Shown here piece by piece: positions 1-64,000 of a stretch of 64,000 bases of DNA (position 1 is the stretch's first letter; every line of letters starts with the position of its first letter). Below the pieces are notes generated by a model that did no database searches, had not been told where the DNA came from, and was given only the letters and a program-made list of their open reading frames with translations. This DNA is from Thiomonas sp. FB-Cd (lineage in GTDB: Bacteria; Pseudomonadota; Gammaproteobacteria; Burkholderiales; Burkholderiaceae_C), in contig NZ_JPOE01000005.1 of assembly GCF_000733775.1 (NCBI RefSeq), positions 620,001 through 684,000 on the forward strand. Reading direction: 5' to 3'. A program made the position numbers and the translations under genes.

Positions 1-32
1 GAAATTACGCCGGGCTACGCTTGTTATGGCAA

Positions 33-824
33 TTATTCGTGGGAATGGTGATTCACCTGAACCATGATGACTGAAATATTATCGCGCCCGCCAGCCAGAT
101 TGGCTTCCTGCACAAGCCGTCGCGCCGCAGCCTCGGCGGCCCCATCGTAGTCGTTGAGTATCGTCTGCATCGTGTTGTCGGACAGCATATCGCTCAAACC
201 GTCGGAGCAAAGCAGGATCTGGTCCCCGGGCAAAACCGGGTGCATGGTGATTTCAGGCTCCAGCGCAAGGTCAACACCCAGTGCGCGTGTCACCAGATTT
301 TTCACGGCCTTGCCGCTGGGATCGCCCGCTCGGACAAGGCCCATGTCGATCTGCTCCTGGAGCAACGAGTGATCCTTGGTGATTTGCGACAGGCGCCGCT
401 GTCGCAAAAGATAAGCGCGCGAATCGCCAGCATGTCCCAGCACCACCACATTGCCCGTGAAGGCGGCCACCACGAGCGTCGTTCCCATGCCTGTGTAGCG
501 TGCGTCCTGCTTGGCGGAGCGGTAGATTTGGCTATTTGCGCGGCGGATTGCTTCGCTCATGGCCTGCGACAGATCCATGGCGCTGATGCGTGGATACTCG
601 CCCTTTAATCGCGCCAAATCGGCACAAATCTGCGCCGCTGCCACCCCGCTGGCCACCTCACCGGCCGCGTAGCCGCCCATCCCGTCCGCCAACACTGCGA
701 TGCCTGACATCGGATCGCAGGCAATGGCATCCTCATTGTGCTCACGAATCCGGCCCTGGTCAGTGCAACTGACCATTTCCAGTCTTGCAACAGGCGGCGG
801 TGCGGCGATGCGTTCCATGGTCAT
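33..824 (-). CDS. PP2C-family protein serine/threonine phosphatase
   Basis: Metal-dependent PP2C/PPM phosphatase of about 263 residues, presumably cytosolic. Seen: the family motifs in order, with the N-terminal acidic motif REHNED (about residues 27-32), ADGMGG (46-51), GHAGDSRAYLL near 150, CSDGLSDML near 208 and GGRDNIS near 248. These supply the Asp residues that bind Mg/Mn. The reading frame is open upstream to 986, but the ATG at 824 is preceded by GGAGGGCGC and lies 13 bp after the stop of the TerC gene, so it is chosen. No transmembrane or regulatory domain is fused. A partner kinase is not in the window, so the substrate is unknown. Confidence 0.9.
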   Translation of the reverse strand: MTMERIAAPPPVARLEMVSCTDQGRIREHNEDAIACDPMSGIAVLADGMGGYAAGEVASGVAAAQICADLARLKGEYPRISAMDLSQAMSEAIRRANSQIYRSAKQDARYTGMGTTLVVAAFTGNVVVLGHAGDSRAYLLRQRRLSQITKDHSLLQEQIDMGLVRAGDPSGKAVKNLVTRALGVDLALEPEITMHPVLPGDQILLCSDGLSDMLSDNTMQTILNDYDGAAEAAARRLVQEANLAGGRDNISVIMVQVNHHSHE

Positions 825-837
825 GCGCCCTCCGCGA

Positions 838-1563
838 TCAGCATCCGACCACCGGCTGGCGATGGCGCTCGCGCATCCACCGCCCCACGCCCCATACCAA
901 CACCGCGCCCACGGCACCGGCAACTGCCGTTGCATGCTTGGCCCACGTTTGCTGCGTCCACGGCTCAGCCAGAGGGTCCGTGACAACCAGTCCCCCAGCG
1001 ATCCAACCCAGCAGCATGGCGCCCAACGTGATGATGACAGGGAAACGAGCCATCAACTGGATGACCAACTGGCTGCCCCAGACGATGATGGGCACGCTGA
1101 GCGCGAGTCCGAAAATGACCAGGATCAGGCTGTGATCAGAACCCGCGTTCTGGGCCGCCCCGGCGATGGCGATCACGTTATCCAGGCTCATGACGAAATC
1201 AGCCACGATCACGGTCTTGACGGCAGACCAAAGCCTGTCTGGCGCATTGACAGCGCCATGCCCGCCATGGTCCTCTTCTTCAGGCTGCATGAGTTTGACA
1301 CCGATCCAGAGCAGCAGCAGCGCACCCGCGATTTTCAGAAAAGGCAGCCTCAGCAGCGTGAGCGCGAAGAAGATCAGGACCACGCGCAACGCCACCGCGC
1401 CCACCGTACCCCAGATGATGGCTTTCCGGCGCTGCAGCGGTGGCAGTTTTCGACTCGCGAGTGCGATGACCACAGCGTTGTCACCACCCAGCAGGATGTC
1501 GATGAGGACGATTTGGCCCAGGGCAGCCCAGAAAACGGGAGTGAGAAAGGAATCCAGGGTCAA
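838..1563 (-). CDS. TerC-family integral membrane protein (YjbE/YkoY type)
   Basis: Polytopic inner-membrane protein of the TerC family; relatives are linked to tellurite resistance or export of Mn and other metals. Seen: several hydrophobic segments and the two diagnostic acidic membrane motifs, LLGGDNAVVIALA near the N-terminus and DFVMSLDNVIAIAG in the middle. A hydrophilic EEEDHGGHG loop separates the two halves and could bind metal (inference). Start choice: the frame is open to a GTG at 1617, but a TTG at 1563 has GGAG seven bases upstream and begins where family homology begins. The true start is uncertain. It sits directly upstream of the PP2C gene, probably in one transcript. Confidence 0.85.
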   Translation of the reverse strand: MTLDSFLTPVFWAALGQIVLIDILLGGDNAVVIALASRKLPPLQRRKAIIWGTVGAVALRVVLIFFALTLLRLPFLKIAGALLLLWIGVKLMQPEEEDHGGHGAVNAPDRLWSAVKTVIVADFVMSLDNVIAIAGAAQNAGSDHSLILVIFGLALSVPIIVWGSQLVIQLMARFPVIITLGAMLLGWIAGGLVVTDPLAEPWTQQTWAKHATAVAGAVGAVLVWGVGRWMRERHRQPVVGC

Positions 1564-1732
1564 GGTGAAGCTCCGAATGCTCGCGGTGTGTGCAATGCGC
1601 AGGCGTGCGCACGTCACCGCAGCATAGCGGGAGACGACCGCGAACGAGCGGAGACAGGCCGTGTGGCTCTCGCCACTTGTGCGGACTGTGGCAGGATTCA
1701 GACGCGCGCCTGCACGCGCGCCCCGAGGTTCC

Positions 1733-2629
1733 TCAACCCAGTCGCTGCTTGATGAGCTTACCCATTTCCGAAGGATTGCGCGTCACGGTGAAGCCGCAAG
1801 CATCCATCACTTCGAGCTTGGCTTCGGCCGTATCGGCACCGCCGGAAATGAGCGCTCCGGCATGGCCCATGCGCTTGCCCGGTGGCGCGGTGACGCCCGC
1901 GATGAATCCGACGATGGGCTTGCGCATATGCTCCTTGGCCCATCGTGCGGCTTCGGCCTCGTCCGGTCCTCCGATCTCGCCGATCATGATCACGCCATCG
2001 GTATCCGGATCGTCATTGAACAACTTCAGGACGTCGATGTGCTTCAAACCGTTGATCGGATCGCCGCCGATGCCCACGGCGCTGCTCTGCCCCAATCCCA
2101 ACTCCGTGACCTGACCCACCGCCTCGTAGGTAAGCGTACCGGAGCGCGAGACGACGCCGATGCGGCCCTTGCGGTGGATGTGCCCGGGCATGATCCCGAT
2201 TTTGATTTCGTCGGGCGTAATGAGGCCCGGACAGTTCGGCCCAAGCAGCAGTGTCGGTTTTCCGCCCTGGGCTTCCCTGGCTCGCATCTTCGCGCGCACT
2301 TCCAGCATATCGCGCACCGGAATGCCCTCGGTGATGCAGATGACCAAGTCAAGGCCAGCCTCCACCGCCTCCCAGATGGCCGCGGCAGCGCCAGGGGGAG
2401 GGACGTAGATCACGGACACCGTGGCAGCCGTGGCGGCCCGCGCCTCGGCAACGGTTGCGTGAATCGGAATACCTTCGAAGTCTTCTCCAGCCTTCTTGGG
2501 GTTGACTCCAGCGACGAAGGCAGCGCGTCCATTTGCATACTCGCGGCACATGCGCGTATGGAACTGGCCTGTCTTTCCCGTGATGCCCTGGGTGATGACC
2601 TTGGTGTGTTTGTCGATGAGGATGGACAT
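1733..2629 (-). CDS. sucD: Succinyl-CoA ligase (ADP-forming) subunit alpha
   Basis: Alpha subunit of succinyl-CoA synthetase, a TCA-cycle enzyme that interconverts succinyl-CoA and succinate with nucleotide phosphorylation. Seen: 298 residues, near the family length, starting MSILIDKHTKVITQGITG. There is a Rossmann-type CoA-binding domain (GITGKTG), a GPNCPGLI motif and, near residue 250, MGHAGALISGG carrying the His that is phosphorylated during catalysis. GGAG lies nine bases before the ATG. It follows sucC on the same strand after 133 bp, the usual sucC-sucD order. Confidence 0.97.
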   Translation of the reverse strand: MSILIDKHTKVITQGITGKTGQFHTRMCREYANGRAAFVAGVNPKKAGEDFEGIPIHATVAEARAATAATVSVIYVPPPGAAAAIWEAVEAGLDLVICITEGIPVRDMLEVRAKMRAREAQGGKPTLLLGPNCPGLITPDEIKIGIMPGHIHRKGRIGVVSRSGTLTYEAVGQVTELGLGQSSAVGIGGDPINGLKHIDVLKLFNDDPDTDGVIMIGEIGGPDEAEAARWAKEHMRKPIVGFIAGVTAPPGKRMGHAGALISGGADTAEAKLEVMDACGFTVTRNPSEMGKLIKQRLG

Positions 2630-2762
2630 GAATATGGCTCCGATCGTGGCAAAGGATGCGTCGGCACATTCCGACGGCCCTTTGCCTAAGGGTTTTGTGG
2701 CTAGCGCAATGAGCTTGGGGCGGCCTTACGCCATTGCGTGAACAGGGAGAAGACGATCACCA

Positions 2763-3923
2763 TCAAGCCGCTGCTGCAACGACCTTTTCAGCCGCTTCAG
2801 CCAGGGTTTCAGCACTGATGATCGGCAGACCTGACGCAGCCAGCATCTGCTTGCCCTGATCCTCATTGGTGCCCTTCATGCGCACCACCAGTGGCACCTT
2901 GAGTGACACCGCCTTGCTGGCGGCAATCAGCCCTTCGGCAATCACGTCGCAGCGCATGATTCCACCGAAAATGTTCACCAAGATGGCCTTGACATGCGGG
3001 TTGTGCAGCATGATCTTGAACGCTGCGGTGACCTTCTCGGCCGTTGCGCCACCACCCACGTCGAGAAAATTGGCCGGCTCGCCGCCGAACAGCTTGATGG
3101 TGTCCATCGTGGCCATGGCCAGGCCCGCACCGTTGACCAAGCAGGCGATGTTCCCGTCGAGTTGGATGTAGGACAGCTCGTGCTTCGACGCCTCGATCTC
3201 CGCGGGATCTTCCTCGTCCAGATCGCGCATGGCGACGAGTTCGCTGTGGCGGAACAACGCGTTGTCGTCGAAGTTGAACTTGGCGTCCAGCGCCTTGACG
3301 CCACCGTCACCTTGCAGGATGAGAGGATTGATCTCGGCCAGCGACGCATCCTTGTCCCAAAATGCACGGTATAAGCCCTGTAGCGCACGGGCACCTTCGG
3401 CTCGGCTGGCCTCCGGCAGGCCGATGCGCTCGCACAGCAGCAGCGCATCAGCGTCTTGCAACCCAGCCAGAGGGTCAACCCAGACCTTATGAATTTTCTC
3501 CGGTGTCTTGGCCGCCACCTCTTCGACGTCCATGCCCCCTTCGCTGGAGGCCATGACGACGATCCTCTGGGCTGCTCGGTCAATGACCAAACCGGCGTAA
3601 AACTCCTTTCGAATATCAGCGCCTTCCTCAATGAGCAACCGGCGCACCGTCTGGCCTTGGGGGCCGGTCTGGTGGGTAATGAGTTGCATGCCCAGCATCT
3701 GCCCAGCCAACTGGCGCACCTCGTCCACGGACCGGGCCAGCTTCACGCCCCCACCCTTTCCGCGGCCGCCGGCGTGAATCTGCGCCTTGACGACCCACAC
3801 GGGGCCGCCCAGGTTCTGCGCCGCGTGCACAGCCTCGTCCACGGTGAAAGCCGGAGTACCACGCGGCACCGGCACGCCATATTCCTTCAGGATCTGTTTG
3901 CCTTGGTATTCGTGGATCTTCAT
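2763..3923 (-). CDS. sucC: Succinyl-CoA ligase (ADP-forming) subunit beta
   Basis: Beta subunit of succinyl-CoA synthetase, carrying the ATP-grasp nucleotide site. Seen: 386 residues from the ATG at 3923 ([16 protein letters not shown], the canonical N-terminus). There is a glycine-rich [11 protein letters not shown] nucleotide-binding loop, and [11 protein letters not shown] and [10 protein letters not shown] near the C-terminus. The frame stays open upstream to 4250, but that extension has no family similarity and overlaps the next gene. Gene order recA-recX-DUF2889-sucC-sucD supports the assignment. Confidence 0.97.
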
Positions 3924-3972
3924 TGTGGGGGGGTCTCCAGTGGTTGTTGGTGCCGTGCGCCGCGCGCGGCGC

Positions 3973-4620
3973 TCAGGTGGTGGATGGGGGTGAAATCTGG
4001 GGGTTCGCTTCAACGGCGGCTGCCCCTGCGACAGGCGGCTTCGACCAGCGTGGGTAGTAGCGCAGCACGGCGGGCCCATCGAGGCGAAGAGCGTGGCAAC
4101 GGTCGAGCTGGAACGGCTGCCGGCTGTCTCCCGCTTCGGGTCGCACCACTTCTCCGGCGAAGGCTTGGATGGCTGCGGTGGGCAGGACACGCGTGAGCTC
4201 GGTGATGTGTGTGCAGCCGAGCACTCCATGCAGACACTGCTTGACGGCATGGGAGAAGCCTCGCAGCAGGTTCATCCCGATCAGGGCACGGTAGGCAGCG
4301 CCATAGTCTTCGCAGTAACCGGGATAGGGCGATGCGTGCGTTTTCGCCTCCGCGTCAACCACGTGGAAGGTGGTGTCGATGGTCAGGCGCAAATGCATGT
4401 GATGAATCGGTTCGCCCGCGCGGCGCAGCCCGGTAGCCAACTCAAAATCCCGTGCCTTGGTGTCAACGAGCTCAGCCTCGATATCCCACAGACCATCATC
4501 GCGCGCATAAATCTGCACATCGATGGCACGCTTGTGGACCAGGCGGCGGGTGGCAGGGCGAGCGGCGCGCGCGCGGCGATCAGCAGGGGGCGCGTGGGGG
4601 GAAGTCTCGGTGAGCGGCAC
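3973..4620 (-). CDS. DUF2889 family protein
   Basis: Conserved protein of unknown function, about 215 residues. Seen: the DUF2889 pattern, beginning with an Arg-rich segment, then [28 protein letters not shown] sequence that resembles a small beta domain. [10 protein letters not shown] stretch and CTHITEL near residue 145 follow, the latter a His/Cys-containing motif conserved in the family. The start codon is a GTG without a clear ribosome-binding site, so the first residues are uncertain. It lies between recX and sucC, the usual place in Burkholderiales. No function can be assigned. Confidence 0.85.
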
Positions 4621-4736
4621 GGGAATTGATGCAACGCAAAAAATTAAGTTTAGCAGCGCGTCGCATCAGGCATGCAAGCGGCCGGCTTGCACCGGCGCAT
4701 GAGCGCGAATGCGGGCCATCAAAACCGCGCGCCCTT

Positions 4737-5249
4737 TCAACTCTCACCATCGGCGTCACCCGCAAGATGCGACGCATCGGCGCCGCGCTCCCCACGGATC
4801 GCCTGCATCACCACCTCGCGGCCGAAGCCCCGTGCCAGCAAGAAGCGCTGCTGTCGCGCACGCTCCTGGGCAGTCGCGGCGGGCTCCGGATATCGCCTGC
4901 GCAGGATGTGCTGCGCCCGAAGCAGCTCGGGCTCGCGCTGCGCACCCAAAACATGATCGACCAGATCACCGTCCAAACCATGGCTGCGGAGTTCAAGAGC
5001 GATCCGCTGGCGGCCATACTTGGCTTGGCGCCTGCGTGCCAATGACTCGGCGAAACGCTGCTCGTCGAGCAGCCCCAAGGTCTGCAGCTCGTCAAGCAAC
5101 GCGGCAAGAGCCGCGAGATCGGGTGCAGATTCGTTCTCGCTGGGCTTGATCGTGCGTGCGAGTTTGCGCTCGAGCTCAATGCGACTGTACTCGCGCGTTG
5201 CCAACAGGCGCAGGGCACGGGCTCTGAGGCTTGGCGCCGGCGCAGCCAT
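4737..5249 (-). CDS. recX: Regulatory protein RecX
   Basis: RecX binds RecA filaments and limits recombinase activity. Seen: 170 residues, mostly helical, with the repeats typical of RecX: LLATREYSRIELERKLA near the N-terminus, LLDEQRFAESLARRR in the middle and ILRRRYPEP towards the C-terminus. It lies 130 bp downstream of recA on the same strand, the standard arrangement, so it is probably co-transcribed and induced with recA in the SOS response. Confidence 0.95.
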   Translation of the reverse strand: MAAPAPSLRARALRLLATREYSRIELERKLARTIKPSENESAPDLAALAALLDELQTLGLLDEQRFAESLARRRQAKYGRQRIALELRSHGLDGDLVDHVLGAQREPELLRAQHILRRRYPEPAATAQERARQQRFLLARGFGREVVMQAIRGERGADASHLAGDADGES

Positions 5250-5379
5250 GACGAATTACCAACCGGGCAAGCGCGGGCAAGCGCCTCGACACACGCGGCC
5301 CTGGAGTGCTCCCTGGCGCTCCCTGCGAGCACCGAAGGGGATTTGCCAGGGCTGCGCACGACGCACAACAGCGGCAGAC

Positions 5380-6429
5380 TTACTCATCCATCTGGGGCTC
5401 AACCGCCGGTTGCATGCCCGGAACGCCAAGTTGCTCCCGCACGGCATTCTCAATCTCACGGGCAATGGCTGGATTCTCCTTGAGAAACTCGCGGGCGTTG
5501 TCTTTGCCCTGACCGATCTTCTCGCCCTTGTATGCGTACCAGGCCCCGGACTTGTCCACGACTTTCGCCGTCACGCCGAGGTCGATGATCTCCCCCTCGC
5601 GGGAGATCCCTTCACCGTAGAGAATATCGAACTCGGCTTGTTTGAACGGCGGCGCAACCTTGTTCTTCACAACCTTGACCTTCGTCTCCGAGCCAATGAC
5701 CTCTTCACCCTTCTTGATGGCACCGATGCGGCGTATATCCAGGCGTACCGAGGCGTAAAACTTCAGCGCGTTGCCACCCGTGGTGGTTTCCGGGTTGCCA
5801 AACATCACGCCGATTTTCATGCGGATCTGATTGATGAAAATGACCAGGCAGTTCGTGCGCTTGATGGTGCCGGTGAGCTTGCGCAGCGCCTGGCTCATGA
5901 GTCGCGCCTGCAAGCCGGGCAACGAGTCACCCATCTCGCCCTCGATCTCGGCCTTCGGCGTGAGGGCCGCAACCGAATCAATCACAATCAGATCCACCGA
6001 ACCCGATCGCACCAGGGCGTCGGCGATTTCCAGCGCCTGCTCTCCGGTATCGGGCTGAGAGATGAGCAAGTCCTGCAGGTTCACACCCAGCTTTTGCGCG
6101 TACTGCGAATCCAGCGCGTGCTCAGCGTCGATGAAAGCGCACACACCGCCGAGTTTTTGCATCTCGGCGATGACTTGCAGGGTCAGCGTGGTCTTGCCCG
6201 ATGACTCCGGCCCATAGATTTCCACCACGCGCCCACGCGGCAAGCCGCCCACGCCAAGCGCGATGTCCAGACCCAATGAGCCCGTGGAGACCACTTGAAT
6301 GTCTTCAACCACCTCGCCTTCGCCCAGGCGCATGATTGACCCCTTGCCGAACTGCTTCTCGATCTGCGACAAGGCCGCTGCCAGCGCTTTTGACTTTTCT
6401 GCGTTCATCATGCCCTTGCCCTGTTCCAT
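5380..6429 (-). CDS. recA: Recombinase RecA
   Basis: DNA-dependent ATPase for homologous recombination and co-protease for LexA. Seen: 349 residues; Walker [10 protein letters not shown] at 73-81; Walker [11 protein letters not shown]; the L2-loop region with [18 protein letters not shown]; and an acidic C-terminus ending PQMDE. The start at 6429 gives [16 protein letters not shown]. Internal ATGs at residues 7 and 8 are also possible because the upstream ribosome-binding site is weak. A perfect LexA operator lies 46 bp upstream of this start. Confidence 0.98.
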
Positions 6430-6474
6430 TTCTCAAGCCCCATTTGTTTCACGATAGGGCACAATTTACCATAA

Positions 6475-6490
6475 CTGTATAAACCTACAG
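6475..6490. promoter_or_regulatory. LexA-binding site (SOS box) of recA
   Basis: The 16-mer CTGTATAAACCTACAG matches the proteobacterial SOS consensus CTGT-N8-ACAG at every conserved position. It lies 46 bp upstream of the recA start, where LexA would block the recA promoter. Confidence 0.9.
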
Positions 6491-6905
6491 CCTCATTGCA
6501 CGCACCCCGCCAAGCGGAGCTTTATGCCTGCCTTCGGAGACTGCGGCGCTCATTGTGCACACCTGCAAGCCGGCCGCGCAGGCACCGAGCATTGTGATGC
6601 CATGCCCACGAGCGAGCGAAGGCCTCAGCACGGTGCGCACGGTCCTGCGTTGACGGATGGGCCGACAGGTCGCGTGGCTGATCAGCGCACGCCGGTCCGG
6701 CGCACTGTCTGAGCATTGGGATTTCCTGGCCTCGCTCTGCCGTCGACGGATTGGGCGGGATGATGCTTACCATCAGCCCCGACCGCGGCCCAAAGCGCTG
6801 AGGTCAATGGTGAGCTGCGCCTTGACCGGGACAATGTCAGCTTTGAACTGCCGGATCGAACTCCACTGGGTGACTCAAGCCCAATCGTTGACCTGTTGAT
6901 CGCCG
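6491..6905. other. Non-coding stretch upstream of recA
   Basis: About 415 bp between the recA operator and the stop of the SGNH hydrolase gene. Short open frames exist on both strands, but none has a ribosome-binding site or recognisable product. Apart from the recA regulatory region at its left edge I see nothing in it. Confidence 0.5.
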
Positions 6906-8270
6906 TCATGGTGCCCAGCCGAACCCCGCCATGGCATGCAAGGTCGCAGCAGCGATGACTTGGTAGCCCGCAGGCGTCGGGTGCACTGTATCCGCAAACA
7001 GCCAACTCCCAAGATTGGAAGGGTTTGCTCCCGCAGCAGCGTTCGGCGTGTTCACGTTGCAAAGCAGGGAACTCGGCACGAGCTGCATGTTGCACCACGG
7101 CGTCGTGACATTGGTAAAGCCGAACTGCGCAGGCTGCGCGATTTCCTGATTGAACAGTGCATAGCCGTCGATCATTTTGACTGGCCTGCCCTGCAGTTGG
7201 TTCAGCAAGCGCTGGTTAAACACCTTGACGAGCCTGGACAGGATGTAGCAGGGTTGGGCGGGATCCTGATTGTTGCAGGTCGTGCCGCCCGACAGTGACT
7301 GCCCAAATGGGGAAAGTGAAGAGTTGGGCAAGGTGTACACCATGACGTACTGCCCCCCCATGGCAATGATCTTCTGAACCACCGCCGCAAGTTGATCCGC
7401 TGCTGCCGCCACAGTGGACTGCGCCACTGTCAGTGCGTGCAGCGTGGCCCTCTGCTGCACGGCAGCGACCTGGTCCTGCGTCAGCGGGGATCCTGCCTGG
7501 GCCGCCTCGGCCACCGCTTCGGTCACAGCGCTTTGCACCTGCGTGCTGAGATTGGCTAGCGCGGCAAAAACATCGTTGTTTCCGGCAAAGACGGTGATGA
7601 GCTGGCTTGGATTGAACGCTCCAAACTGGGCATGGTAATTTCGCACCTGCTGGGTCACCGGGATCGTCAGAGCTCCTTGAGCGTGCCCGATGCCGTCCGG
7701 GTTGCGAACCATGGAGCCGCCCTCGGCAAAGTCCGTGCACGAACCCTGCAAGGCGAAGGCGCAAAGTGCCTGAGTGACATTCGTCGTTACGCCAAACGGA
7801 GTCAGATAGACCGCCCCCTGCGGCGAACCATAGCCCACAAGATTCGGCGTCATACGCAACCCGAGGTCCTGGGCAAGGATGGTGGTCCAATTGCCGGAAG
7901 GCGCGCCGTTCACCGTGAATTGCCCCCCTTCGGGGTAAGGCAAGCCATCGAACGCGACGTTGTACGGCGCAACGCTATAAATGCTGACCGCAGCCAGCGT
8001 GTAAGCGCCATCATCGGACAAGCTGTCGCCAAACACCACCGTCTGCTTGAACCCACCATCTGGCGCCTGCGAGGGGGCCGTGCTGGCAGCATTGACACTC
8101 GAAACTGTGGACAGTCTGGGGTACTGCGGCCCCTCGTCGCCTCGGATGCCGGCCGCGTTGGCGCTCGAAACGGGGGAAAGGGAGGATGCGCCGCCGGAGT
8201 CCGCTCCCCAATAGCCGCCAAGGGCCAGGACGGTTGCGAGAGTTACGGCGGGCCAAGGTAGGTTACGCAT
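6906..8270 (-). CDS. Secreted SGNH/GDSL-type hydrolase (lipase/esterase-like)
   Basis: Probable extracytoplasmic ester hydrolase of 454 residues. Seen: a hydrophobic N-terminal segment (residues 5-22), then block I FGDSLSDDG at 80-88 with the nucleophile Ser. Block III is AGNND and the C-terminal block V is DTVHPTPAGY with the catalytic Asp and His. The N-terminal linker carries two similar Ser/Ala-rich pieces, VSSANAA and VSSVNAA. The frame runs on to a TTG at 8285, but the ATG at 8270 has GGGAGG seven bases upstream. Family members include outer-membrane autotransported and secreted esterases. No beta-barrel follows here, so secretion mode and substrate are unknown. Confidence 0.85.
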   Translation of the reverse strand: MRNLPWPAVTLATVLALGGYWGADSGGASSLSPVSSANAAGIRGDEGPQYPRLSTVSSVNAASTAPSQAPDGGFKQTVVFGDSLSDDGAYTLAAVSIYSVAPYNVAFDGLPYPEGGQFTVNGAPSGNWTTILAQDLGLRMTPNLVGYGSPQGAVYLTPFGVTTNVTQALCAFALQGSCTDFAEGGSMVRNPDGIGHAQGALTIPVTQQVRNYHAQFGAFNPSQLITVFAGNNDVFAALANLSTQVQSAVTEAVAEAAQAGSPLTQDQVAAVQQRATLHALTVAQSTVAAAADQLAAVVQKIIAMGGQYVMVYTLPNSSLSPFGQSLSGGTTCNNQDPAQPCYILSRLVKVFNQRLLNQLQGRPVKMIDGYALFNQEIAQPAQFGFTNVTTPWCNMQLVPSSLLCNVNTPNAAAGANPSNLGSWLFADTVHPTPAGYQVIAAATLHAMAGFGWAP

Positions 8271-8549
8271 GCTGATGCCTCCCAAATTTGACTTGACGGA
8301 GGTTCTGGCTGACGTCGGATCGGCAAGACAACCTCAACTCCGAGCACGAAATCAAGTGACCGTTCACGAACAGACTATCCGACGCAGCGCTTCGTGAGCA
8401 AGTCCGGATTACCCTGAGACGGATGGATTGTCGCCCTTAACACCTGCCAGCTACAGTGGCGCCACACCCGACCACATCGTCCGCGCTGCGTGTTCGACGC
8501 CCTGAAGCTTGACCGCCACGACCGGCGATTGGTGCCTGGGAACGCTGCG

Positions 8550-9617
8550 TTACGCCCCCTGCACGCGCGAGCCGTGGGAAGCGCGCTGCAGACGGTCGCG
8601 CACAGCATCCCAAGCCGGATCGGACGGCGGCATCTCAACCCAAATGGCGTCCAGGCCCCGCGTGTCCAACTCGCGCAAGGTGGCATAAAGCGCATGGGCG
8701 AATCCCGCAGCATCCGAAGGTAGCGCAAACCAAGTTCCCGACGCGTTGTCCCCTGGCTGGGGATGCACGGCGATGACACCGACCTGGCGCGCTGTAGACC
8801 AACGGGCATCAATCTCCGGGGCCGCGCGCAAAAAAAGTGGCGTTGCTGGCGCATAGTGCGCCGCCAGCGCTCCCGGGACTCGCGGTGAGATGTCAAATCT
8901 CCGGGCCCGTCGATCGTTTGCGGATTCCACAGCGAGCGCACCCCGGCTCGGCGCCTCGAGCTGGGTGGATCTCTGCAAACCCAGGAGGAGCGGGTCACAC
9001 CCCAGAACGGTGGCAATAGCCTCGGCGGGGAGCCCGCCCGGGCGAAGGATGCGCGGAACGCCGCCACTTTGCACCTGCGAGCAGTCGACGATGGTGCTTT
9101 CGATGCCCACCGTACAAGCCCCGCCATCGAGCACCATGGCCACTGCGCTCCCCAATTCGGCGCGTACGTGCGCTGCCGTCGTCGGGCTGACGCGACCGAA
9201 GCGGTTGGCCGACGGTGCGGCCAAACCTCCTTCACCATGCCTGAAAATGGCCAGCACAGCTTGAGCCATCGAGTGAGCGGGACTGCGTAACGCGATCGTG
9301 TCCTGCCCACCGGCGCACGCCACGGCCATCCCGGAACGGCGTCGCAGGACAAGGGTGAGCGGGCCTGGCCAGAATGCATCAATGAGCCGGCGCGCCGCAT
9401 CCGGCAGCCCGACGGCCCAGCGCTGAGGGTCCGCATCGCGGTGGAGATGGACAATGACCGGGTGATCCGCGGGACGCCCTTTGACGGCAAAGATTTTGCG
9501 CACAGCGTCCGCGTTGTCGGCGTCTGCCGCCAACCCATAGACGGTTTCGGTGGGCAAACCGATGAGTTCGCCGGCTTCCAGCAACCGGGCCGCCCGCGCG
9601 ATCTCGGACGGGCGCAT
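8550..9617 (-). CDS. L-threonylcarbamoyladenylate synthase (Sua5/YwlC family)
   Basis: Makes threonylcarbamoyl-AMP from Thr, bicarbonate and ATP for t6A modification of ANN-decoding tRNAs; tsaB in this window belongs to the same pathway. Seen: about 355 residues, the longer Sua5 form. The N-terminal YrdC domain has PTETVYGLA, KGRPADHPVIVHL and SANRFGRVSPTTA, and a C-terminal Sua5 domain follows (about 200-355). The ATG at 9617 is chosen; a GTG at 9635 would add six residues. It follows purK by 40 bp on the same strand and probably shares its transcript. Confidence 0.93.
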   Translation of the reverse strand: MRPSEIARAARLLEAGELIGLPTETVYGLAADADNADAVRKIFAVKGRPADHPVIVHLHRDADPQRWAVGLPDAARRLIDAFWPGPLTLVLRRRSGMAVACAGGQDTIALRSPAHSMAQAVLAIFRHGEGGLAAPSANRFGRVSPTTAAHVRAELGSAVAMVLDGGACTVGIESTIVDCSQVQSGGVPRILRPGGLPAEAIATVLGCDPLLLGLQRSTQLEAPSRGALAVESANDRRARRFDISPRVPGALAAHYAPATPLFLRAAPEIDARWSTARQVGVIAVHPQPGDNASGTWFALPSDAAGFAHALYATLRELDTRGLDAIWVEMPPSDPAWDAVRDRLQRASHGSRVQGA

Positions 9618-9657
9618 TGTGGGTTCGCTCACCACGTGAGGACCTTATCGTGGCGAC

Positions 9658-10833
9658 TCAAAAGGGCGCCAAACCCAGTGCGGCGCACGCCTGCAGCGCG
9701 CTTGCCCGCGCAGCCTGGGGCGTGGCTGCGGTAAACGTCAGGTGGCCCATCTTGCGCCCGGCCCGCGCTTCACGCTTGCCATACAAGTGCAAATGCGCGC
9801 CGGACAGACCCAGCACGGCTGGCCAGTCGGGCTCGCGCCGGCTGCCTGCCGCGTCGAACCACAGATCTCCCATCAGATTGAGCATCACAGCCGGGCTATG
9901 CAACCGCGGCTGCGCCAGGGGCGCACCGACAAGAGCACGCACCTGAAGGTCAAATTGGGAGAAATCGCAGGAATCCAGCGTGTGATGCCCGGAGTTATGG
10001 GGCCGCGGCGCCATTTCGTTGGCCACGAGACCTCCGTCCTCCAGCAGGAAGAACTCCACGCACAGCACACCCACGTAATCCAGCCCCTCTGCAATGGCCA
10101 GCGCCGCCTGGACCGCGCGCTCGGCGGTGGCCGGGTCCAGTTCGGGCGCCGGGGCGAAGCTGGCGAACAAGATTCCAGACCGGTGCAGATTCTGTTGGGG
10201 TGGGAAATACACCATTTTTCCGTCTCTGGCCCGTGCCAAGATCACGGAGATCTCGAGGTGCAAATCAAGCTTGCGCTCCAGCACGCAAGGCACGCCGCCG
10301 AGCGCACGCCAAGCCGCAGGCAGCTCGGCAGCGCTTGTCACCCCAGCTTGGCCCTTGCCGTCGTAGCCCATGCGTGCGGTCTTCAATATGCCCGGCACGA
10401 GCCCATCGATCTGCGCGCCGCGCGCGGCCTCCTCGCTGTCAATCCGAACATGCGGCGCGCACGGCACGCCCAGACGGGTAAACAAGGCCTTCTCGGCGGC
10501 CCGGTCCTGGCAAGTGGCGACGGCTGGCGCATGTGGAGCCAGCTGCACATGTGCGTCCAGCCAGCGCAGTGCGGTGGCTGGCACGTTCTCGAACTCCACG
10601 GTGACGGCTGCAGCGCTGCGGGCTAGCTGGTGCAGGCCATCGGCGTCATCATAGGCAGCGTTGATATAAATCGGGGTGACTTGAGCTGCCGGTGCGTGGG
10701 CGTCGGGCTCCATGACTGCAACGCCATAGCCGGCGGCCTGCGCCGCTTGGGAGAACATGCGGCCAAGCTGGCCTCCACCGAGCACGCCAAGGGTGGCGCC
10801 TGGTGCGATGTAGGGGAAAGAGGCAGATTTCAT
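9658..10833 (-). CDS. purK: N5-carboxyaminoimidazole ribonucleotide synthase
   Basis: ATP-grasp enzyme of purine synthesis that makes N5-CAIR from AIR, bicarbonate and ATP. Seen: 391 residues; the N-terminal Rossmann motif GVLGGGQLGRM; the ATP-grasp core with KTARMGYDGKGQ; and CVEFFLLEDGGLVANEMAPRPHNSGH, a PurK hallmark region. The ATG at 10833 has AAGGA four bases upstream. The open frame extends to 11055 but overlaps purE in a nonsensical way. It lies 76 bp downstream of purE, the usual purEK order. Confidence 0.96.
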   Translation of the reverse strand: MKSASFPYIAPGATLGVLGGGQLGRMFSQAAQAAGYGVAVMEPDAHAPAAQVTPIYINAAYDDADGLHQLARSAAAVTVEFENVPATALRWLDAHVQLAPHAPAVATCQDRAAEKALFTRLGVPCAPHVRIDSEEAARGAQIDGLVPGILKTARMGYDGKGQAGVTSAAELPAAWRALGGVPCVLERKLDLHLEISVILARARDGKMVYFPPQQNLHRSGILFASFAPAPELDPATAERAVQAALAIAEGLDYVGVLCVEFFLLEDGGLVANEMAPRPHNSGHHTLDSCDFSQFDLQVRALVGAPLAQPRLHSPAVMLNLMGDLWFDAAGSRREPDWPAVLGLSGAHLHLYGKREARAGRKMGHLTFTAATPQAARASALQACAALGLAPF

Positions 10834-10909
10834 TGATCCTTGGCGGCACCCGCCCTGTGCGACTGCGCGACGGCCGTGTGCGGCCGGATGGAATCGGGAG
10901 CGCGAAGGC

Positions 10910-11392
10910 TCAAAGCCCCACCTGCATGGCTTCAGCCTGCGCCGTCTGCTCGGCGCGGAACACGCCCAGGCGAGCCTCCAGGGCTGGATCGGATGCGGCA
11001 AGCATGGCCACGGCGAACAGTGCGGCATTGGCCGCTCCGGCCTCTCCGATGGCAAAGGTGGCTACGGGCACGCCTTTGGGCATTTGCACAATGGACAACA
11101 GGGAATCTTCACCGCGCAGGTACCTGCTCGGCACCGGCACGCCCAGGACGGGCACTGTGGTTTTGGCGGCCAGCATGCCGGGCAGATGCGCCGCGCCGCC
11201 CGCGCCGGCGATGATCGCACCGACGCCGCGGGCGCGTGCAGTCTCCGCATAGGCGAACATCGCGTCCGGCATGCGATGGGCCGACACAACGCGAGCCTCG
11301 AACGGGACATCGAAGCGCGCAAGAATCTCCGCCGCGTGTCGCATCACGTCCCAGTCAGAACTTGAACCCATCACCACGCCGATCAACGCCAT
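10910..11392 (-). CDS. purE: N5-carboxyaminoimidazole ribonucleotide mutase
   Basis: Converts N5-CAIR to CAIR in purine synthesis, following PurK. Seen: 160 residues with the class I motifs [11 protein letters not shown] near the N-terminus, VVSAHRMPD and [12 protein letters not shown] around the active site. The start at 11392 has GGGAG five bases upstream. The open frame continues to about 11530 without family similarity and would run into the divergent CnoX-like gene. Divergent transcription from that gene places promoters for both in about 115 bp. Confidence 0.96.
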
Positions 11393-11507
11393 GGACGCTC
11401 CCATCGAAACCCGACATTTTACGGGTACCGGTATGCTTTGCCCTGAAGCCCCACGCGCTGGAAATGTCGCGCCTTGGCCCCATATATCGAGTTTTGGAGC
11501 AACCATC

Positions 11508-12404
11508 ATGATCGACGCAACCATTGCCAATTTTGAAACCGAGGTGGTTGAAACCTCAAGGACGATTCCCGTACTGGTGGATCTATGGGCGCCATGGTGC
11601 GGCCCTTGTCGCAGCCTCGGCCCCGTGCTGGAAAAGCTGGAAACCGCCTATTCCGGACGATTCAAACTCGTGAAGGTCAACACGGAGGAGGAGCAAGACC
11701 TCGCGGTCGCTTTTGGCGTGCGCAGCATCCCCATGGTGGTGTTGATGAAGGACGGCCAACCGGTCGACGGCTTTGTCGGTGCGCTGCCCGAAGCGCAGAT
11801 CCGCCAGTTCCTCGACAAGCATGTGCCTGCAGCGGCCGAGCCGGAACCAGCCGAGGACGAGGCTCAAGCCCTCGAAACTCTCGCGAGCCAAGACCCGAAT
11901 GCCGCGCTCGAGAAACTCCAACAAGCGCTGGCAACCAATCCAGCTAACGACACGGCTCGCGTGGACTACGTCAAGCTGCTTCTCCAGCAACAACGGGTGG
12001 ACGATGCGCGCCGCGCTTTTGAGCCTCTTGAGGGCAAGGTGGTACTGGATCCGCGCGCAGCGGCACTCAAGCACTGGCTGGATGCCATCACCGCGGCCGC
12101 CGCTGCACCCGACGAGAGTGCGTTACTGGCGGCCATTGCCGCCAACAAGCGCGACTTCAGCGCGCGCTTTGCGCTCGCACAGCGCCATATGGCGGCGCAA
12201 CGATGGACGATGGCAATGGATGATCTGCTCGAAATCCTGATGCGCGACAAGTCATGGAATGATGAGGCGGCACGCAAAACGTATTTGGCGATACTCGAGA
12301 TCATCACGCCGCCCGCAGCCAGCCCCGCCGAAGGGAAGGCTCCTGCCACGGATCCGACGGTGGAAGGATACCGCCGCCGCTTGAGTATGGTGGTGCTGAG
12401 CTAA
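11508..12404 (+). CDS. cnoX: Thioredoxin/TPR co-chaperone of the CnoX (YbbN) family
   Basis: Probable chaperone-linked thioredoxin of 298 residues. Seen: an N-terminal thioredoxin fold with WCGPC at 30-34 and a cis-Pro loop [10 protein letters not shown] charged linker rich in Glu and Ala (about 110-130) leads to a helical TPR-like domain with repeated [10 protein letters not shown] and [19 protein letters not shown] segments. The ATG at 11508 is preceded by GGAG. The E. coli homologue has a degenerate active site, whereas this one keeps both cysteines, so it could also act as an oxidoreductase (inference). Confidence 0.88.
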
Positions 12405-12480
12405 GGCACTGCTGGTGATGATCCAAGGGTGACCACACCCCATGCGGGGCAACGCGGGGTGGGCGTCCCAATAGAGCGCG

Positions 12481-12730
12481 TCAAAGACTGATCTGCGTGC
12501 CCAGCAGCTTGAGAAACTGCGCGATCCATGCTGGATGCGCCGGCCAGGCTGGTGCCGAGACAAGATTGCCCTCAGTCACGGCTGCATCGACCGGAATGTC
12601 CGCGTAACGGCCTCCTGCGGCGGTGACCTCGGGTCCGCACGCCGGGTAGGAGCAGCGTCTGGAAGGGAACCATGGTTTCATAGTCTTCGGCATAGTCACC
12701 GACCAGCATCAAAATGCTTTTCGCAGCCAT
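12481..12730 (-). pseudogene. DJ-1/PfpI family gene with internal deletion and frameshift
   Basis: Both ends of a DJ-1/PfpI-like protein are present but the middle is missing. From an ATG at 12730 with AGGAG eight bases upstream, the frame reads MAAKSILMLVGDYAEDYE then TMVPFQTLL, the family N-terminus. About 75 nt in, a different frame takes over and reads YPACGPEV, then TEGNLVSAPAWPAHPAW to the stop at 12481, the family C-terminus. Full-length relatives are about 190 residues, so roughly 100 codons, including the nucleophilic-elbow Cys region, are absent (from family knowledge). The junction lies near 12650. A functional protein is unlikely. Confidence 0.8.
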
Positions 12731-12826
12731 TGAAGGTCTCCTGTATTTGAACCCGCCGGCCCATGCCGGGTCGCCCCATTTTGCATGGACGCGCTGCCCC
12801 CTTCAACCTCCGCGACAACAAACTTT

Positions 12827-13717
12827 CTAGGACGCCGCGGTAAGGCGCTCCAGCGCTTCACGGTATTTCGCCGCCGTACCTTCGATCACGGCTTGCGGCA
12901 ACTCGGGTGCAGGTGCCTTCTTATTCCAGCCCGGCACGGCTTCCAGCCAGTCGCGCAGGAACTGCTTATCGAAGCTCGGAGGCGAGATGCCTTCGCGCCA
13001 CTGGTCAGCAGGCCAGAACCGCGAGGAGTCCGGGGTAAGCGCCTCATCCATCCAGACCAGGCGACCTTGGGTGTCAAGGCCGAACTCAAACTTGGTGTCC
13101 GCCAGGATGATGCCCCGCTTCGCCGCGTGCGCGGCGGCTCGGCCGTAGATCTCCAGGCTGATATCGCGCACCTGGCCCGCGAGTTCCACGCCGACGAGGC
13201 GCACCATTCGACCGAAATCGATATTTTCGTCGTGCTCACCCAGATCCGCCTTCGTCGCGGGAGTAAAGATGGCATGCGGCAGTCGCGCCGCTTGAGGCAG
13301 ACCACGGGGAAGATCCACACCACAAACCTTGCCACTGGCTTGATAGTCCTTCCAGCCGCTCCCGGCCAGATACCCACGCACAACGGCTTCGACCGGCAAG
13401 GGTTTCAGGCGCTTGACCACCAGCGCACGTCCACGCACTTGATCGCGCTCGTGCGTCGCAACGACCGACTCGGGGTCGACGTCGGTGAGATGGTTTGGTA
13501 CGACGTCCTGAAGCAGCTCGAACCAGAAGCACGAAATGCGTGTGAGCATCTCGCCCTTTCCCGGTATGCCCTGCCCCATCACCACGTCAAACGCGGAGAT
13601 GCGATCCGTGGCAACCATGAGCAACAAGTCGTCGCCCACCGCATAGTTGTCGCGAACCTTACCGCGCGACACCAACGGCAAGGAAGTGATGGACGTGGTC
13701 AGCAAGGCGGGTGGCAT
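12827..13717 (-). CDS. purC: Phosphoribosylaminoimidazole-succinocarboxamide synthase
   Basis: SAICAR synthetase: joins CAIR and Asp with ATP in purine synthesis, the step after PurE. Seen: 296 residues; RGKVRDNY near residue 20; [31 protein letters not shown]; and [12 protein letters not shown], all typical of the eukaryote-like single-domain PurC used by betaproteobacteria. The ATG at 13717 ([15 protein letters not shown]) is chosen over a TTG four codons upstream; neither has a strong ribosome-binding site. Confidence 0.96.
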
Positions 13718-13789
13718 GCGTCTGGGCAATTGAGTATGGCAGGTCAGCAGACGATTGTAGGCGCCGACAGGCGCCAGCGCGATCGAGAC

Positions 13790-14464
13790 TTAGACCGCGC
13801 GCACCTCAGGCAGATGCCCCACCTTGACCAATATGGTGCAGCCTTCGCGGCTGTAGGGCTCATGCTGGCTGTTGTGCGGACTGCGCAGCCAGGAACCCGC
13901 GGGATAATGGCCGTGCTCATCGGAAAACACACCGTCCAGAACGAAAATCTCCTCGCCGCCCCAATGCCGATGGCGGTTGAAATAGGTGTTCGGTGCCCAG
14001 CGCACCAGCGCCGTGTGTTCGCCACCGTACTCGGCCAGCGGCATGACGCGAAGGCCGTCCACCAACCCCGGCAGCCACGGCTGCACGGTGGTATCAATCA
14101 CGATTCGTTCGTCGTCGCCAGGTGCGAAGTGCGAAAGCTTGACGAACAGTTCGCAGCCGAGCGCGCTGCGGGGTGCGTGGCTCGATGCGGGCGGGTTGCG
14201 CACATAGGTGCCTGCTCGGTAGCAACCATACTCATCTTCGAACGTGCCATTGAGCACGAAGATCTCTTCGCCCCGAGCATGCACATGCGCGGCGAAGGAC
14301 GAACCCGGCGCGTACCGCACGACCGATGTCGCACGGCCGCTTTCAGCTCTCTCGCGCTCCAGGGGCTTGCGCCACACCCCAACCGCAGGTGACGGCGTCC
14401 AGTCCATCGCCATTGTTTGCACGCTGAGGCGTTGCTCAAAATCCAGATGCAGGTTCGTATCCAT
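13790..14464 (-). CDS. Bicupin protein, ChrR-like cupin type
   Basis: Probable metal-binding double-cupin protein of 224 residues. Seen: two similar cupin units, the first with HVHARGEEIFVLNGTF and a YRAGTYVRNPP strand, the second with HRHWGGEEIFVLDGVFSDE and YPAGSWLRSP. The duplicated HxHxxGEEIFVL pattern supplies His and Glu metal ligands. Such cupins occur in the anti-sigma factor ChrR and in stand-alone dioxygenase-like proteins. No zinc-binding anti-sigma domain or sigma factor is adjacent, so this is more likely a stand-alone enzyme or sensor. It is divergent from the rhodanese gene. Start at 14464 is chosen for homology; the ribosome-binding site is weak. Confidence 0.8.
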   Translation of the reverse strand: MDTNLHLDFEQRLSVQTMAMDWTPSPAVGVWRKPLERERAESGRATSVVRYAPGSSFAAHVHARGEEIFVLNGTFEDEYGCYRAGTYVRNPPASSHAPRSALGCELFVKLSHFAPGDDERIVIDTTVQPWLPGLVDGLRVMPLAEYGGEHTALVRWAPNTYFNRHRHWGGEEIFVLDGVFSDEHGHYPAGSWLRSPHNSQHEPYSREGCTILVKVGHLPEVRAV

Positions 14465-14703
14465 CCACCGAACTGTAAAAGCTCCCCGCGAGCCTTGCTG
14501 GCCCGAGGGTTTTGCCCATGCGCACAAACCCTCATCTTCGGCGAAATGCTTCGACACAGGCGATACACGGATGAAACATTTACTCTCCCCAGTATCCACT
14601 AGATTGCACAGCAGCCATGGCTTCCCTCCTCATTGACATGGTCAGGCGCGGCAGCTTCCCAGCCGGTTGCTGTCGCGCCGCCCACAATCCTGCGAACCCA
14701 AAG

Positions 14704-14743
14704 CAGCCATCGGGGCTCGGAAAAATCAAAGCTCCGATGGCTG
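14704..14743. other. Strong hairpin between the bicupin and rhodanese genes
   Basis: A perfect 10-bp stem, CAGCCATCGG (14704-14713) with CCGATGGCTG (14734-14743), can be extended by three inner pairs plus a wobble around an A-rich loop. It lies 140 bp upstream of the rhodanese start and is followed on the plus strand by TTT. It may be a leader structure or a short terminator; function is not shown. Confidence 0.6.
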
Positions 14744-14882
14744 TTTGCGAGGCATTCAAAGCGGCATCGCAACCGCAGGCGCCACGAGGAGGAGTGCCGG
14801 CCGGGCTACTGCACAAGATCCGGCATGGCGAAACGGTAATCGTGAATGCAGTCTGATCGATTTGAACCAAGGAGGAGTTGAG

Positions 14883-15863
14883 ATGCAAATGAAACACCTG
14901 ATGAGCGCCGGGCTACTGAGTCTGGGTCTTGCCGCTGCGCAAGGCGCTGTGGCCATGGATGTACCGGGGCCACTGGTCACGCCGCAATGGCTGCACGCCC
15001 ACCTGAATGATGTGACGGTCGTGGATATCCGGGGCGGCGCCAGCATGAAGCGATTCACGGCTCAACCGCAATTGGGCAAGAATCACATGATCGAGAAAAC
15101 GGGTGGCCATATCGCCGGCGCTGACTTGGTCAATTTCAACGACATTCGCCAGGACCGCACGGTGGACGGCGTAAAGCTCAAGGCCATGATGCCCACCGCC
15201 GCCTACTTCACGAAGGTGATGGACGAAGCCGGCCTGAATACGGGCAAGCCCATCGTCATCGTGCCTACGGGAAATGCGGTGTTCGCCATGGACCGCGGCA
15301 CTCGCCTTTACTTTCAACTGCGTTATTTTGGCGTGCCGCACGGGCAACTCGCCATTCTCAACGGCGGCACCAATGCCTGGATCAACGCCGGCTACCCGGT
15401 GAGCGTTGAACCGGCACCCACCGCAATGGGTGACTGGAAGGCCACAGGTGAAGACAATGCCATTCTCGCCTCAATGCAGCAGGTCAAGGACGGCCTGAGG
15501 CAGGGCACGGAACAGTACATTGATGCCCGCCCCACAGCGCAGTTCCTCGGCATTGCGAAGAAGCCGATTAACAAGACCGCAGGCCACCTTGCCGGCGCCA
15601 AGTCGTTTCCCATTGATGCCATCGTGAAAAACGACCATGGCGCTGCCATGTTCATGACCGCGGCTGAGTACAAGAAAATCTTCCACGACTTCGATATCAG
15701 CCCGAACAAACCCACCACGACGTACTGCAACACTGGCCATCTGGCCTCGGGTGCCTGGTTCGTAGTCCACGAAATCCTGGGCAACAAGAACTCGAAGCTG
15801 TATGCGGGCTCCATGAATGAGTGGACCAACCTGGGCAACCCCACGGTGGGTCTGCCCAGCTGA
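14883..15863 (+). CDS. Secreted two-domain rhodanese (thiosulfate sulfurtransferase-like)
   Basis: Periplasmic sulfurtransferase-like protein of 326 residues. Seen: a signal peptide with probable cleavage after GAVA (about 24), then two rhodanese domains. The first domain (about 30-178) has PTGNAV where the active-site loop would be and no Cys, so it is probably inactive. The second (about 200-322) has YCNTGHLA with the catalytic Cys at 282. AAGGAGG lies seven bases before the ATG. A role in thiosulfate, cyanide or persulfide handling fits a sulfur-oxidising lifestyle, but the donor and acceptor are unknown. An abundant promoter region (14465-14882) precedes it, and a hairpin terminator follows. 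Confidence 0.9.
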   Translation: MQMKHLMSAGLLSLGLAAAQGAVAMDVPGPLVTPQWLHAHLNDVTVVDIRGGASMKRFTAQPQLGKNHMIEKTGGHIAGADLVNFNDIRQDRTVDGVKLKAMMPTAAYFTKVMDEAGLNTGKPIVIVPTGNAVFAMDRGTRLYFQLRYFGVPHGQLAILNGGTNAWINAGYPVSVEPAPTAMGDWKATGEDNAILASMQQVKDGLRQGTEQYIDARPTAQFLGIAKKPINKTAGHLAGAKSFPIDAIVKNDHGAAMFMTAAEYKKIFHDFDISPNKPTTTYCNTGHLASGAWFVVHEILGNKNSKLYAGSMNEWTNLGNPTVGLPS

Positions 15864-15919
15864 AATCCTCACCGTGGCGAGCGAATTAATCGCCAGCCTG
15901 AATTTTTAGAGCTCGACCG

Positions 15920-15942
15920 GCGCCCCGCCCTGTGCGGGGCGC
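15920..15942 (+). terminator. GC-rich hairpin after the rhodanese gene
   Basis: Nine-bp perfect stem GCGCCCCGC/GCGGGGCGC with a five-base loop, 57 bp after the rhodanese stop, followed by TTGCCTT. The T tract is weak, so termination efficiency is uncertain. Confidence 0.6.
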
Positions 15943-16015
15943 TTGCCTTGAATCATGGACTCAGGCAACGCTTGAAGCCTGCAAGCCCCCGCGCATTCGA
16001 TCGCGTCCTTCTGGG

Positions 16016-16255
16016 TCAGTCAGCAATATGATGGACCAGCACGGCTAGGGCTGTAACGATGGTGGCAGCCACAATGGCGCCGGCCACGATCACGTGGTGC
16101 AGCCGCAGCATGGCGAAGTCTCGCTCGCGGTCCTGCCGCCGGCGCAGGCCCACCATCGCGGTGGCTACCGCCCCCAATGCGCGCAGCGTGCCGCGCAAAA
16201 AGCTGACCTTCGAGCCCGCCCTGGCTCGCTGCACAGCGGGCGTTTCGCCCGTCAT
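16016..16255 (-). CDS. DUF2970 family small membrane protein
   Basis: A 79-residue protein of the DUF2970 family. Seen: an N-terminal basic region; the family core GLRRRQDRERDFAMLRLHHV; and one C-terminal hydrophobic segment (about 55-74) that should span the inner membrane. Its ATG overlaps the stop of the DAHP synthase gene by four bases, which implies translational coupling and regulation by the same upstream attenuator. No function is known for the family. Confidence 0.8.
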   Translation of the reverse strand: MTGETPAVQRARAGSKVSFLRGTLRALGAVATAMVGLRRRQDRERDFAMLRLHHVIVAGAIVAATIVTALAVLVHHIAD

Positions 16256-17379
16256 TTGCGCTTGCGCCGCGCCTTCACTGCGGCGGCGAGCACTTCAATC
16301 AGGTCCACCGACGCATTCCAGGGCAGGCAGCCATCGGTGATGCTTTGCCCGTAGGTCAGATTGCCAGGGTCATCCTTGCCCGGCGTGAACTTCTGAGCTC
16401 CTCCGATCAAGTGACTCTCGGCCATCACCCCAAAGATGCAGCGCTCTCCACCAGCCAGTTGGGCAGCGATATCGCGTGCCACGTCAAGCTGGCGCTCAGG
16501 CCTCTTTTCGCTGTTGGCGTGAGAACAGTCAATCATGAGCCTGCAATCGAGCTTGGCGGCTTCCAATTCCTCGCAAGCAGCACGCACGCTTGCTGCGTCA
16601 TAGTTCGGTGTCTTGCCTCCGCGCAGGATAACGTGGGTGTCCTTGTTGCCGCGCGTTTGCACAATGGCCACTTGACCACTTTTATGGACGGAGAGGAATG
16701 AATGTGGACGTCGCGCCGCTTGAATGGCATCGATGGCGATTCGCAGATTGCCATCGGTTCCGTTCTTGAATCCGACTGGTGCGGACAGCCCGGAGGCCAG
16801 TTCCCGATGCACCTGGCTTTCCGTGGTGCGTGCCCCGATGGCGCCCCATGAGATGAGGTCGCCGATGTACTGCGGCGAGATCACATCCAGGAACTCACCT
16901 CCCGCCGGCATCCCGATGCGGTTGATGTCGATGAGCAGCTCGCGCGCAATGCGCAGACCCTCATCGATACGAAAGCTCTGATCGAGATAGGGGTCATTGA
17001 TCAACCCCTTCCAACCGACGGTCGTGCGCGGTTTTTCAAAATACACGCGCATCACAATCTCGAGCTCCCCCGCGTGCCTTTTGCGCTGCTCAAGAAGGCG
17101 CTCCGCATATTCTCGCGCCGCCTTTGGATCGTGGATCGAGCAAGGCCCAATCACGAGCAGCAACCTGTCGTCCTCGCCCTGCACGATCCGGTGCACGGCG
17201 CGGCGCGTATGCTGGATCAGCCGCTCCACCGGCGTTCCGGCGATCGGGAAAAACCGGATGAGATGTTCAGGCGGTGGCAGCGGCATGACGTCCTTAATGC
17301 GTTCGTCGTCTGTCGCCGAGGTTTTCTCGGGTTGGGCGGCGCGCCACTCAGGCAAAGCGCTCGACGACTTCGATGGCAT
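16252..17379 (-). CDS. aroG: 3-deoxy-7-phosphoheptulonate (DAHP) synthase, class I
   Basis: First enzyme of the shikimate pathway; condenses phosphoenolpyruvate and erythrose 4-phosphate. Seen: 375 residues with LLLVIGPCSIHDPKAA (metal-binding Cys), RVYFEKPRTTVGWKG, GARTTESQVHRELASGL, RGGKTPNYD and DCSHANSEK, all class I AroG/F/H hallmarks. The ATG at 17379 has AGGAG eight bases upstream. The frame remains open to 17445, but that start lacks a ribosome-binding site. The symbol does not specify which feedback isoform this is. An attenuator-like leader precedes it (17486-17610). Confidence 0.95.
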   Translation of the reverse strand: MPSKSSSALPEWRAAQPEKTSATDDERIKDVMPLPPPEHLIRFFPIAGTPVERLIQHTRRAVHRIVQGEDDRLLLVIGPCSIHDPKAAREYAERLLEQRKRHAGELEIVMRVYFEKPRTTVGWKGLINDPYLDQSFRIDEGLRIARELLIDINRIGMPAGGEFLDVISPQYIGDLISWGAIGARTTESQVHRELASGLSAPVGFKNGTDGNLRIAIDAIQAARRPHSFLSVHKSGQVAIVQTRGNKDTHVILRGGKTPNYDAASVRAACEELEAAKLDCRLMIDCSHANSEKRPERQLDVARDIAAQLAGGERCIFGVMAESHLIGGAQKFTPGKDDPGNLTYGQSITDGCLPWNASVDLIEVLAAAVKARRKRK

Positions 17380-17485
17380 GGCTGTGGCTCCTGTCGTGTT
17401 GGGTTGACCGGAAAATTCCCGAAACAATGGGTCGTCGTGGAACATGGCTGGCTTGCTCGTTGCTGAGTGCCACCCAATCCCGGCG

Positions 17486-17518
17486 AAAAAAAACCGCCGG
17501 ACTTGGTCGGCGGTTTTT
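17486..17518 (-). terminator. Attenuator terminator upstream of the DAHP synthase gene
   Basis: On the minus strand a six-GC-pair stem (17508-17513 with 17494-17499), flanked by five or more A-T pairs, closes an eight-base loop and is followed by a run of eight T. This is a textbook intrinsic terminator. It lies 15 bp past the leader-peptide stop and 107 bp before the DAHP synthase start, so it would end transcription before the structural gene. Its 5' arm CCGCCG can instead pair with CGGCGG inside the leader ORF (17558-17563). Confidence 0.85.
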
Positions 17519-17532
17519 AGGGATTCGTTGAT

Positions 17533-17610
17533 TCAGGCTGAACGCTGCCCTCTCCCTCCGCCGGCGCGGTGCGAGAACCAAAAATAAAAGCCAAACACGA
17601 AGCGGGACAT
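17533..17610 (-). CDS. Aromatic-rich leader peptide of the DAHP synthase operon
   Basis: A 25-codon ORF starting at the ATG at 17610. Codons 4-12 read FVFGFYFWF, seven aromatic residues in nine (five Phe, one Tyr, one Trp). The peptide then ends in a Gly/Arg-rich tail and a TGA at 17533. Seen: immediately downstream lies an intrinsic terminator, then the DAHP synthase gene. Inference: ribosome stalling at the aromatic codons when charged tRNA-Phe, -Tyr or -Trp is scarce would favour an antiterminator and expression. The ribosome-binding site is not obvious. The aromatic density makes chance unlikely. Confidence 0.8.
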   Translation of the reverse strand: MSRFVFGFYFWFSHRAGGGRGQRSA

Positions 17611-17635
17611 GGCAGGTTTTTTGAGAAGGCGTCCT

Positions 17636-17665
17636 AGTGTAGCCTCGACTGCACGCCTAGAGCAA
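17636..17665 (-). promoter_or_regulatory. Candidate promoter of the DAHP synthase attenuator transcript
   Basis: On the minus strand TTGCTC (17660-17665) and TACACT (17636-17641) match the sigma-70 -35 and -10 boxes at four of six positions each, with an 18-bp spacer. Transcription would begin about 20 nt before the leader-peptide ATG. Confidence 0.5.
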
Positions 17666-17772
17666 GCGCGGCACCAGTTGACGGCGTCTTTTCGCTTTGC
17701 TTTGACGCAACACCGCCACCGGCTTTGCACCAGTCCTTACCATGCATGCATATGGCCCCCTCGGGAGTTGTA

Positions 17773-18594
17773 ATGGAAAGCCTAAGGAACCTACAGCAAT
17801 TGGGATTCGCACCGGGAAGCCCTCCGGGACTAGAAACGCGCGCAACCGAGATCGATCTTCCGGAGTATCAGGGAAAAGACGGCGTCGAATCCGAGCTTGG
17901 GCAGTTGCGCGACACAATCGGCGAGTTGCAGGACCGCATGTTCACGCGCAAGGAACTTTCGCTGCTCGTGGTGCTGCAAGGCATGGACTCAGCCGGCAAG
18001 GACAGCACGACCAAGGCCGTGTTCACGGGCGTTAATCCGCTTGGCATCCATGCGGCCTCGTTCAGCTTCCCCACACCGCTGGAACAGCGGCACGATTTTC
18101 TCTGGCGCGTTCATGCGCACGTGCCGCCGCGCGGATGCATCGGTGTCTTTAACCGCAGCCATTATGAGGACCCCGTGATCGGGCTCGTCCATAAGCAGAT
18201 CAACCACGCCACGTTCCGGCAGCACCTGACGCAGATCGTGGATTTTGAACGCATGCTCGCAGAGGATGGCACGACCGTCCTGAAGTGCTTCTTGCATATC
18301 GGGTTCAACGAGCAGCGCAAGCGACTGCAAGAACGCGTCGACAATCCCAAAAAACATTGGAAATTTGATCCCTCGGACCTGTCCGAGCGCAAGCTTTGGG
18401 GCGACTACCACAGGGCTTACGAATCAGCCCTGAGTCTGAGCAATGCTGGTCATGCACCGTGGTATGTCGTGCCCGCCGACCACAAACCCGTGCGCAATCT
18501 TCTTGTGGCGCGATTGGTCGTGCAGGCCCTTCAATCCATGCCCCTACGCGAACCCTCCCCCAAGCCGGAGCTGAAGGGCTTGAAGGTGATGTGA
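17773..18594 (+). CDS. Polyphosphate kinase 2 family protein
   Basis: PPK2 phosphotransferase of 273 residues that moves phosphate between polyphosphate and nucleotides. Seen: Walker A GMDSAGKDST at 70-79, Walker B GVFNRSHYEDP, and the lid region NPKKHWKFDPSDLSERKLW with conserved basic residues. It has a single PPK2 domain. Class and nucleotide preference (ADP, AMP or GDP) cannot be told by eye. GGGAG precedes the ATG at 17773; the frame extends upstream to 17725 without homology. It is divergent from the DAHP synthase transcript. Confidence 0.92.
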   Translation: MESLRNLQQLGFAPGSPPGLETRATEIDLPEYQGKDGVESELGQLRDTIGELQDRMFTRKELSLLVVLQGMDSAGKDSTTKAVFTGVNPLGIHAASFSFPTPLEQRHDFLWRVHAHVPPRGCIGVFNRSHYEDPVIGLVHKQINHATFRQHLTQIVDFERMLAEDGTTVLKCFLHIGFNEQRKRLQERVDNPKKHWKFDPSDLSERKLWGDYHRAYESALSLSNAGHAPWYVVPADHKPVRNLLVARLVVQALQSMPLREPSPKPELKGLKVM

Positions 18595-18660
18595 AACCAA
18601 AGCCCGCGCTTGGCCTGGCCTGGATGGGCGACAACCCTCGTGTTTGAGGGTGGTGAAGGC

Positions 18661-18689
18661 AAGCACGGATGCCACAGGCACCCGTGCTT
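18661..18689. terminator. Hairpin between convergent PPK2 and PsiF-like genes
   Basis: A 13-bp stem with one mismatch, AAGCACGGATGCC (18661-18673) with GGCACCCGTGCTT (18677-18689), and a three-base loop. It lies between two convergent genes, where it could stop transcription from both sides. Neither side has a long T tract. Confidence 0.6.
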
Positions 18690-18715
18690 CTTGGCGCAAT
18701 TGGCGAACAGCGCGT

Positions 18716-19153
18716 TCAGTCGCAGGTTTTGCCGCGCGCGGCGTGGTCACCCGCAGCCTTGGCAGCAGCTTCGCTCATGTATTCGCCGTGCTTCGTCTTG
18801 CCGTAGTACTTGTCGCCGGGACAGTGGTAGACCTTGGTTGCCGTATTCACCCACACCTTGCCAGCGCCGCCGCCGGCTGCAGGGGCGGTGCCGGCCACGG
18901 ATTTGGTCCCGGATTTTTTCGCCACTGCCTCCTTGGCACTTGGCGTCGTGGGTGCGGCGCCGGCAGCTGGCGCGGCTTTTGCCATGCACGATTTGAGGAA
19001 TTCGGTGCGAGCCTTGCCCTTGAGCTTTTGCTCCTTTGCCTGCTTCTCACACTGCACCTTTTCCGCGTGGCCGGCGAGGATGCCGGCGGAGGCAGCGGCA
19101 GGGACGGAAAACGCCGCCGCCACAAATAGAGTGAGGATCCAGATGCGTTTCAT
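18716..19153 (-). CDS. Secreted PsiF-repeat protein with a second conserved C-terminal segment
   Basis: A 145-residue exported protein. Seen: a signal peptide ([15 protein letters not shown], Ala-rich cleavage region near 25); a PsiF-type repeat with [16 protein letters not shown] and a paired Cys; an Ala/Pro linker; and a C-terminal unit reading [20 protein letters not shown] then [14 protein letters not shown] sequence ending GKTC. The C-terminal unit recurs in other small proteobacterial secreted proteins (from memory) and has a pair of Cys. PsiF itself is phosphate-starvation induced; function is unknown. AAAGG lies seven bases before the ATG at 19153. Confidence 0.75.
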
Positions 19154-19311
19154 CGAGTGGCCTTTCAAGCGAGTGAGGTACAACCCTACCAACAGCGAAG
19201 AATCCCGCTGCTTGTTGAAACGGGATTAGCAGCACCAATCCCGGCATGCCGGGCATGATTCAGTGTAACGCGCGACGCTGACCGACTGGAACGCATCGGC
19301 CACGTCCACGA

Positions 19312-19848
19312 TCAACGCGATGACGACCACATGCGGCGTAGCAGTCCGTCACGCACGATGAAATGATGGTGCACGGCCGCCAGCACATGCAAAGCAATCA
19401 GCCCCAGCAGGGCGTAGGCGACGAGTTGGTGCACGTCGCCAAGTGGCCGGGCCCAGGCTGCGCCCTGCGCCGCCAGCGCAGGAAGGGGGACCCATCCGGC
19501 CCAATGCACGGTCCAGCCTCGGGCCGAGGCATTGGCCCAACCCAACAATGGCAACGCGATGAATCCGGCGTAAAGCAGCCCGTGGGTTAAGCGTGCAATG
19601 CGGTCCTGCCACGCGGGCGCCGGATGTGGGTCCGGGGCTCCGCTGACGCCCCGCCACAACAGTCGCAGCAGCATCAAGCTCAAGATGAACGTGCCTAGCC
19701 CCAAATGCCAAGCCACCAGCCCAACGGGCCGCGTGTCGCGGTGGATATCGGGCATCGTCCAGGCGATGGCAAACTCCAGTGCGATGAGTCCGAAAATGGC
19801 CCAATGGAGCCAGCGGGCGGGAAGGTTGTAGACAGCAGTTCTAGACAT
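19312..19848 (-). CDS. Cytochrome b561 family protein
   Basis: Inner-membrane di-heme cytochrome b of 178 residues with four transmembrane helices. Seen: His in RWLHW near residue 15, GLVAWHLGLG near 48, and a C-terminal pair in LGDVHQL and LIALHVLAAVHHHF, positions expected for heme ligands. Related proteins oxidise superoxide or carry electrons from the quinone pool. No partner enzyme is adjacent; the neighbours are the PsiF-like gene and tldD. Confidence 0.9.
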   Translation of the reverse strand: MSRTAVYNLPARWLHWAIFGLIALEFAIAWTMPDIHRDTRPVGLVAWHLGLGTFILSLMLLRLLWRGVSGAPDPHPAPAWQDRIARLTHGLLYAGFIALPLLGWANASARGWTVHWAGWVPLPALAAQGAAWARPLGDVHQLVAYALLGLIALHVLAAVHHHFIVRDGLLRRMWSSSR

Positions 19849-19981
19849 GACAACAGCCTCGTAAATGGCAACTTAACCGTATGCTAAAAGTGGCCACTTA
19901 GGTGGTACTGAGTGCGGATCGCGTGCACAAAGGCACGGGTGAGGTCGTCACGCCGGCGTACCGTGCGTGGACACCATCGCC

Positions 19982-21445
19982 CTATCCCGTTCCGCCCACT
20001 GTCATCTTGTCGATGCGCAGGGTGGGCTGGCCGACGCCAACAGGCACGCTCTGCCCCTCTTTGCCGCAGGTTCCCACCCCGGGGTCAAGTTGCAAATCAC
20101 GCCCGATCATGCTCACGTGCGTGAGCACATCCGGGCCATTTCCGATGAGGGTGGCACCTTTCACCGGATAAAGAAGCTTGCCCTTTTCGACCCACCAGGC
20201 TTCGCTGGCGGAAAACACGAACTTGCCACTGGTGATGTCAACCTGGCCCCCGCCAAAGTTCACCGCATACAAACCACGGTCAAGGCTGGCGATGATTTCC
20301 TCGGGATCGGTGTCGCCAGCCAGCATGTAGGTATTGGTCATGCGCGGCATGGGCACATGTGCGTAGCTCTCACGCCTCGCGTTGCCTGTGGGCTTGCGCT
20401 TCATTAACCGTGCATTGAGCGTATCCTGCATGTAGTCCACCAGAATGCCGTCTTCGATCAGCACGGTGCGCTCGGTGGGGTTGCCCTCATCATCCACATT
20501 GAGTGAGCCACGGCGCTCGGCGAGCGTGCCGTCATCCAGCACGGTCACGCCCTTGGCGGCAACCCTTTGGCCGAGCTTGCCGGCGAATGCGCTTGAACCC
20601 TTGCGGTTGAAGTCGCCCTCCAAACCATGACCGATAGCCTCGTGCAGCAGGATGCCGGGCCAACCGCTTCCAAGCACGACGCTCATCTCGCCGGCAGGCG
20701 CCGGACGCGACTCGAGGTTGAGCAAGGCCTGGCGGACGGCTTCATCCACATGATGCCGCACAGCGGCCTCGGTAAATGCGCTCAGAGGATAGCGTCCGCC
20801 GCCTCCCGAGGAGCCCGTCTCGCGACGCCCGTTCTGTTCGGCAATGACGGTGACGTTGAACCGTACCAAGGGACGCACGTCAGCTGCAAGCATGCCGTCC
20901 GAACGCATGACCAAAACCACATCGTATTCACCCGCCAGACTGGCCATGACCTGACCCACGCGGGCATCCTTAGCACGGGCCATGGCGTCCGCAAGCTTCA
21001 AAAGATCGACCTTTGCAGCAGAGTCCAGTGCGGACAGCGGGTCAATAGGTTCATAAAGCGCATGCCCAGCGGTTGCGCGTGCATCGCCGCCCAGTTTCAC
21101 CCGCCCCCGCCCTTGACGCGCGATGGCGCGCACGGTCTCAGCCGCCTCCATCAGCCTGGCCGCCGAAATATCGTCCGAGTACGCGAACGCCGTTTTGTCG
21201 CCCTCGATCGCGCGAATCCCGAAACCCTGCTCGATCCCGAAACTCCCGCTCTTGACCAAACCTTCCTCCAGGCTCCAGCCTTCCGAGCGCGTGTATTGCA
21301 GATAGACGTCTGCATAGTCGAGCCTGTGCTCGAAAGCGCGGGCCAGGGCGCCTTGCAATGTTGATTCGTCAATGCCATAGGGCGTCAGGAGCAAACGACG
21401 CGCTTCATCCAGGCGCAGCACAGTGGGTTCGATCAGCATATTCAT
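19982..21445 (-). CDS. tldD: Metalloprotease TldD
   Basis: Catalytic subunit of the TldD/TldE protease, which degrades unfolded peptides and matures some antibiotics and leader peptides. Seen: 487 residues; HEAIGHGLEGD with the HExxxH zinc motif; then RRGSLNVDDEGNP, FGGGQVDITSGKFVF and IGNGPDVL, all TldD hallmarks near the C-terminus. tldE is not in the window. ATGs at 21445 and 21439 are both possible; the frame is open to 21496. Confidence 0.95.
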   Translation of the reverse strand: MNMLIEPTVLRLDEARRLLLTPYGIDESTLQGALARAFEHRLDYADVYLQYTRSEGWSLEEGLVKSGSFGIEQGFGIRAIEGDKTAFAYSDDISAARLMEAAETVRAIARQGRGRVKLGGDARATAGHALYEPIDPLSALDSAAKVDLLKLADAMARAKDARVGQVMASLAGEYDVVLVMRSDGMLAADVRPLVRFNVTVIAEQNGRRETGSSGGGGRYPLSAFTEAAVRHHVDEAVRQALLNLESRPAPAGEMSVVLGSGWPGILLHEAIGHGLEGDFNRKGSSAFAGKLGQRVAAKGVTVLDDGTLAERRGSLNVDDEGNPTERTVLIEDGILVDYMQDTLNARLMKRKPTGNARRESYAHVPMPRMTNTYMLAGDTDPEEIIASLDRGLYAVNFGGGQVDITSGKFVFSASEAWWVEKGKLLYPVKGATLIGNGPDVLTHVSMIGRDLQLDPGVGTCGKEGQSVPVGVGQPTLRIDKMTVGGTG

Positions 21446-21599
21446 AGGGACATTGTAGAAAGGGCCGCTTGCCCCCTCGGCTGGCGGGGGCAGCACAGGC
21501 GGCCAACCGGCGGGAATACAGCAATAGCCGCCAATTCAGGTGCCGAGAGCAAGATCTGCGCTCCGAGAAACCCACGCCGCGTGCCCGCAACCACTGGCG

Positions 21600-22091
21600 T
21601 CAGTCTACGGTTGCGGCCGCCTGCCATAGCCCGCTCTTGCCGCCCTGCTTTTCGAGCAGGCGCACATCCCCTATCACCATGCCGCGGTCCACCGCTTTGC
21701 ACATGTCATAGATGGTCAGCAAGCCAACCTGCACGGCCGTGAGCGCTTCCATCTCGACGCCTGTACGGCCATGCGTTTCTGCACGAACCAAGCATTGCAC
21801 CGAGTTCGTCGCCGAATCCGCGGTGAATTCGACCGCCACGCGCGTAAGCGCAATGGGATGGCAAAGCGGAATGAGATCCGCCGTGCGTTTGGATGCCATG
21901 ATCGCCGCGATGCGCGCGACGCCCAGGACGTCCCCCTTCTTGGCGGTGCCCGACTGAATCAAGGCCAGAGTCTCGGGGCGCATGCGGATCGTTCCGGTGG
22001 CCACGGCCATGCGTGCGGTCTCATCCTTGGCCCCCACGTCCACCATATGTGCCTGACCGGTAGCGTCGAAATGCGTGAGCGGCGATGTCAT
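21600..22091 (-). CDS. moaC: Cyclic pyranopterin monophosphate synthase
   Basis: Completes conversion of GTP to cyclic pyranopterin monophosphate in molybdenum cofactor synthesis. Seen: 163 residues; an [13 protein letters not shown]-terminus; [11 protein letters not shown] with the active-site His; and [17 protein letters not shown] with the conserved Asp and Lys. A molybdopterin oxidoreductase in this window (40942-43020) would use the cofactor. About 150 bp separate it from tldD; nothing recognisable lies there. Confidence 0.96.
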
Positions 22092-22141
22092 ATCAGGTTC
22101 AGACCGACAGATTTGGAGAATGAGGCATTGCAGGGCGCGGC

Positions 22142-22978
22142 TCAGGACGTTTGGGCAACCGCGATCGCTTCGCGCAATGCGGCAGCCTCGACGCGTGCTG
22201 CCGCGGCAAAGTCGGCGCCCGCACTGGCGTAGAGCACGCTTCGTGAGGCATTGATCAAGAAACGGTGGTGCGCGGCGTGCACCGTTGCAGGCAAGTCACC
22301 GCCCTGCGCGCCAATGCCGGGAATAAGCAATGGCGCCTCAGGGGCGATCGCCCGGATGCGGACGATGTCGTTGGGCCGTGTGGCACCCGTGACCAGGCCG
22401 ATCTGCCCGCTTCGGTTCCACGGCCCGGTGGCCAAGCGCGCGACGCGCTCGAACACGCGCTCCGCGGCAAGATTCGGGCGCTCTGGTTCGGCCTGAATAC
22501 GCAGTGCCTGGATGTCTTCGCCTCCAGGGTTGGAGGTACGGCACAGCACAAACAGGCCTCGGTCAGGGTGGCTTTGAACGTAGGGGTCGAGGGAATCGGC
22601 CCCCATGAAGGGTGACACCGTCAGCGCATCGGCACCGTATCGCTCAAACGCTTCCCGAGCGTAATGGCGCGCGGTCGAGCCGATATCCCCGCGCTTGGCA
22701 TCAAGAATGACCGGCACTCCGGGCGCATTGCGGTGGATGTGGGCAATGAGCTTTTCAAGCTGACCTTCGGCGCCTACGGCGGCAAAATGAGCGATCTGCG
22801 GCTTGTAGGCACAAACAAGATCGGCCGTGGCATCGACGATCGCAGCGCAGAAATCAAACAGCCGCGTGGTGTCGCGGGTCCATGGCGCAGGGAGACGCTC
22901 TGGCTCCGGATCCAGGCCCACGCAAAGCGCGCTGCGATTGTGGCGCGCGGCCCTCTCCCACTGGTCGATGAAAGTCAT
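22142..22978 (-). CDS. pyrF: Orotidine 5'-phosphate decarboxylase (type 2)
   Basis: Last enzyme of UMP synthesis. Seen: 278 residues, the longer type 2 form; N-terminal [14 protein letters not shown]; active-site [14 protein letters not shown] with the catalytic Lys and Asp; LTVSPFMG; and C-terminal GIGAQGGD phosphate loop. The ATG at 22978 begins [11 protein letters not shown]. The gene starts 10 bp after the uracil-DNA glycosylase stop, suggesting co-transcription with it and rimI. Confidence 0.96.
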
Positions 22979-22988
22979 GCGCGGTATT

Positions 22989-23945
22989 TTAGGAAGCTGC
23001 TGCAGAGTTCGTCGCCAAGGCCGCTGCAAGCTGCTCCCGTGCAAAGCACAGGTCTGCCCAAGCCTTGGCCTTATCCAATGGTGCGCGCAGCAGATAAGCG
23101 GGGTGATAGCTCACGACGACGGGAATGTCCCGGTAGTGAAACAACCGTTGCCGCAACCGGCCGATCGGATCAAGACTGCCGGTGAGGGTCTGCGCTGCGA
23201 AGCGCCCCAGCGCCAACAACAGGCGCGGACGCACAAGCGCAATCTGCCTTGCGAGAATCGGCTCGCATTGCGCGATCTCATCCATCTCGGGATTGCGGTT
23301 GCCCGGCGGGCGGCATTTGATGACGTTGGCGATGAACACCGCGTGCGCCTCATCGGCATCATTGCGCGCCAAGCCCACCGCGCGCAGCATATTGTCGAGC
23401 AGCCTTCCTGCAGCCCCGACAAAAGGCTCGCCCAGGCGGTCTTCCTCGGCCCCTGGCGCCTCCCCGATAACCATCACGTGCGCTCGGGGATGCCCAATGC
23501 CAAACACGGCTTGGTGGCGCAGACCACCAAGCTTGCAGGCGCGACAATCACGCGTGAAGGCAGCCAACTGCTCCAGGTCAAGCGTCGCAATGCTCTGCAG
23601 CCTCAGGGCAGGCGCCTGCGGAGCCCGCGTGGGCCCCGAGACCTGCTTGGGAGGCGGCATGGATGCAGGCGGCGCGCCGGTTGGGCTGCCCACTCGGCTC
23701 GGCGTATGCCCCGGGACACTGCGTTGATCGAGTGCAACCGGGCGACTCGCCCCCTTGCCGGGTTCCGCCTGCAATCCCGCCCCTGCAGCGGCCTGCGCCA
23801 CCCCGGGAAGTTCAGGCAGCAAAGCGGCCGTTTCGGCGTCAGCGAGGATGCTGCGCCGCACGTAGATCATCGACACGCCAAGGGCCTGCAGGGACGCCAG
23901 GCGCACGGGATCAAACACCGACTGTGGCATGCGTCGTTTACTCAT
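22989..23945 (-). CDS. Uracil-DNA glycosylase, family 4
   Basis: Iron-sulfur uracil-DNA glycosylase, removing uracil from DNA in base-excision repair. Seen: 318 residues. An N-terminal Pro/Ala-rich extension (about 1-125) precedes the catalytic domain. The domain has CRACKLGG, MVIGEAPGAEEDRLGEPFVG, NVIKCRPPGNRNP, a further Cys in CEPIL and SYHPAYLLR. The four Cys fit the family 4Fe-4S site. It begins four bases inside the end of rimI, so the two are translationally coupled. Confidence 0.92.
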   Translation of the reverse strand: MSKRRMPQSVFDPVRLASLQALGVSMIYVRRSILADAETAALLPELPGVAQAAAGAGLQAEPGKGASRPVALDQRSVPGHTPSRVGSPTGAPPASMPPPKQVSGPTRAPQAPALRLQSIATLDLEQLAAFTRDCRACKLGGLRHQAVFGIGHPRAHVMVIGEAPGAEEDRLGEPFVGAAGRLLDNMLRAVGLARNDADEAHAVFIANVIKCRPPGNRNPEMDEIAQCEPILARQIALVRPRLLLALGRFAAQTLTGSLDPIGRLRQRLFHYRDIPVVVSYHPAYLLRAPLDKAKAWADLCFAREQLAAALATNSAAAS

Positions 23946-24466
23946 GCCACGCCGCGGCGTTCACGCAACTGATCAACTTGTGCCGACATGACGATGGCGT
24001 CCTCCTTGCACGGCTGGCCGTATCGATCAAGTGCTGGGTAGTAATTTCTGCGCTGGGCTACCGCATGGAACCCGTAGCGCTCGTAAAGGCGAATGGCGCG
24101 ACGGTTGCTCGGCCGCACCTCAAGCCATAAGAGATGTGCGCCATGCATCACGGCAGCCAGCAGCACGGCATCGAGCAATTGCAGCCCCAGGCCCAGCCCC
24201 TGCTTCAATGGATCCACCGTGATGTTGAGAAGATGCATCTCCTCAACTCCCGGCATCGCGACAAAATAGCCGAGAACCGGGCCCTGCGGAACCGCAAGGA
24301 CCTGGACCACATAGCGAGGATTGAGCGAGTCGGCAAAGTTGCCCTGACTCCAAGGAAAATCGTAGGCGCGGGTTTCAATGCTCATGACGCCGTGCAGATC
24401 GGCCTCCGTCATTTCGCGCAGCTCGAACTGGGGCGGTTGCGTGGATTGCTCAAGACGGGCGTTCAT
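23942..24466 (-). CDS. rimI: Ribosomal protein S18 alanine N-acetyltransferase (RimI-like)
   Basis: GNAT acetyltransferase that in E. coli acetylates the N-terminal Ala of ribosomal protein S18. Seen: 174 residues; ELREMTEADLHGVMSIE; FPWSQGNFADS; the acetyl-CoA pyrophosphate loop replaced by VDPLKQGLGLGLQLLD (QGLGLG); and RRAIRLYERYGF. The ATG at 24466 has GGAGA nine bases upstream. It normally follows tsaB; here a TnpB gene lies between them. Confidence 0.92.
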   Translation of the reverse strand: MNARLEQSTQPPQFELREMTEADLHGVMSIETRAYDFPWSQGNFADSLNPRYVVQVLAVPQGPVLGYFVAMPGVEEMHLLNITVDPLKQGLGLGLQLLDAVLLAAVMHGAHLLWLEVRPSNRRAIRLYERYGFHAVAQRRNYYPALDRYGQPCKEDAIVMSAQVDQLRERRGVA

Positions 24467-24503
24467 GCGCGCGTGTCTCCTGCACCAATGAACTCTCCCG
24501 CCG

Positions 24504-25790
24504 CTAAACGCATGGCGTTGTAGCTGGGGTTTCGCGGGTCACAGACCTGGACTTGCCGCGTTGCCGGGGCAGAGGTTTGGGTCTCGCCGCCACGCCCGTC
24601 CCAGGCGTGTCCTGCGTGTTGAATGCGTCGATGAGCACTACCAACGCGCTGTTTTGGTCGCGTTGCATGACATGCCCGCAGTGCGGGCAGACACGCATGC
24701 GGTCTGCGAGCGTCTTGGGCACAATCTCCCAGCACGCCGCGCAGCGTTGCGACGGCTTGAGCTGGCGCGTATTGCTCAGATGCAGCCGCGTACCAGCTTC
24801 TTCCGCTTTGTACGCCAGCATCGGATGCGCCATGCCGAACCCTGCCGAGAGAATCTCGCGGTTGAGTCCGGCCTTCTGCCGTACGCGCCGGCCCGGTGTC
24901 TCCGCCGTGCCTTTCGCGCTGCGACTCATGGTCTTCGGAGTCAGTTGCTCCGTGGCCAGGACGGCGCATTGCTGCACCAGCCTGGTTGTTGCCTTGTGCA
25001 CGAAGTCCCGGCGCCGATTGGAAATCCCGTCATGCAGCCGCGCGATGCCATGGCCAAGCCGCTTGTGCCGCACGGAACCTTTGCGTTTGCGGGCGCGCTG
25101 GCGCTGCAGCGCTGCAAGGCGCGGCAGTTCCTCGCGCACCCAGCGCGGGTTCGCGATGGGCGGACCCTCGTCGAATGTCGCCCAGTCGTTGATCCCGAAA
25201 TCCAGGCCACGCCGCATGTCGGCGGTGCGCTCGCGCGCACACGCCGCATCGGGCACGCGCAGCGTCACCGACACGAACCACCCACCACCTTTGCGCGTGA
25301 GGGTGATATCGTTGGGTTTTGCCTGATCGCCGAAGCGGTGCAGCCCGCGCGCCCGGACGGACAGGGCCGTGTCTCCACTGCCAATGCGCAGCGTGGCACC
25401 ACGGCCGCCGTGCTGCATGAGCTTCCAGCCAGCCGGGTCGGGATAGGCAAAGCCGGAGAACCACTTGCCCGCCTTGAACCGCCGGAATCCGGGCGTCTGT
25501 CCCGCTTTGACGCGACGGAAGAACGACTGGAATGCGCGATCCGGCCGCCGCAGCGTCTGCTGCAAGGCGTGGCTGCCGAGCTCCACGAACTCTGGCCGAT
25601 CGGCCTTGATCTGCGGCAGGATGTTTTGCTGGTCGAAGTCGCTGATCGACTTGCCCGCCTTGCGCCAGGCGACGACGCGCTCTTCCAGTGCCGCGTTGTA
25701 CAACTCGCAGTGCAACCGTGTCCACGCCTCAAGCCGCGCAGCTCGCGCGGCATTGGGGTACAGCTTGAGCGTGACGTTGCGCCGTTGCAT
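24504..25790 (-). CDS. tnpB: Solitary TnpB (IS605/IS1341-type OrfB), RNA-guided nuclease homologue
   Basis: TnpB-family protein of 428 residues, ancestor group of Cas12. Seen: a helix-turn-helix-like basic N-terminus; RuvC catalytic Asp in RRGLDFGIND (about 197); Glu in LATEQLTPKTM (281); a zinc ribbon with C350, C353, C368 and C371; and the last Asp in QRDQNSAL (378). The D-E-D set and zinc ligands look intact. No TnpA or serine recombinase is adjacent. It sits between tsaB and rimI on their strand. TnpB guide RNAs usually come from the 3' end of the gene and the element's right end, so the minus strand near 24470-24700 is the place to look. Confidence 0.92.
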   Translation of the reverse strand: MQRRNVTLKLYPNAARAARLEAWTRLHCELYNAALEERVVAWRKAGKSISDFDQQNILPQIKADRPEFVELGSHALQQTLRRPDRAFQSFFRRVKAGQTPGFRRFKAGKWFSGFAYPDPAGWKLMQHGGRGATLRIGSGDTALSVRARGLHRFGDQAKPNDITLTRKGGGWFVSVTLRVPDAACARERTADMRRGLDFGINDWATFDEGPPIANPRWVREELPRLAALQRQRARKRKGSVRHKRLGHGIARLHDGISNRRRDFVHKATTRLVQQCAVLATEQLTPKTMSRSAKGTAETPGRRVRQKAGLNREILSAGFGMAHPMLAYKAEEAGTRLHLSNTRQLKPSQRCAACWEIVPKTLADRMRVCPHCGHVMQRDQNSALVVLIDAFNTQDTPGTGVAARPKPLPRQRGKSRSVTRETPATTPCV

Positions 25791-25797
25791 GCTGGTA

Positions 25798-25927
25798 TTT
25801 TATCCAGCCAAAGACCGAACAACAAGCGAAAACCGCCCGCTTGACCCCCTCCTGCCCGGTCGGCTTCGCCTGAGCGACGCTGTGCGTCGGGCCGGGCGAG
25901 GAAGGGGAATGCGCGGGCACATGTTCA
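25798..25927. repeat. Hairpin-forming dispersed repeat, copy 1
   Basis: About 130 bp between TnpB and tsaB that match 39381-39508 in the same orientation at roughly 80 percent by eye. The match runs from TTTTATCCA to ATGCGCGG and beyond. The repeat can fold: an outer imperfect stem CCCC-TCCTGCCCGG/CCGGGCGAGGAAGGGG encloses a small GACGC-TGT-GCGTC hairpin. It reaches the tsaB stop codon. Confidence 0.8.
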
Positions 25928-26689
25928 TGTTGCCGCCTGTGATGCCGCCGCGCGCGCCTGCATGCGTTCCTCGCTGGTCAGCGCCACCTTATTGCGCACG
26001 TAAATCGGCTGCGCTTGCACAGCGGTCACGCTTTCACCACGTGCATGCGCGGCACGCGCGAGCCCAGCAATTGCGGCGGCTTCAGGCGCGACCGTCAGTG
26101 CCGAGGCCAAAATGTCTTGCCACCCTGCAGGCAGGACCACCCGCAGCGACGCGCCGTGCTCAGCCCACGCGTTTCCGCACAGAGCAAGCCCCGTTCGGGG
26201 CACGTCACCCAGTCGTTCGGTCCATGCCTGCGCCAATGCCGGCGGCGCATCGGCTCGGGCGTCGTCCTGCAGGTGCAAATCCCCTGCAGGGGTTCGCGAA
26301 GCTAAGGCCCAGTAGATTTCTCCCATACGCGCATCGTCGGCTGCAAGCACGAGGGGCGCGTCCGTGACGGCCGAAGCGGCCACAGCCAGCAACGTATGAA
26401 CTGGCACGACCGGCAGATTGAGCCCAAATGCCAGTCCCTGGGCAGCGGCGCAGGCCGCCCTAAGCCCTGTGAACGCGCCGGGTCCCGCGCCAAATCCGAT
26501 CAGCCCCACTTCGCGCAGGCCGATACCAGCCTCGGCCAAAACCTCTTGCACAAGCGGCAGCAAACGCTGCGAGGCACGCGCACCACCGGGTTCGCGCCGC
26601 GTCACAACGCGCGCCGCACCGAGGTCAAGCGCCACCGAAACCCATTCGGTGCTGCAGTCAAAAGCGAGGACGGGCAAGGGTGCGTGCAT
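25925..26689 (-). CDS. tsaB: tRNA threonylcarbamoyladenosine biosynthesis protein TsaB
   Basis: Partner of TsaD and TsaE in transferring the threonylcarbamoyl group to tRNA. Seen: 254 residues; N-terminal VLAFDCSTEWVSVAL; GPGAFTGLR; AADDARMGEIYW; and C-terminal PIYVRNKVA, standard TsaB features of an ASKHA fold. The start at 26689 is set by homology; no clear ribosome-binding site is visible. TnpB and a repeat separate it from rimI, its usual downstream neighbour. Confidence 0.93.
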   Translation of the reverse strand: MHAPLPVLAFDCSTEWVSVALDLGAARVVTRREPGGARASQRLLPLVQEVLAEAGIGLREVGLIGFGAGPGAFTGLRAACAAAQGLAFGLNLPVVPVHTLLAVAASAVTDAPLVLAADDARMGEIYWALASRTPAGDLHLQDDARADAPPALAQAWTERLGDVPRTGLALCGNAWAEHGASLRVVLPAGWQDILASALTVAPEAAAIAGLARAAHARGESVTAVQAQPIYVRNKVALTSEERMQARAAASQAAT

Positions 26690-27171
26690 GCAAGCTGTGT
26701 GGGCGCCGAGCGGCTTGGAGGAAGATTGACGGCTGTAATGGCCCGAGTTTAGCCGCGGAATGGGCTTGCTCCGAATCGCCGCATCGGCAAAAGTCTCACA
26801 CGATGCTGCAAGCTGCGGCATCTTTCGAATGGAGCGTGGGGCATCGAGAATCAGCCTGCCAGCAAATCAGGTGGTCGCACCACTGCCGGCATCCGACGTG
26901 TCGCCTCCTCGGCACTTGCGCCTGCCTTGGCGGCCGCACATCCGACCGGCAGGTTTTCCATGCATGGACGCCGCAATCCCTGCTGCGAGGCCGGTACGCG
27001 AAGCGTTGACGTCGCTGTCGCGCTCGGCGCAGCATCCGTATGCGTTCATCTGCGCGCCGAAACCGCAGCGACGCCCCTCGTGAGGCCCATGGAAATTTTG
27101 ACGGCCAGTTGGCCTCCGACTTGCCTTAGCATGCGGCGCAGTCACCCACGCCATACAGCCGCCCACTGCAC
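26690..27171. other. Divergent intergenic region tsaB/dacB
   Basis: About 480 bp between two divergently transcribed genes. It should contain promoters for both, but no good match to a sigma-70 promoter stood out. Short open frames show no homology or ribosome-binding site. Confidence 0.45.
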
Positions 27172-28617
27172 ATGAATCCGAGCCGTCGCAATTTCTGCGC
27201 CCGAGTGGCCTTGGCCCCGCTTGCAGCGGGCACCGCTTTCACCGCACATGCACAGGGCTGGGCCAGCCGGCGCCTACCGGGCTCTATCGCTGCGGCTCTG
27301 CGCCAGGCTCGCATCCCCGAAACCTCCTGCAGTTTCATCATCCAGGCGCTGGACGACACGCGGCCACAACTATCCATCAACGCTGGGCAGGCCATGAATC
27401 CGGCCTCGGTCTTGAAGCTCGTCCCAACCTTTGTCGCACTCAACCTGCTCGGGCCGGCGTTTCGTTGGGAAACGCCGTTGTACGCCGTCGGGCCGCTCAA
27501 CGACGGTGTGCTGTCCGGAGACTTGGCCTTTGTCGGCAGCGGTGACCCACATCTGATGGCCGACAACCTGTGGAGCGTGGCCCAGCGATTGCGCGACCTC
27601 GGATTGCGCACAATCGACGGTAACGTCCTCATCGACCGCAGCATCTACGCTCTGCCGCCGCATGACCCGGCTGTCTTTGATGAGGACGCCCTGGCCCCAT
27701 ATAACGTCGGGCCCGACGCGTTCCTGCTGAATTTCGGTGCCGTGCGCCTGGGCTTTCAGGCCGAGCCGCAATCCGATTCGGTTGGCATTACCACTGAGCC
27801 GCCACTCTCTGGCTTCACGGTGACCCAACGGCCCCAACTGACCGGCGGCGCCTGCGGGGCATGGAAGAGTCGCCTGCGAGCCAATTTCGCCGATCCGCTC
27901 ACACCAGCCTTCGCCGGACAATACGCCGCCGCTTGCGACGACCAGACTTGGAACATTGCAGCACCCTTGCCGGCCGATCGCTTCGTGCAGGCCATCCTGG
28001 CCGCCATTTTTGCGCAAGTCGGCATCAAGTGGAACGGTCAGGTTGTATCGGGCCGCCTGCCCTCGACCGCCACGCCACTGACGACCTGGAAATCAGAACC
28101 GCTGGCCGTGATCGTGCGCGACATCAACAAGTACAGCAACAATGTGATGGCGCAACAGGTGTTCCTGCAACTTGCCGTGCAGACTTTTGGAGTGCCTGCT
28201 GATTTCGGCAAAGCCGCCCAGGCCACCGCGCAATGGCTTGACACGCACCAACTCGGCATGTCCGACCTTGTTCTTGACAACGGGTGTGGCCTATCGCGCA
28301 CCGCGCGCATTTCCGCAAGCGACATCAACCGCCTGCTGCGCGCTGCGTGGGCCAGTCCGGTGATGCCCGAATTCGTATCCTCGCTGCCCTTGGCGGGCGA
28401 GGACGGCACGCTGAAACGCCGATTCGCCGGGAGTCCAGAAACCGGGCTGATCCACGCCAAGACCGGTAGCCTGCGCAATGTTCTGAGCATTGCGGGCTAT
28501 GTGCAGACCCCTGCAGGCCGGCGCCTGAGCGTGACGGCGTTGATCAATGACCCGCGTGCCGCCGGCGGTTGGGGCGCAATTGAAGCGCTGCTCGACGAGG
28601 CACTGCGCAGCGCCTGA
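27172..28617 (+). CDS. dacB: D-alanyl-D-alanine carboxypeptidase/endopeptidase, PBP4 family
   Basis: Periplasmic peptidoglycan peptidase of family S13, 481 residues. Seen: a signal peptide with SRRNF, which could be a Tat-type motif (SRRxF), ending near TAHAQG (about 27). The penicillin-binding motifs are SVLK at 79-82, SNN in INKYSNNVMAQQ and KTG in IHAKTGSL. The inserted domain between SxxK and SxN is of PBP4 size. It would trim or cut cross-links in peptidoglycan. It is divergent from tsaB. Confidence 0.94.
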   Translation: MNPSRRNFCARVALAPLAAGTAFTAHAQGWASRRLPGSIAAALRQARIPETSCSFIIQALDDTRPQLSINAGQAMNPASVLKLVPTFVALNLLGPAFRWETPLYAVGPLNDGVLSGDLAFVGSGDPHLMADNLWSVAQRLRDLGLRTIDGNVLIDRSIYALPPHDPAVFDEDALAPYNVGPDAFLLNFGAVRLGFQAEPQSDSVGITTEPPLSGFTVTQRPQLTGGACGAWKSRLRANFADPLTPAFAGQYAAACDDQTWNIAAPLPADRFVQAILAAIFAQVGIKWNGQVVSGRLPSTATPLTTWKSEPLAVIVRDINKYSNNVMAQQVFLQLAVQTFGVPADFGKAAQATAQWLDTHQLGMSDLVLDNGCGLSRTARISASDINRLLRAAWASPVMPEFVSSLPLAGEDGTLKRRFAGSPETGLIHAKTGSLRNVLSIAGYVQTPAGRRLSVTALINDPRAAGGWGAIEALLDEALRSA

Positions 28618-29223
28618 CCTGCCCGCTAACCTTTGGCACGTCGAGGCCAGATGACAGCGGTTCCGGCTCCAAGTCGGCGATTCCTACAGCGAACATTGCG
28701 CCATCGAGCCGCAATGAGTCGCATCGATGGGTTCGTGCTCCGCGCGGCATTGCGGCACCACCCGCGTCACAGATGATGCAGGGTGATATTTACTAAACGT
28801 TTGTCGTGCCGCACATTATCTTGAAAATGCTTGCCAATTTGGTATTTTGTTTGTTTATAGAGACAGCCCAATTATTTACAATTAACAACTTACTCATCCC
28901 GGTCAACGAGTGCGCGGAAACAACTGCGAGGGCTCGTCCTTGTCCCCCCATGTCTTTTGGGACCGGATGACGGCTGCATCCCTGCCCACTTCATGAAGCC
29001 AGGCGTTTCACACGTTTCAATGCGCTCTGCCAAGGCTTTGGGATACAGATAGAGTCCCGCTCGCACCATGCCTTGCCATGCGCAAGGCGCCGACTCACTG
29101 GGCTGCCTCTTTGCTGCCCACGACCTTCGAAATGCCCTGATGGCTCTCGGCTGCGCCATCAGGGCCGGTGCAGTTGCCGCCGCGTGACGACCACCGCGCA
29201 CAAATCCACGAAAGGGAAGATCC
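28618..29223. other. Intergenic region with an AT-rich island
   Basis: About 600 bp between dacB and the MscS gene. The part from about 28785 to 28905 is strikingly AT-rich for this window and could hold promoters or a protein-binding site. A 174-codon minus-strand frame (28890-29414) runs antisense into the MscS gene and shows no known motif. No gene is called here. Confidence 0.45.
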
Positions 29224-30336
29224 ATGGTCTCCTGGTTGCAAACCCGCGTAGTTGGAAACACTTTGCTTGCCTGGCTTCTGGCCGCGCTCTGGCTGGTCCT
29301 GGCCATGCTGTTGACCGTCGCAGCCAAGCACATCATCGTCAAACGTCTGCGAGCGATCGCCACCCGCACATCGACGCATTGGGACGATGCGCTCGTCCAT
29401 GCGATTGCCGGCACCTACGCCCTCCTGGTCGGAGCCATGGCGCTGTACCCTTTGGTGGAGAACCTGAATCTTCCACCCAAGGGTGCACGCTGGGCGGCGG
29501 CAATTGCCGCCATCGGCCTCTTCGTGCAGATCGGACTTTGGGCTGCTCGTTTCCTTGATTTCTGGATCAAATCATCACGTGACCGCGCGATGCAGCACGA
29601 CCCGGAGACGGCGACGGGACTGGCAGCCATGAGCTTCTTAGCGCGTTTGATGTTGTGGTCACTGGTGGCGCTGCTGTTGCTGGACAATCTTGGGTTCAAC
29701 GTGACGACCTTGCTTGCAGGGTTGGGTGTGGGCGGCATCGCGGTAGGCCTGGCGCTGCAGAACATCTTGGGGGATTTGTTCTCCAGTCTGTCCATCGTGC
29801 TAGACAAACCGTTCCAGATCGGGCATTTCGTCGTCATTGACGGCTTTTCGGGAACGGTTGACAACATTGGCCTGAAGACCACGCGTATCCGATCCATAAG
29901 CGGCGAGATGCTGGTGTTCTCCAACACCGACCTCACGAAGGCGCGCCTACGCAATTACAAGTTCATGCAAGAGCGGCGCATCCTGTTCACCATCGGCGTC
30001 ACCTACAACACCGCTGCCGACATGCTCGAGCGCGTACCTGGCATAGTGCAGTCCATCATCGTCAGCCAAGAGCAAGCGCGCTTTGAGCGTGCCCACTTGA
30101 AGGATTTCGGCGACTCGAGCCTGAACTTCGAAGTCGTGTACTGGATGAAAACCTCGGACTATGGCGCCTACATGGATACGCAGCAGGCCATTAACCTGGG
30201 GCTGATGCGCGCTTTCGGCGCCATGGGCGTGGAGTTCGCCTTCCCGACCCGTACCGTGCAACTCCAACTGTCCGGACCCCTACCTGTGGCCTTGGCAGGC
30301 CTTGCAGGCAACCCACAGTGCGCTGAGACGAAATAG
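29224..30336 (+). CDS. MscS-family mechanosensitive ion channel
   Basis: Small-conductance mechanosensitive channel homologue of 370 residues in the inner membrane. Seen: about four to five hydrophobic segments, then the pore-lining TM3 with LLAGLGVGGIAVGLALQNILGDLFSS (Gly/Ala-spaced). The MscS beta domain follows (PFQIGHFVVIDGFSGTV; NTDLTKARLRNY) and then an alpha/beta cytosolic domain. GGGAAG precedes the ATG. The usual role is solute release on hypo-osmotic shock. It lies directly upstream of a two-component system. Confidence 0.92.
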   Translation: MVSWLQTRVVGNTLLAWLLAALWLVLAMLLTVAAKHIIVKRLRAIATRTSTHWDDALVHAIAGTYALLVGAMALYPLVENLNLPPKGARWAAAIAAIGLFVQIGLWAARFLDFWIKSSRDRAMQHDPETATGLAAMSFLARLMLWSLVALLLLDNLGFNVTTLLAGLGVGGIAVGLALQNILGDLFSSLSIVLDKPFQIGHFVVIDGFSGTVDNIGLKTTRIRSISGEMLVFSNTDLTKARLRNYKFMQERRILFTIGVTYNTAADMLERVPGIVQSIIVSQEQARFERAHLKDFGDSSLNFEVVYWMKTSDYGAYMDTQQAINLGLMRAFGAMGVEFAFPTRTVQLQLSGPLPVALAGLAGNPQCAETK

Positions 30337-30430
30337 CGCATTGGCGCGGCGAGATGGCGCCCGCAAGCAGTTGCTGCCTAAAATCGTTGCAACCCAGCCT
30401 TCGATGCTGGCTCACAACGAGGAGACTGCG

Positions 30431-31120
<690 letters not shown>

Positions 31121-31150
31121 CCCGGCGGCTTTGCGCACCCCAAACCGAGC

Positions 31151-32791
31151 GTGCCGGCGTGTCGTATCTTGTCTGATGCCCCCCACTCACTAGCCCAGCC
31201 GGATCGACGGCTCGGGGGAGATGACGCAGGCCGCGCCCAAACCGCAGCCGGATCGCCAGCGCAACCGGCCTCACCTGTGCCCAAACGCCGCCAGCGCTCG
31301 TTGTTCGGGGAAATTCTCGACTGGATGCTGGTGCCGCTACTGCTGGTGTGGCCGCTATCCATCGGCATTACCTATCTGGTGGCGCAAGCCATCGCCACCC
31401 GACCCTTCGACCAAGGCCTGGAGCGACGCATTGCCGTCTTGGCGGAGCTGGCCCAGCGTAGCCCTGGCACGGCCTTGCCGCTTCTTGGTCAGGCGCGCAC
31501 CGATGCGCTTACAGGCGAGGACACTGTACTGATGCAGCTACGCGCGCCTTCGGGCCAAGTGTTGGGCGGCGACCCTGCCCTTCCACTACCCCCCGACGCA
31601 GCCTCGCCGTGGAGCGACGGACTGCACCTGCGCGACGCGATGGTGGGGGGAAAAAAGCTGCGTATCGCCTGGCGCTGGGTCCCCATTGGGGTACAAGCGG
31701 GCACTGGCCAAGCTGCACAACCGACAGCGCCGCCAAGGGGGCCTATGCCTCCGCACGCACTGCGCAGCGTGCACGCTGCCGATGGCAAACAGCCCGCATT
31801 GCTACTGGTCCAAGTCGCTGAAGGGCTGGCGAGCCGTACCGCGCTCGCACGCAATATCGTGCGGGGCGTCATCCTGCCGCAGTTCGTCATCGTGCCCATT
31901 TCCATCCTGCTCGTGTGGTTCGGGCTGGGCCAGGGCATTGTTCCCCTCAATGAATTGCAGGCGCGCATCCGCCGGCGCCGACCCGATGATCTGAGCCCGA
32001 TCGATCAGCGCGAGGCGCCGGAGGAAATTGCCCCCCTCGTGGATTCGATCAACGGTCTCCTGGGGCGCCTGGAGCAGTCCATTCATACCCAGAAGCGATT
32101 CATCGCCGACGCTGCACACCAACTCAAGACGCCGCTTGCCGGACTACGCATGCAGGCCGAATTTGCAGCACGCCAGACCGACACACACGAGCTGAGGGCG
32201 AGTCTCAGGCAGATCGGCCTCTCGGTCGTGCGCACCACGCGTCTGGTCAACCAGCTCCTGTCGCTGGCGCGTGCGGAGAACCAGGGCGTCGCCTCGCAGG
32301 GCGCCTCCACCACGTTGGATCTGCGCACGCCGGTGCGCGACGCCGTGCAAGAGCTCGCGCCGATGGCTTTGGATAAGGGGCTTGACCTGGAGTTTGAGGC
32401 ACCACCCGGGCCACTTTGGGTGCGCGGACACGCTCTGCTCCTGCACGAACTGACCAAGAACCTCCTGGATAACGCCATCGCCTATACGCCGCCTGGTGGA
32501 AGCGTGGCCGTGCGGCTGCAGGATGATCCGACCAATTGGCAATCCACCCTGAGTGTCGAAGACACCGGCGTGGGCATTGCCCCGTCGGAGCGGGAATTGG
32601 TTTTCCGTCCGTTTTATCGCGTGCTGGGGACCGGCCACGACGGCAGCGGGCTGGGGCTATCCATCGTGCAGGAAATTGCCCGCCAGCACGGAGCCACAGT
32701 GGAACTGGCCGACAACCCTGCGTGCAGCGCCAGCAACACGCCTGGGCTCGTCGTGCGCATCCACCTTGCAGAGGCCGAACCCCCACGCTGA
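31151..32791 (+). CDS. Sensor histidine kinase, TctE/QseC-like
   Basis: Membrane histidine kinase paired with the upstream regulator. Seen: a first TM segment (WMLVPLLLVWPLSIGITYLV); a periplasmic region of about 150 residues of the 2CSK_N type; a second TM (LPQFVIVPISILLVWFGLG); a HAMP-like linker; H-box IADAAHQLKTPLAGL; and ATPase motifs NLLDNAIAYTP, DTGVGIAP and GSGLGLSIV. The start is unclear. GTG 31151 gives the longest product (546 aa) without a ribosome-binding site, and an ATG at 31221 lies in another frame. Confidence 0.92.
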   Translation: MPACRILSDAPHSLAQPDRRLGGDDAGRAQTAAGSPAQPASPVPKRRQRSLFGEILDWMLVPLLLVWPLSIGITYLVAQAIATRPFDQGLERRIAVLAELAQRSPGTALPLLGQARTDALTGEDTVLMQLRAPSGQVLGGDPALPLPPDAASPWSDGLHLRDAMVGGKKLRIAWRWVPIGVQAGTGQAAQPTAPPRGPMPPHALRSVHAADGKQPALLLVQVAEGLASRTALARNIVRGVILPQFVIVPISILLVWFGLGQGIVPLNELQARIRRRRPDDLSPIDQREAPEEIAPLVDSINGLLGRLEQSIHTQKRFIADAAHQLKTPLAGLRMQAEFAARQTDTHELRASLRQIGLSVVRTTRLVNQLLSLARAENQGVASQGASTTLDLRTPVRDAVQELAPMALDKGLDLEFEAPPGPLWVRGHALLLHELTKNLLDNAIAYTPPGGSVAVRLQDDPTNWQSTLSVEDTGVGIAPSERELVFRPFYRVLGTGHDGSGLGLSIVQEIARQHGATVELADNPACSASNTPGLVVRIHLAEAEPPR

Positions 32792-32996
32792 ATCCTGCAA
32801 GTCAGTCCATGGCAGGCATGGTGAATCCGGCCCGTAGCTTGGGCGCCCGGTCCTGAGCTGCGTGTTCGCAGCACCGGCCCCGGAATTCGCACCACCCTGC
32901 GCCGCCCGTCCTCACCCCGCAGTTGGCTCAACGCCGCAGCGCACGGAGTGGCAGCGCTGAGTGCCCGGCCGGATGTACGCCCCGGGGCGGCAAACC

Positions 32997-35578
32997 TCAG
33001 CCCGCGGCCTTGCGCTGCGGCGGCTTCCGCGACACCGCCTTGCGTGCTGCACCCTTGGAAGCCGGCGCGCCTGACTTCGCAGCCGCGCCCGGACGCGGGG
33101 CAAATTCAAAACCCACCTTTCCATCAGGCTGACGCACGAGATAAGCCTTGAATTTGCGCTTGGTACGCGCCGAGACAAAGCCGTCGAGCAAATCGGTGCG
33201 GCCGTCGGCCAGCAGCTTGCGCAATTGTGCCGCATCAATGGGCTGCTGCAAGATGATCTTGCCGGTGCGGAAGTCGCAGGTGGGAGCCGGACCCACGCTG
33301 TGTTCGCACACGTAGGCGCTGCCGCCGTCGTACACGGCACCACTGCACTTGGGACAAACACCCAGCGGCTCCTGGCCAGTAAAGTCCGGGGCTTCGGCAC
33401 CTTCGCCACTGGTGGGTTGGCCGAAGTCGAACTCCAGTTTCCATTGACCCTGAGCCGCCTCACCGCCCTCACGAACAAGTCGAAGCTCGGCCGAGAACGG
33501 ACGGCCCATCTTGCTGCGAAATCCGGTCAGCGGCCCAAGATGCTTGTCGCGCAGCAACTGCTCCACCTCGGCCCGCTCGAAACTCCTGCCGCCCGGGTGC
33601 TTGCCGATGGAAAAATCACACTGCGTGCAGGCGTATCGATGGTAATTCTCCTTTACAACGCCGCCGCAATTCGGACATGGTGTATCAAGCGTGGCATAGT
33701 CCCCCGGCACGCTGTCGCGATTGAATTCCTTTGCTCGCTTGACGATGGCCTCTGTCATCGCAGCGATCTCGCGCATGAAGGCGTCGCGTTCCATCTGCCC
33801 ACGCTCCATCTGCGCCAGTTTGTGCTCCCACTCACCCGTCAACTCGGGTTTGGTGAGTTCCTCCACGCCCAGGCCACGCAAAAGGGTCACGAGCTGAAAG
33901 GCCTTCGCAGTGGGCACCAGTTCGCGCCCTTCCCGCAGCATGTACTGTTCGGCAAGCAGCCCTTCGATGATGCTCGAACGGGTCGCTGGAGTGCCGAGAC
34001 CCTTGCCCGCCATGGCCTCGGCATAGTCTTCGTCGTCGACCATCTTGCCGGCGTTTTCCATTGCACTGAGCAGTGTCGCTTCCGTATAGCGTGCGGGTGG
34101 CTTGGTCTTGTTTTCCAACAGTTCCACGCTCTCGGCCAAGACCGCCTCTTCAGGCTGGACCAACGGGAGATTGGCGTCGTCTCCCTGCTGCGCGCGACCG
34201 TAGATTTCCAGCCATCCAGGGACAACTAGAATGCGCCCTTCGGTACGGAACTGATGCGTGCCAATGCGGCTCAGGCGCGTGGTCACGAGAAATTCAGCCG
34301 CGGGATAGAACACGGCGAGGAACCGGCGCGCGACCATGTCGTACAACTTGGCTTCCGCCTCGCTGAGCGCCTTGGGCACATGGTTGGTCGGAATAATTGC
34401 GAAATGGTCTGACACCTTCGCGTTGTCAAAGACCCGCTTGGTGGGCTTCACGTAACCGCGGTCCAAAGCTGCTCGGGCGTAGCCAGCCAACGGCGCGGCT
34501 GCGCCTTCACCCTGGCCCAGAACGTTGAGCGTGTCGCGAGCCACGGCCACATAGTCTTCGGGCAAATGGCGCGAGTCGGTACGCGGATAGGTCAGCGCCT
34601 TGTGCTTTTCGTATAGCGACTGTGCCAATGCCAGCGTCATCTTTGCTGAAAAACCAAAGCGCGAGTTGGCCTCGCGCTGCAGCGTGGTGAGATCAAACAG
34701 GGCTGGAGAGATCTGTGTAGCGGGCTTCGACTCATCATGCACCTCGGCGGTTTTACCCGCGCATGCAGCCACAATGGCTTCGGCTTGGGCACGATCCCAG
34801 ATCCGGTCTGCCCGTCGGTCAGCATCATTCGCATCTTTCTTGAACGCAGGATCGAACCACTTGCCCACATAGCCTCCGGCAGCAGCGTGGAACTGTGCCT
34901 GCACCTCGAAATATGGTCGCGCAATGTGGCGGCGGATCTGCTCCTCACGCGCCACCACCACCGAGAGCGTGGGCGTTTGCACCCGGCCGACCGGGGTCAG
35001 GAAAAAGCCCCGTCACGCGAGTTGAAGGCCGTCATGGCACGGGTTCCGTTAATCCCGACCAACCAATCGGCCTCGCTGCGGCAGCGCGCTGCCGCAGCGA
35101 GCGGCTGCATCTCCGCATCACTGCGCAGGTGCGCAAAGCCGTCGCGAATGGCCTGCGGCGTCATCGACTGCAGCCACAGCCGCTGCACCGGCTGCTTGGC
35201 GCTGGCGTATTGCTGGATCAAACGGAAAATCAGTTCGCCCTCGCGCCCCGCGTCGCAGGCGTTGACAACGGAAGTGATGTCCTTGCGCTTGAGCAATTTG
35301 GCGATGGCCGACAGACGCGATCGGGTCTTCTCGATGGGCTTGAGGTCAAAGTGAGTTGGCACCACCGGCAAATTGGCGAAGCTCCACTTGCCCCGCTTGA
35401 CCTCAAAAGCGTCGGGTGCGCCGATTTCCACCAAATGCCCCACGGCGGATGTGACCAGGTAGGTGTCACTTTCGAAATACTCGTCATGCTTCTCGAACTT
35501 GCCGGCAGTGGGTGTGAGCGCACGCACGATGTCCTGCGCGACGCTGGGCTTTTCAGCGATGATTAAAGTCTTGCTCAT
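32997..35578 (-). pseudogene. topB: DNA topoisomerase III gene with one-base frameshift
   Basis: Type IA topoisomerase split over two frames. N-terminal part (35578 to about 35009): MSKTLIIAEKPSVAQDI, the Toprim domain, ending GINGTRAMTAFNSRDG. C-terminal part (about 35005 to 32997): VQTPTLSVVVAREEQI, LTYPRTDSRHLP with the catalytic Tyr, then zinc-ribbon units with CPNCGGVV and CPKCSGAVY and a Lys/Arg-rich tail. Intact relatives continue SRDGGFFLTPVGRVQT; here the frame breaks at 35001-35011, in a run of four G followed by five T. Restoring one base rejoins the frames. It is either a recent mutation or a homopolymer sequencing error. Confidence 0.9.
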
Positions 35579-35596
35579 GGATGGCTGTATGGTGTC

Positions 35597-36154
35597 TTAG
35601 AGAAATTTGGCGATGCCAGCAATGTCTTCAGGAAACATCTCACCAGCTTCAGCCATCTTCACGCGGCCATCACGGCCAATCACGATGGTGACCGGGAGAC
35701 CGGCGGGTTTAGGCAACTGGCGGGAAAGCTCAGCCGACAGCCAGGCTACGGGAAAACTCACGCCGTGCTTTTTAATATAGGCTGGCACCTCGGCAGCTTC
35801 CCGATCAACAGACAAACCGAGAACCACGAGGCCCTGCCCGCGCTGCTTTTTGTAAAGCTCCTCCAGATGGGGCATTTGGCGCGCGCAAAACGGGCACCAT
35901 GTCGCCCAATATTCCAAGACCAACAGCTTGCCTTGAAGGTCCCGCGCATGCAACTCCTCACCATTCATGAGCGCAATGCCGGAGGGCAAGCCAAATGCAC
36001 TGCCCACACTCGGAAGCGAAGCGGAGTTCTTCTGCTTGCCTCCCCCGATCGCCACGGCCTGCGTCATCGCTTGCCCCCGCACTACCGGGGCAAGCATGGC
36101 GGCCACGACCCCAGCGACAAAAGCTTTGAAATGGGTGCGCCGCTGCTCGTGCAT
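35597..36154 (-). CDS. TlpA-like thioredoxin-fold protein
   Basis: Probable periplasmic thiol-disulfide protein of 185 residues. Seen: an N-terminal signal or anchor segment (about 10-27); redox motif ATWCPFC near 85; and cis-Pro loop AGLPVTIVIG. TlpA/ResA relatives reduce apocytochromes or other exported Cys proteins. AAGGAGA lies six bases before the ATG. It is located 18 bp upstream of topB on the same strand. Confidence 0.88.
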   Translation of the reverse strand: MHEQRRTHFKAFVAGVVAAMLAPVVRGQAMTQAVAIGGGKQKNSASLPSVGSAFGLPSGIALMNGEELHARDLQGKLLVLEYWATWCPFCARQMPHLEELYKKQRGQGLVVLGLSVDREAAEVPAYIKKHGVSFPVAWLSAELSRQLPKPAGLPVTIVIGRDGRVKMAEAGEMFPEDIAGIAKFL

Positions 36155-36385
36155 GGTGGGTCTCCTTACAATTCCTTCGCTCGGAATATCGTCTTTGAGC
36201 GTGCATGGCGTGTTCTATGGCCGCCCCGAACTGCAGCCGGCGTGGAAGCATTCCGCGCGAGGCGCCAAGCTGGGTGGCGCACGCGCTTCTCTTTTTCTAC
36301 TTTAACCAGTTTCCACCAAGCCTTGAAAACCGAGCACACAACATCCCTGTCAAAGGTTGGGCGCGCCGCGCCAGGTGTCGCACGC

Positions 36386-36835
36386 GTGAAGCCGCGTCAA
36401 ACGGAGGTGCGAACGTCTCCGGTGCACGGCAAGGGTGTGTTCGCTCGCTTCACCATCGCGGCAGGCGACCGCATTTTGGAATACCGGGGCGAGCGCATCT
36501 CCTGGGATGAGGCCCAGCGCCGGCATCCGCACGACCCTTTGCAACCTACGCATACGTTTTACTTCTCACTCGATGACAGCCGCGTGATTGACGCGAATGT
36601 AGGCGGCAATAGCGCACGATGGATTAACCACGCATGCGACCCCAACTGCGAAGCACGGCAGCAAGGCGAGCGCGTATTCATTTATGCACTGCGCGACATC
36701 TCCGCGGGCGAGGAGCTTTTCTACGACTATCGCTTGAGTCTGGACGCGCGCTATACGTCCAGGGTTAAGCGCGAATATGCATGCCGTTGCGGCGCACCGA
36801 CCTGCCGCGGCACCATGCTTGCTCCCAAGCGCTGA
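36386..36835 (+). CDS. SET-domain protein lysine methyltransferase-like
   Basis: A bacterial SET-domain protein of 149 residues, predicted SAM-dependent lysine methyltransferase. Seen: SPVHGKGVFA at 11-20; the SAM/pseudoknot motif RWINHACDPNCEA (79-91); GEELFYDY (108-115); and a post-SET CRC-x4-C (133-140), which with the SET Cys can hold a zinc. The frame is open far upstream, but a GTG at 36386 begins where homology begins. It ends five bases before birA. The target protein is unknown. Confidence 0.82.
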   Translation: MKPRQTEVRTSPVHGKGVFARFTIAAGDRILEYRGERISWDEAQRRHPHDPLQPTHTFYFSLDDSRVIDANVGGNSARWINHACDPNCEARQQGERVFIYALRDISAGEELFYDYRLSLDARYTSRVKREYACRCGAPTCRGTMLAPKR

Positions 36836-36840
36836 CGCCC

Positions 36841-37671
36841 ATGCGCTCCGACACGTTCCACTCCATCGACGCGCAGAAGGCACAAACCCTCGAGGGTCAA
36901 CTTGCCGCGCAAAACCTCGCCTGCAGCGTGCGCTGGATGGAGCAGACGACATCGACCAATGCCGACCTGCTGCAGCGTGTGCGCGCAGGCGGTGGGGCGT
37001 TGAGCCCCCAACTTCTGGTGGTCGGCCACCAGACTGCAGGGCGTGGGCGCCAGGCGCGTGTCTGGCAGGACGCAGGCAACAGCTTGCTGACCTCGCTGGC
37101 TTGGCCCTTCGCCCCCGGTGCGGCCATTGCGGGGCTTAGTGTGGCAGTGGGGGTGTGGCTCACGCAAAGCCTGCGTGGCCTGGGGTCCCGGGAGGCGCGC
37201 CTGAAGTGGCCCAACGACGTATTGCTCCATGGGCGCAAGGTTGCAGGGGTTCTCGTGGAGTTGGCCGACACACCCCAGGCGCGCTGGGCCGTGATCGGCA
37301 TCGGCCTGAACCTGCGCACGCCGCCCGACATGCCGCACGCAACGGGACTGGATGCCATCGGGAGCAATCCACCCGATCGCTGGGAGGTATTGCACAAGCT
37401 TGCGCCAGCCCTGCTTGCCGGTCTTCCCATCTTCGCGCAATCGGGCCTGGCCCCCTGGATCGATGCCTGGAATCATCTGCACGCATGGACGGGCCAGGCG
37501 GTGGCGGTTCTTGACCAAGGTGAGACACGTCATACGGGGATAGCCCTGGGCGTCGATGACTCCGGGTGCCTCTTGCTTGAAACGCCCCAAGGCTTGCGCC
37601 GGGTGTCAAGCGGCGATGTATCACTGCGTCTGGCTGGAGCTGGAGCTGGAGCCTCGTTAGGATCGCCCTGA
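36841..37671 (+). CDS. birA: Biotin--[acetyl-CoA carboxylase] ligase
   Basis: Attaches biotin to the biotin carboxyl carrier protein through biotinyl-AMP. Seen: 276 residues; ATP/biotin-site GRGRQ (QTAGRGRQARVW); RLKWPNDVLLHG; and a C-terminal SH3-like domain with GIALGVDDSGCLLLE. No N-terminal winged helix is present, so it is a catalytic-only form and not a repressor. The ATG at 36841 lies five bases after the SET gene stop. A SPOR-domain gene follows, a familiar betaproteobacterial neighbourhood. Confidence 0.94.
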   Translation: MRSDTFHSIDAQKAQTLEGQLAAQNLACSVRWMEQTTSTNADLLQRVRAGGGALSPQLLVVGHQTAGRGRQARVWQDAGNSLLTSLAWPFAPGAAIAGLSVAVGVWLTQSLRGLGSREARLKWPNDVLLHGRKVAGVLVELADTPQARWAVIGIGLNLRTPPDMPHATGLDAIGSNPPDRWEVLHKLAPALLAGLPIFAQSGLAPWIDAWNHLHAWTGQAVAVLDQGETRHTGIALGVDDSGCLLLETPQGLRRVSSGDVSLRLAGAGAGASLGSP

Positions 37672-37710
37672 TTGCCCTTGCTCGCCTCGACCGACCCGCC
37701 ACCTGCCGCC

Positions 37711-38490
37711 ATGCTGCGCACCATCGTCTTGCTTCTGATTCTGGCCAACCTCGGGTTTTTTGCCTGGTCGCACGGATACCTGCGCGCGGCAGGTCTGGGG
37801 CCGACGACGGTCGGTGAACCGCAGCGCCTGCGGCAGCAAATCCATCCGGAGCGCCTGACCATTGCTGCGCGCACCGTCATGCCTGATGCGACGCCCGCAT
37901 CGGCGCCTGAGCGTCGCGCGTCCACCGCTTCAATCCCTGCGGCCGCAGTGTCCGAGGCAAACCCGGCTCCACCCCCCGTTGGCTCCGCGCCGGCGGCTGC
38001 TGCATCTGGCGCGGAAACCGTCAAAAACCCCGTGTGCTTGCAACTCGGACCTTACCTGACGGCAAGCTCTGCCGTCGGCGCGGCCCTGCGCGCGGCCGGG
38101 TTTGCACCGGTGGAAAAGCAACGCCCACTTCCACCGCAATGGATGGTGCTGATGGGGCCATACCCGGACACTGACACACTCAAGCGCAAGCTCGGCGAGC
38201 TTCAACGTCTGGGACTGAAGGACGGCAGCTACGCTGCGGTACCCGACCGGCCGCGTTACATGCCAGGCATATCGCTCGGGGTGCTGAGCACCGAGGCAGC
38301 CGCGCAAGCGCAGCTCGCCAACATGCAAGCCAAGGGTGTGAGTAGCGCCCATGTGGTGCAACGCAACCTGGACATGCAGGCCACGACTTGGGTGCTCGAT
38401 GGTCTGACCGAGGAGCAGGCAGCGAACCTTCACAAGCTCGGCGCCGCCGCGCTCAAAGGTAAGGCACCGGAAGCTTGCCCTGGCCGATGA
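37711..38490 (+). CDS. SPOR-domain-like membrane protein
   Basis: About 259 residues. Seen: an N-terminal membrane anchor (residues 2-20, LRTIVLLLILANLGFFAWS); a long Ala/Pro/Ser-rich linker; and a C-terminal region with a beta-alpha repeat, including CLQLGPYLTASSAVGAALR and VLMGPYPDTDTLKRKLGEL, followed by a second similar unit. This fits a SPOR peptidoglycan-binding fold. The open frame begins at a TTG at 37672; the ATG at 37711 starts directly at the anchor. It probably associates with the cell wall or septum (inference). Confidence 0.75.
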   Translation: MLRTIVLLLILANLGFFAWSHGYLRAAGLGPTTVGEPQRLRQQIHPERLTIAARTVMPDATPASAPERRASTASIPAAAVSEANPAPPPVGSAPAAAASGAETVKNPVCLQLGPYLTASSAVGAALRAAGFAPVEKQRPLPPQWMVLMGPYPDTDTLKRKLGELQRLGLKDGSYAAVPDRPRYMPGISLGVLSTEAAAQAQLANMQAKGVSSAHVVQRNLDMQATTWVLDGLTEEQAANLHKLGAAALKGKAPEACPGR

Positions 38491-38618
38491 CGGCAAGGCG
38501 ATGGGCCCAAAGCAGGCTGCCCGCGTCGACTGTGTTGATGGCTCGTACGGAACGGGGCCGGGTTTGCAAGGATCTCCGGATTTGGCTGTGGATGCCCAAC
38601 GCGCCAGGTCTATCCCGG

Positions 38619-39014
38619 TTAACGGATCAGGGTCATGCCAGCAGTCCTCGCCGCAGCCGAGTCGAAGGTCATCGTCTGTGCACAACCTGCGGAAGCAGCC
38701 ATGCGCTCGATCATGCAGTCAGCAAAGTCCGCGCTGCCCGCACTGAAGGCACGCAGCGCACGCACGACATGTTCGGCCTGGTCGACGACCAATTGTCTGG
38801 ATCGGAGGATGACTTCCAGCGCTTGCGCAATTTGTGAGCGGTTCAGGTCGTAGCAGGACGACAGCACCCACACCAGCTCGACGACCGACACAAGGGTGAT
38901 GAAGCCAGGTGCCGCCGCTGAAAGGCTCTCGATGAGCGTCGTGGCCTTGGCCGCCTGCCTGGCGTCGTCCTGCATGATGTAGCGGACCAGCACGTTGGTA
39001 TCCAGACCGATCAT
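38619..39014 (-). CDS. VapC-type PIN-domain toxin
   Basis: PIN-domain ribonuclease of 131 residues, toxin of a VapBC-type module. Seen: acidic site residues D5 (LDTNVLVRY), E46 (VVELVWVL), D96/D99 (SADFADCM) and a late D118 (MTFDSAAA). All the usual acidic positions are present, so it should be active. The ATG overlaps the antitoxin stop by four bases, typical of coupled toxin-antitoxin pairs. RNA target is unknown. Confidence 0.9.
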   Translation of the reverse strand: MIGLDTNVLVRYIMQDDARQAAKATTLIESLSAAAPGFITLVSVVELVWVLSSCYDLNRSQIAQALEVILRSRQLVVDQAEHVVRALRAFSAGSADFADCMIERMAASAGCAQTMTFDSAAARTAGMTLIR

Positions 39015-39253
39015 CGCGCTGAGGCTCCGCGGGCGGCGATGACCGCGTTCATGTCCTCGATGGAGACGACCTTGGCCGGCTTGCCGAACATGCCCTTCAA
39101 CTCCGTCACAGACCGATTCGCCGCCACGAACAGGAACTGTCCAGACTCGATCTGGACAAATTCCACCCGGTCCCCGGCGTCGACGGCGAGCGCATGGCGC
39201 ACCTCGGCCGGAATCGTGATCTGGCCTTTGGATGTGATGGTTGCGGTTGTCAT
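39011..39253 (-). CDS. AbrB/MazE-type antitoxin
   Basis: An 80-residue antitoxin with an N-terminal SpoVT/AbrB swapped-hairpin DNA-binding domain (TITSKGQITIPAEVRHAL). A C-terminal tail follows that presumably wraps the PIN toxin (GMFGKPAKVVSIEDMNAVI). AGGAG lies eight bases before the ATG at 39253; the frame extends upstream without homology. It is upstream of and overlaps the toxin gene by four bases. It likely represses its own promoter through the palindrome at 39272. Confidence 0.9.
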   Translation of the reverse strand: MTTATITSKGQITIPAEVRHALAVDAGDRVEFVQIESGQFLFVAANRSVTELKGMFGKPAKVVSIEDMNAVIAARGASAR

Positions 39254-39271
39254 GCGGCGGCTCCTGCTATT

Positions 39272-39289
39272 CCTTACTTTAATGTAAGG
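39272..39289. promoter_or_regulatory. Palindromic operator candidate of the VapBC-type locus
   Basis: The sequence CCTTACTTTAATGTAAGG is a perfect six-base inverted repeat with a six-base AT spacer, 19 bp before the antitoxin ATG. Position and symmetry suit binding by the AbrB-type antitoxin dimer. Confidence 0.65.
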
Positions 39290-39380
39290 CGCCGCAAATT
39301 GCAAGTCGAAAGCCCTTCGTTGCGTCGATGGGAAAATCCGGATTTCGTTGTGGGAAAACACAGCCAAATCCGGATACCCC

Positions 39381-39508
39381 TTTTATCCAAACACGGAACA
39401 GCAAGCGCAAACCGCCTGCTTGCCCCCTCCTGCCCGCTCGGCTACGTCTCGGTGACGCTGCGCGTCGGGCCGGGCGAGGGAGGGAGGGGAATGCGCGGCA
39501 TCTGTTCA
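39381..39508. repeat. Hairpin-forming dispersed repeat, copy 2
   Basis: Second copy of the repeat at 25798-25927, same orientation, starting TTTTATCCA and ending ATGCGCGG-CATCTGTTCA. The outer stem is retained and the small inner hairpin is GACGC-TGC-GCGTC, changed only in the loop. It lies between the VapBC promoter region and the M20 peptidase gene, without any transposase gene beside it. Confidence 0.8.
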
Positions 39509-39608
39509 GAGCGGAACGCCCCTGTTGATTCCCAGACAACGGGGGCGCGCGACCGGGGGGTCCGCGTCGCCGGCAAAGCAGCACGTGTGATGTACCGGCC
39601 CCGCGCGC

Positions 39609-40801
39609 TCAGTCCTGCGCCAGCCAGCGTCGCGCGAGTTGAACCCAATAGCTGGCCCCCAGGGGGATGATCTCGTCGTTGAAATCGTAGCTCGCGTTGT
39701 GAAGCGTGCAGGGGCCGGCGCCATGGCCGGCGCTGCGGTGATCGCCGCCACCGTTACCGATAATGAGATAGGCGCCCGGCCGGGCCTGCAGCATGTACGC
39801 AAAGTCCTCCGCACCCATCGACGGCTCGAACCGGTGCACAGCGTCCTGACCTACGAGTTCAATCATCACGCTGCGAGCGAATTCGGTCTCGGCGGCATGG
39901 TTGATCGTGGGCGGATAGTTGCGCCGGAACGCGAAGTCGCACTGCACTCCGAACGCGGCGGCAATGTGCGTCGCGACCTCGCGCATGCGCGACTCGATCA
40001 TGTCCAGCACCTCGTTGGTAAACGTGCGCACCGTACCCTGAACCTCGGCCGTGTCCGGCACGACATTGGTGGCCTCGCCGGCATGGATCATGGTGACGGA
40101 AATGACCGCAGCGTCTTGAGGGTTCTTGTTGCGCGTGAGAATCGTCTGAAAGGCCTGCACCATCTGGCATGCCACGGGCACCGGGTCCAGCCCAAGGTGG
40201 GGCATGGCTGCATGTGAACCCTTGCCACGCACGATGATGTGGAACTCATTGCTCGAGGCCATGACCGGACCGGCACGCAGCGCCATGTGCCCGGCGGGTA
40301 TGCCTGGCCAATTGTGCATCCCGAACACGGCGTCAACAGGGAATCGATCGAAGAGGCCATCCTTGATCATCTCGCGCGCTCCCCCACCGCCCTCCTCCGC
40401 TGGCTGGAAAATGCAGACCACCCGGCCCGCGAAGTCACGGTGCCGGCTCAGGTGGTGCGCGGCCGCCAGAAGCATGGTCGTATGTCCGTCGTGGCCGCAG
40501 GCGTGCATCTTGCCTGGGTGGGCGCTGGCGTGGGGAAACGTGTTTTTTTCAGTGACGGGTAGCGCATCGATATCCGCACGCAATCCAATCGAACGGCCCT
40601 GCCCCAAACTGCCGTTGATCACCGCCACGACGCCCGTGCCCCCAGCCCGCGGTGCACCTCCAGGCCCCACTCAGCCAGGAGCGCGGCAATGGTGTCGCTC
40701 GTGCGGTGCTCCTCAAAGCACAGCTCCGGGTGCGCGTGAAGATCGCGCCGGATATCGCGAAAACGTGGTGCCTCGGCGACGATGGAGTCGATGATCTGCA
40801 T
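39609..40801 (-). pseudogene. M20-family amidohydrolase gene with one-base frameshift
   Basis: Zinc amidohydrolase of the hippurate hydrolase/HipO type, read in two frames. N-terminal part from the ATG at 40801 (GGGAG six bases upstream): MQIIDSIVAEAPRFRDIRRD through LEVHRGLG. C-terminal part: GTGVVAVINGSLGQG, HACGHDGHTTML (metal ligands), PAEEGGGGA (catalytic Glu), GSHAAMPHLGLDPV and TLHNASYDFND. The break is in a run of five G (40639-40643 on the plus strand shows five C), where six would keep the frame (LG-GTGVV). The rest looks intact, so a sequencing error is as likely as decay. Confidence 0.88.
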
Positions 40802-40941
40802 GGACGTCTCCCGTGTATGGGTCAAGAATGCTGATGCATTTTCACCCAAACAGCGGCGGCCCGCCCAAAGCGCCGATCGAGGGCATGGGTGCGGCCTACA
40901 CTTGGCGTTTGTCGCGCCGATCGCCCCACCACACTTTTGCC

Positions 40942-43020
40942 ATGGCTGACCTTGCCCCCACTCAACGTCCCGCAATAACAGTGCGCGGCGCATGCCCACA
41001 TGACTGCCCTGACACCTGTGCCCTCCTGGTGACGGTAGAAGACGGCGTAGCCACCGCTGTGCGTGGGGATCCGGATCATCCCACGACCCATGGTGCGCTT
41101 TGCACGAAGGTGTCGCGTTACACCGAGCGGACCTATCACTCCCAGCGCCTGCTGCATCCGCTCAAGAGAGTCGGTGCGAAGGGCAGCGGGCAATTTACAC
41201 AGGTCAGCTGGGACGAGGCGCTCCATGACATTGCCGCGAAGCTGGGCACAATTGGTGCCCGCAACCCCGAAGCCATCTTGCCCTACAGCTACGCGGGAAC
41301 CATGGGCCTGGTGCAGGGGGAAGCCATGGCTGCGCGGTTTTTTCACAAGCTGGGGGCAAGCAGACTCAATCGCACGATCTGCTCTGCCGCAGGAGGGGCG
41401 GGGCTGGATGCGGTCCTCGGAGGCAAAGTCGGCATGGATGTGGAGCAATTCGCGCACAGCCGGCTGATCCTGATTTGGGGCAGCAACAGCATCACCAGCA
41501 ACCTGCATTTCTGGACCTATGCACAGCGCGCCAAGCGCGCCGGTGCCAAACTGGTGTGCATCGACCCCTGGCGCCATGAGACAGCCGACAAATGCCACGA
41601 GCACATTCAGCTGCGCCCAGGCACTGATGCTGCGCTGGCGTATGCGCTGATGCATGAGTTGATCGCCCATGGCTGGCTCGATCAGGACTACATCAACCGC
41701 TACACGCTGGGCTTTGAGGCACTGCGCGAGCGCGCACTGCAGTGGCCGCCCGAGCGTGCCGCGGCAGTGTGCGGCGTGCCAGCCGAGCAGATCCGAGAAC
41801 TGGCATCGGACTATGGCACGCTGCGGCCGGCTGCCATTCGTGTCAATTACGGGCTGCAGCGCGTGCGCGGTGGTGGCAACGCGGTGCGCTCCATCGCCAG
41901 CTTGCCAGCCCTCATCGGTGCCTGGCGTGATCCGGCAGGGGGTGTCCTGCTGTCCAGCTCCAACCATTTCGCAGTCAACACCGAGGCGCTCGAACGCCCC
42001 GATCTGCTTGCCGGGCGTGCCCCCCGCGTAATCAACATGTCCACCATCGGCGATGATCTTCAACGCCCAACGAGCCAGGAATTTGGCCCCCGCATCGAAG
42101 CCATCATCGTCTACAACTCCAATCCCATGGCGGTCGCGCCCGACGGTGAAGCGGTGCGCAAGGGTTTCGCTCGTGAAGACCTGTTCACCGTGGTGCTTGA
42201 GCACTTCCAAACCGATACCGCTGACCTCGCAGACTATGTGCTGCCGGCAACGACCCAGCTAGAACACCTTGACGTGCATAAGGCCTACGGCCACCGCTAC
42301 TGGCTGGCAAATAACCCAGCCATTGACCCGCTTGGCGAGGCCAAGCCCAACAGCCAGATATTCCGTGAGCTTGCCACTCGCATGGGTTTCACCGAAGCGT
42401 GCTTTGCCGAAACCGACGAACAGATTGCGGCGCAGGCCATTGCGGCTGACCCTTGCAATGGCGCCATCACCTTCAAGGCATTGCGTGAACAGGGGTGGAT
42501 GAAGCTCACAGTGCCCGAAGCACCTTTTGCGCAAGGGGGCTTTCCGACCCCCTCTGGAAAATGCGAGTTTTGGTCCGGGCGTGAAGCTGCTGCCGGGCGC
42601 GACCCGCTGCCCGAAGTGTTGCTTCCCTACGAATCCGAGGCGACTGCTCCACAACTCGCAGCGCGATACCCACTGGCCCTGATCTCGCCGCCTGCGCGCA
42701 ATTTTCTCAACTCCACATTCGTCAATGTGCCTTCCCTGCAAGCCAGCGAAGGCGAGCCAGTCATGCTGCTACACCCACAGGACGCGGCGTCGCGGGGCAT
42801 TGCCGACGGGCAGATGGCGCGCGCATTCAATGATCGTGGCAGCTACGCCTGCCGCGTGCGGGTGAGTCCACGCACACGACCCGGGCAAGTGGTGGCCTTC
42901 GGCATCTGGTGGCGCAAGCTTTCAGTTGGAGCTGTCAACGTCAATGCACTGACCCACCAGCGCCTCACGGATCTCGGCGCTGGACCATGCTTCTACGATT
43001 GCCTCGTTGAGGTTTCCTAA
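40942..43020 (+). CDS. Molybdopterin oxidoreductase with N-terminal 4Fe-4S site
   Basis: Molybdenum-bis(MGD) oxidoreductase of 692 residues (DMSO reductase superfamily). Seen: C18, C22, C26 and C54 (ACPHDCPDTC and GALCTKV) for a 4Fe-4S cluster; PYSYAGTMGLVQ; TICSAAGGAG, near the Mo-ligand position; LIWGSNSI; an MGD-binding Asn/Asp region (YNSNPMAVAP); and the C-terminal domain LNSTFVNVPSL. No twin-Arg signal is visible, so it may be cytosolic. There is no electron-transfer or membrane subunit gene next to it, and the substrate is unknown. Start 40942 is set by homology; the frame opens at 40813. Confidence 0.87.
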   Translation: MADLAPTQRPAITVRGACPHDCPDTCALLVTVEDGVATAVRGDPDHPTTHGALCTKVSRYTERTYHSQRLLHPLKRVGAKGSGQFTQVSWDEALHDIAAKLGTIGARNPEAILPYSYAGTMGLVQGEAMAARFFHKLGASRLNRTICSAAGGAGLDAVLGGKVGMDVEQFAHSRLILIWGSNSITSNLHFWTYAQRAKRAGAKLVCIDPWRHETADKCHEHIQLRPGTDAALAYALMHELIAHGWLDQDYINRYTLGFEALRERALQWPPERAAAVCGVPAEQIRELASDYGTLRPAAIRVNYGLQRVRGGGNAVRSIASLPALIGAWRDPAGGVLLSSSNHFAVNTEALERPDLLAGRAPRVINMSTIGDDLQRPTSQEFGPRIEAIIVYNSNPMAVAPDGEAVRKGFAREDLFTVVLEHFQTDTADLADYVLPATTQLEHLDVHKAYGHRYWLANNPAIDPLGEAKPNSQIFRELATRMGFTEACFAETDEQIAAQAIAADPCNGAITFKALREQGWMKLTVPEAPFAQGGFPTPSGKCEFWSGREAAAGRDPLPEVLLPYESEATAPQLAARYPLALISPPARNFLNSTFVNVPSLQASEGEPVMLLHPQDAASRGIADGQMARAFNDRGSYACRVRVSPRTRPGQVVAFGIWWRKLSVGAVNVNALTHQRLTDLGAGPCFYDCLVEVS

Positions 43021-43168
43021 GCAACCCCGGCTGCGGACTTGCGGGCGGTCGCCGCAAGCAATGCCGCAGCACGAATCCGTTCCAAGGTTCTGCGATCAAG
43101 AAATCGTCTTGGCTCGATTCGGTGCGCCAGGCGATCCTTCCGGAATCGGCCGGGGTCGGCGCCGAGCG

Positions 43169-45166
43169 CTAAACGCCCGCCCTTTGGAGTGAGGCGAGAA
43201 ACGTCTTTGCATCCTCGAAGCCCACGACGCGTCCGACCTCCTTGCCGCCACTGAAAAAGATGATCCCCGGTGGGCCAAACAGATCGAAGCGCTTGAGCAA
43301 CGCCTTGTCATCCGCATTATTTGCTGTCACGTCAGCCTGGACAAGGGTCACGGTTTGGAGCTTTCGCATCACTGCAGGATCCGTGAATGTGAAATGTTCC
43401 ATTTCTTTGCACGAAACACACCAGTCAGCGTAAAAATCAAGCATGACAGGCCTGCTGCTCTGTGCAACAGTGCGATCAAGCTCGGCCACCGTTTTGACGC
43501 GAGAAAATCGCAGCGCCGTGACTTGTGCGGCCGCTGCGCCGCCGCGCTCGAGTCCACCCAGTGGCTGCAGGATATCGCGGCTTCCTGCAGCCAAACCGGC
43601 AACAAGTACAGCGCCAAGCATGGCCAGAACGACCCCAAAACCCTTGAACAGCCGGGCCCAGCCCGAGGCGTCATCCGGCAAGCGATCGAATGCGCGTAAG
43701 TATGTGGCGCTGACAATGAGCAGCGCTGCCCAAGCCAGCATAAGCAGCCAAGAAGGCAGTACCGGTGTGATCATGTACAGCGCCGTTGCAATGAGCAGCA
43801 CGCCGAAGAAACTCTTCACACCGTCCATCCAGGCACCTGCCCGGGGCAAAAGCGTGCCAGCGCCCAGGCCGACGATGAGCAGCGGCACACTCATGCCGGC
43901 GGCGAGCGAAAACAACGCAACACCGCCGATGAAGGCGTTTCCGGTCTGACTGATGTACAGGAGGGCACCCGCCAGGGGAGCGGCTACGCAGGGTCCGACA
44001 ATCAGTGCCGACAGGCCGCCCATGATGAAGACCCCGGCGAAATGCCCGCCTTGAAGCTTGCCCGACGTGTTCGACAGCCTGCTCTGCAGTTGGCTGGGTA
44101 GCTGCAGCTCATAAAAGCCGAACATTGACAGCGACAACACGACCAACAGCGCGGCGAATGCGGACAGCACCGCTGGATCCTGGAGCGCAGCCGCCAAGCC
44201 CTGCCCAAGGAGGCCCGCCGCGATGCCAAACGCCGTATAGACCAAGGCCATGCCTAACGAATACACGACGGCTAGGGCAAACCCGCGCCCTCGCGACACG
44301 CTCGCTCCATGGCCGACAATGATGCTCGACAGAATGGGAATCATCGGGAGCACACAGGGCGTAAATGCCAGCAGCAACCCGAAGAGCAGAAACATGGGAA
44401 CGATCGACAGCAGCCTTCCGGTGGCCAACGCTGCCCCGATGCGTGATGTCTCGCCGGCGCCGACTTGGCCAGTCTCTGCGACCGTCGCCGTGCTTGGTGA
44501 GCTGGGCACGGCACCTGCGGAGGTTGCTGCAAGGCCGCTCGCCGCCGTCTTCCCCGGCGAGGACGCAGTGCCCGCCCCGCCGAACAATCCACGCAGAAGA
44601 CCGCCCGCGGCGGCTGTGGCAGTCGTCTGGCCCGTATCGCCCTCGATGCTCGCAGTGCCCTGGCCTCCAAAGCCCTTCAGGCTGACGTCGACAGTCTTGT
44701 CGATCGGTGGATAGCACAACCCCTGATCTGAGCAGCCCTGATAGGTCACCTGCAACTTGAAGGCGCCCGGCGCCGCGTCCACGGGCAACGGGATCACGAC
44801 CTGAGTGCGGTAATGCGCGACCTCGTGGCCAAGATTCTTGTCGAACTTCTTGTGCGCAGGCGGAAACGCCGGCTTACCCAGAACCACACCGGCAGTTTGC
44901 GCCTCAAAATGGAAACGTTCCTGGTAGAGGTAGTACCCCTTGGCGATGTCGAAGGTGAGCAAAAGTGCCTTCGGCTCTTGGGCGGCAGCCGAAAAGCGAA
45001 AAGCTTCATCTGGCGGCAAGAACTTGCCTTCCTGCGCATGCACGATGGGCACCAGGCAGAGTTGCAGGACAAACAACAGGCCCACCACGCCCACGAATAC
45101 GCTGCGCAGCGTCGATTGGGGGCGCTTGGGCGACCCGAACTGCGCGGCACTTGTAAGGGACATCAT
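43169..45166 (-). CDS. dsbD: Thiol:disulfide interchange protein DsbD
   Basis: Carries reducing power from cytosolic thioredoxin across the inner membrane to periplasmic thiol proteins. Seen: 665 residues; an N-terminal signal sequence (VGVVGLLFVLQLCLVPIVHA); alpha domain with YQGCSDQGLCYPP; beta membrane domain with AFTPCVLPMIPIL and GPCVAAPLAGALLYI; and gamma thioredoxin domain with DWCVSCKEME near the C-terminus. All six redox Cys of the family are present. AGGAG lies eight bases before the ATG at 45166. It would serve the TlpA-like protein and rhodanese here (inference). Confidence 0.95.
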   Translation of the reverse strand: MMSLTSAAQFGSPKRPQSTLRSVFVGVVGLLFVLQLCLVPIVHAQEGKFLPPDEAFRFSAAAQEPKALLLTFDIAKGYYLYQERFHFEAQTAGVVLGKPAFPPAHKKFDKNLGHEVAHYRTQVVIPLPVDAAPGAFKLQVTYQGCSDQGLCYPPIDKTVDVSLKGFGGQGTASIEGDTGQTTATAAAGGLLRGLFGGAGTASSPGKTAASGLAATSAGAVPSSPSTATVAETGQVGAGETSRIGAALATGRLLSIVPMFLLFGLLLAFTPCVLPMIPILSSIIVGHGASVSRGRGFALAVVYSLGMALVYTAFGIAAGLLGQGLAAALQDPAVLSAFAALLVVLSLSMFGFYELQLPSQLQSRLSNTSGKLQGGHFAGVFIMGGLSALIVGPCVAAPLAGALLYISQTGNAFIGGVALFSLAAGMSVPLLIVGLGAGTLLPRAGAWMDGVKSFFGVLLIATALYMITPVLPSWLLMLAWAALLIVSATYLRAFDRLPDDASGWARLFKGFGVVLAMLGAVLVAGLAAGSRDILQPLGGLERGGAAAAQVTALRFSRVKTVAELDRTVAQSSRPVMLDFYADWCVSCKEMEHFTFTDPAVMRKLQTVTLVQADVTANNADDKALLKRFDLFGPPGIIFFSGGKEVGRVVGFEDAKTFLASLQRAGV

Positions 45167-45191
45167 CGATTCGTCTCCTGGCGGATTGACA

Positions 45192-45238
45192 GCAACCCGG
45201 GCGCGGAGCCCGGGTTGCGGTGGCATCCTAGCCACCGC
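45192..45238. other. Two adjacent perfect hairpins upstream of dsbD
   Basis: An 11-bp perfect stem GCAACCCGGGC/GCCCGGGTTGC (45192-45218, five-base loop) is followed at once by an 8-bp perfect stem GCGGTGGC/GCCACCGC (45217-45238, six-base loop). They would lie in the dsbD leader or mark transcription stops. Confidence 0.6.
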
Positions 45239-45258
45239 AATCCTCGTTCGAAATATAA

Positions 45259-45283
45259 GCCAAGCTTGATATTCAAGCTTGGC
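45259..45283 (-). terminator. Probable terminator of the ABC exporter operon
   Basis: Perfect 11-bp stem GCCAAGCTTGA/TCAAGCTTGGC with a three-base loop, 88 bp past the permease stop. On the minus strand it is followed by TTATATTT, a reasonable T-rich tail. Confidence 0.65.
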
Positions 45284-45371
45284 CTGGGCCCATTCACGAA
45301 ATTTAGGCGCAGCGGATGAACATCTGACTTGCCCGGGGACTCCAACCGGGACTTGTGCCCTGCATGCTCCA

Positions 45372-46196
45372 TCACGCCGCAAATCGCCTGTGCGTCAGCT
45401 GCCGGGCGAGTAGCCATCCTCCCACCAAGTAAGCGAAAAGAACGCTCAAATGCAGCGCGGCATGCGCATCCCAGCGGCCAAAAAAGAGCGGGCGCACGAG
45501 CTGGACTGCCGCCTGTAGCGGTAGCACTTCAGCGAGCTTTTGCAACCACATGGGCATGGCCGACAGGGGAAAAAAGATGCCGGACAAAAAGCTCATCGGT
45601 GTCAGCACAAGGGTGAAATAGTAGGTGAAAAAATCATAGGATTTCGCCAGGGCGTTGACGATCAAACCAAGCGCAGAAAACAGCATGCCCACCAAGGCGA
45701 GCAACGGTAGTGCCAAAAGCAGCGAAGGGTGACGGCTGATGCCAAGAATCGCCACAACGAGCACAAGGGCGGCCCCGCTCATCAGTGCCTTGGTTGAAGC
45801 CCACAGGAGCTCACCGAGCAAAACATCATCCAGCGCGGTGGGCGTGAGCAGAATTGCGTCCCACGTCTTCTGCACGTGCATGCGCGAAAAGGCCGAGTAC
45901 AGCGCCTCAAAGCTCGCCGAGTTCATGACGCTCATGCTCACCGTGCCCGAGGCAAGGAAGAGGATGTATGGCACGCCACCCACCGTGCCAACCAGCGAGC
46001 CAACGCCCCAGCCAAAGGCAGCCAGCGTCAGCAGCGGCTCGGCGATATTGCCGAGCAAGCTCGGCAGCGCAAGCTTGCGCCAAACGAGCGCGTTGCGCTG
46101 CCATACGGGCACAAATCGCCAGTGCGGGCCCCGCGGGCCTTCATCGGGCGCAGCGGCTTGTCCAACGGCGCGTTCGGAACGCAAAAAAGGGGGCAT
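45372..46196 (-). CDS. ABC-2 type transport permease (NodJ-like)
   Basis: Inner-membrane permease of an ABC exporter, 274 residues with about six TM segments (LLTLAAFGWGVGSLVG, ALVLVVAILGI, LLLALPLLALVGMLFSALGLI and others). The region FLSGIFFPLSAMPMWLQ is typical of the NodJ/ABC-2 family. It follows the ATPase gene by 43 bp on the same strand, forming a two-gene exporter. NodJ exports lipo-oligosaccharides in rhizobia; here the substrate is unknown. Confidence 0.88.
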   Translation of the reverse strand: MPPFLRSERAVGQAAAPDEGPRGPHWRFVPVWQRNALVWRKLALPSLLGNIAEPLLTLAAFGWGVGSLVGTVGGVPYILFLASGTVSMSVMNSASFEALYSAFSRMHVQKTWDAILLTPTALDDVLLGELLWASTKALMSGAALVLVVAILGISRHPSLLLALPLLALVGMLFSALGLIVNALAKSYDFFTYYFTLVLTPMSFLSGIFFPLSAMPMWLQKLAEVLPLQAAVQLVRPLFFGRWDAHAALHLSVLFAYLVGGWLLARQLTHRRFAA

Positions 46197-46239
46197 GGGG
46201 CGGACTCAGAGTATGGTCGGCGCGGATGGGAATCTGTCC

Positions 46240-47187
46240 TCAATCACGCAACTGCCGACCCGTCAGCTTGAGGAACACATCTTCAAGATTGGCCGAGCGG
46301 TGGAGGATGCGCAATCCGTTTGTCAGCGGCTGCATCGCTGCAACCAAGGCCGTGCCGTCGGCCGCGTACGCAAACAAGGTGTCACCGCTGCGTTCCATGC
46401 GTTGCGCGTACGCAGCAGCCAGGCTCTGAGCCTCGTCCACGCGCGCGCCATACATCTCGATCACGTCGGGTTCGACATGCCGCGCAATGAGTTCGAATGG
46501 CGCACCGTCATCCAAGCCGCGTCCATGATCCATGACCAGAACGCGCTGGCAAAGGCGCTCGGCCTCCTCCATGAAGTGCGTTGTGAGCAGGATGGATTTT
46601 CCCACGGCCAGGAGGGACTTGAGACGATCCCAGATGAGGTGCCGCGCCTGCGGGTCCAGCCCGGTCGTGGGTTCATCCAGAAAAATGATGGCCGGCTCGT
46701 GAATCAGCGCCCGCGCCAAGCTCAGGCGGCGCTTCATGCCACCCGACAACTCTGCAATCCGCGCATGCGCCTTGCCCTGCAGCCCCGCAAATTCGAGCAA
46801 TCCAGCGATGCGGGGCCGTGTCTGCGCGTCGCGCAGTCCGAAATACCGGCCGTAGATCAAGAGATTCTCTTCAACCGTGAAATCCGGGTCCAGGCTGTCG
46901 AACTGCGTCACGACGCCCACGTGCATACGGGCCAGCCGGGCGTGCTCTGGCACGGCGTGGCCCATGAGCTCAATGCTGCCTGCATCCGGCTGCGCCAAGC
47001 CGAGACATAGGCGTATGGTGGTGGTCTTGCCGGCTCCGTTTGGGCCAATGATCCCAAAACATTCCCCAGGCCGGATCGCGAAGGTGAGGTCGCGCACGAC
47101 ATCCTCGCCAGCGTAGCGCTTGCGCAGGCCACGCACGTCCAGCAGGGCTTTGCCTTGCACTGTTCCTTCCATCGCAGTTGCTGCCAT
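46240..47187 (-). CDS. ABC transporter ATP-binding protein (NodI-like)
   Basis: ATPase of the exporter, 315 residues. Seen: Walker A GPNGAGKTT; signature LSGGMKRRLSLARAL; Walker B AIIFLDEPTTGLD; and His in LLTTHFMEEA. A C-terminal extension of about 80 residues is typical of NodI/DrrA-type ATPases. The ATG at 47187 (MAATAMEGTVQG) is chosen; 47172 is an alternative and the frame opens further at 47295. It is separated from rplQ by a strong terminator. Confidence 0.92.
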   Translation of the reverse strand: MAATAMEGTVQGKALLDVRGLRKRYAGEDVVRDLTFAIRPGECFGIIGPNGAGKTTTIRLCLGLAQPDAGSIELMGHAVPEHARLARMHVGVVTQFDSLDPDFTVEENLLIYGRYFGLRDAQTRPRIAGLLEFAGLQGKAHARIAELSGGMKRRLSLARALIHEPAIIFLDEPTTGLDPQARHLIWDRLKSLLAVGKSILLTTHFMEEAERLCQRVLVMDHGRGLDDGAPFELIARHVEPDVIEMYGARVDEAQSLAAAYAQRMERSGDTLFAYAADGTALVAAMQPLTNGLRILHRSANLEDVFLKLTGRQLRD

Positions 47188-47247
47188 CGGGTATTGGGGG
47201 TCACCAGCTCGCCGCTGTTCCCCAACCATCGTCCTTGCCCGTGCCCC

Positions 47248-47292
47248 AAAAACAAAACCCGGCGCCGGCCTTCCAAGCAGGCCTGCGCCGGG
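47248..47292 (-). terminator. Intrinsic terminator of the ribosomal alpha operon
   Basis: A 13-bp GC-rich stem with slight imperfection (47258-47270 with 47280-47292) around a nine-base loop. On the minus strand it is followed by TTTTGTTTTT. It sits 45 bp after the rplQ stop and ends the ribosomal cluster. Confidence 0.85.
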
Positions 47293-47336
47293 CAATCGGC
47301 GTTGAGCGCGAACGCGCGGTGTGGAACCCGCGCGCC

Positions 47337-47732
47337 TTACTCGGCCGCCTTCCCTTCAGCGGGCGAAGCCTCGTCGGGGCGATCAACCAGTTCAACCAAG
47401 GCCATGGGGGCGTTATCACCCACGCGATAGCCGAATTTGAGAATGCGCGTGTACCCGCCCGGCCGCGTCTTGTAGCGTTCGCCAAGTTCACCAAACAGCT
47501 TGACCACGGAATCGCGGTCACGCAGTCGATCGAATGCCAAGCGGCGGTTCGCCAGCGAAGGCTTCTTGCCCAGCGTAATCAGGGGTTCGACGACCCGGCG
47601 CAATTCCTTGGCCTTGGGCAGGGTGGTCTTGATCGCCTCATGCGCGATCAGCGAGTTCGCCATGTTGCGCAACATGGCCAGCCTGTGGCTTGTGGTGCGG
47701 TTCAGTTTGCGCAGACCGTGTCCGTGGCGCAT
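47337..47732 (-). CDS. rplQ: 50S ribosomal protein L17
   Basis: Large-subunit protein near the peptide exit tunnel. Seen: 131 residues starting [20 protein letters not shown], then [22 protein letters not shown] and a typical tail. Last gene of the alpha operon, here separated from rpoA by 130 bp that contain a terminator-like hairpin. Confidence 0.98.
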
Positions 47733-47831
47733 AGTGCTTTCCTTTCGTTATGTTGAAGCCAGCCGTATCAGGTACTGGCCTTGCACGATACCGTCTTGCG
47801 CATGACATGCATGCGGGTGCGGCGGTTCAAA

Positions 47832-47856
47832 ATATGCCGCCCGGCTCCCGGGCGGC
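47832..47856 (-). terminator. Terminator-like hairpin between rpoA and rplQ
   Basis: Perfect 11-bp stem ATGCCGCCCGG/CCGGGCGGCAT with a three-base loop, six bases after the rpoA stop. On the minus strand it is followed by ATTTTG. It could reduce read-through into rplQ or protect the mRNA 3' end. Confidence 0.65.
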
Positions 47857-47862
47857 ATCCAA

Positions 47863-48855
47863 TCAGTTCGGGCGCGTTTCCAGCTCGGCCGGGGGCCAGC
47901 TTTCCAGCTTCATGCCCAGGGTCAGACCCCGGGCAGCCAGCACTTCCTTGATCTCGTTGAGCGATTTGCGTCCAAGATTAGGCGTCTTCAGCAGCTCCGT
48001 CTCACTGCGCTGGATCAGATCCCCGATGTAGTAGATGTTTTCAGCCTTGAGGCAATTGGCCGAACGCACGGTCAGCTCCAGGTCATCCACAGGACGCAAA
48101 AGGATGGGGTCGAATTGCTGGGCACTCGCCGAACCGCCCGCCTCCAGCGCCTTTTCCGCCCCTTCCAAGCTGGCAAACACGGACAACTGCTCCACGAGGA
48201 TGCGAGCAGCGGTGCGAATGGCCTCTTCGGCGCTCGTCGACCCGTTCGTCTCAATTTCCATGACCAGCTTGTCCAGATCGGTGCGCTGCTCAACGCGCGC
48301 GTTCTCAACCGCGTAGCTGACGCGGCGCACGGGCGAGAACGAGGCATCCAGCACGATGCGGCCGATGATCTTGCCACCTTCGTCCGCATAGCGACGCAGG
48401 TTGCCGGGCACATAACCGCGGCCCTTCTCGACCTTGATCTGCATGTCCAGCTTCCCCTGCTGCGACAGGTGCGCAATCACGTGTTCGGGATTCACAATCT
48501 CCACGTCATGCGGCGTCTGGATGTCAGCCGCAGTGACTACCCCCTCACCTTCCTTGCGCAGCGACAGCGTGACTTCGTCGCGGTTATGAAGCTTGAACAC
48601 CACGCCCTTGAGGTTGAGAAGAACGGCAATCACATCCTCCTGAAGGCCGTCGACCACCGAGTACTCGTGCAACACGCCGTTAATACTCACCTCGGTCGGG
48701 GCGTACCCCACCAGCGATGACAGCAATACGCGGCGCAGCGCGTTGCCGAGCGTATGGCCATAGCCGCGCTCAAACGGCTCCAGGGTCACCTTGGCGCGCA
48801 ACGGGCCCAGGGCTTCAACTTGGATGGATTTCGGACGAAGCAATGCGGTTTGCAT
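47863..48855 (-). CDS. rpoA: RNA polymerase subunit alpha
   Basis: Alpha subunit that nucleates RNA polymerase assembly and contacts activators and UP elements. Seen: 330 residues; N-terminal dimerisation domain with [19 protein letters not shown]; and C-terminal domain with [19 protein letters not shown] and [14 protein letters not shown]. Between rpsD and rplQ, the standard alpha-operon position. Confidence 0.99.
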
Positions 48856-48943
48856 GAATTTCCTTTCAATACCCTCCGCTCGTTACACGGATAAGGCTGA
48901 CGACTACGAAACAAAGGCGCGACAGCGCCCCAGCAACCCCGAA

Positions 48944-48974
48944 GCGAGCCCGTGAGGGTTCCTCACCGGCTCGC
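48944..48974. other. Long hairpin in the rpsD-rpoA spacer
   Basis: A 13-bp stem with a single C-C mismatch, GCGAGCC-C-GTGAGG closing a GTT loop with CCTCAC-C-GGCTCGC. It lies 18 bp past the rpsD stop. No T tract follows in the operon direction, so an mRNA stability or processing role is more likely than termination. Confidence 0.5.
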
Positions 48975-48991
48975 TGCACGCACAGTGCAGA

Positions 48992-49614
48992 TCAACGGGA
49001 ATAAAGTTCGACAATCAGCGACTCGTTGATGTCGCTTGCGAATTCGTCACGGTCTGGCGTTTTCTTGAACACGGCTTCCATCTTGCTCGGGTCGACTTGG
49101 ACCCAGGCCGGGAACCCGTTGCCCTCGGCAAGCTTCAGTGCATCGGCAATCCGCAGTTGCTTCTTTGCCTTTTCGCGAACGGCCACGGTCTGGCCGGGCA
49201 TGACGCGCGCCGACGGAATATCGAGCACGGTCCCGTCAACCACGATGCCTCGATGGCTCACGAGCTGGCGCGCCTCTGCTCGCGTGGAGGCAAAACCCAT
49301 GCGGTAGACCACCGTATCCAGACGCGACTCAAGCAGCGTCAGCAGATTCACGCCGGTGTTGCCGCGCAAGCTCTGGGCCTTTTCATAGGTCCGGTGAAAC
49401 TGCTTTTCCAGCAAGCCATACATCCGCTTGACCTTCTGCTTTTCGCGCAGTTGCGTTGCGTAATCCGACTGCCGTGAGCCGGACGTACGTCCGTGCTGGC
49501 CGGGCTTCGTGTCGAATTTGGCCTTGGATTCGATGCCACGGCGCGCACTCTTCAGAAAGAGATCGGAGCCTTCGCGGCGGGAGAGTTTGGCCTTGGGCCG
49601 AGATAACGTGCCAC
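48992..49614 (-). CDS. rpsD: 30S ribosomal protein S4 (apparent one-base frameshift at codon 7)
   Basis: Primary 16S rRNA-binding protein; also a translational repressor of the alpha operon in E. coli. A GTG at 49614 with AGGA eight bases upstream reads MARYLGP, the canonical S4 start, then leaves frame. From [11 protein letters not shown] on, the standard S4 sequence continues in another frame to 48992 ([27 protein letters not shown]). Adding one base in the run of three G at 49595-49597 gives 207 codons, the expected length. rpsD is essential, so this is almost certainly a sequence error. Without correction, a start for the second frame would have to be non-standard. Confidence 0.93.
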
Positions 49615-49732
49615 TTGCTATTTCCTTTAAATCAACTGCCGCAGACTGTGCTGCGGGAGCTTGGGTCGCAAGACCCAAGCAGTGGGCTTGGCGGCGCGAG
49701 CACCGCGTTGTATTGATCCTGACCGGGCGCGC

Positions 49733-50137
49733 TCAGATGCGACGACGCTTGGGCGGGCGGCAACCGTTGTGGGGCACAGGGGTGACATCAGCAATCTGGA
49801 TCACCTTGATACCCAAGCCATTCAACGCACGTACTGCGGACTCGCGCCCTGGGCCGGGACCCTTGATACGCACTTCGAGTTGCTTGATGCCGCACTCAAT
49901 GGCTTGGCGTCCTGCATTTTCCGCCGCCACCTGCGCTGCAAACGGGGTGGATTTGCGCGAACCCTTGAAACCTTGACCACCGGAGGACGCCCAGGACAAC
50001 GCGTTGCCCTGGCGATCCGTAATGGTGATGATGGTGTTGTTGAAGGAGGCGTGCACGTGCGCAATCCCGTCCGCCACATTCTTGCGAACCTTCTTGCGCG
50101 TGCGCTGCGCCGAACCCTGCGTTGAACCTTTAGCCAT
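49733..50137 (-). CDS. rpsK: 30S ribosomal protein S11
   Basis: Platform protein that contacts mRNA near the Shine-Dalgarno helix. Seen: 134 residues with [34 protein letters not shown] and the Arg/Lys tail [11 protein letters not shown]. Positioned between rpsM and rpsD as in the standard alpha operon. Confidence 0.98.
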
Positions 50138-50155
50138 GACTTCGTCCTTGTATGC

Positions 50156-50521
50156 TTATTTCTTCAGCGCTGCAGCGCCCTTGCGCGGGCCCTTGCGGGT
50201 GCGGGCGTTTGTGCGTGTGCGCTGACCGCGAACCGGCAGGCCGCGGCGATGGCGCATGCCACGATAGCAGCCCAGGTCCATCAGGCGCTTGATGTTGATT
50301 GAGACCTCGCGGCGCAGGTCACCTTCGATGACGAATTGGCCAACCTGCTCTCGCACCTTCTCGAGTTCGGCATCGGTGATGTCTTTCACCTTTGTCGAAT
50401 AGGCGACGCCCGCAGCGTCGCAAATCTTGCGCGCCGTGGTTCGGCCAATGCCATAGATCGCAGTCAGACCGATTTCAGCGTGCTGATGCGGGGGAATATT
50501 GATACCAGCAATACGGGCCAT
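50156..50521 (-). CDS. rpsM: 30S ribosomal protein S13
   Basis: Head protein that contacts the P-site tRNA and bridges to the large subunit. Seen: 121 residues; [31 protein letters not shown]; and [19 protein letters not shown]. First gene of the alpha-operon group here, after rpmJ. Confidence 0.98.
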
Positions 50522-50548
50522 TGGATTCCTCGATTCAAATAAGGCCGG

Positions 50549-50662
50549 TTAACCCTGACGCTGCTTATGGCGGGGGTCGGTACAGATCACACGCACCACG
50601 CCCTTGCGGCGGATGATCTTGCAGTTTCTGCACATCTTCTTGATGGACGCACTAACTTTCAT
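50549..50662 (-). CDS. rpmJ: 50S ribosomal protein L36
   Basis: A 37-residue protein, [19 protein letters not shown] at its start and DPRHKQRQG at its end. C11, C14, C27 and H32 form the zinc ribbon, so this is the zinc-binding (C+) form. It lies between infA and rpsM, the usual place, with 12 bp to infA. Confidence 0.96.
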
Positions 50663-50674
50663 GATTTACCTCGT

Positions 50675-50893
50675 TTATTTGGCACGAAATACGATCCGCG
50701 CGCGCGTCAGATCGTAGGGCGTGAGTTCAACAGTGACCTTGTCGCCGGGCAAGATGCGGATGTAATGCATCCGCATCTTGCCGGAAATGTGGCCGAGGAC
50801 GACGTGGCCGTTTTCCAGCTTGACCCGGAAGGTTGCATTGGGAAGATTTTCAAGAATCTCCCCTTGCATTTGAATGGCATCATCCTTAGACAT
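50675..50893 (-). CDS. infA: Translation initiation factor IF-1
   Basis: S1/OB-fold factor that occupies the ribosomal A site during initiation. Seen: 72 residues starting [20 protein letters not shown], with [20 protein letters not shown], the canonical IF-1 core. Between secY and rpmJ. Confidence 0.98.
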
Positions 50894-50908
50894 AGAAAAG
50901 TTCGGGCC

Positions 50909-52228
50909 TCAGCGCAACGTCATGCCACTTTTGAAATTCGCACGCTTGAGCAACGCATCGTATTGATGCGACATCGCGTAAGCCTGCACCTGTGCCATGA
51001 AATCCATGGTCACCACCACAATGATCAGCAGCGACGTCCCGCCAAAATTAAATGGCACATTATATTTGAGCACCAAAAACTCGGGAAGCAGGCAAACCAG
51101 TGTGATGTAAAGCGCGCCCGCCAGGGTCAGGCGCATGAGTATTTTGTCGATATACCGTGCCGTCTGCTCACCCGGGCGGATACCCGGGATGAATGCGCCA
51201 CTCTTCTTTAGATTATCAGCCGTCTCACGGCTATTGAAAACAAGCGCCGTATAGAAAAACGTAAAGAATATGATCGCCCCGGCATACAGAGCGATGTAAA
51301 TCGGCTGCCCAGGAGAAAGGAGTGCGGCGGCATCCTTGAGCCAACTCATGCCGGCTCCGGCTCCGAACCAACTCACCACTGTTGCAGGCAACAGAATGAT
51401 TGACGATGCGAAGATCGGTGGAATGACGCCAGACATATTCAGTTTCAGCGGCAGATGGGACGACTGACCTCCATACACCTTGTTTCCGACCTGCCGGCGC
51501 GCGTAGTTGACCAGGATTTTGCGCTGGCCACGCTCCACAAATACCACGAAATATGTCACCGCGACGACGATTGCCAGCACGAAGATGGACACGAGAATGC
51601 TCATCGCACCCGTACGGACCAATTCAAGCAAACCACCCAGCGCCGTGGGCAATCCAGACGCGATGCCTGCAAAGATAATGATCGAAATACCATTACCCAA
51701 GCCGCGTTCCGTGATCTGCTCGCCCAGCCACATCAGGAACATGGTTCCCGCCGTGAGGCTTACGACAGCGGTGAGCTTGAAGCCAATGCCCGGATCAAGA
51801 ACCAGCCCATGCGCAGAGCTCAGTGCCACCGAAATACCGAGCGACTGGAAAATCGCCAGCACAAGCGTGAAATAGCGTGTGTACTGGGTGATCTTCCGGC
51901 GACCCGCCTCGCCTTCCTTTTTCAGCGCTTCCATCGAGGGCAGCACGTAGGTCAGCAATTGCATGATGATCGATGCCGAAATGTACGGCATGATTCCCAG
52001 CGCAAAGACCGTAAAGCGCGACAGGGCGCCGCCCGAGAACATGTTGAACAGCCCGAGGATGCCTCCCGAATTGTTCTGGAACAGCTGCTGCAACTGCTGC
52101 GGATTGATACCAGGCACGGGAATGTGCGCGCCAATGCGGAACACAATCAATGCGCCCAGCAGAAAAAGGAGGCGCTTGGTCAAGTCCCCATATTTCCCGC
52201 TACCGAGTGCGCTTGATTGTGTGGCCAT
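50909..52228 (-). CDS. secY: Preprotein translocase subunit SecY
   Basis: Channel subunit of the Sec translocon in the inner membrane. Seen: 439 residues, about ten TM segments; [12 protein letters not shown] near the N-terminus; [13 protein letters not shown]; and the cytosolic loop [16 protein letters not shown]. Positioned after rplO in the spc operon. Confidence 0.98.
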
Positions 52229-52247
52229 GGCAGGTCCCGTGCTTAGC

Positions 52248-52691
52248 TTAGTCTTGCGGCGCAGCCACCGTACCGCCGGCGGCCTCGATCGCCACGCGTG
52301 CCCCGCGGGTCACCGCAACGCCGGTCACGGTGAACCCGCGATCCACGCCACCGGAGGCGAAGATCTTCGCCGATAGCGCCTGATCAGAAATGAGGCCCGC
52401 CGCCTTCAGCGTCAGCAAGTCGACCTGATCGCCCTTGATTGCAGACAACTCGGACAGGCGGACTTCCGCCTTGAACTTCGCCGTCGGCGACTTGAATCCA
52501 CGCTTGGGCAAGCGGCGTTGCAGCGGCATCTGGCCGCCTTCAAAACCGACCTTATGATAGCCGCCCGAGCGTGACTTCTGGCCCTTGTGGCCTCGCCCGG
52601 CAGTCTTCCCCAAGCCTGACCCAATGCCGCGACCCACGCGCTTATTGCTATGGGTCGCGCCTTCGGCGGGCTGAATGGTATTGAGTTGCAT
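52248..52691 (-). CDS. rplO: 50S ribosomal protein L15
   Basis: Large-subunit protein of 147 residues. Seen: [14 protein letters not shown] start; the Gly-rich [20 protein letters not shown]; and [18 protein letters not shown]. The ATG at 52691 is chosen; the frame opens four codons earlier. Confidence 0.98.
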
Positions 52692-52726
52692 GCTGAATCT
52701 CACAAATGAGGGTAGACCATGCCCAA

Positions 52727-52912
52727 TCAGGCGATGACCTTCACCAGATAATCGACTTTGCGAATCATGCCGCGAACTGACGGCGTGTCTTCCAGGGTGC
52801 GCTCGTCGTTGATATGACGCAGGCCCAACCCGCGAACCGTATCGCGATGGTCCGAGCGCGTGCCGATCACACTACGCACCAACTTCACTCTGACTTCTTT
52901 CTTGTCTTGCAT
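52727..52912 (-). CDS. rpmD: 50S ribosomal protein L30
   Basis: Small large-subunit protein of 61 residues: [20 protein letters not shown] and [19 protein letters not shown]. Stop is 35 bp before rplO, start eight bases after rpsE. Confidence 0.97.
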
Positions 52913-52920
52913 GGCAGACC

Positions 52921-53439
52921 TCAGCCGAGGATTTCTTCGACGCTCTTGCCGCGCTTCATGGCGATTTCAGAAGGCGTATTGGCCTTCGTGAGACCGTCCA
53001 GCGTGGCACGAACCATGTTGTAGGGGTTGGTGGAGCCATGACTCTTCGCAACCACATCCGTGATGCCGACCACCTCAAAGATGGCGCGCATCGGGCCGCC
53101 CGCAATGATGCCCGTGCCTTGCGGCGCGGGGGACATCATGACGTCGGAGGCGGCGTGACTCCCGTACACCTGATGGTGCAAGGTGCCATTCTTGAGCTTG
53201 ACCTTGACCATGTTGCGCCGTGCCTGGTCCATGGCTTTTTGCACGGCAACAGGCACTTCACGCGCTTTGCCCTTGCCCATGCCGATGCGCCCGTCGCCGT
53301 CGCCCACCACGGCAAGAGCGGCGAAACCAAGAATACGGCCACCCTTGACCACCTTGGTGACGCGGTTCACCGCGATCATCTTCTCCCGCAGACCGTCATC
53401 ACGGGCTTCGGTGTTCATCTTTGCTTGGATTTTGGCCAT
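52921..53439 (-). CDS. rpsE: 30S ribosomal protein S5
   Basis: Decoding-centre and mRNA-entry protein. Seen: 172 residues; [20 protein letters not shown] (RNA-binding domain); [18 protein letters not shown]; and a C-terminal [17 protein letters not shown]. Confidence 0.98.
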
Positions 53440-53446
53440 CTCAACC

Positions 53447-53806
53447 TCAGAATTTCAAACCAGCTTCGCGGGCAGCTTCAGCCAACGCCTTGACGCGGCC
53501 GTGATACTGAAAGCCGGAGCGATCGAAGGCGACTTGTTCAATGCCTGCGGCCCGCGCCTTCTCGGCGATGCGCTTGCCAACGATTTGCGCTGCACCGACA
53601 TTGCCCCCCGACCCCTGGAGCTGTTGCCGCACTTCGGGCTCAGCTGTCGATGCTGTCATCAGCACCCGCGCCCCGTCATCGGAGATGATGCTTGCATAGA
53701 TATGCGCGTTCGAACGATGCACCGCCAGGCGCGTCACATCCAAGCGGGCAATATGGGCGCGCGTTGACTTGGCGCGGCGCAGACGGGCTTGTTTCTTATT
53801 CAACAT
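53447..53806 (-). CDS. rplR: 50S ribosomal protein L18
   Basis: 5S rRNA-binding protein of 119 residues. Seen: [32 protein letters not shown]; and [20 protein letters not shown]. Seven bases separate its stop from rpsE. Confidence 0.98.
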
Positions 53807-53817
53807 TTCACAACCCC

Positions 53818-54351
53818 TTATTTCTTCTTGGTTTCCTTGATCACCACGACCTCATTGGCGTAGCGAACCCCTTTGCCCTTGTAGGGCTCGGGCGGACGAA
53901 TGGCACGGATATCGGCAGCCACCTGACCGACGAGCTGCTTATCCACACCCTTGAGCACGATCTCCGTCGGGGTGGGCGTCTCCACCTTGATGCCCTCTGG
54001 CATGTCACGCACGACGGGATGGGAAAAACCAAGAGCGAGGTTCAGCTTGGCCCCCTGGACCTGAGCCTTGTAGCCAACGCCAATGAGCGTCAGCTTTTTC
54101 TCGAAGCCCTTGTCCACGCCGGCAACCATTCCCGCGACCAAGGCGCGGAATGTCCCGGAGAGCGCATGGGCCTCACGGCTCTCGTCCGACGGGGCGAACG
54201 TCAGCGCGCCATTCTCGAACTCGACCTTCACCAGCGGATTCAGCGGGCGGTCCAGACGACCGAGCCCACCCTTAACGGCAATTTGTTCGGGCGACAGGGA
54301 GACTTCCACGCCCTTGGGCACAACAATGGGATTCTTGGCGACTCGCGACAT
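53818..54351 (-). CDS. rplF: 50S ribosomal protein L6
   Basis: Protein near the sarcin-ricin loop and factor-binding site, 177 residues. Seen: [17 protein letters not shown] start; [20 protein letters not shown]; and C-terminal [18 protein letters not shown]. Confidence 0.98.
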
Positions 54352-54364
54352 GGCCAGCCCTCAA

Positions 54365-54760
54365 TTAGGCAACATAACAAAGGACCTCGCCGCCGACGCC
54401 GACCTGGCGCGCCTTGCGGTCGGTCATCACACCCTTCGGCGTGGAGACGATGGCGACACCCAGTCCGTTCAGGACCTGGGGAATGGCGTGTCGCCCACGA
54501 TAGATACGCAAGCCGGGGCGACTGACGCGCTCGATGCGCTCGATCACCGGGCGCCCTGCGTAGTACTTCAGCGCAATCTGCAGATCAGCCTTGGCACCAT
54601 CACGCACCAGCTCATAGCCGTCAATGTAGCCTTCATCCTGAAGCACTTGGGCGATAGCCGCCTTGAGCTTCGACGCTGGCATCTTCACGCTAGCCTTCTC
54701 GACCATCTGCGCATTGCGGATGCGCGTCAGCATGTCGGCAATGGGATCACTCATGCTCAT
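54365..54760 (-). CDS. rpsH: 30S ribosomal protein S8
   Basis: Central-domain rRNA-binding protein; translational repressor of the spc operon in E. coli. Seen: 131 residues; [18 protein letters not shown] start; [12 protein letters not shown]; and [21 protein letters not shown]. Confidence 0.98.
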
Positions 54761-54793
54761 AAAAATGTTCTCCGGTGACTTCCGATAGCCGCA

Positions 54794-55099
54794 TTACCAG
54801 CTGGACTTGGTGACGCCGGGGATTTCCCCACGAAACGCCAATTCACGAATCTTGTTGCGGGCAAGTCCGAACTTGCGAAACGTCCCGCGCGGACGCCCCG
54901 TCAGCGCACAACGATTGCGCAGGCGCGTGGGGTTTGCGTTCCGGGGCAACTGCTGCAGCGCCAGTCGGGCCTGGAGATGCTCCTCATGCGATTTGCTCGA
55001 ATCAGCGATGACAGCCTCAAGCGCAGCACGCTTCGCAGCGAACTTCTGCACGAGCTTTTCGCGCTTATCTTGCCGATTGATCAGTGAAAGCTTGGCCAT
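54794..55099 (-). CDS. rpsN: 30S ribosomal protein S14
   Basis: Head protein of 101 residues. Seen: [20 protein letters not shown] and [11 protein letters not shown]. It lacks the zinc-binding Cys pairs, so it is the longer zinc-independent (C-) form. Confidence 0.98.
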
Positions 55100-55106
55100 G
55101 GCAATC

Positions 55107-55646
55107 TCAATTCTTAAAGGGAAAGCGGAACGCGGACAGCAGCGCCTTGCATTCGTCGTCCGACTTCGCGGTCGTCGTGATGCTGATATTCAGTCCACGC
55201 AGCGCGTCGACCTTGTCATACTCGACCTCAGGGAAAATAATCTGCTCTTTCACCCCGATGTTGTAGTTGCCGCGACCGTCAAACGCGCGCGACGACACAC
55301 CGCGGAAGTCGCGCACGCGCGGCAGCGCCACCGTGATCAAGCGATCGAGAAACTCATACATGCGCCCACCGCGCAGCGTGACTGAGCACCCGATCGGCAT
55401 GCCCTCGCGCACCTTGAAGGCCGCAATGGCCTTGCGCGCCTTGGTCACCACAGGCTTCTGCCCGGCAATCTTGGTCATGTCGCCCACTGCATGCTCGATG
55501 ACCTTCTTGTCTGCAACCGCCTCGGATACGCCCATGTTGAGCGTGATCTTGGTGATGCGCGGAACCTCCATGACCGACTTGTAGCCGAACTGCTTTTGCA
55601 GATCAGGCACGACTTGGCCCTTGTAAAACTCTTGCAAGCGCGACAT
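55107..55646 (-). CDS. rplE: 50S ribosomal protein L5
   Basis: 5S rRNA-binding protein of 179 residues. Seen: [38 protein letters not shown]; and [20 protein letters not shown]. Confidence 0.98.
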
Positions 55647-55657
55647 AACGCCCCCAG

Positions 55658-55975
55658 TTAAACCTTGATTTGCTCGCCACTCGAACGGAACACGCGAACC
55701 TTGTTGCCGTCAGAGAGGGAACTAATGCCGACACGATCTGCCTTGCCGGACGCCGGATTAAAAATCGCCACATTGCTTTGATGAATGGGCATTTCCTTGG
55801 ACACGACGCCGCCGGGCTGGTTTTGCATTGGGTTCGGACGCGTATGACGCTTCACGAGATTCACACCCTCAACGATCAGATGCTCCGCCCCATGGCGCGC
55901 AAGCACCTTGGCACGCCGCCCTTTGTCGGCTCCGGCGATGACGACGACTTCGTCGCCCCTGTGGATTTTGTTCAT
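55658..55975 (-). CDS. rplX: 50S ribosomal protein L24
   Basis: Assembly-initiator protein of 105 residues with an N-terminal KOW motif ([19 protein letters not shown]) and a [13 protein letters not shown] segment. The ATG at 55975 is chosen over 13 further open codons upstream. Confidence 0.97.
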
Positions 55976-55985
55976 GGTCGACCTC

Positions 55986-56354
55986 TTACAGCACTTCGGG
56001 TGCGAGGGAAACAATCTTCATGAAACGCTCGGTGCGAAGCTCGCGCGTGACCGGCCCGAAAATGCGGGTCCCAATCGGCTCCAGCTTGGCATTCAGAAGG
56101 ACCGCCGCGTTCGTATCGAACTTGATCAACGAACCATCGGCGCGGCGCACGCCCTTGGCGGTGCGCACGACAACAGCGTTGAACACTTCGCCCTTTTTCA
56201 CACGCCCACGCGGCGCGGCTTCCTTGATGCTGACCTTGATGACGTCGCCGATGCCGGCATAGCGACGCTTGGACCCGCCGAGCACCTTGATGCACATAAC
56301 GGTCTTCGCGCCAGTGTTGTCAGCAACATCCAGCCTTGATTGCATCTGAATCAT
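55986..56354 (-). CDS. rplN: 50S ribosomal protein L14
   Basis: Subunit-interface protein of 122 residues. Seen: [40 protein letters not shown]; and [20 protein letters not shown]. First gene of the spc group; a 254-bp spacer with a promoter candidate precedes it. Confidence 0.98.
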
Positions 56355-56459
56355 GTGGAATCCTGAAATTCTTTCCCAACTTGGCGGCATCAAGCAGCAT
56401 GCCGACAGTCTTGGGCCCAGCGAGTGGGATTGTGAAGCGCAAAAGCGCAGAACTAGATA

Positions 56460-56487
56460 TTTTTACTTGAACGAACCCAAATGTCAA
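56460..56487 (-). promoter_or_regulatory. Candidate promoter of the spc operon
   Basis: On the minus strand a perfect -35 box TTGACA (56482-56487) is followed after 16 bp by TAAAAA (56460-56465) in an A/T-rich stretch. It lies about 105 bp before rplN inside an unusually wide spacer after rpsQ. Confidence 0.55.
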
Positions 56488-56608
56488 GGTCCGCTCGAGA
56501 TTTTTGAGCGCTGCGGCACATGTCCGAGGCGATTTTGCTGCGGGGCACGGTCCCGGCGGGGCCAAACCCCGCACCGACTCCCCGCTGCAACGCCCGAATC
56601 AAAGCGCC

Positions 56609-56878
56609 TCAGACCAACCTGGACTTTTCAACCAGACGCGTCACCACCCAGGATTTGGTCTTGGAAATGGGGCGCGACTCGGCAATCTCCACCAGGTCGC
56701 CCAGGTGAAATTGCCCTTCCTCATCGTGTGCACTGTACTTCTTGGAGCGCACGATGTATTTGCCATACAGTTCGTGCTGGACGCGACGCTCGACCAAAAC
56801 GGTAACCGTCTTGGTGCGTTTGTCGCTGACCACCCGCCCCGTCAGCACACGGGTCAATCCTTCCGCTGTCGACATCAT
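56609..56878 (-). CDS. rpsQ: 30S ribosomal protein S17
   Basis: OB-fold primary rRNA-binding protein of 89 residues. Seen: [37 protein letters not shown]; and [18 protein letters not shown]. Start overlaps the rpmC stop by four bases. Confidence 0.98.
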
Positions 56879-57075
56879 GACTCCTGCGTGACTGTTTGAC
56901 GAATCAGCGTCCGAACGCGCGCGATGTCACGCCGCACTTTCATCAGCTGGCTGGTGTTTTGCAACTGCTGCGTCGCCTTTTGCATGCGCAAACCCATATG
57001 CGCCTTGAGCAGTGCGTTCAATTCATTTTGCAAACCGGTCTGATCCAGTTTGCGCATTTCTTCCAGATTCATCAT
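56875..57075 (-). CDS. rpmC: 50S ribosomal protein L29
   Basis: Small helical protein of 66 residues near the exit tunnel. Seen: [20 protein letters not shown] and [17 protein letters not shown]. Overlaps rpsQ by four bases; ATG 57075 or 57072. Confidence 0.97.
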
Positions 57076-57081
57076 CTCACC

Positions 57082-57498
57082 TCAAAGGCCAAAACGGCGA
57101 CCGACGAAGACGGTACGGAATGGCAGCTTGGCAGCTGCAAGCTCAAACGCTTCGCGGGCCAGCTGCTCAGGTACGCCATCGATTTCATACAGGACCTTAC
57201 CGGGCGTGATTTCCGACACGTAATACTCGGGGTTGCCCTTGCCGTTACCCATGCGGACTTCAGCAGGCTTGATCGAAATGGGTTTATCCGGAAACACGCG
57301 AATCCAGATACGCCCACCGCGCTTGACGTGGCGCGAAATGGCACGCCGAGCCGACTCGATTTGGCGCGCCGTCAGACGCCCGCGAGTCGTGGCTTTGAGC
57401 CCATATTCGCCAAAAGCCACAGAGGCTCCACGCGTTGCCACACCCTTGTTGCGGCCCTTTTGCTCCTTGCGGTATTTGCGACGCGCAGGTTGCATCAT
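57082..57498 (-). CDS. rplP: 50S ribosomal protein L16
   Basis: A-site-proximal protein of 138 residues, the usual length. Seen: [40 protein letters not shown]; and [12 protein letters not shown]. Starts within the rpsC stop codon (four-base overlap). Confidence 0.98.
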
Positions 57499-58349
57499 GA
57501 CGATTCTCCTTGCTTGCTCGGCACGGCAGCCGCTGCCTCGGGCTTGCTGACTTTCCGTACGCGCTTTTCAGTGGGCGCCGCGGGCGCGGCTGCGGTGGCC
57601 GTGTGCGCATCGCCGCGACCGGCATCGGGCCGGCGGTTGCGACGTGCGCCAGACTTGTCATCGCGGCGGGGACGACGCTCAGGCTCGGCGGTCTCGGCAG
57701 CCTTCTGCGCCAGAGCGCCACGACCCAGCGTATCGCCCTTGTAGACCCAGACCTTCACACCAATCACGCCATACGTGGTTTTGGCTTCGGAAAAGCCATA
57801 GTCGATGTCCGCACGCAGCGTCTGCAACGGCACGCGACCCTCCCGGTACCATTCCGTACGGGCAATTTCAATCCCGTTGAGGCGCCCGGACGACATAATC
57901 TTGATGCCCTGCGCGCCAAGGCGCATTGCATTTTGCATCGCACGCTTCATCGCGCGCCGGAACATGATGCGCTTTTCGAGCTGTTGCGTGATTGAGTCCG
58001 CAATCAGCTTGGCATCAATCTCGGGCTTGCGCACTTCCTCGATGTCCACGGCCACGGGCACCCCAAGTCGCTTCGTCAACTCGGACTTGAGCGCTTCGAT
58101 ATCTTCGCCCTTCTTGCCAATGACCACACCAGGCCGCGCGCTAAAAATCGTAATCCGTGCATTTTTCGCCGGACGCTCAATGATGATGCGCGACACTGAG
58201 GCAGCTTTCAGCTTTTTGGCCAGGAACTCGCGCACCGCGATGTCTTCGTTGAGCATCTTGGCAAACTGGGCGCCGCTGGCGTACCAACGCGAGGACCAAT
58301 CGTGCGTGACCGCCAGTCTAAAACCGGTTGGGTTGATTTTCTGTCCCAT
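57495..58349 (-). CDS. rpsC: 30S ribosomal protein S3
   Basis: mRNA-entry and KH-domain protein. Seen: 284 residues; [22 protein letters not shown] motif [15 protein letters not shown]; and [15 protein letters not shown]-terminal tail of about 60 Arg/Ala/Pro-rich residues follows the conserved core, longer than in E. coli. Confidence 0.98.
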
Positions 58350-58358
58350 CTCGAGTCC

Positions 58359-58688
58359 TTAGTTTCCAACGGTGATGTAGATGTGGCAGGTGGGCTTGAC
58401 AATGCGATTGCCACGCCCCTTCGCACGCGCCGAGAAGCGCTTGAGCGAAGCACCACGCTCCACCATGATGGACTTGACCTTCAGTTCGTCAATGTCCGCA
58501 CCATCGTTGTGCTCGGCGTTGGCGATGGCCGACTCCAGCACTTTCTTGATGATCTGCGCCGACTTCTTCGGAGTGAACGCCAGGGTGTTGAGGGCGTGGT
58601 CAACTTTCTTGCCGCGAATCAGATCAGCCACCAACCGGCCCTTCTGCTCGGACAGCCGAACACCGCGCAATACTGCTCGTGTTTCCAT
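58359..58688 (-). CDS. rplV: 50S ribosomal protein L22
   Basis: Exit-tunnel protein of 109 residues. Seen: [37 protein letters not shown]; and [17 protein letters not shown]. Confidence 0.98.
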
Positions 58689-58693
58689 GGTTC

Positions 58694-58972
58694 TTACCTC
58701 TTGGCCGCTTTCTTGTCCGCAGGATGACCCTTGAACGTGCGGGTCAGCGCAAACTCACCGAGTTTGTGGCCGACCATCTGATCCGTGATGTACACGGGCA
58801 CATGTTGCCGGCCGTTGTGCACGGCAATCGTCACACCGATGAACTCGGGCAGCACCGTGGAGCGGCGTGACCAGGTCTTGATCGGCTTCTTGTCTTTGGT
58901 GGCCACAGCGCTTTCGATCTTGCGCATCAGGTGCAGATCGCAAAACGGGCCTTTTTTGAGAGAACGTGTCAT
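58694..58972 (-). CDS. rpsS: 30S ribosomal protein S19
   Basis: Head protein of 92 residues. Seen: [34 protein letters not shown]; and [20 protein letters not shown]. Confidence 0.98.
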
Positions 58973-58987
58973 ATCTGGGCCTCTAGC

Positions 58988-59812
58988 TTACTTTTTACGG
59001 CGCGAGACGATCATGCCCTGCGTGCGCTTGTTCTGACGCGTGCGGTAACCCTTGGTCGGGGTACCCCACGGGCTGACCGGCGTACGACCTTCGCCCGTCC
59101 GTCCTTCGCCACCGCCATGCGGGTGATCAATTGGGTTCATAGCCACACCGCGCACGGTCGGGCGGATGCCCTTCCAGCGCTTGGCACCAGCTTTACCATA
59201 CTGCCGCAAACTGTTTTCTTCGTTGCTGACTTCGCCGATGGTGGCGCGGCACTCGACGTGAATCTTGCGCACTTCGCCCGAGCGCAGGCGAACCTGCGCG
59301 TAGACACCCTCCCGGGCCATCAACACCGCTGAAGACCCCGCGGAGCGGATCATTTGCGCACCCTTGCCCGCCAGCAGCTCGATGCAATGGATTGTCGAAC
59401 CCACCGGGATGCTGCGGATGGGCAGGCAATTTCCCACCTTGATCGGCGCCTCGGACCCACTCACGACCGAGCTGCCGACTTCGATACCGCGCGGAGCGAT
59501 GATGTAGCGACGCTCACCATCCGCATAGCAAAGCAAGGCGATGTGCGCCGTGCGGTTGGGGTCGTATTCGATACGCTCCACCTTCGCCGGAATCCCGTCC
59601 TTGTCGCGCCGGAAATCCACCACGCGGTAGTGCTGCTTGTTACCGCCGCCGCGATGGCGCACCGTGATGTGGCCGTTGTTGTTACGGCCGGCATTTTGCT
59701 TTTGCGGCTCGAGCAGGCTCTTCTCGGGCTCACCCTTGTGCAGATGCTTGTGCACCACCTTCACCACAGCCCGACGACCGGCTGAAGTCGGCTTCACCTT
59801 GACGACTGCCAT
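58988..59812 (-). CDS. rplB: 50S ribosomal protein L2
   Basis: Core large-subunit protein needed for subunit joining and peptidyl transfer. Seen: 274 residues; [20 protein letters not shown]; and the C-terminal [20 protein letters not shown] with the functionally important His. Start MAVVKVKP at 59812. Confidence 0.99.
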
Positions 59813-59813
59813 G

Positions 59814-60128
59814 TTAGACACCCTCCTGGGCGAAATTCAGTTCCTGTCCGGCCGCCAAGCTGACGTAGGCTTTGCGAACATTATTGCGATGACCCACGCC
59901 ACGCGACGTGCGCTTGACCTTGCCCTTCTGGTTCAGCACCTGGACGCAGGTCACCTGCACCTTGAAAAAGGCCTCGACCGCAGCCTTGATCTCGTCCTTG
60001 CTTGCATCCTGGCGCACACGAAACGCAACCTGGTTGCGCTTGTCCGCGAGCATGGTCGCCTTCTCGGAAATGATGGGCGCGAGCAGCACCTGCATCAAAC
60101 GTTGTTCTCGTGTCTGTTGCTGGCTCAT
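59814..60128 (-). CDS. rplW: 50S ribosomal protein L23
   Basis: Exit-tunnel protein that docks trigger factor and SRP, 104 residues. Seen: [20 protein letters not shown] and a [20 protein letters not shown] tail. Overlaps the rplD stop by four bases. Confidence 0.98.
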
Positions 60129-60748
60129 GACAGCATCTCCTGCAGCTTAACGAACGCGCCCTTGGCAATCAGGATCTTCTTGTAATAGATCAGCGACAGA
60201 GGGTCCATGTAACGCGGCTCGACCAGCAACACATTCGGCAAGTTGCGCGCCGCAAGCATCAGCTTCTCGTCGATTGAATCAGCGATGTACAGCACCGAAT
60301 CCAGGCCCATGGACCTGAGCTTTGTCGCCAGCAATTTCGTCTTCGGCGCGTCGACCGCGAGCTCGTCCACGACGACAACCCGCCCTTCGCGCGCCAGCTG
60401 CGACAAAATGGAACGCATCCCGGCGCGATACATCTTCTTGTTGATCTTCTGCGTGAAATTCTCATCCGCAGCATTCGGGAAAATCCGACCGCCCCCACGC
60501 CACAGCGGGGAGCTGGTCATGCCCGCACGGGCCCGACCTGTACCCTTCTGGCGCCACGGCTTGCGCGTTGAGTGCTTGACTTCGGCGCGATCCTTTTGCG
60601 CACGCGTGCCAGCACGGGCGTTCGCCTGGTAGGCAATCACGATCTGGTGGATCAGGGCCTCGTTGTACTCGCGCCCGAAAATGGTGTCGGGGGCGTCAAA
60701 GGCGACTCCGGGAGCACCATCGGCTGCGACGTAATGCAATTGGGTCAT
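60125..60748 (-). CDS. rplD: 50S ribosomal protein L4
   Basis: Tunnel protein of 207 residues; in E. coli it also represses the S10 operon. Seen: [20 protein letters not shown], the tunnel loop. The ATG at 60748 overlaps the rplC stop by four bases. The frame is open a further 15 codons upstream without homology. Confidence 0.98.
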
Positions 60749-61407
60749 GACTGAACTCCAGCTTTCTTGACCGCGGGACGCAAGGTTACACACCCTGAAT
60801 CCGCGCCAGGGATTGAGCCCTTGACCATGATCAGATCCCGCTCCGCGTCAACCCGGACCACCTCCAGATTCTGGATCGTCACATTGGTCCCGCCCAAACG
60901 GCCAGACATGCGCTTGCCCGGGAACACACGCCCCGGGTCCTGCGCCATACCGATGGAACCCGGCGCACGCGTCGTGACCGAGTTGCCATGGGAGGCCCGG
61001 TTCGAGGAGAAGTGGTGGCGCTTGATGGCACCGGCGTAGCCCTTGCCGATGGTCAGGCCACGCACGTCCACGTACTGGCCGACGGCAAACAGGGAAGCCG
61101 ACAGGGCAGCGCCCGGCTGATAGGCGGCGGCCACATCGGCGGGGACGCGGAATTCGCAAAGCAATTTGGCAGGCTCAATTGCAGCCTTGGCCAAGTGGCC
61201 GGCTTCCGCTTTGGTTAACGAGGAAGGCTTCGTCGCGCCGAAGGCAACCTGGACGGCGCTATAGCCATCCTTGTCGGCCTGGCGGACTTGCGCCACGGCG
61301 TTGCGAGAAACGTCCAGAACGGTCACGGGAATCGACACCCCGTCATCCGTGAAGACTCGCATCATGCCGACCTTGCGCGCAACAAGGCCGAGTGCTTGCG
61401 TACTCAT
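60745..61407 (-). CDS. rplC: 50S ribosomal protein L3
   Basis: Peptidyl-transferase-centre protein of 220 residues. Seen: [40 protein letters not shown]; and [23 protein letters not shown] 61407 has GGAGA six bases upstream; a second ATG at 61419 would add four residues. Confidence 0.98.
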
Positions 61408-61478
61408 TGTTTTCTCCATGCCAGCTGCGATTGGCTGGCGTCATTGGCAGACTGGGCTGCGATTTGACACACACAACA

Positions 61479-61494
61479 CCGGGCACAGGCCCGG
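61479..61494. other. Short hairpin in the rpsJ-rplC spacer
   Basis: Six-bp perfect stem CCGGGC/GCCCGG with a four-base loop in a 177-bp spacer, wide for this operon. No T tract follows. It may be an mRNA structure; role not shown. Confidence 0.4.
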
Positions 61495-61584
61495 ACATTG
61501 CTTGCCCTGAAATGCGCGTGCACATCCAAGGGCAACGTTGAAAAGCACGCCAGTATAGCGAACTGGCTTACGACTGACTAGCCT

Positions 61585-61896
61585 TTACTGCAACTTAATT
61601 TCCACATCCACACCAGCCGGCAGATCCAGCTTCATCAACGCATCCACCGTCTTGTCCGTGGGATCGACGATATCCATCAGCCGCTGATGCGTGCGAATCT
61701 CGAACTGATCGCGGGAACTCTTGTTCACATGTGGCGATCGCAGGACGTCGAAACGCTGCAGGCGGGTTGGAAGCGGAACCGGCCCCTTCACAATGGCACC
61801 GGTGCGCTTGGCGGTATCAACGATCTCAAGCGCGGACTGGTCGATGAGCCGATAGTCGAATGCCTTGAGGCGAATGCGGATTTTTTGACTTTGCAT
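61585..61896 (-). CDS. rpsJ: 30S ribosomal protein S10
   Basis: Head protein of 103 residues, also NusE, the transcription antitermination partner of NusB. Seen: [40 protein letters not shown]; and a [19 protein letters not shown] tail. Confidence 0.98.
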
Positions 61897-61937
61897 TGCT
61901 GTTCCAAAGAGCGGGAAATGTGAGGCGAGCCTCTGCT

Positions 61938-63128
<1,191 letters not shown>

Positions 63129-63167
63129 GATGAATGCCTCTAGAACTCGGTAGAAATTGGATAACTG

Positions 63168-64000
63168 TTACTTGCTGGAACGCGCGCTGACAATGGCCTC
63201 GGCAACGTTACGCGGAGCCTCCGCGTAGTGCTTGAACTCCATCGTGTAGGTCGCACGACCCTGGGACATGGAGCGCAGCGTGGTGGAGTAGCCGAACATC
63301 TCCGACAGCGGCACTTCGGCTCGAATGACCTTGCCGCCGGTGACGATGTCGTCCATCCCCTGGACCATGCCACGCCTGGAGGACAGATCACCCATGACAT
63401 TGCCAGCGTAGTCTTCCGGTGTCTCCACCTCAACTGCCATCATGGGCTCGAGGATGACGGGGCTGGCCTTGCGGCAACCATCCTTGAAGCCGATCGAGGC
63501 CGCCATTTTGAAGGCCTGCTCCGAGGAGTCGACTTCGTGGTAGGAGCCGAAATGCAGCGTGACCTTCACATCGACCACGGGATACCCGGCCAACACGCCG
63601 GAATTGAGCGATTCCTCGACACCCTTCTGGACGGCAGGAATGTATTCGCGCGGCACGACGCCACCCTTGATCGCATCAACGAACTGAAAGCCCTTGCCAG
63701 GCTCGCTGGGCTCGATCTTCAGCACGACGTGACCGTACTGACCCTTACCGCCCGACTGGCGCACAAACTTGCCCTCGGCGTTGTCAACGGTCTTGCGGAT
63801 GGTCTCGCGGTAGGCAACCTGCGGCTTGCCGACGTTGGCCTCCACGCCGAACTCGCGCCGCATGCGGTCGACGATGATCTCCAGGTGCAGTTCCCCCATG
63901 CCGGAAATGATGGTCTGACCGGACTCTTCATCGGTCTTGACCCGGAACGACGGATCCTCCTGGGCAAGCCGCTGCAGGGCGATGCCCATCTTTTCCTGAT
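63168..64000 (-). CDS. fusA: Elongation factor G, C-terminal part (truncated by the window edge)
   Basis: Translocation GTPase. About 277 C-terminal residues are present, covering domains III (end), IV and V. Seen: [56 protein letters not shown]; and [20 protein letters not shown]. The frame is open to the right edge, so the GTPase domain and start lie beyond 64000. Stop is 39 bp before tuf. Confidence 0.97.

Follow-up and report, generated by a model that had tools for sequence, protein, structure and literature searches.

We consider the minus strand of the window (the whole 64-kb stretch of DNA analysed here) highly likely, from sequence comparison, to carry a ribosome-mediated transcription attenuator of the trp/phe type in control of a gene for 3-deoxy-7-phosphoheptulonate (DAHP) synthase. 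This leader would very probably switch the first enzyme of aromatic synthesis on and off. The preliminary description of this DNA had proposed such an attenuator, and comparison with close and distant relatives bears the proposal out: the leader ORF, its aromatic codons, the terminator and the antiterminator pairing are all kept.

Results

Gene order and the leader ORF

Read along the minus strand, a -35/-10-like box pair is followed by the leader ORF, an intrinsic terminator, the DAHP synthase gene and a DUF2970 gene (Table 1). The DUF2970 ORF and the DAHP synthase stop overlap by 4 nt, and the two genes are probably co-transcribed. Both genes had been described earlier and are present, but the isozyme name aroG given to the first is unsecured: the protein scores above the NCBIfam cut-offs for the general aroFGH model and the tryptophan-sensitive AroH model, and below the cut-off for the AroG model. 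The second DAHP synthase gene of the genome (57% identical) has no aromatic leader within 500 nt upstream.

The leader ORF begins with an ATG at 17610 and has aromatic codons at positions 4, 6, 8, 9, 10, 11 and 12, in agreement with the 25-codon length and the seven aromatic codons among codons 4-12 reported before. When short ORFs of 10-45 codons are counted by their stop codons, the window has 1130, and no other one reaches six aromatic codons in nine.

Table 1. Features of the attenuator locus and its neighbours in the window
Feature	Positions	Strand	Basis or remark
-35-like box TTGCTC	17660..17665	-	best-scoring box pair
-10-like box TACACT	17636..17641	-	best-scoring box pair; 25 nt before leader ATG
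Leader ORF MSRFVFGFYFWFSHRAGGGRGQRSA	17533..17610	-	25 codons + stop; TGA ending 17533
Codons 9-12 (Tyr Phe Trp Phe)	17575..17586	-	a stall here would cover arm 1, not segment 2; inferred from ribosome footprint and distance profile
Arm 1 UUCUCGCACCGC	17566..17577	-	pairs with segment 2 (anti-antiterminator, 1:2 hairpin); fold, 69-leader alignment
Segment 2 CGGCGGAGGGAGAG	17550..17563	-	partner of arm 1 or segment 3; folds, comparison
Segment 3 UCCCU-AAAAA-CCGCCG	17508..17523	-	antiterminator partner of segment 2; fold, 11 pairs
Intrinsic terminator AAAAACCGCCG-ACCAAGUC-CGGCGGUUUUU + UUU	17486..17518	-	z -4.8; 69-row alignment
Type I-alpha DAHP synthase, 397 aa	16252..17445	-	Pfam PF00793, TIGR00034 above cut-off
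DUF2970 protein	16016..16255	-	Pfam PF11174
Rhodanese-domain protein	14667-15863	+	neighbour
PPK2 polyphosphate kinase	17773-18594	+	neighbour
PsiF-repeat protein	18716-19192	-	neighbour
Cytochrome b561	19312-19848	-	neighbour

Recurrence before DAHP synthase genes

A DAHP synthase protein search of the genomes of 60 relatives gave a match in 55. The 30 loci with the best matches, among them that of the window, were taken, and 80 more named loci (the top 80 of 592) bring the total to 110. All 30 best-matching loci combine an aromatic leader ORF with a CCGCC...GGCGG-T terminator behind it, and a leader with at least five aromatic codons in nine precedes 92 of the 110 DAHP synthase genes (91 of 109 distinct loci, since L006 and L031 are one locus). 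The antisense strands reach the same threshold in 2 of 110 cases. Dinucleotide shuffles, 20 each for 108 of the 110 upstream regions, reach five of nine in 6 of 2160 cases and seven of nine in none.

The 18 loci that lack a leader by the five-of-nine criterion, one of which has merely 49 nt upstream, include three Polynucleobacter, two Cupriavidus genes, two Methylotenera, Thauera, Undibacterium, Thioalkalivibrio, a Rhodocyclaceae MAG, a Betaproteobacteria MAG and four MAGs titled as other phyla. Another of the 18, L067, has a weakened leader (four of nine) with GGCGC in place of GGCGG. In Polynucleobacter all three loci (L056, L058, L062) are without an aromatic leader before DAHP synthase. 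Elsewhere, a tandem pair of DAHP synthase genes (G057:C1:2636369-2638526) has the leader before the first one, and in genome G266 a small SRP RNA gene (RF00169; L160:82-180) lies on the same strand, beyond the DAHP synthase gene as seen from the leader.

Terminator, antiterminator and arm 1

The intrinsic terminator lies just beyond the leader stop, as the preliminary description held, with an 11-pair stem (17518-17508 with 17499-17489) and a T tract to 17486; the distance from stop codon to stem measures 14 nt in place of the 15 given there. Taken alone the terminator folds better than shuffles in the window and in the alignment (z < -2 in 69 of 69 loci), whereas the folding energy of the whole 162-nt leader is no better than that of shuffles (z -0.92). 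A promoter and terminator scanner detects neither element at the leader, because five of the eight U residues sit in the stem and the promoter resembles the E. coli consensus only weakly. An unremarkable whole-leader fold and a silent scanner would suit an ORF that arose by chance ahead of an ordinary terminator and regulates nothing. We find that reading scarcely credible and reject it: the recurrence in genus, family, order and outside the class speaks strongly against it, as do the shuffled and antisense counts set beside those of the real regions, and the upstream PPK2-type gene (ppk2) is divergent from the leader and does not end there.

The attenuator reading requires a competing structure, and the one proposed earlier is recovered. 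CGGCGG in the leader (17563-17558) pairs with CCGCCG (17513-17508), which is also the 5' arm of the terminator, to the exclusion of the latter. The antiterminator fold in the window comprises 11 pairs between CGGCGGAGGGA and UCCCU-AAAAA-CCGCCG, including a second helix, AGGGA:UCCCU; this helix and arm 1 were missing from the earlier list of parts. With arm 1 and segment 4 excluded, GGCGG:CCGCC appears in 68 of the 69 folds. The pairing of arm 1 with segment 2 in the window consists of UUCUC with GAGAG and CCGC with GCGG.

Across the alignment, which holds the 69 loci left from 90 after identical and near-identical ones were removed, 99.6% of terminator cells are paired (69 rows), 97.6% of antiterminator cells and 82.1% of arm 1:segment 2 cells (69 leaders). 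RNAalifold recovers the terminator alone from this alignment, and the other helices were counted with structures that we named, so their counts lean towards those helices. The arm 1:segment 2 helix is the least certain because its energy is close to that of shuffles: the median z is -0.52 and a helix of at least five pairs occurs in 60 of 69 leaders against 60% of shuffles. Four of the five pairs in this hairpin have changes on both sides in the alignment.

From this anatomy and its conservation we infer the following course of ribosome stalling, termination and response to amino acids. With charged Phe-, Tyr- and Trp-tRNA ample, the ribosome would traverse the leader, arm 1 would pair with segment 2, and segment 3, left to pair with segment 4, would end transcription at about 17486. 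With one of these tRNAs scarce, the ribosome would stall at codons 9-12 and mask arm 1, so that segment 2, lying free inside the leader ORF, could pair with segment 3 (UCCCU...CCGCCG) ahead of the synthesis of segment 4; the terminator would then fail to form, and the DAHP synthase and DUF2970 genes would be transcribed.

Conservation of the RNA and of the peptide

A pattern search finds GGYGG within the ORF together with the CCGCC...GGCGG-T terminator in 90 of the 92 leader-bearing loci. The other two are L033, in which leader and terminator are present with GGCCG for GGCGG, and L060, in which the terminator loop is longer than the pattern allows. The core match in 90 of 90 loci is conditional, as these loci were picked for GGYGG in the ORF and for the terminator. 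The core of segment 2 is GGCGG, directly after the aromatic block (GGUGG in L100). It lies in different reading frames of the leader ORF (frame 0 in 55 of 90, frame 2 in 34, frame 1 in one), with at least six frame changes on the DAHP synthase tree, and is therefore kept as RNA and not as peptide. Because GGCGG changes frame, the peptide after the aromatic block differs among lineages (GGGRG, AAGE, PLADREG, KAVE) while the RNA motif stays constant.

These observations bear on whether the leader is translated for a peptide that acts in trans, for which peTrpL of Sinorhizobium meliloti, as presented in PMC7298713, is the precedent, and to which a FWFSHR-like stretch conserved in the window's genus might point. 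We judge such a role very unlikely and have set it aside: the residues after the aromatic block are lineage-specific, and even within the genus the SHR varies (L008 and L016 have Y for H, L003 has C for R).

The base beside the core co-varies in the three segments: read across segments 2-3-4, it is C-G-C in 56 of 90 loci, U-A-U in 15, U-G-C in five and another combination in 14; in a wider set of 157 loci (14 of 171 having been dropped, with no leader or terminator recognised by the patterns) C-G-C accounts for 69 and U-A-U for 39. This base is unpaired in the antiterminator at 11 of 90 loci. On the tree the segment 3 base changed five times, with four independent pairs, and of these segment 4 follows on average in 4.0, segment 2 in 2.7 and the opposite in 0.0, a result that is not significant and is under-powered. 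Two loci of one genus outside the class (L252, L253) have a segment 2 core of GGCAG opposite CUGCC in segment 3, a two-sided change by which the antiterminator is preserved and one G-U is left in the terminator.

Codon geometry and the amino acids sensed

With its A site at least 12 nt upstream, a ribosome would barely clear GGCGG. Aromatic codons cluster 12-35 nt ahead of this motif, with few any closer, an edge that matches the masking of arm 1 without the masking of segment 2. Among 82 distinct leaders an aromatic residue stands 36-38 nt before GGCGG in 33, at 21-23 nt in 81, at 18-20 nt in 78, at 15-17 nt in 62, at 12-14 nt in 34 and at 9-11 nt in three. In the window codons 9-12 suit this geometry and codons 4 and 6 should not, and a single switch sensing Phe, Tyr and Trp would fit the codons nearest arm 1 (Tyr9, Phe10, Trp11, Phe12).

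Of 133 leaders in all, 124 are distinct; 77 of these contain Phe, Tyr and Trp, 41 Phe and Tyr, three Phe and Trp, and three Phe alone. Within 12-25 nt of GGCGG (82 leaders) the corresponding numbers are 38, 18, 20 and six. We regard it as possible, if rather doubtful, that the attenuator works and answers to Phe alone (or to Trp11 and Phe12, the final pair of aromatic codons), with the Tyr and Trp codons as passengers. Phe is the commonest residue by far in the 124 leaders (554, against 211 Tyr and 90 Trp), 44 of them are without a Trp codon up to the last aromatic residue, and aroR of Corynebacterium glutamicum (Phe-Tyr-Phe) is reported in PMC11802643 to respond to Phe and not to Tyr, a warning that Tyr codons do not always bring a response to Tyr. 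Set against this are the prevalence of leaders with all three residues or with Phe and Tyr, the 38 of 82 in which all three lie within the stretch nearest GGCGG, and the position of Trp, which is the commonest residue directly before the last aromatic one (54 of 124).

In the leaders of the 90 selected loci (among L001-L110) Phe is encoded by TTT in 251 of 407 cases, whereas the downstream DAHP synthase genes use TTC in 559 of 702 and TTT in 143. At the last aromatic codon TTC accounts for 63 of 100 cases, against 140 of 454 elsewhere, a count uncorrected for kinship and concerning a codon that overlaps arm 1 in the window.

Promoter and start of the leader transcript

The promoter-like boxes noted earlier are present, and the best-scoring pair keeps an 18-nt spacer in all 24 loci of the window's genus (L001-L024), but TTGCTC and TACACT match the consensus at 7 of 12 bases and left the scanner silent. 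Transcription would start near 17629, about 19 nt before the leader ATG. The distance from the end of the -10-like box to the ATG is 22-26 nt in 23 of the genus's 24 loci; L023, with 39 nt, is the exception. By eye, no Shine-Dalgarno-like sequence is seen before the window's leader ATG.

In 38 of 90 loci, mainly from Comamonadaceae-type organisms, 6-8 nt separate the end of a -10-like hexamer from the ATG, and 33 of these have an extended TGn; for 35 loci between L025 and L076 this is a -10 box, mostly of the extended form (TGnTACATT). With the box so close to the ATG, a leaderless leader mRNA is predicted in this Comamonadaceae-type clade. In a family outside the class, 8 of 10 loci judged by eye have a TATA-like box that ends 6-7 nt ahead of the first ATG of the leader.

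Distribution of the leader

The covariance model R1 matches the window's genome convincingly at one place (E 4.4e-17), its remaining matches there having E 0.88 and 8.8. Across 399 genomes of the order, 133 have a match at E <=0.01, and 103 matches in 102 genomes reach E <=2.4e-5; all 77 of these 103 that were checked (30 plus 47 of 60 fetched loci) precede DAHP synthase. Just one of the other 13 fetched matches, at E 1.1e-4 to 2.6e-3, does so, and R1 matches between about 1e-4 and 3e-3 are mostly noise. With GTG and TTG starts allowed, an ORF with five aromatic codons in nine accompanies 43 of 48 matches before DAHP synthase and two of the 12 others.

Of the matches beyond the order in 369 genomes of the class, four stand ahead of DAHP synthase, unlike a fifth (E 8.4e-5); within family f63 a single genus has a match in 37 of 37 genomes, and two of these were among the matches checked for the class. 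In 398 genomes of the phylum there are 18 matches at E <=1e-5 outside the class, of which 13 were fetched together with one same-class match, and all 14 precede DAHP synthase. One family outside the class has matches in 10 of 100 genomes, each of the 10 before DAHP synthase and four of them already among the 13. At a guess, the matches outside the class belong to Alphaproteobacteria. The counts beyond the order are lower bounds, because R1 was trained within the window's order and the filters were strict. Four loci of family f44 (L178, L179, L185, L191) have R1 matches before DAHP synthase with a leader ORF in which merely one to four codons of nine are aromatic; these may be decaying or retuned switches.

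No Rfam 15 family fits the leader by cut-off. A search at the gathering cut-off yields none, either over the whole window or at the leader of 20 loci (that of the window among them); with the limit relaxed to E 10 none reaches its cut-off at the leader, Leu_leader scoring 18.7 bits against 50 and Phe_leader 16.3 against 55, with Trp_leader unlisted.

Discussion

Leader-peptide attenuation is known as a kind, from the trp and phe leaders and from aroR-aroF of C. glutamicum. In the ilvGMEDA and thr leaders of enteric bacteria a single leader senses several amino acids of a branched pathway; sensing of several amino acids would be the common trait with the window, while the amino acids and the genes differ. 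Phe_leader (Rfam RF01859) combines a Phe-codon leader peptide with segments 1 to 4 and a terminator. The segment layout of the window is the same, but its score lies far below the Phe_leader cut-off and Phe_leader governs pheA and pheST according to PMC11802643. The trp leaders, including trpL of S. meliloti, share the proposed mechanism and differ in their Trp codons and in the operon they control, trpE(G) (PMC7298713); that source describes the trpL RNA as beginning with the leader's ATG, the arrangement predicted here in one clade of relatives.

In C. glutamicum an aromatic leader peptide precedes a DAHP synthase gene in the aroR-aroF attenuator (Neshat et al. 2014, as cited in PMC7356990 and PMC11802643; aroF leader in PMC4046766), which is like the window in its aromatic codons, in the gene that follows and in the proposed attenuation by ribosome stalling. 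Compared by description, that actinobacterial leader has Phe-Tyr-Phe and a Phe response, whereas the window's has seven aromatic codons including Trp. Attenuation has also been predicted before DAHP synthase genes in Vibrio (aroAI-alpha-Y with tyrA, a putative attenuator of the Merino database listed in PMC1173090) and in Shewanella (aroF, putative and labelled in PMC2659441 as tyrosyl-tRNA-sensing on the basis of a 1980 E. coli paper); these cases, likewise compared by description, come with no leader peptide in the sources as cited. The DAHP synthase genes of E. coli are described as three specialised isozymes under TyrR and TrpR repression (PMC5343134, PMC11802643), with the same target step and the same end-product logic, but exerted by DNA-binding repressors where the window would use an RNA switch. 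The main text of a wide-ranging survey of premature terminators mentions neither aroG nor aroF (PMC2965389), and among the matches listed from the open-licence literature we recognised no report of such a leader in Burkholderiales.

What appears new is the breadth of the leader, its frequent mixture of Phe, Tyr and Trp codons and the leaderless leader mRNA predicted in one clade, and a widespread attenuator without an Rfam entry is, on the comparative evidence, well supported. More tentatively, and at a strength somewhat short of probable, we propose that one RNA family absent from Rfam 15 is a main control of the aromatic entry step in a large part of the phylum, acting as an OR gate for shortage of Phe, Tyr or Trp, with its leader peptide read from a leaderless mRNA in several lineages. 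The recurrence is wide enough for an Rfam proposal, and it has implications for the mixing of three amino acids in some leaders and for the translation of leader ORFs that lack a Shine-Dalgarno sequence. DAHP synthase controls the flux into aromatic compounds as a whole, and a single attenuator before one of two paralogs could exert the control for which E. coli uses three isozymes and two repressors.
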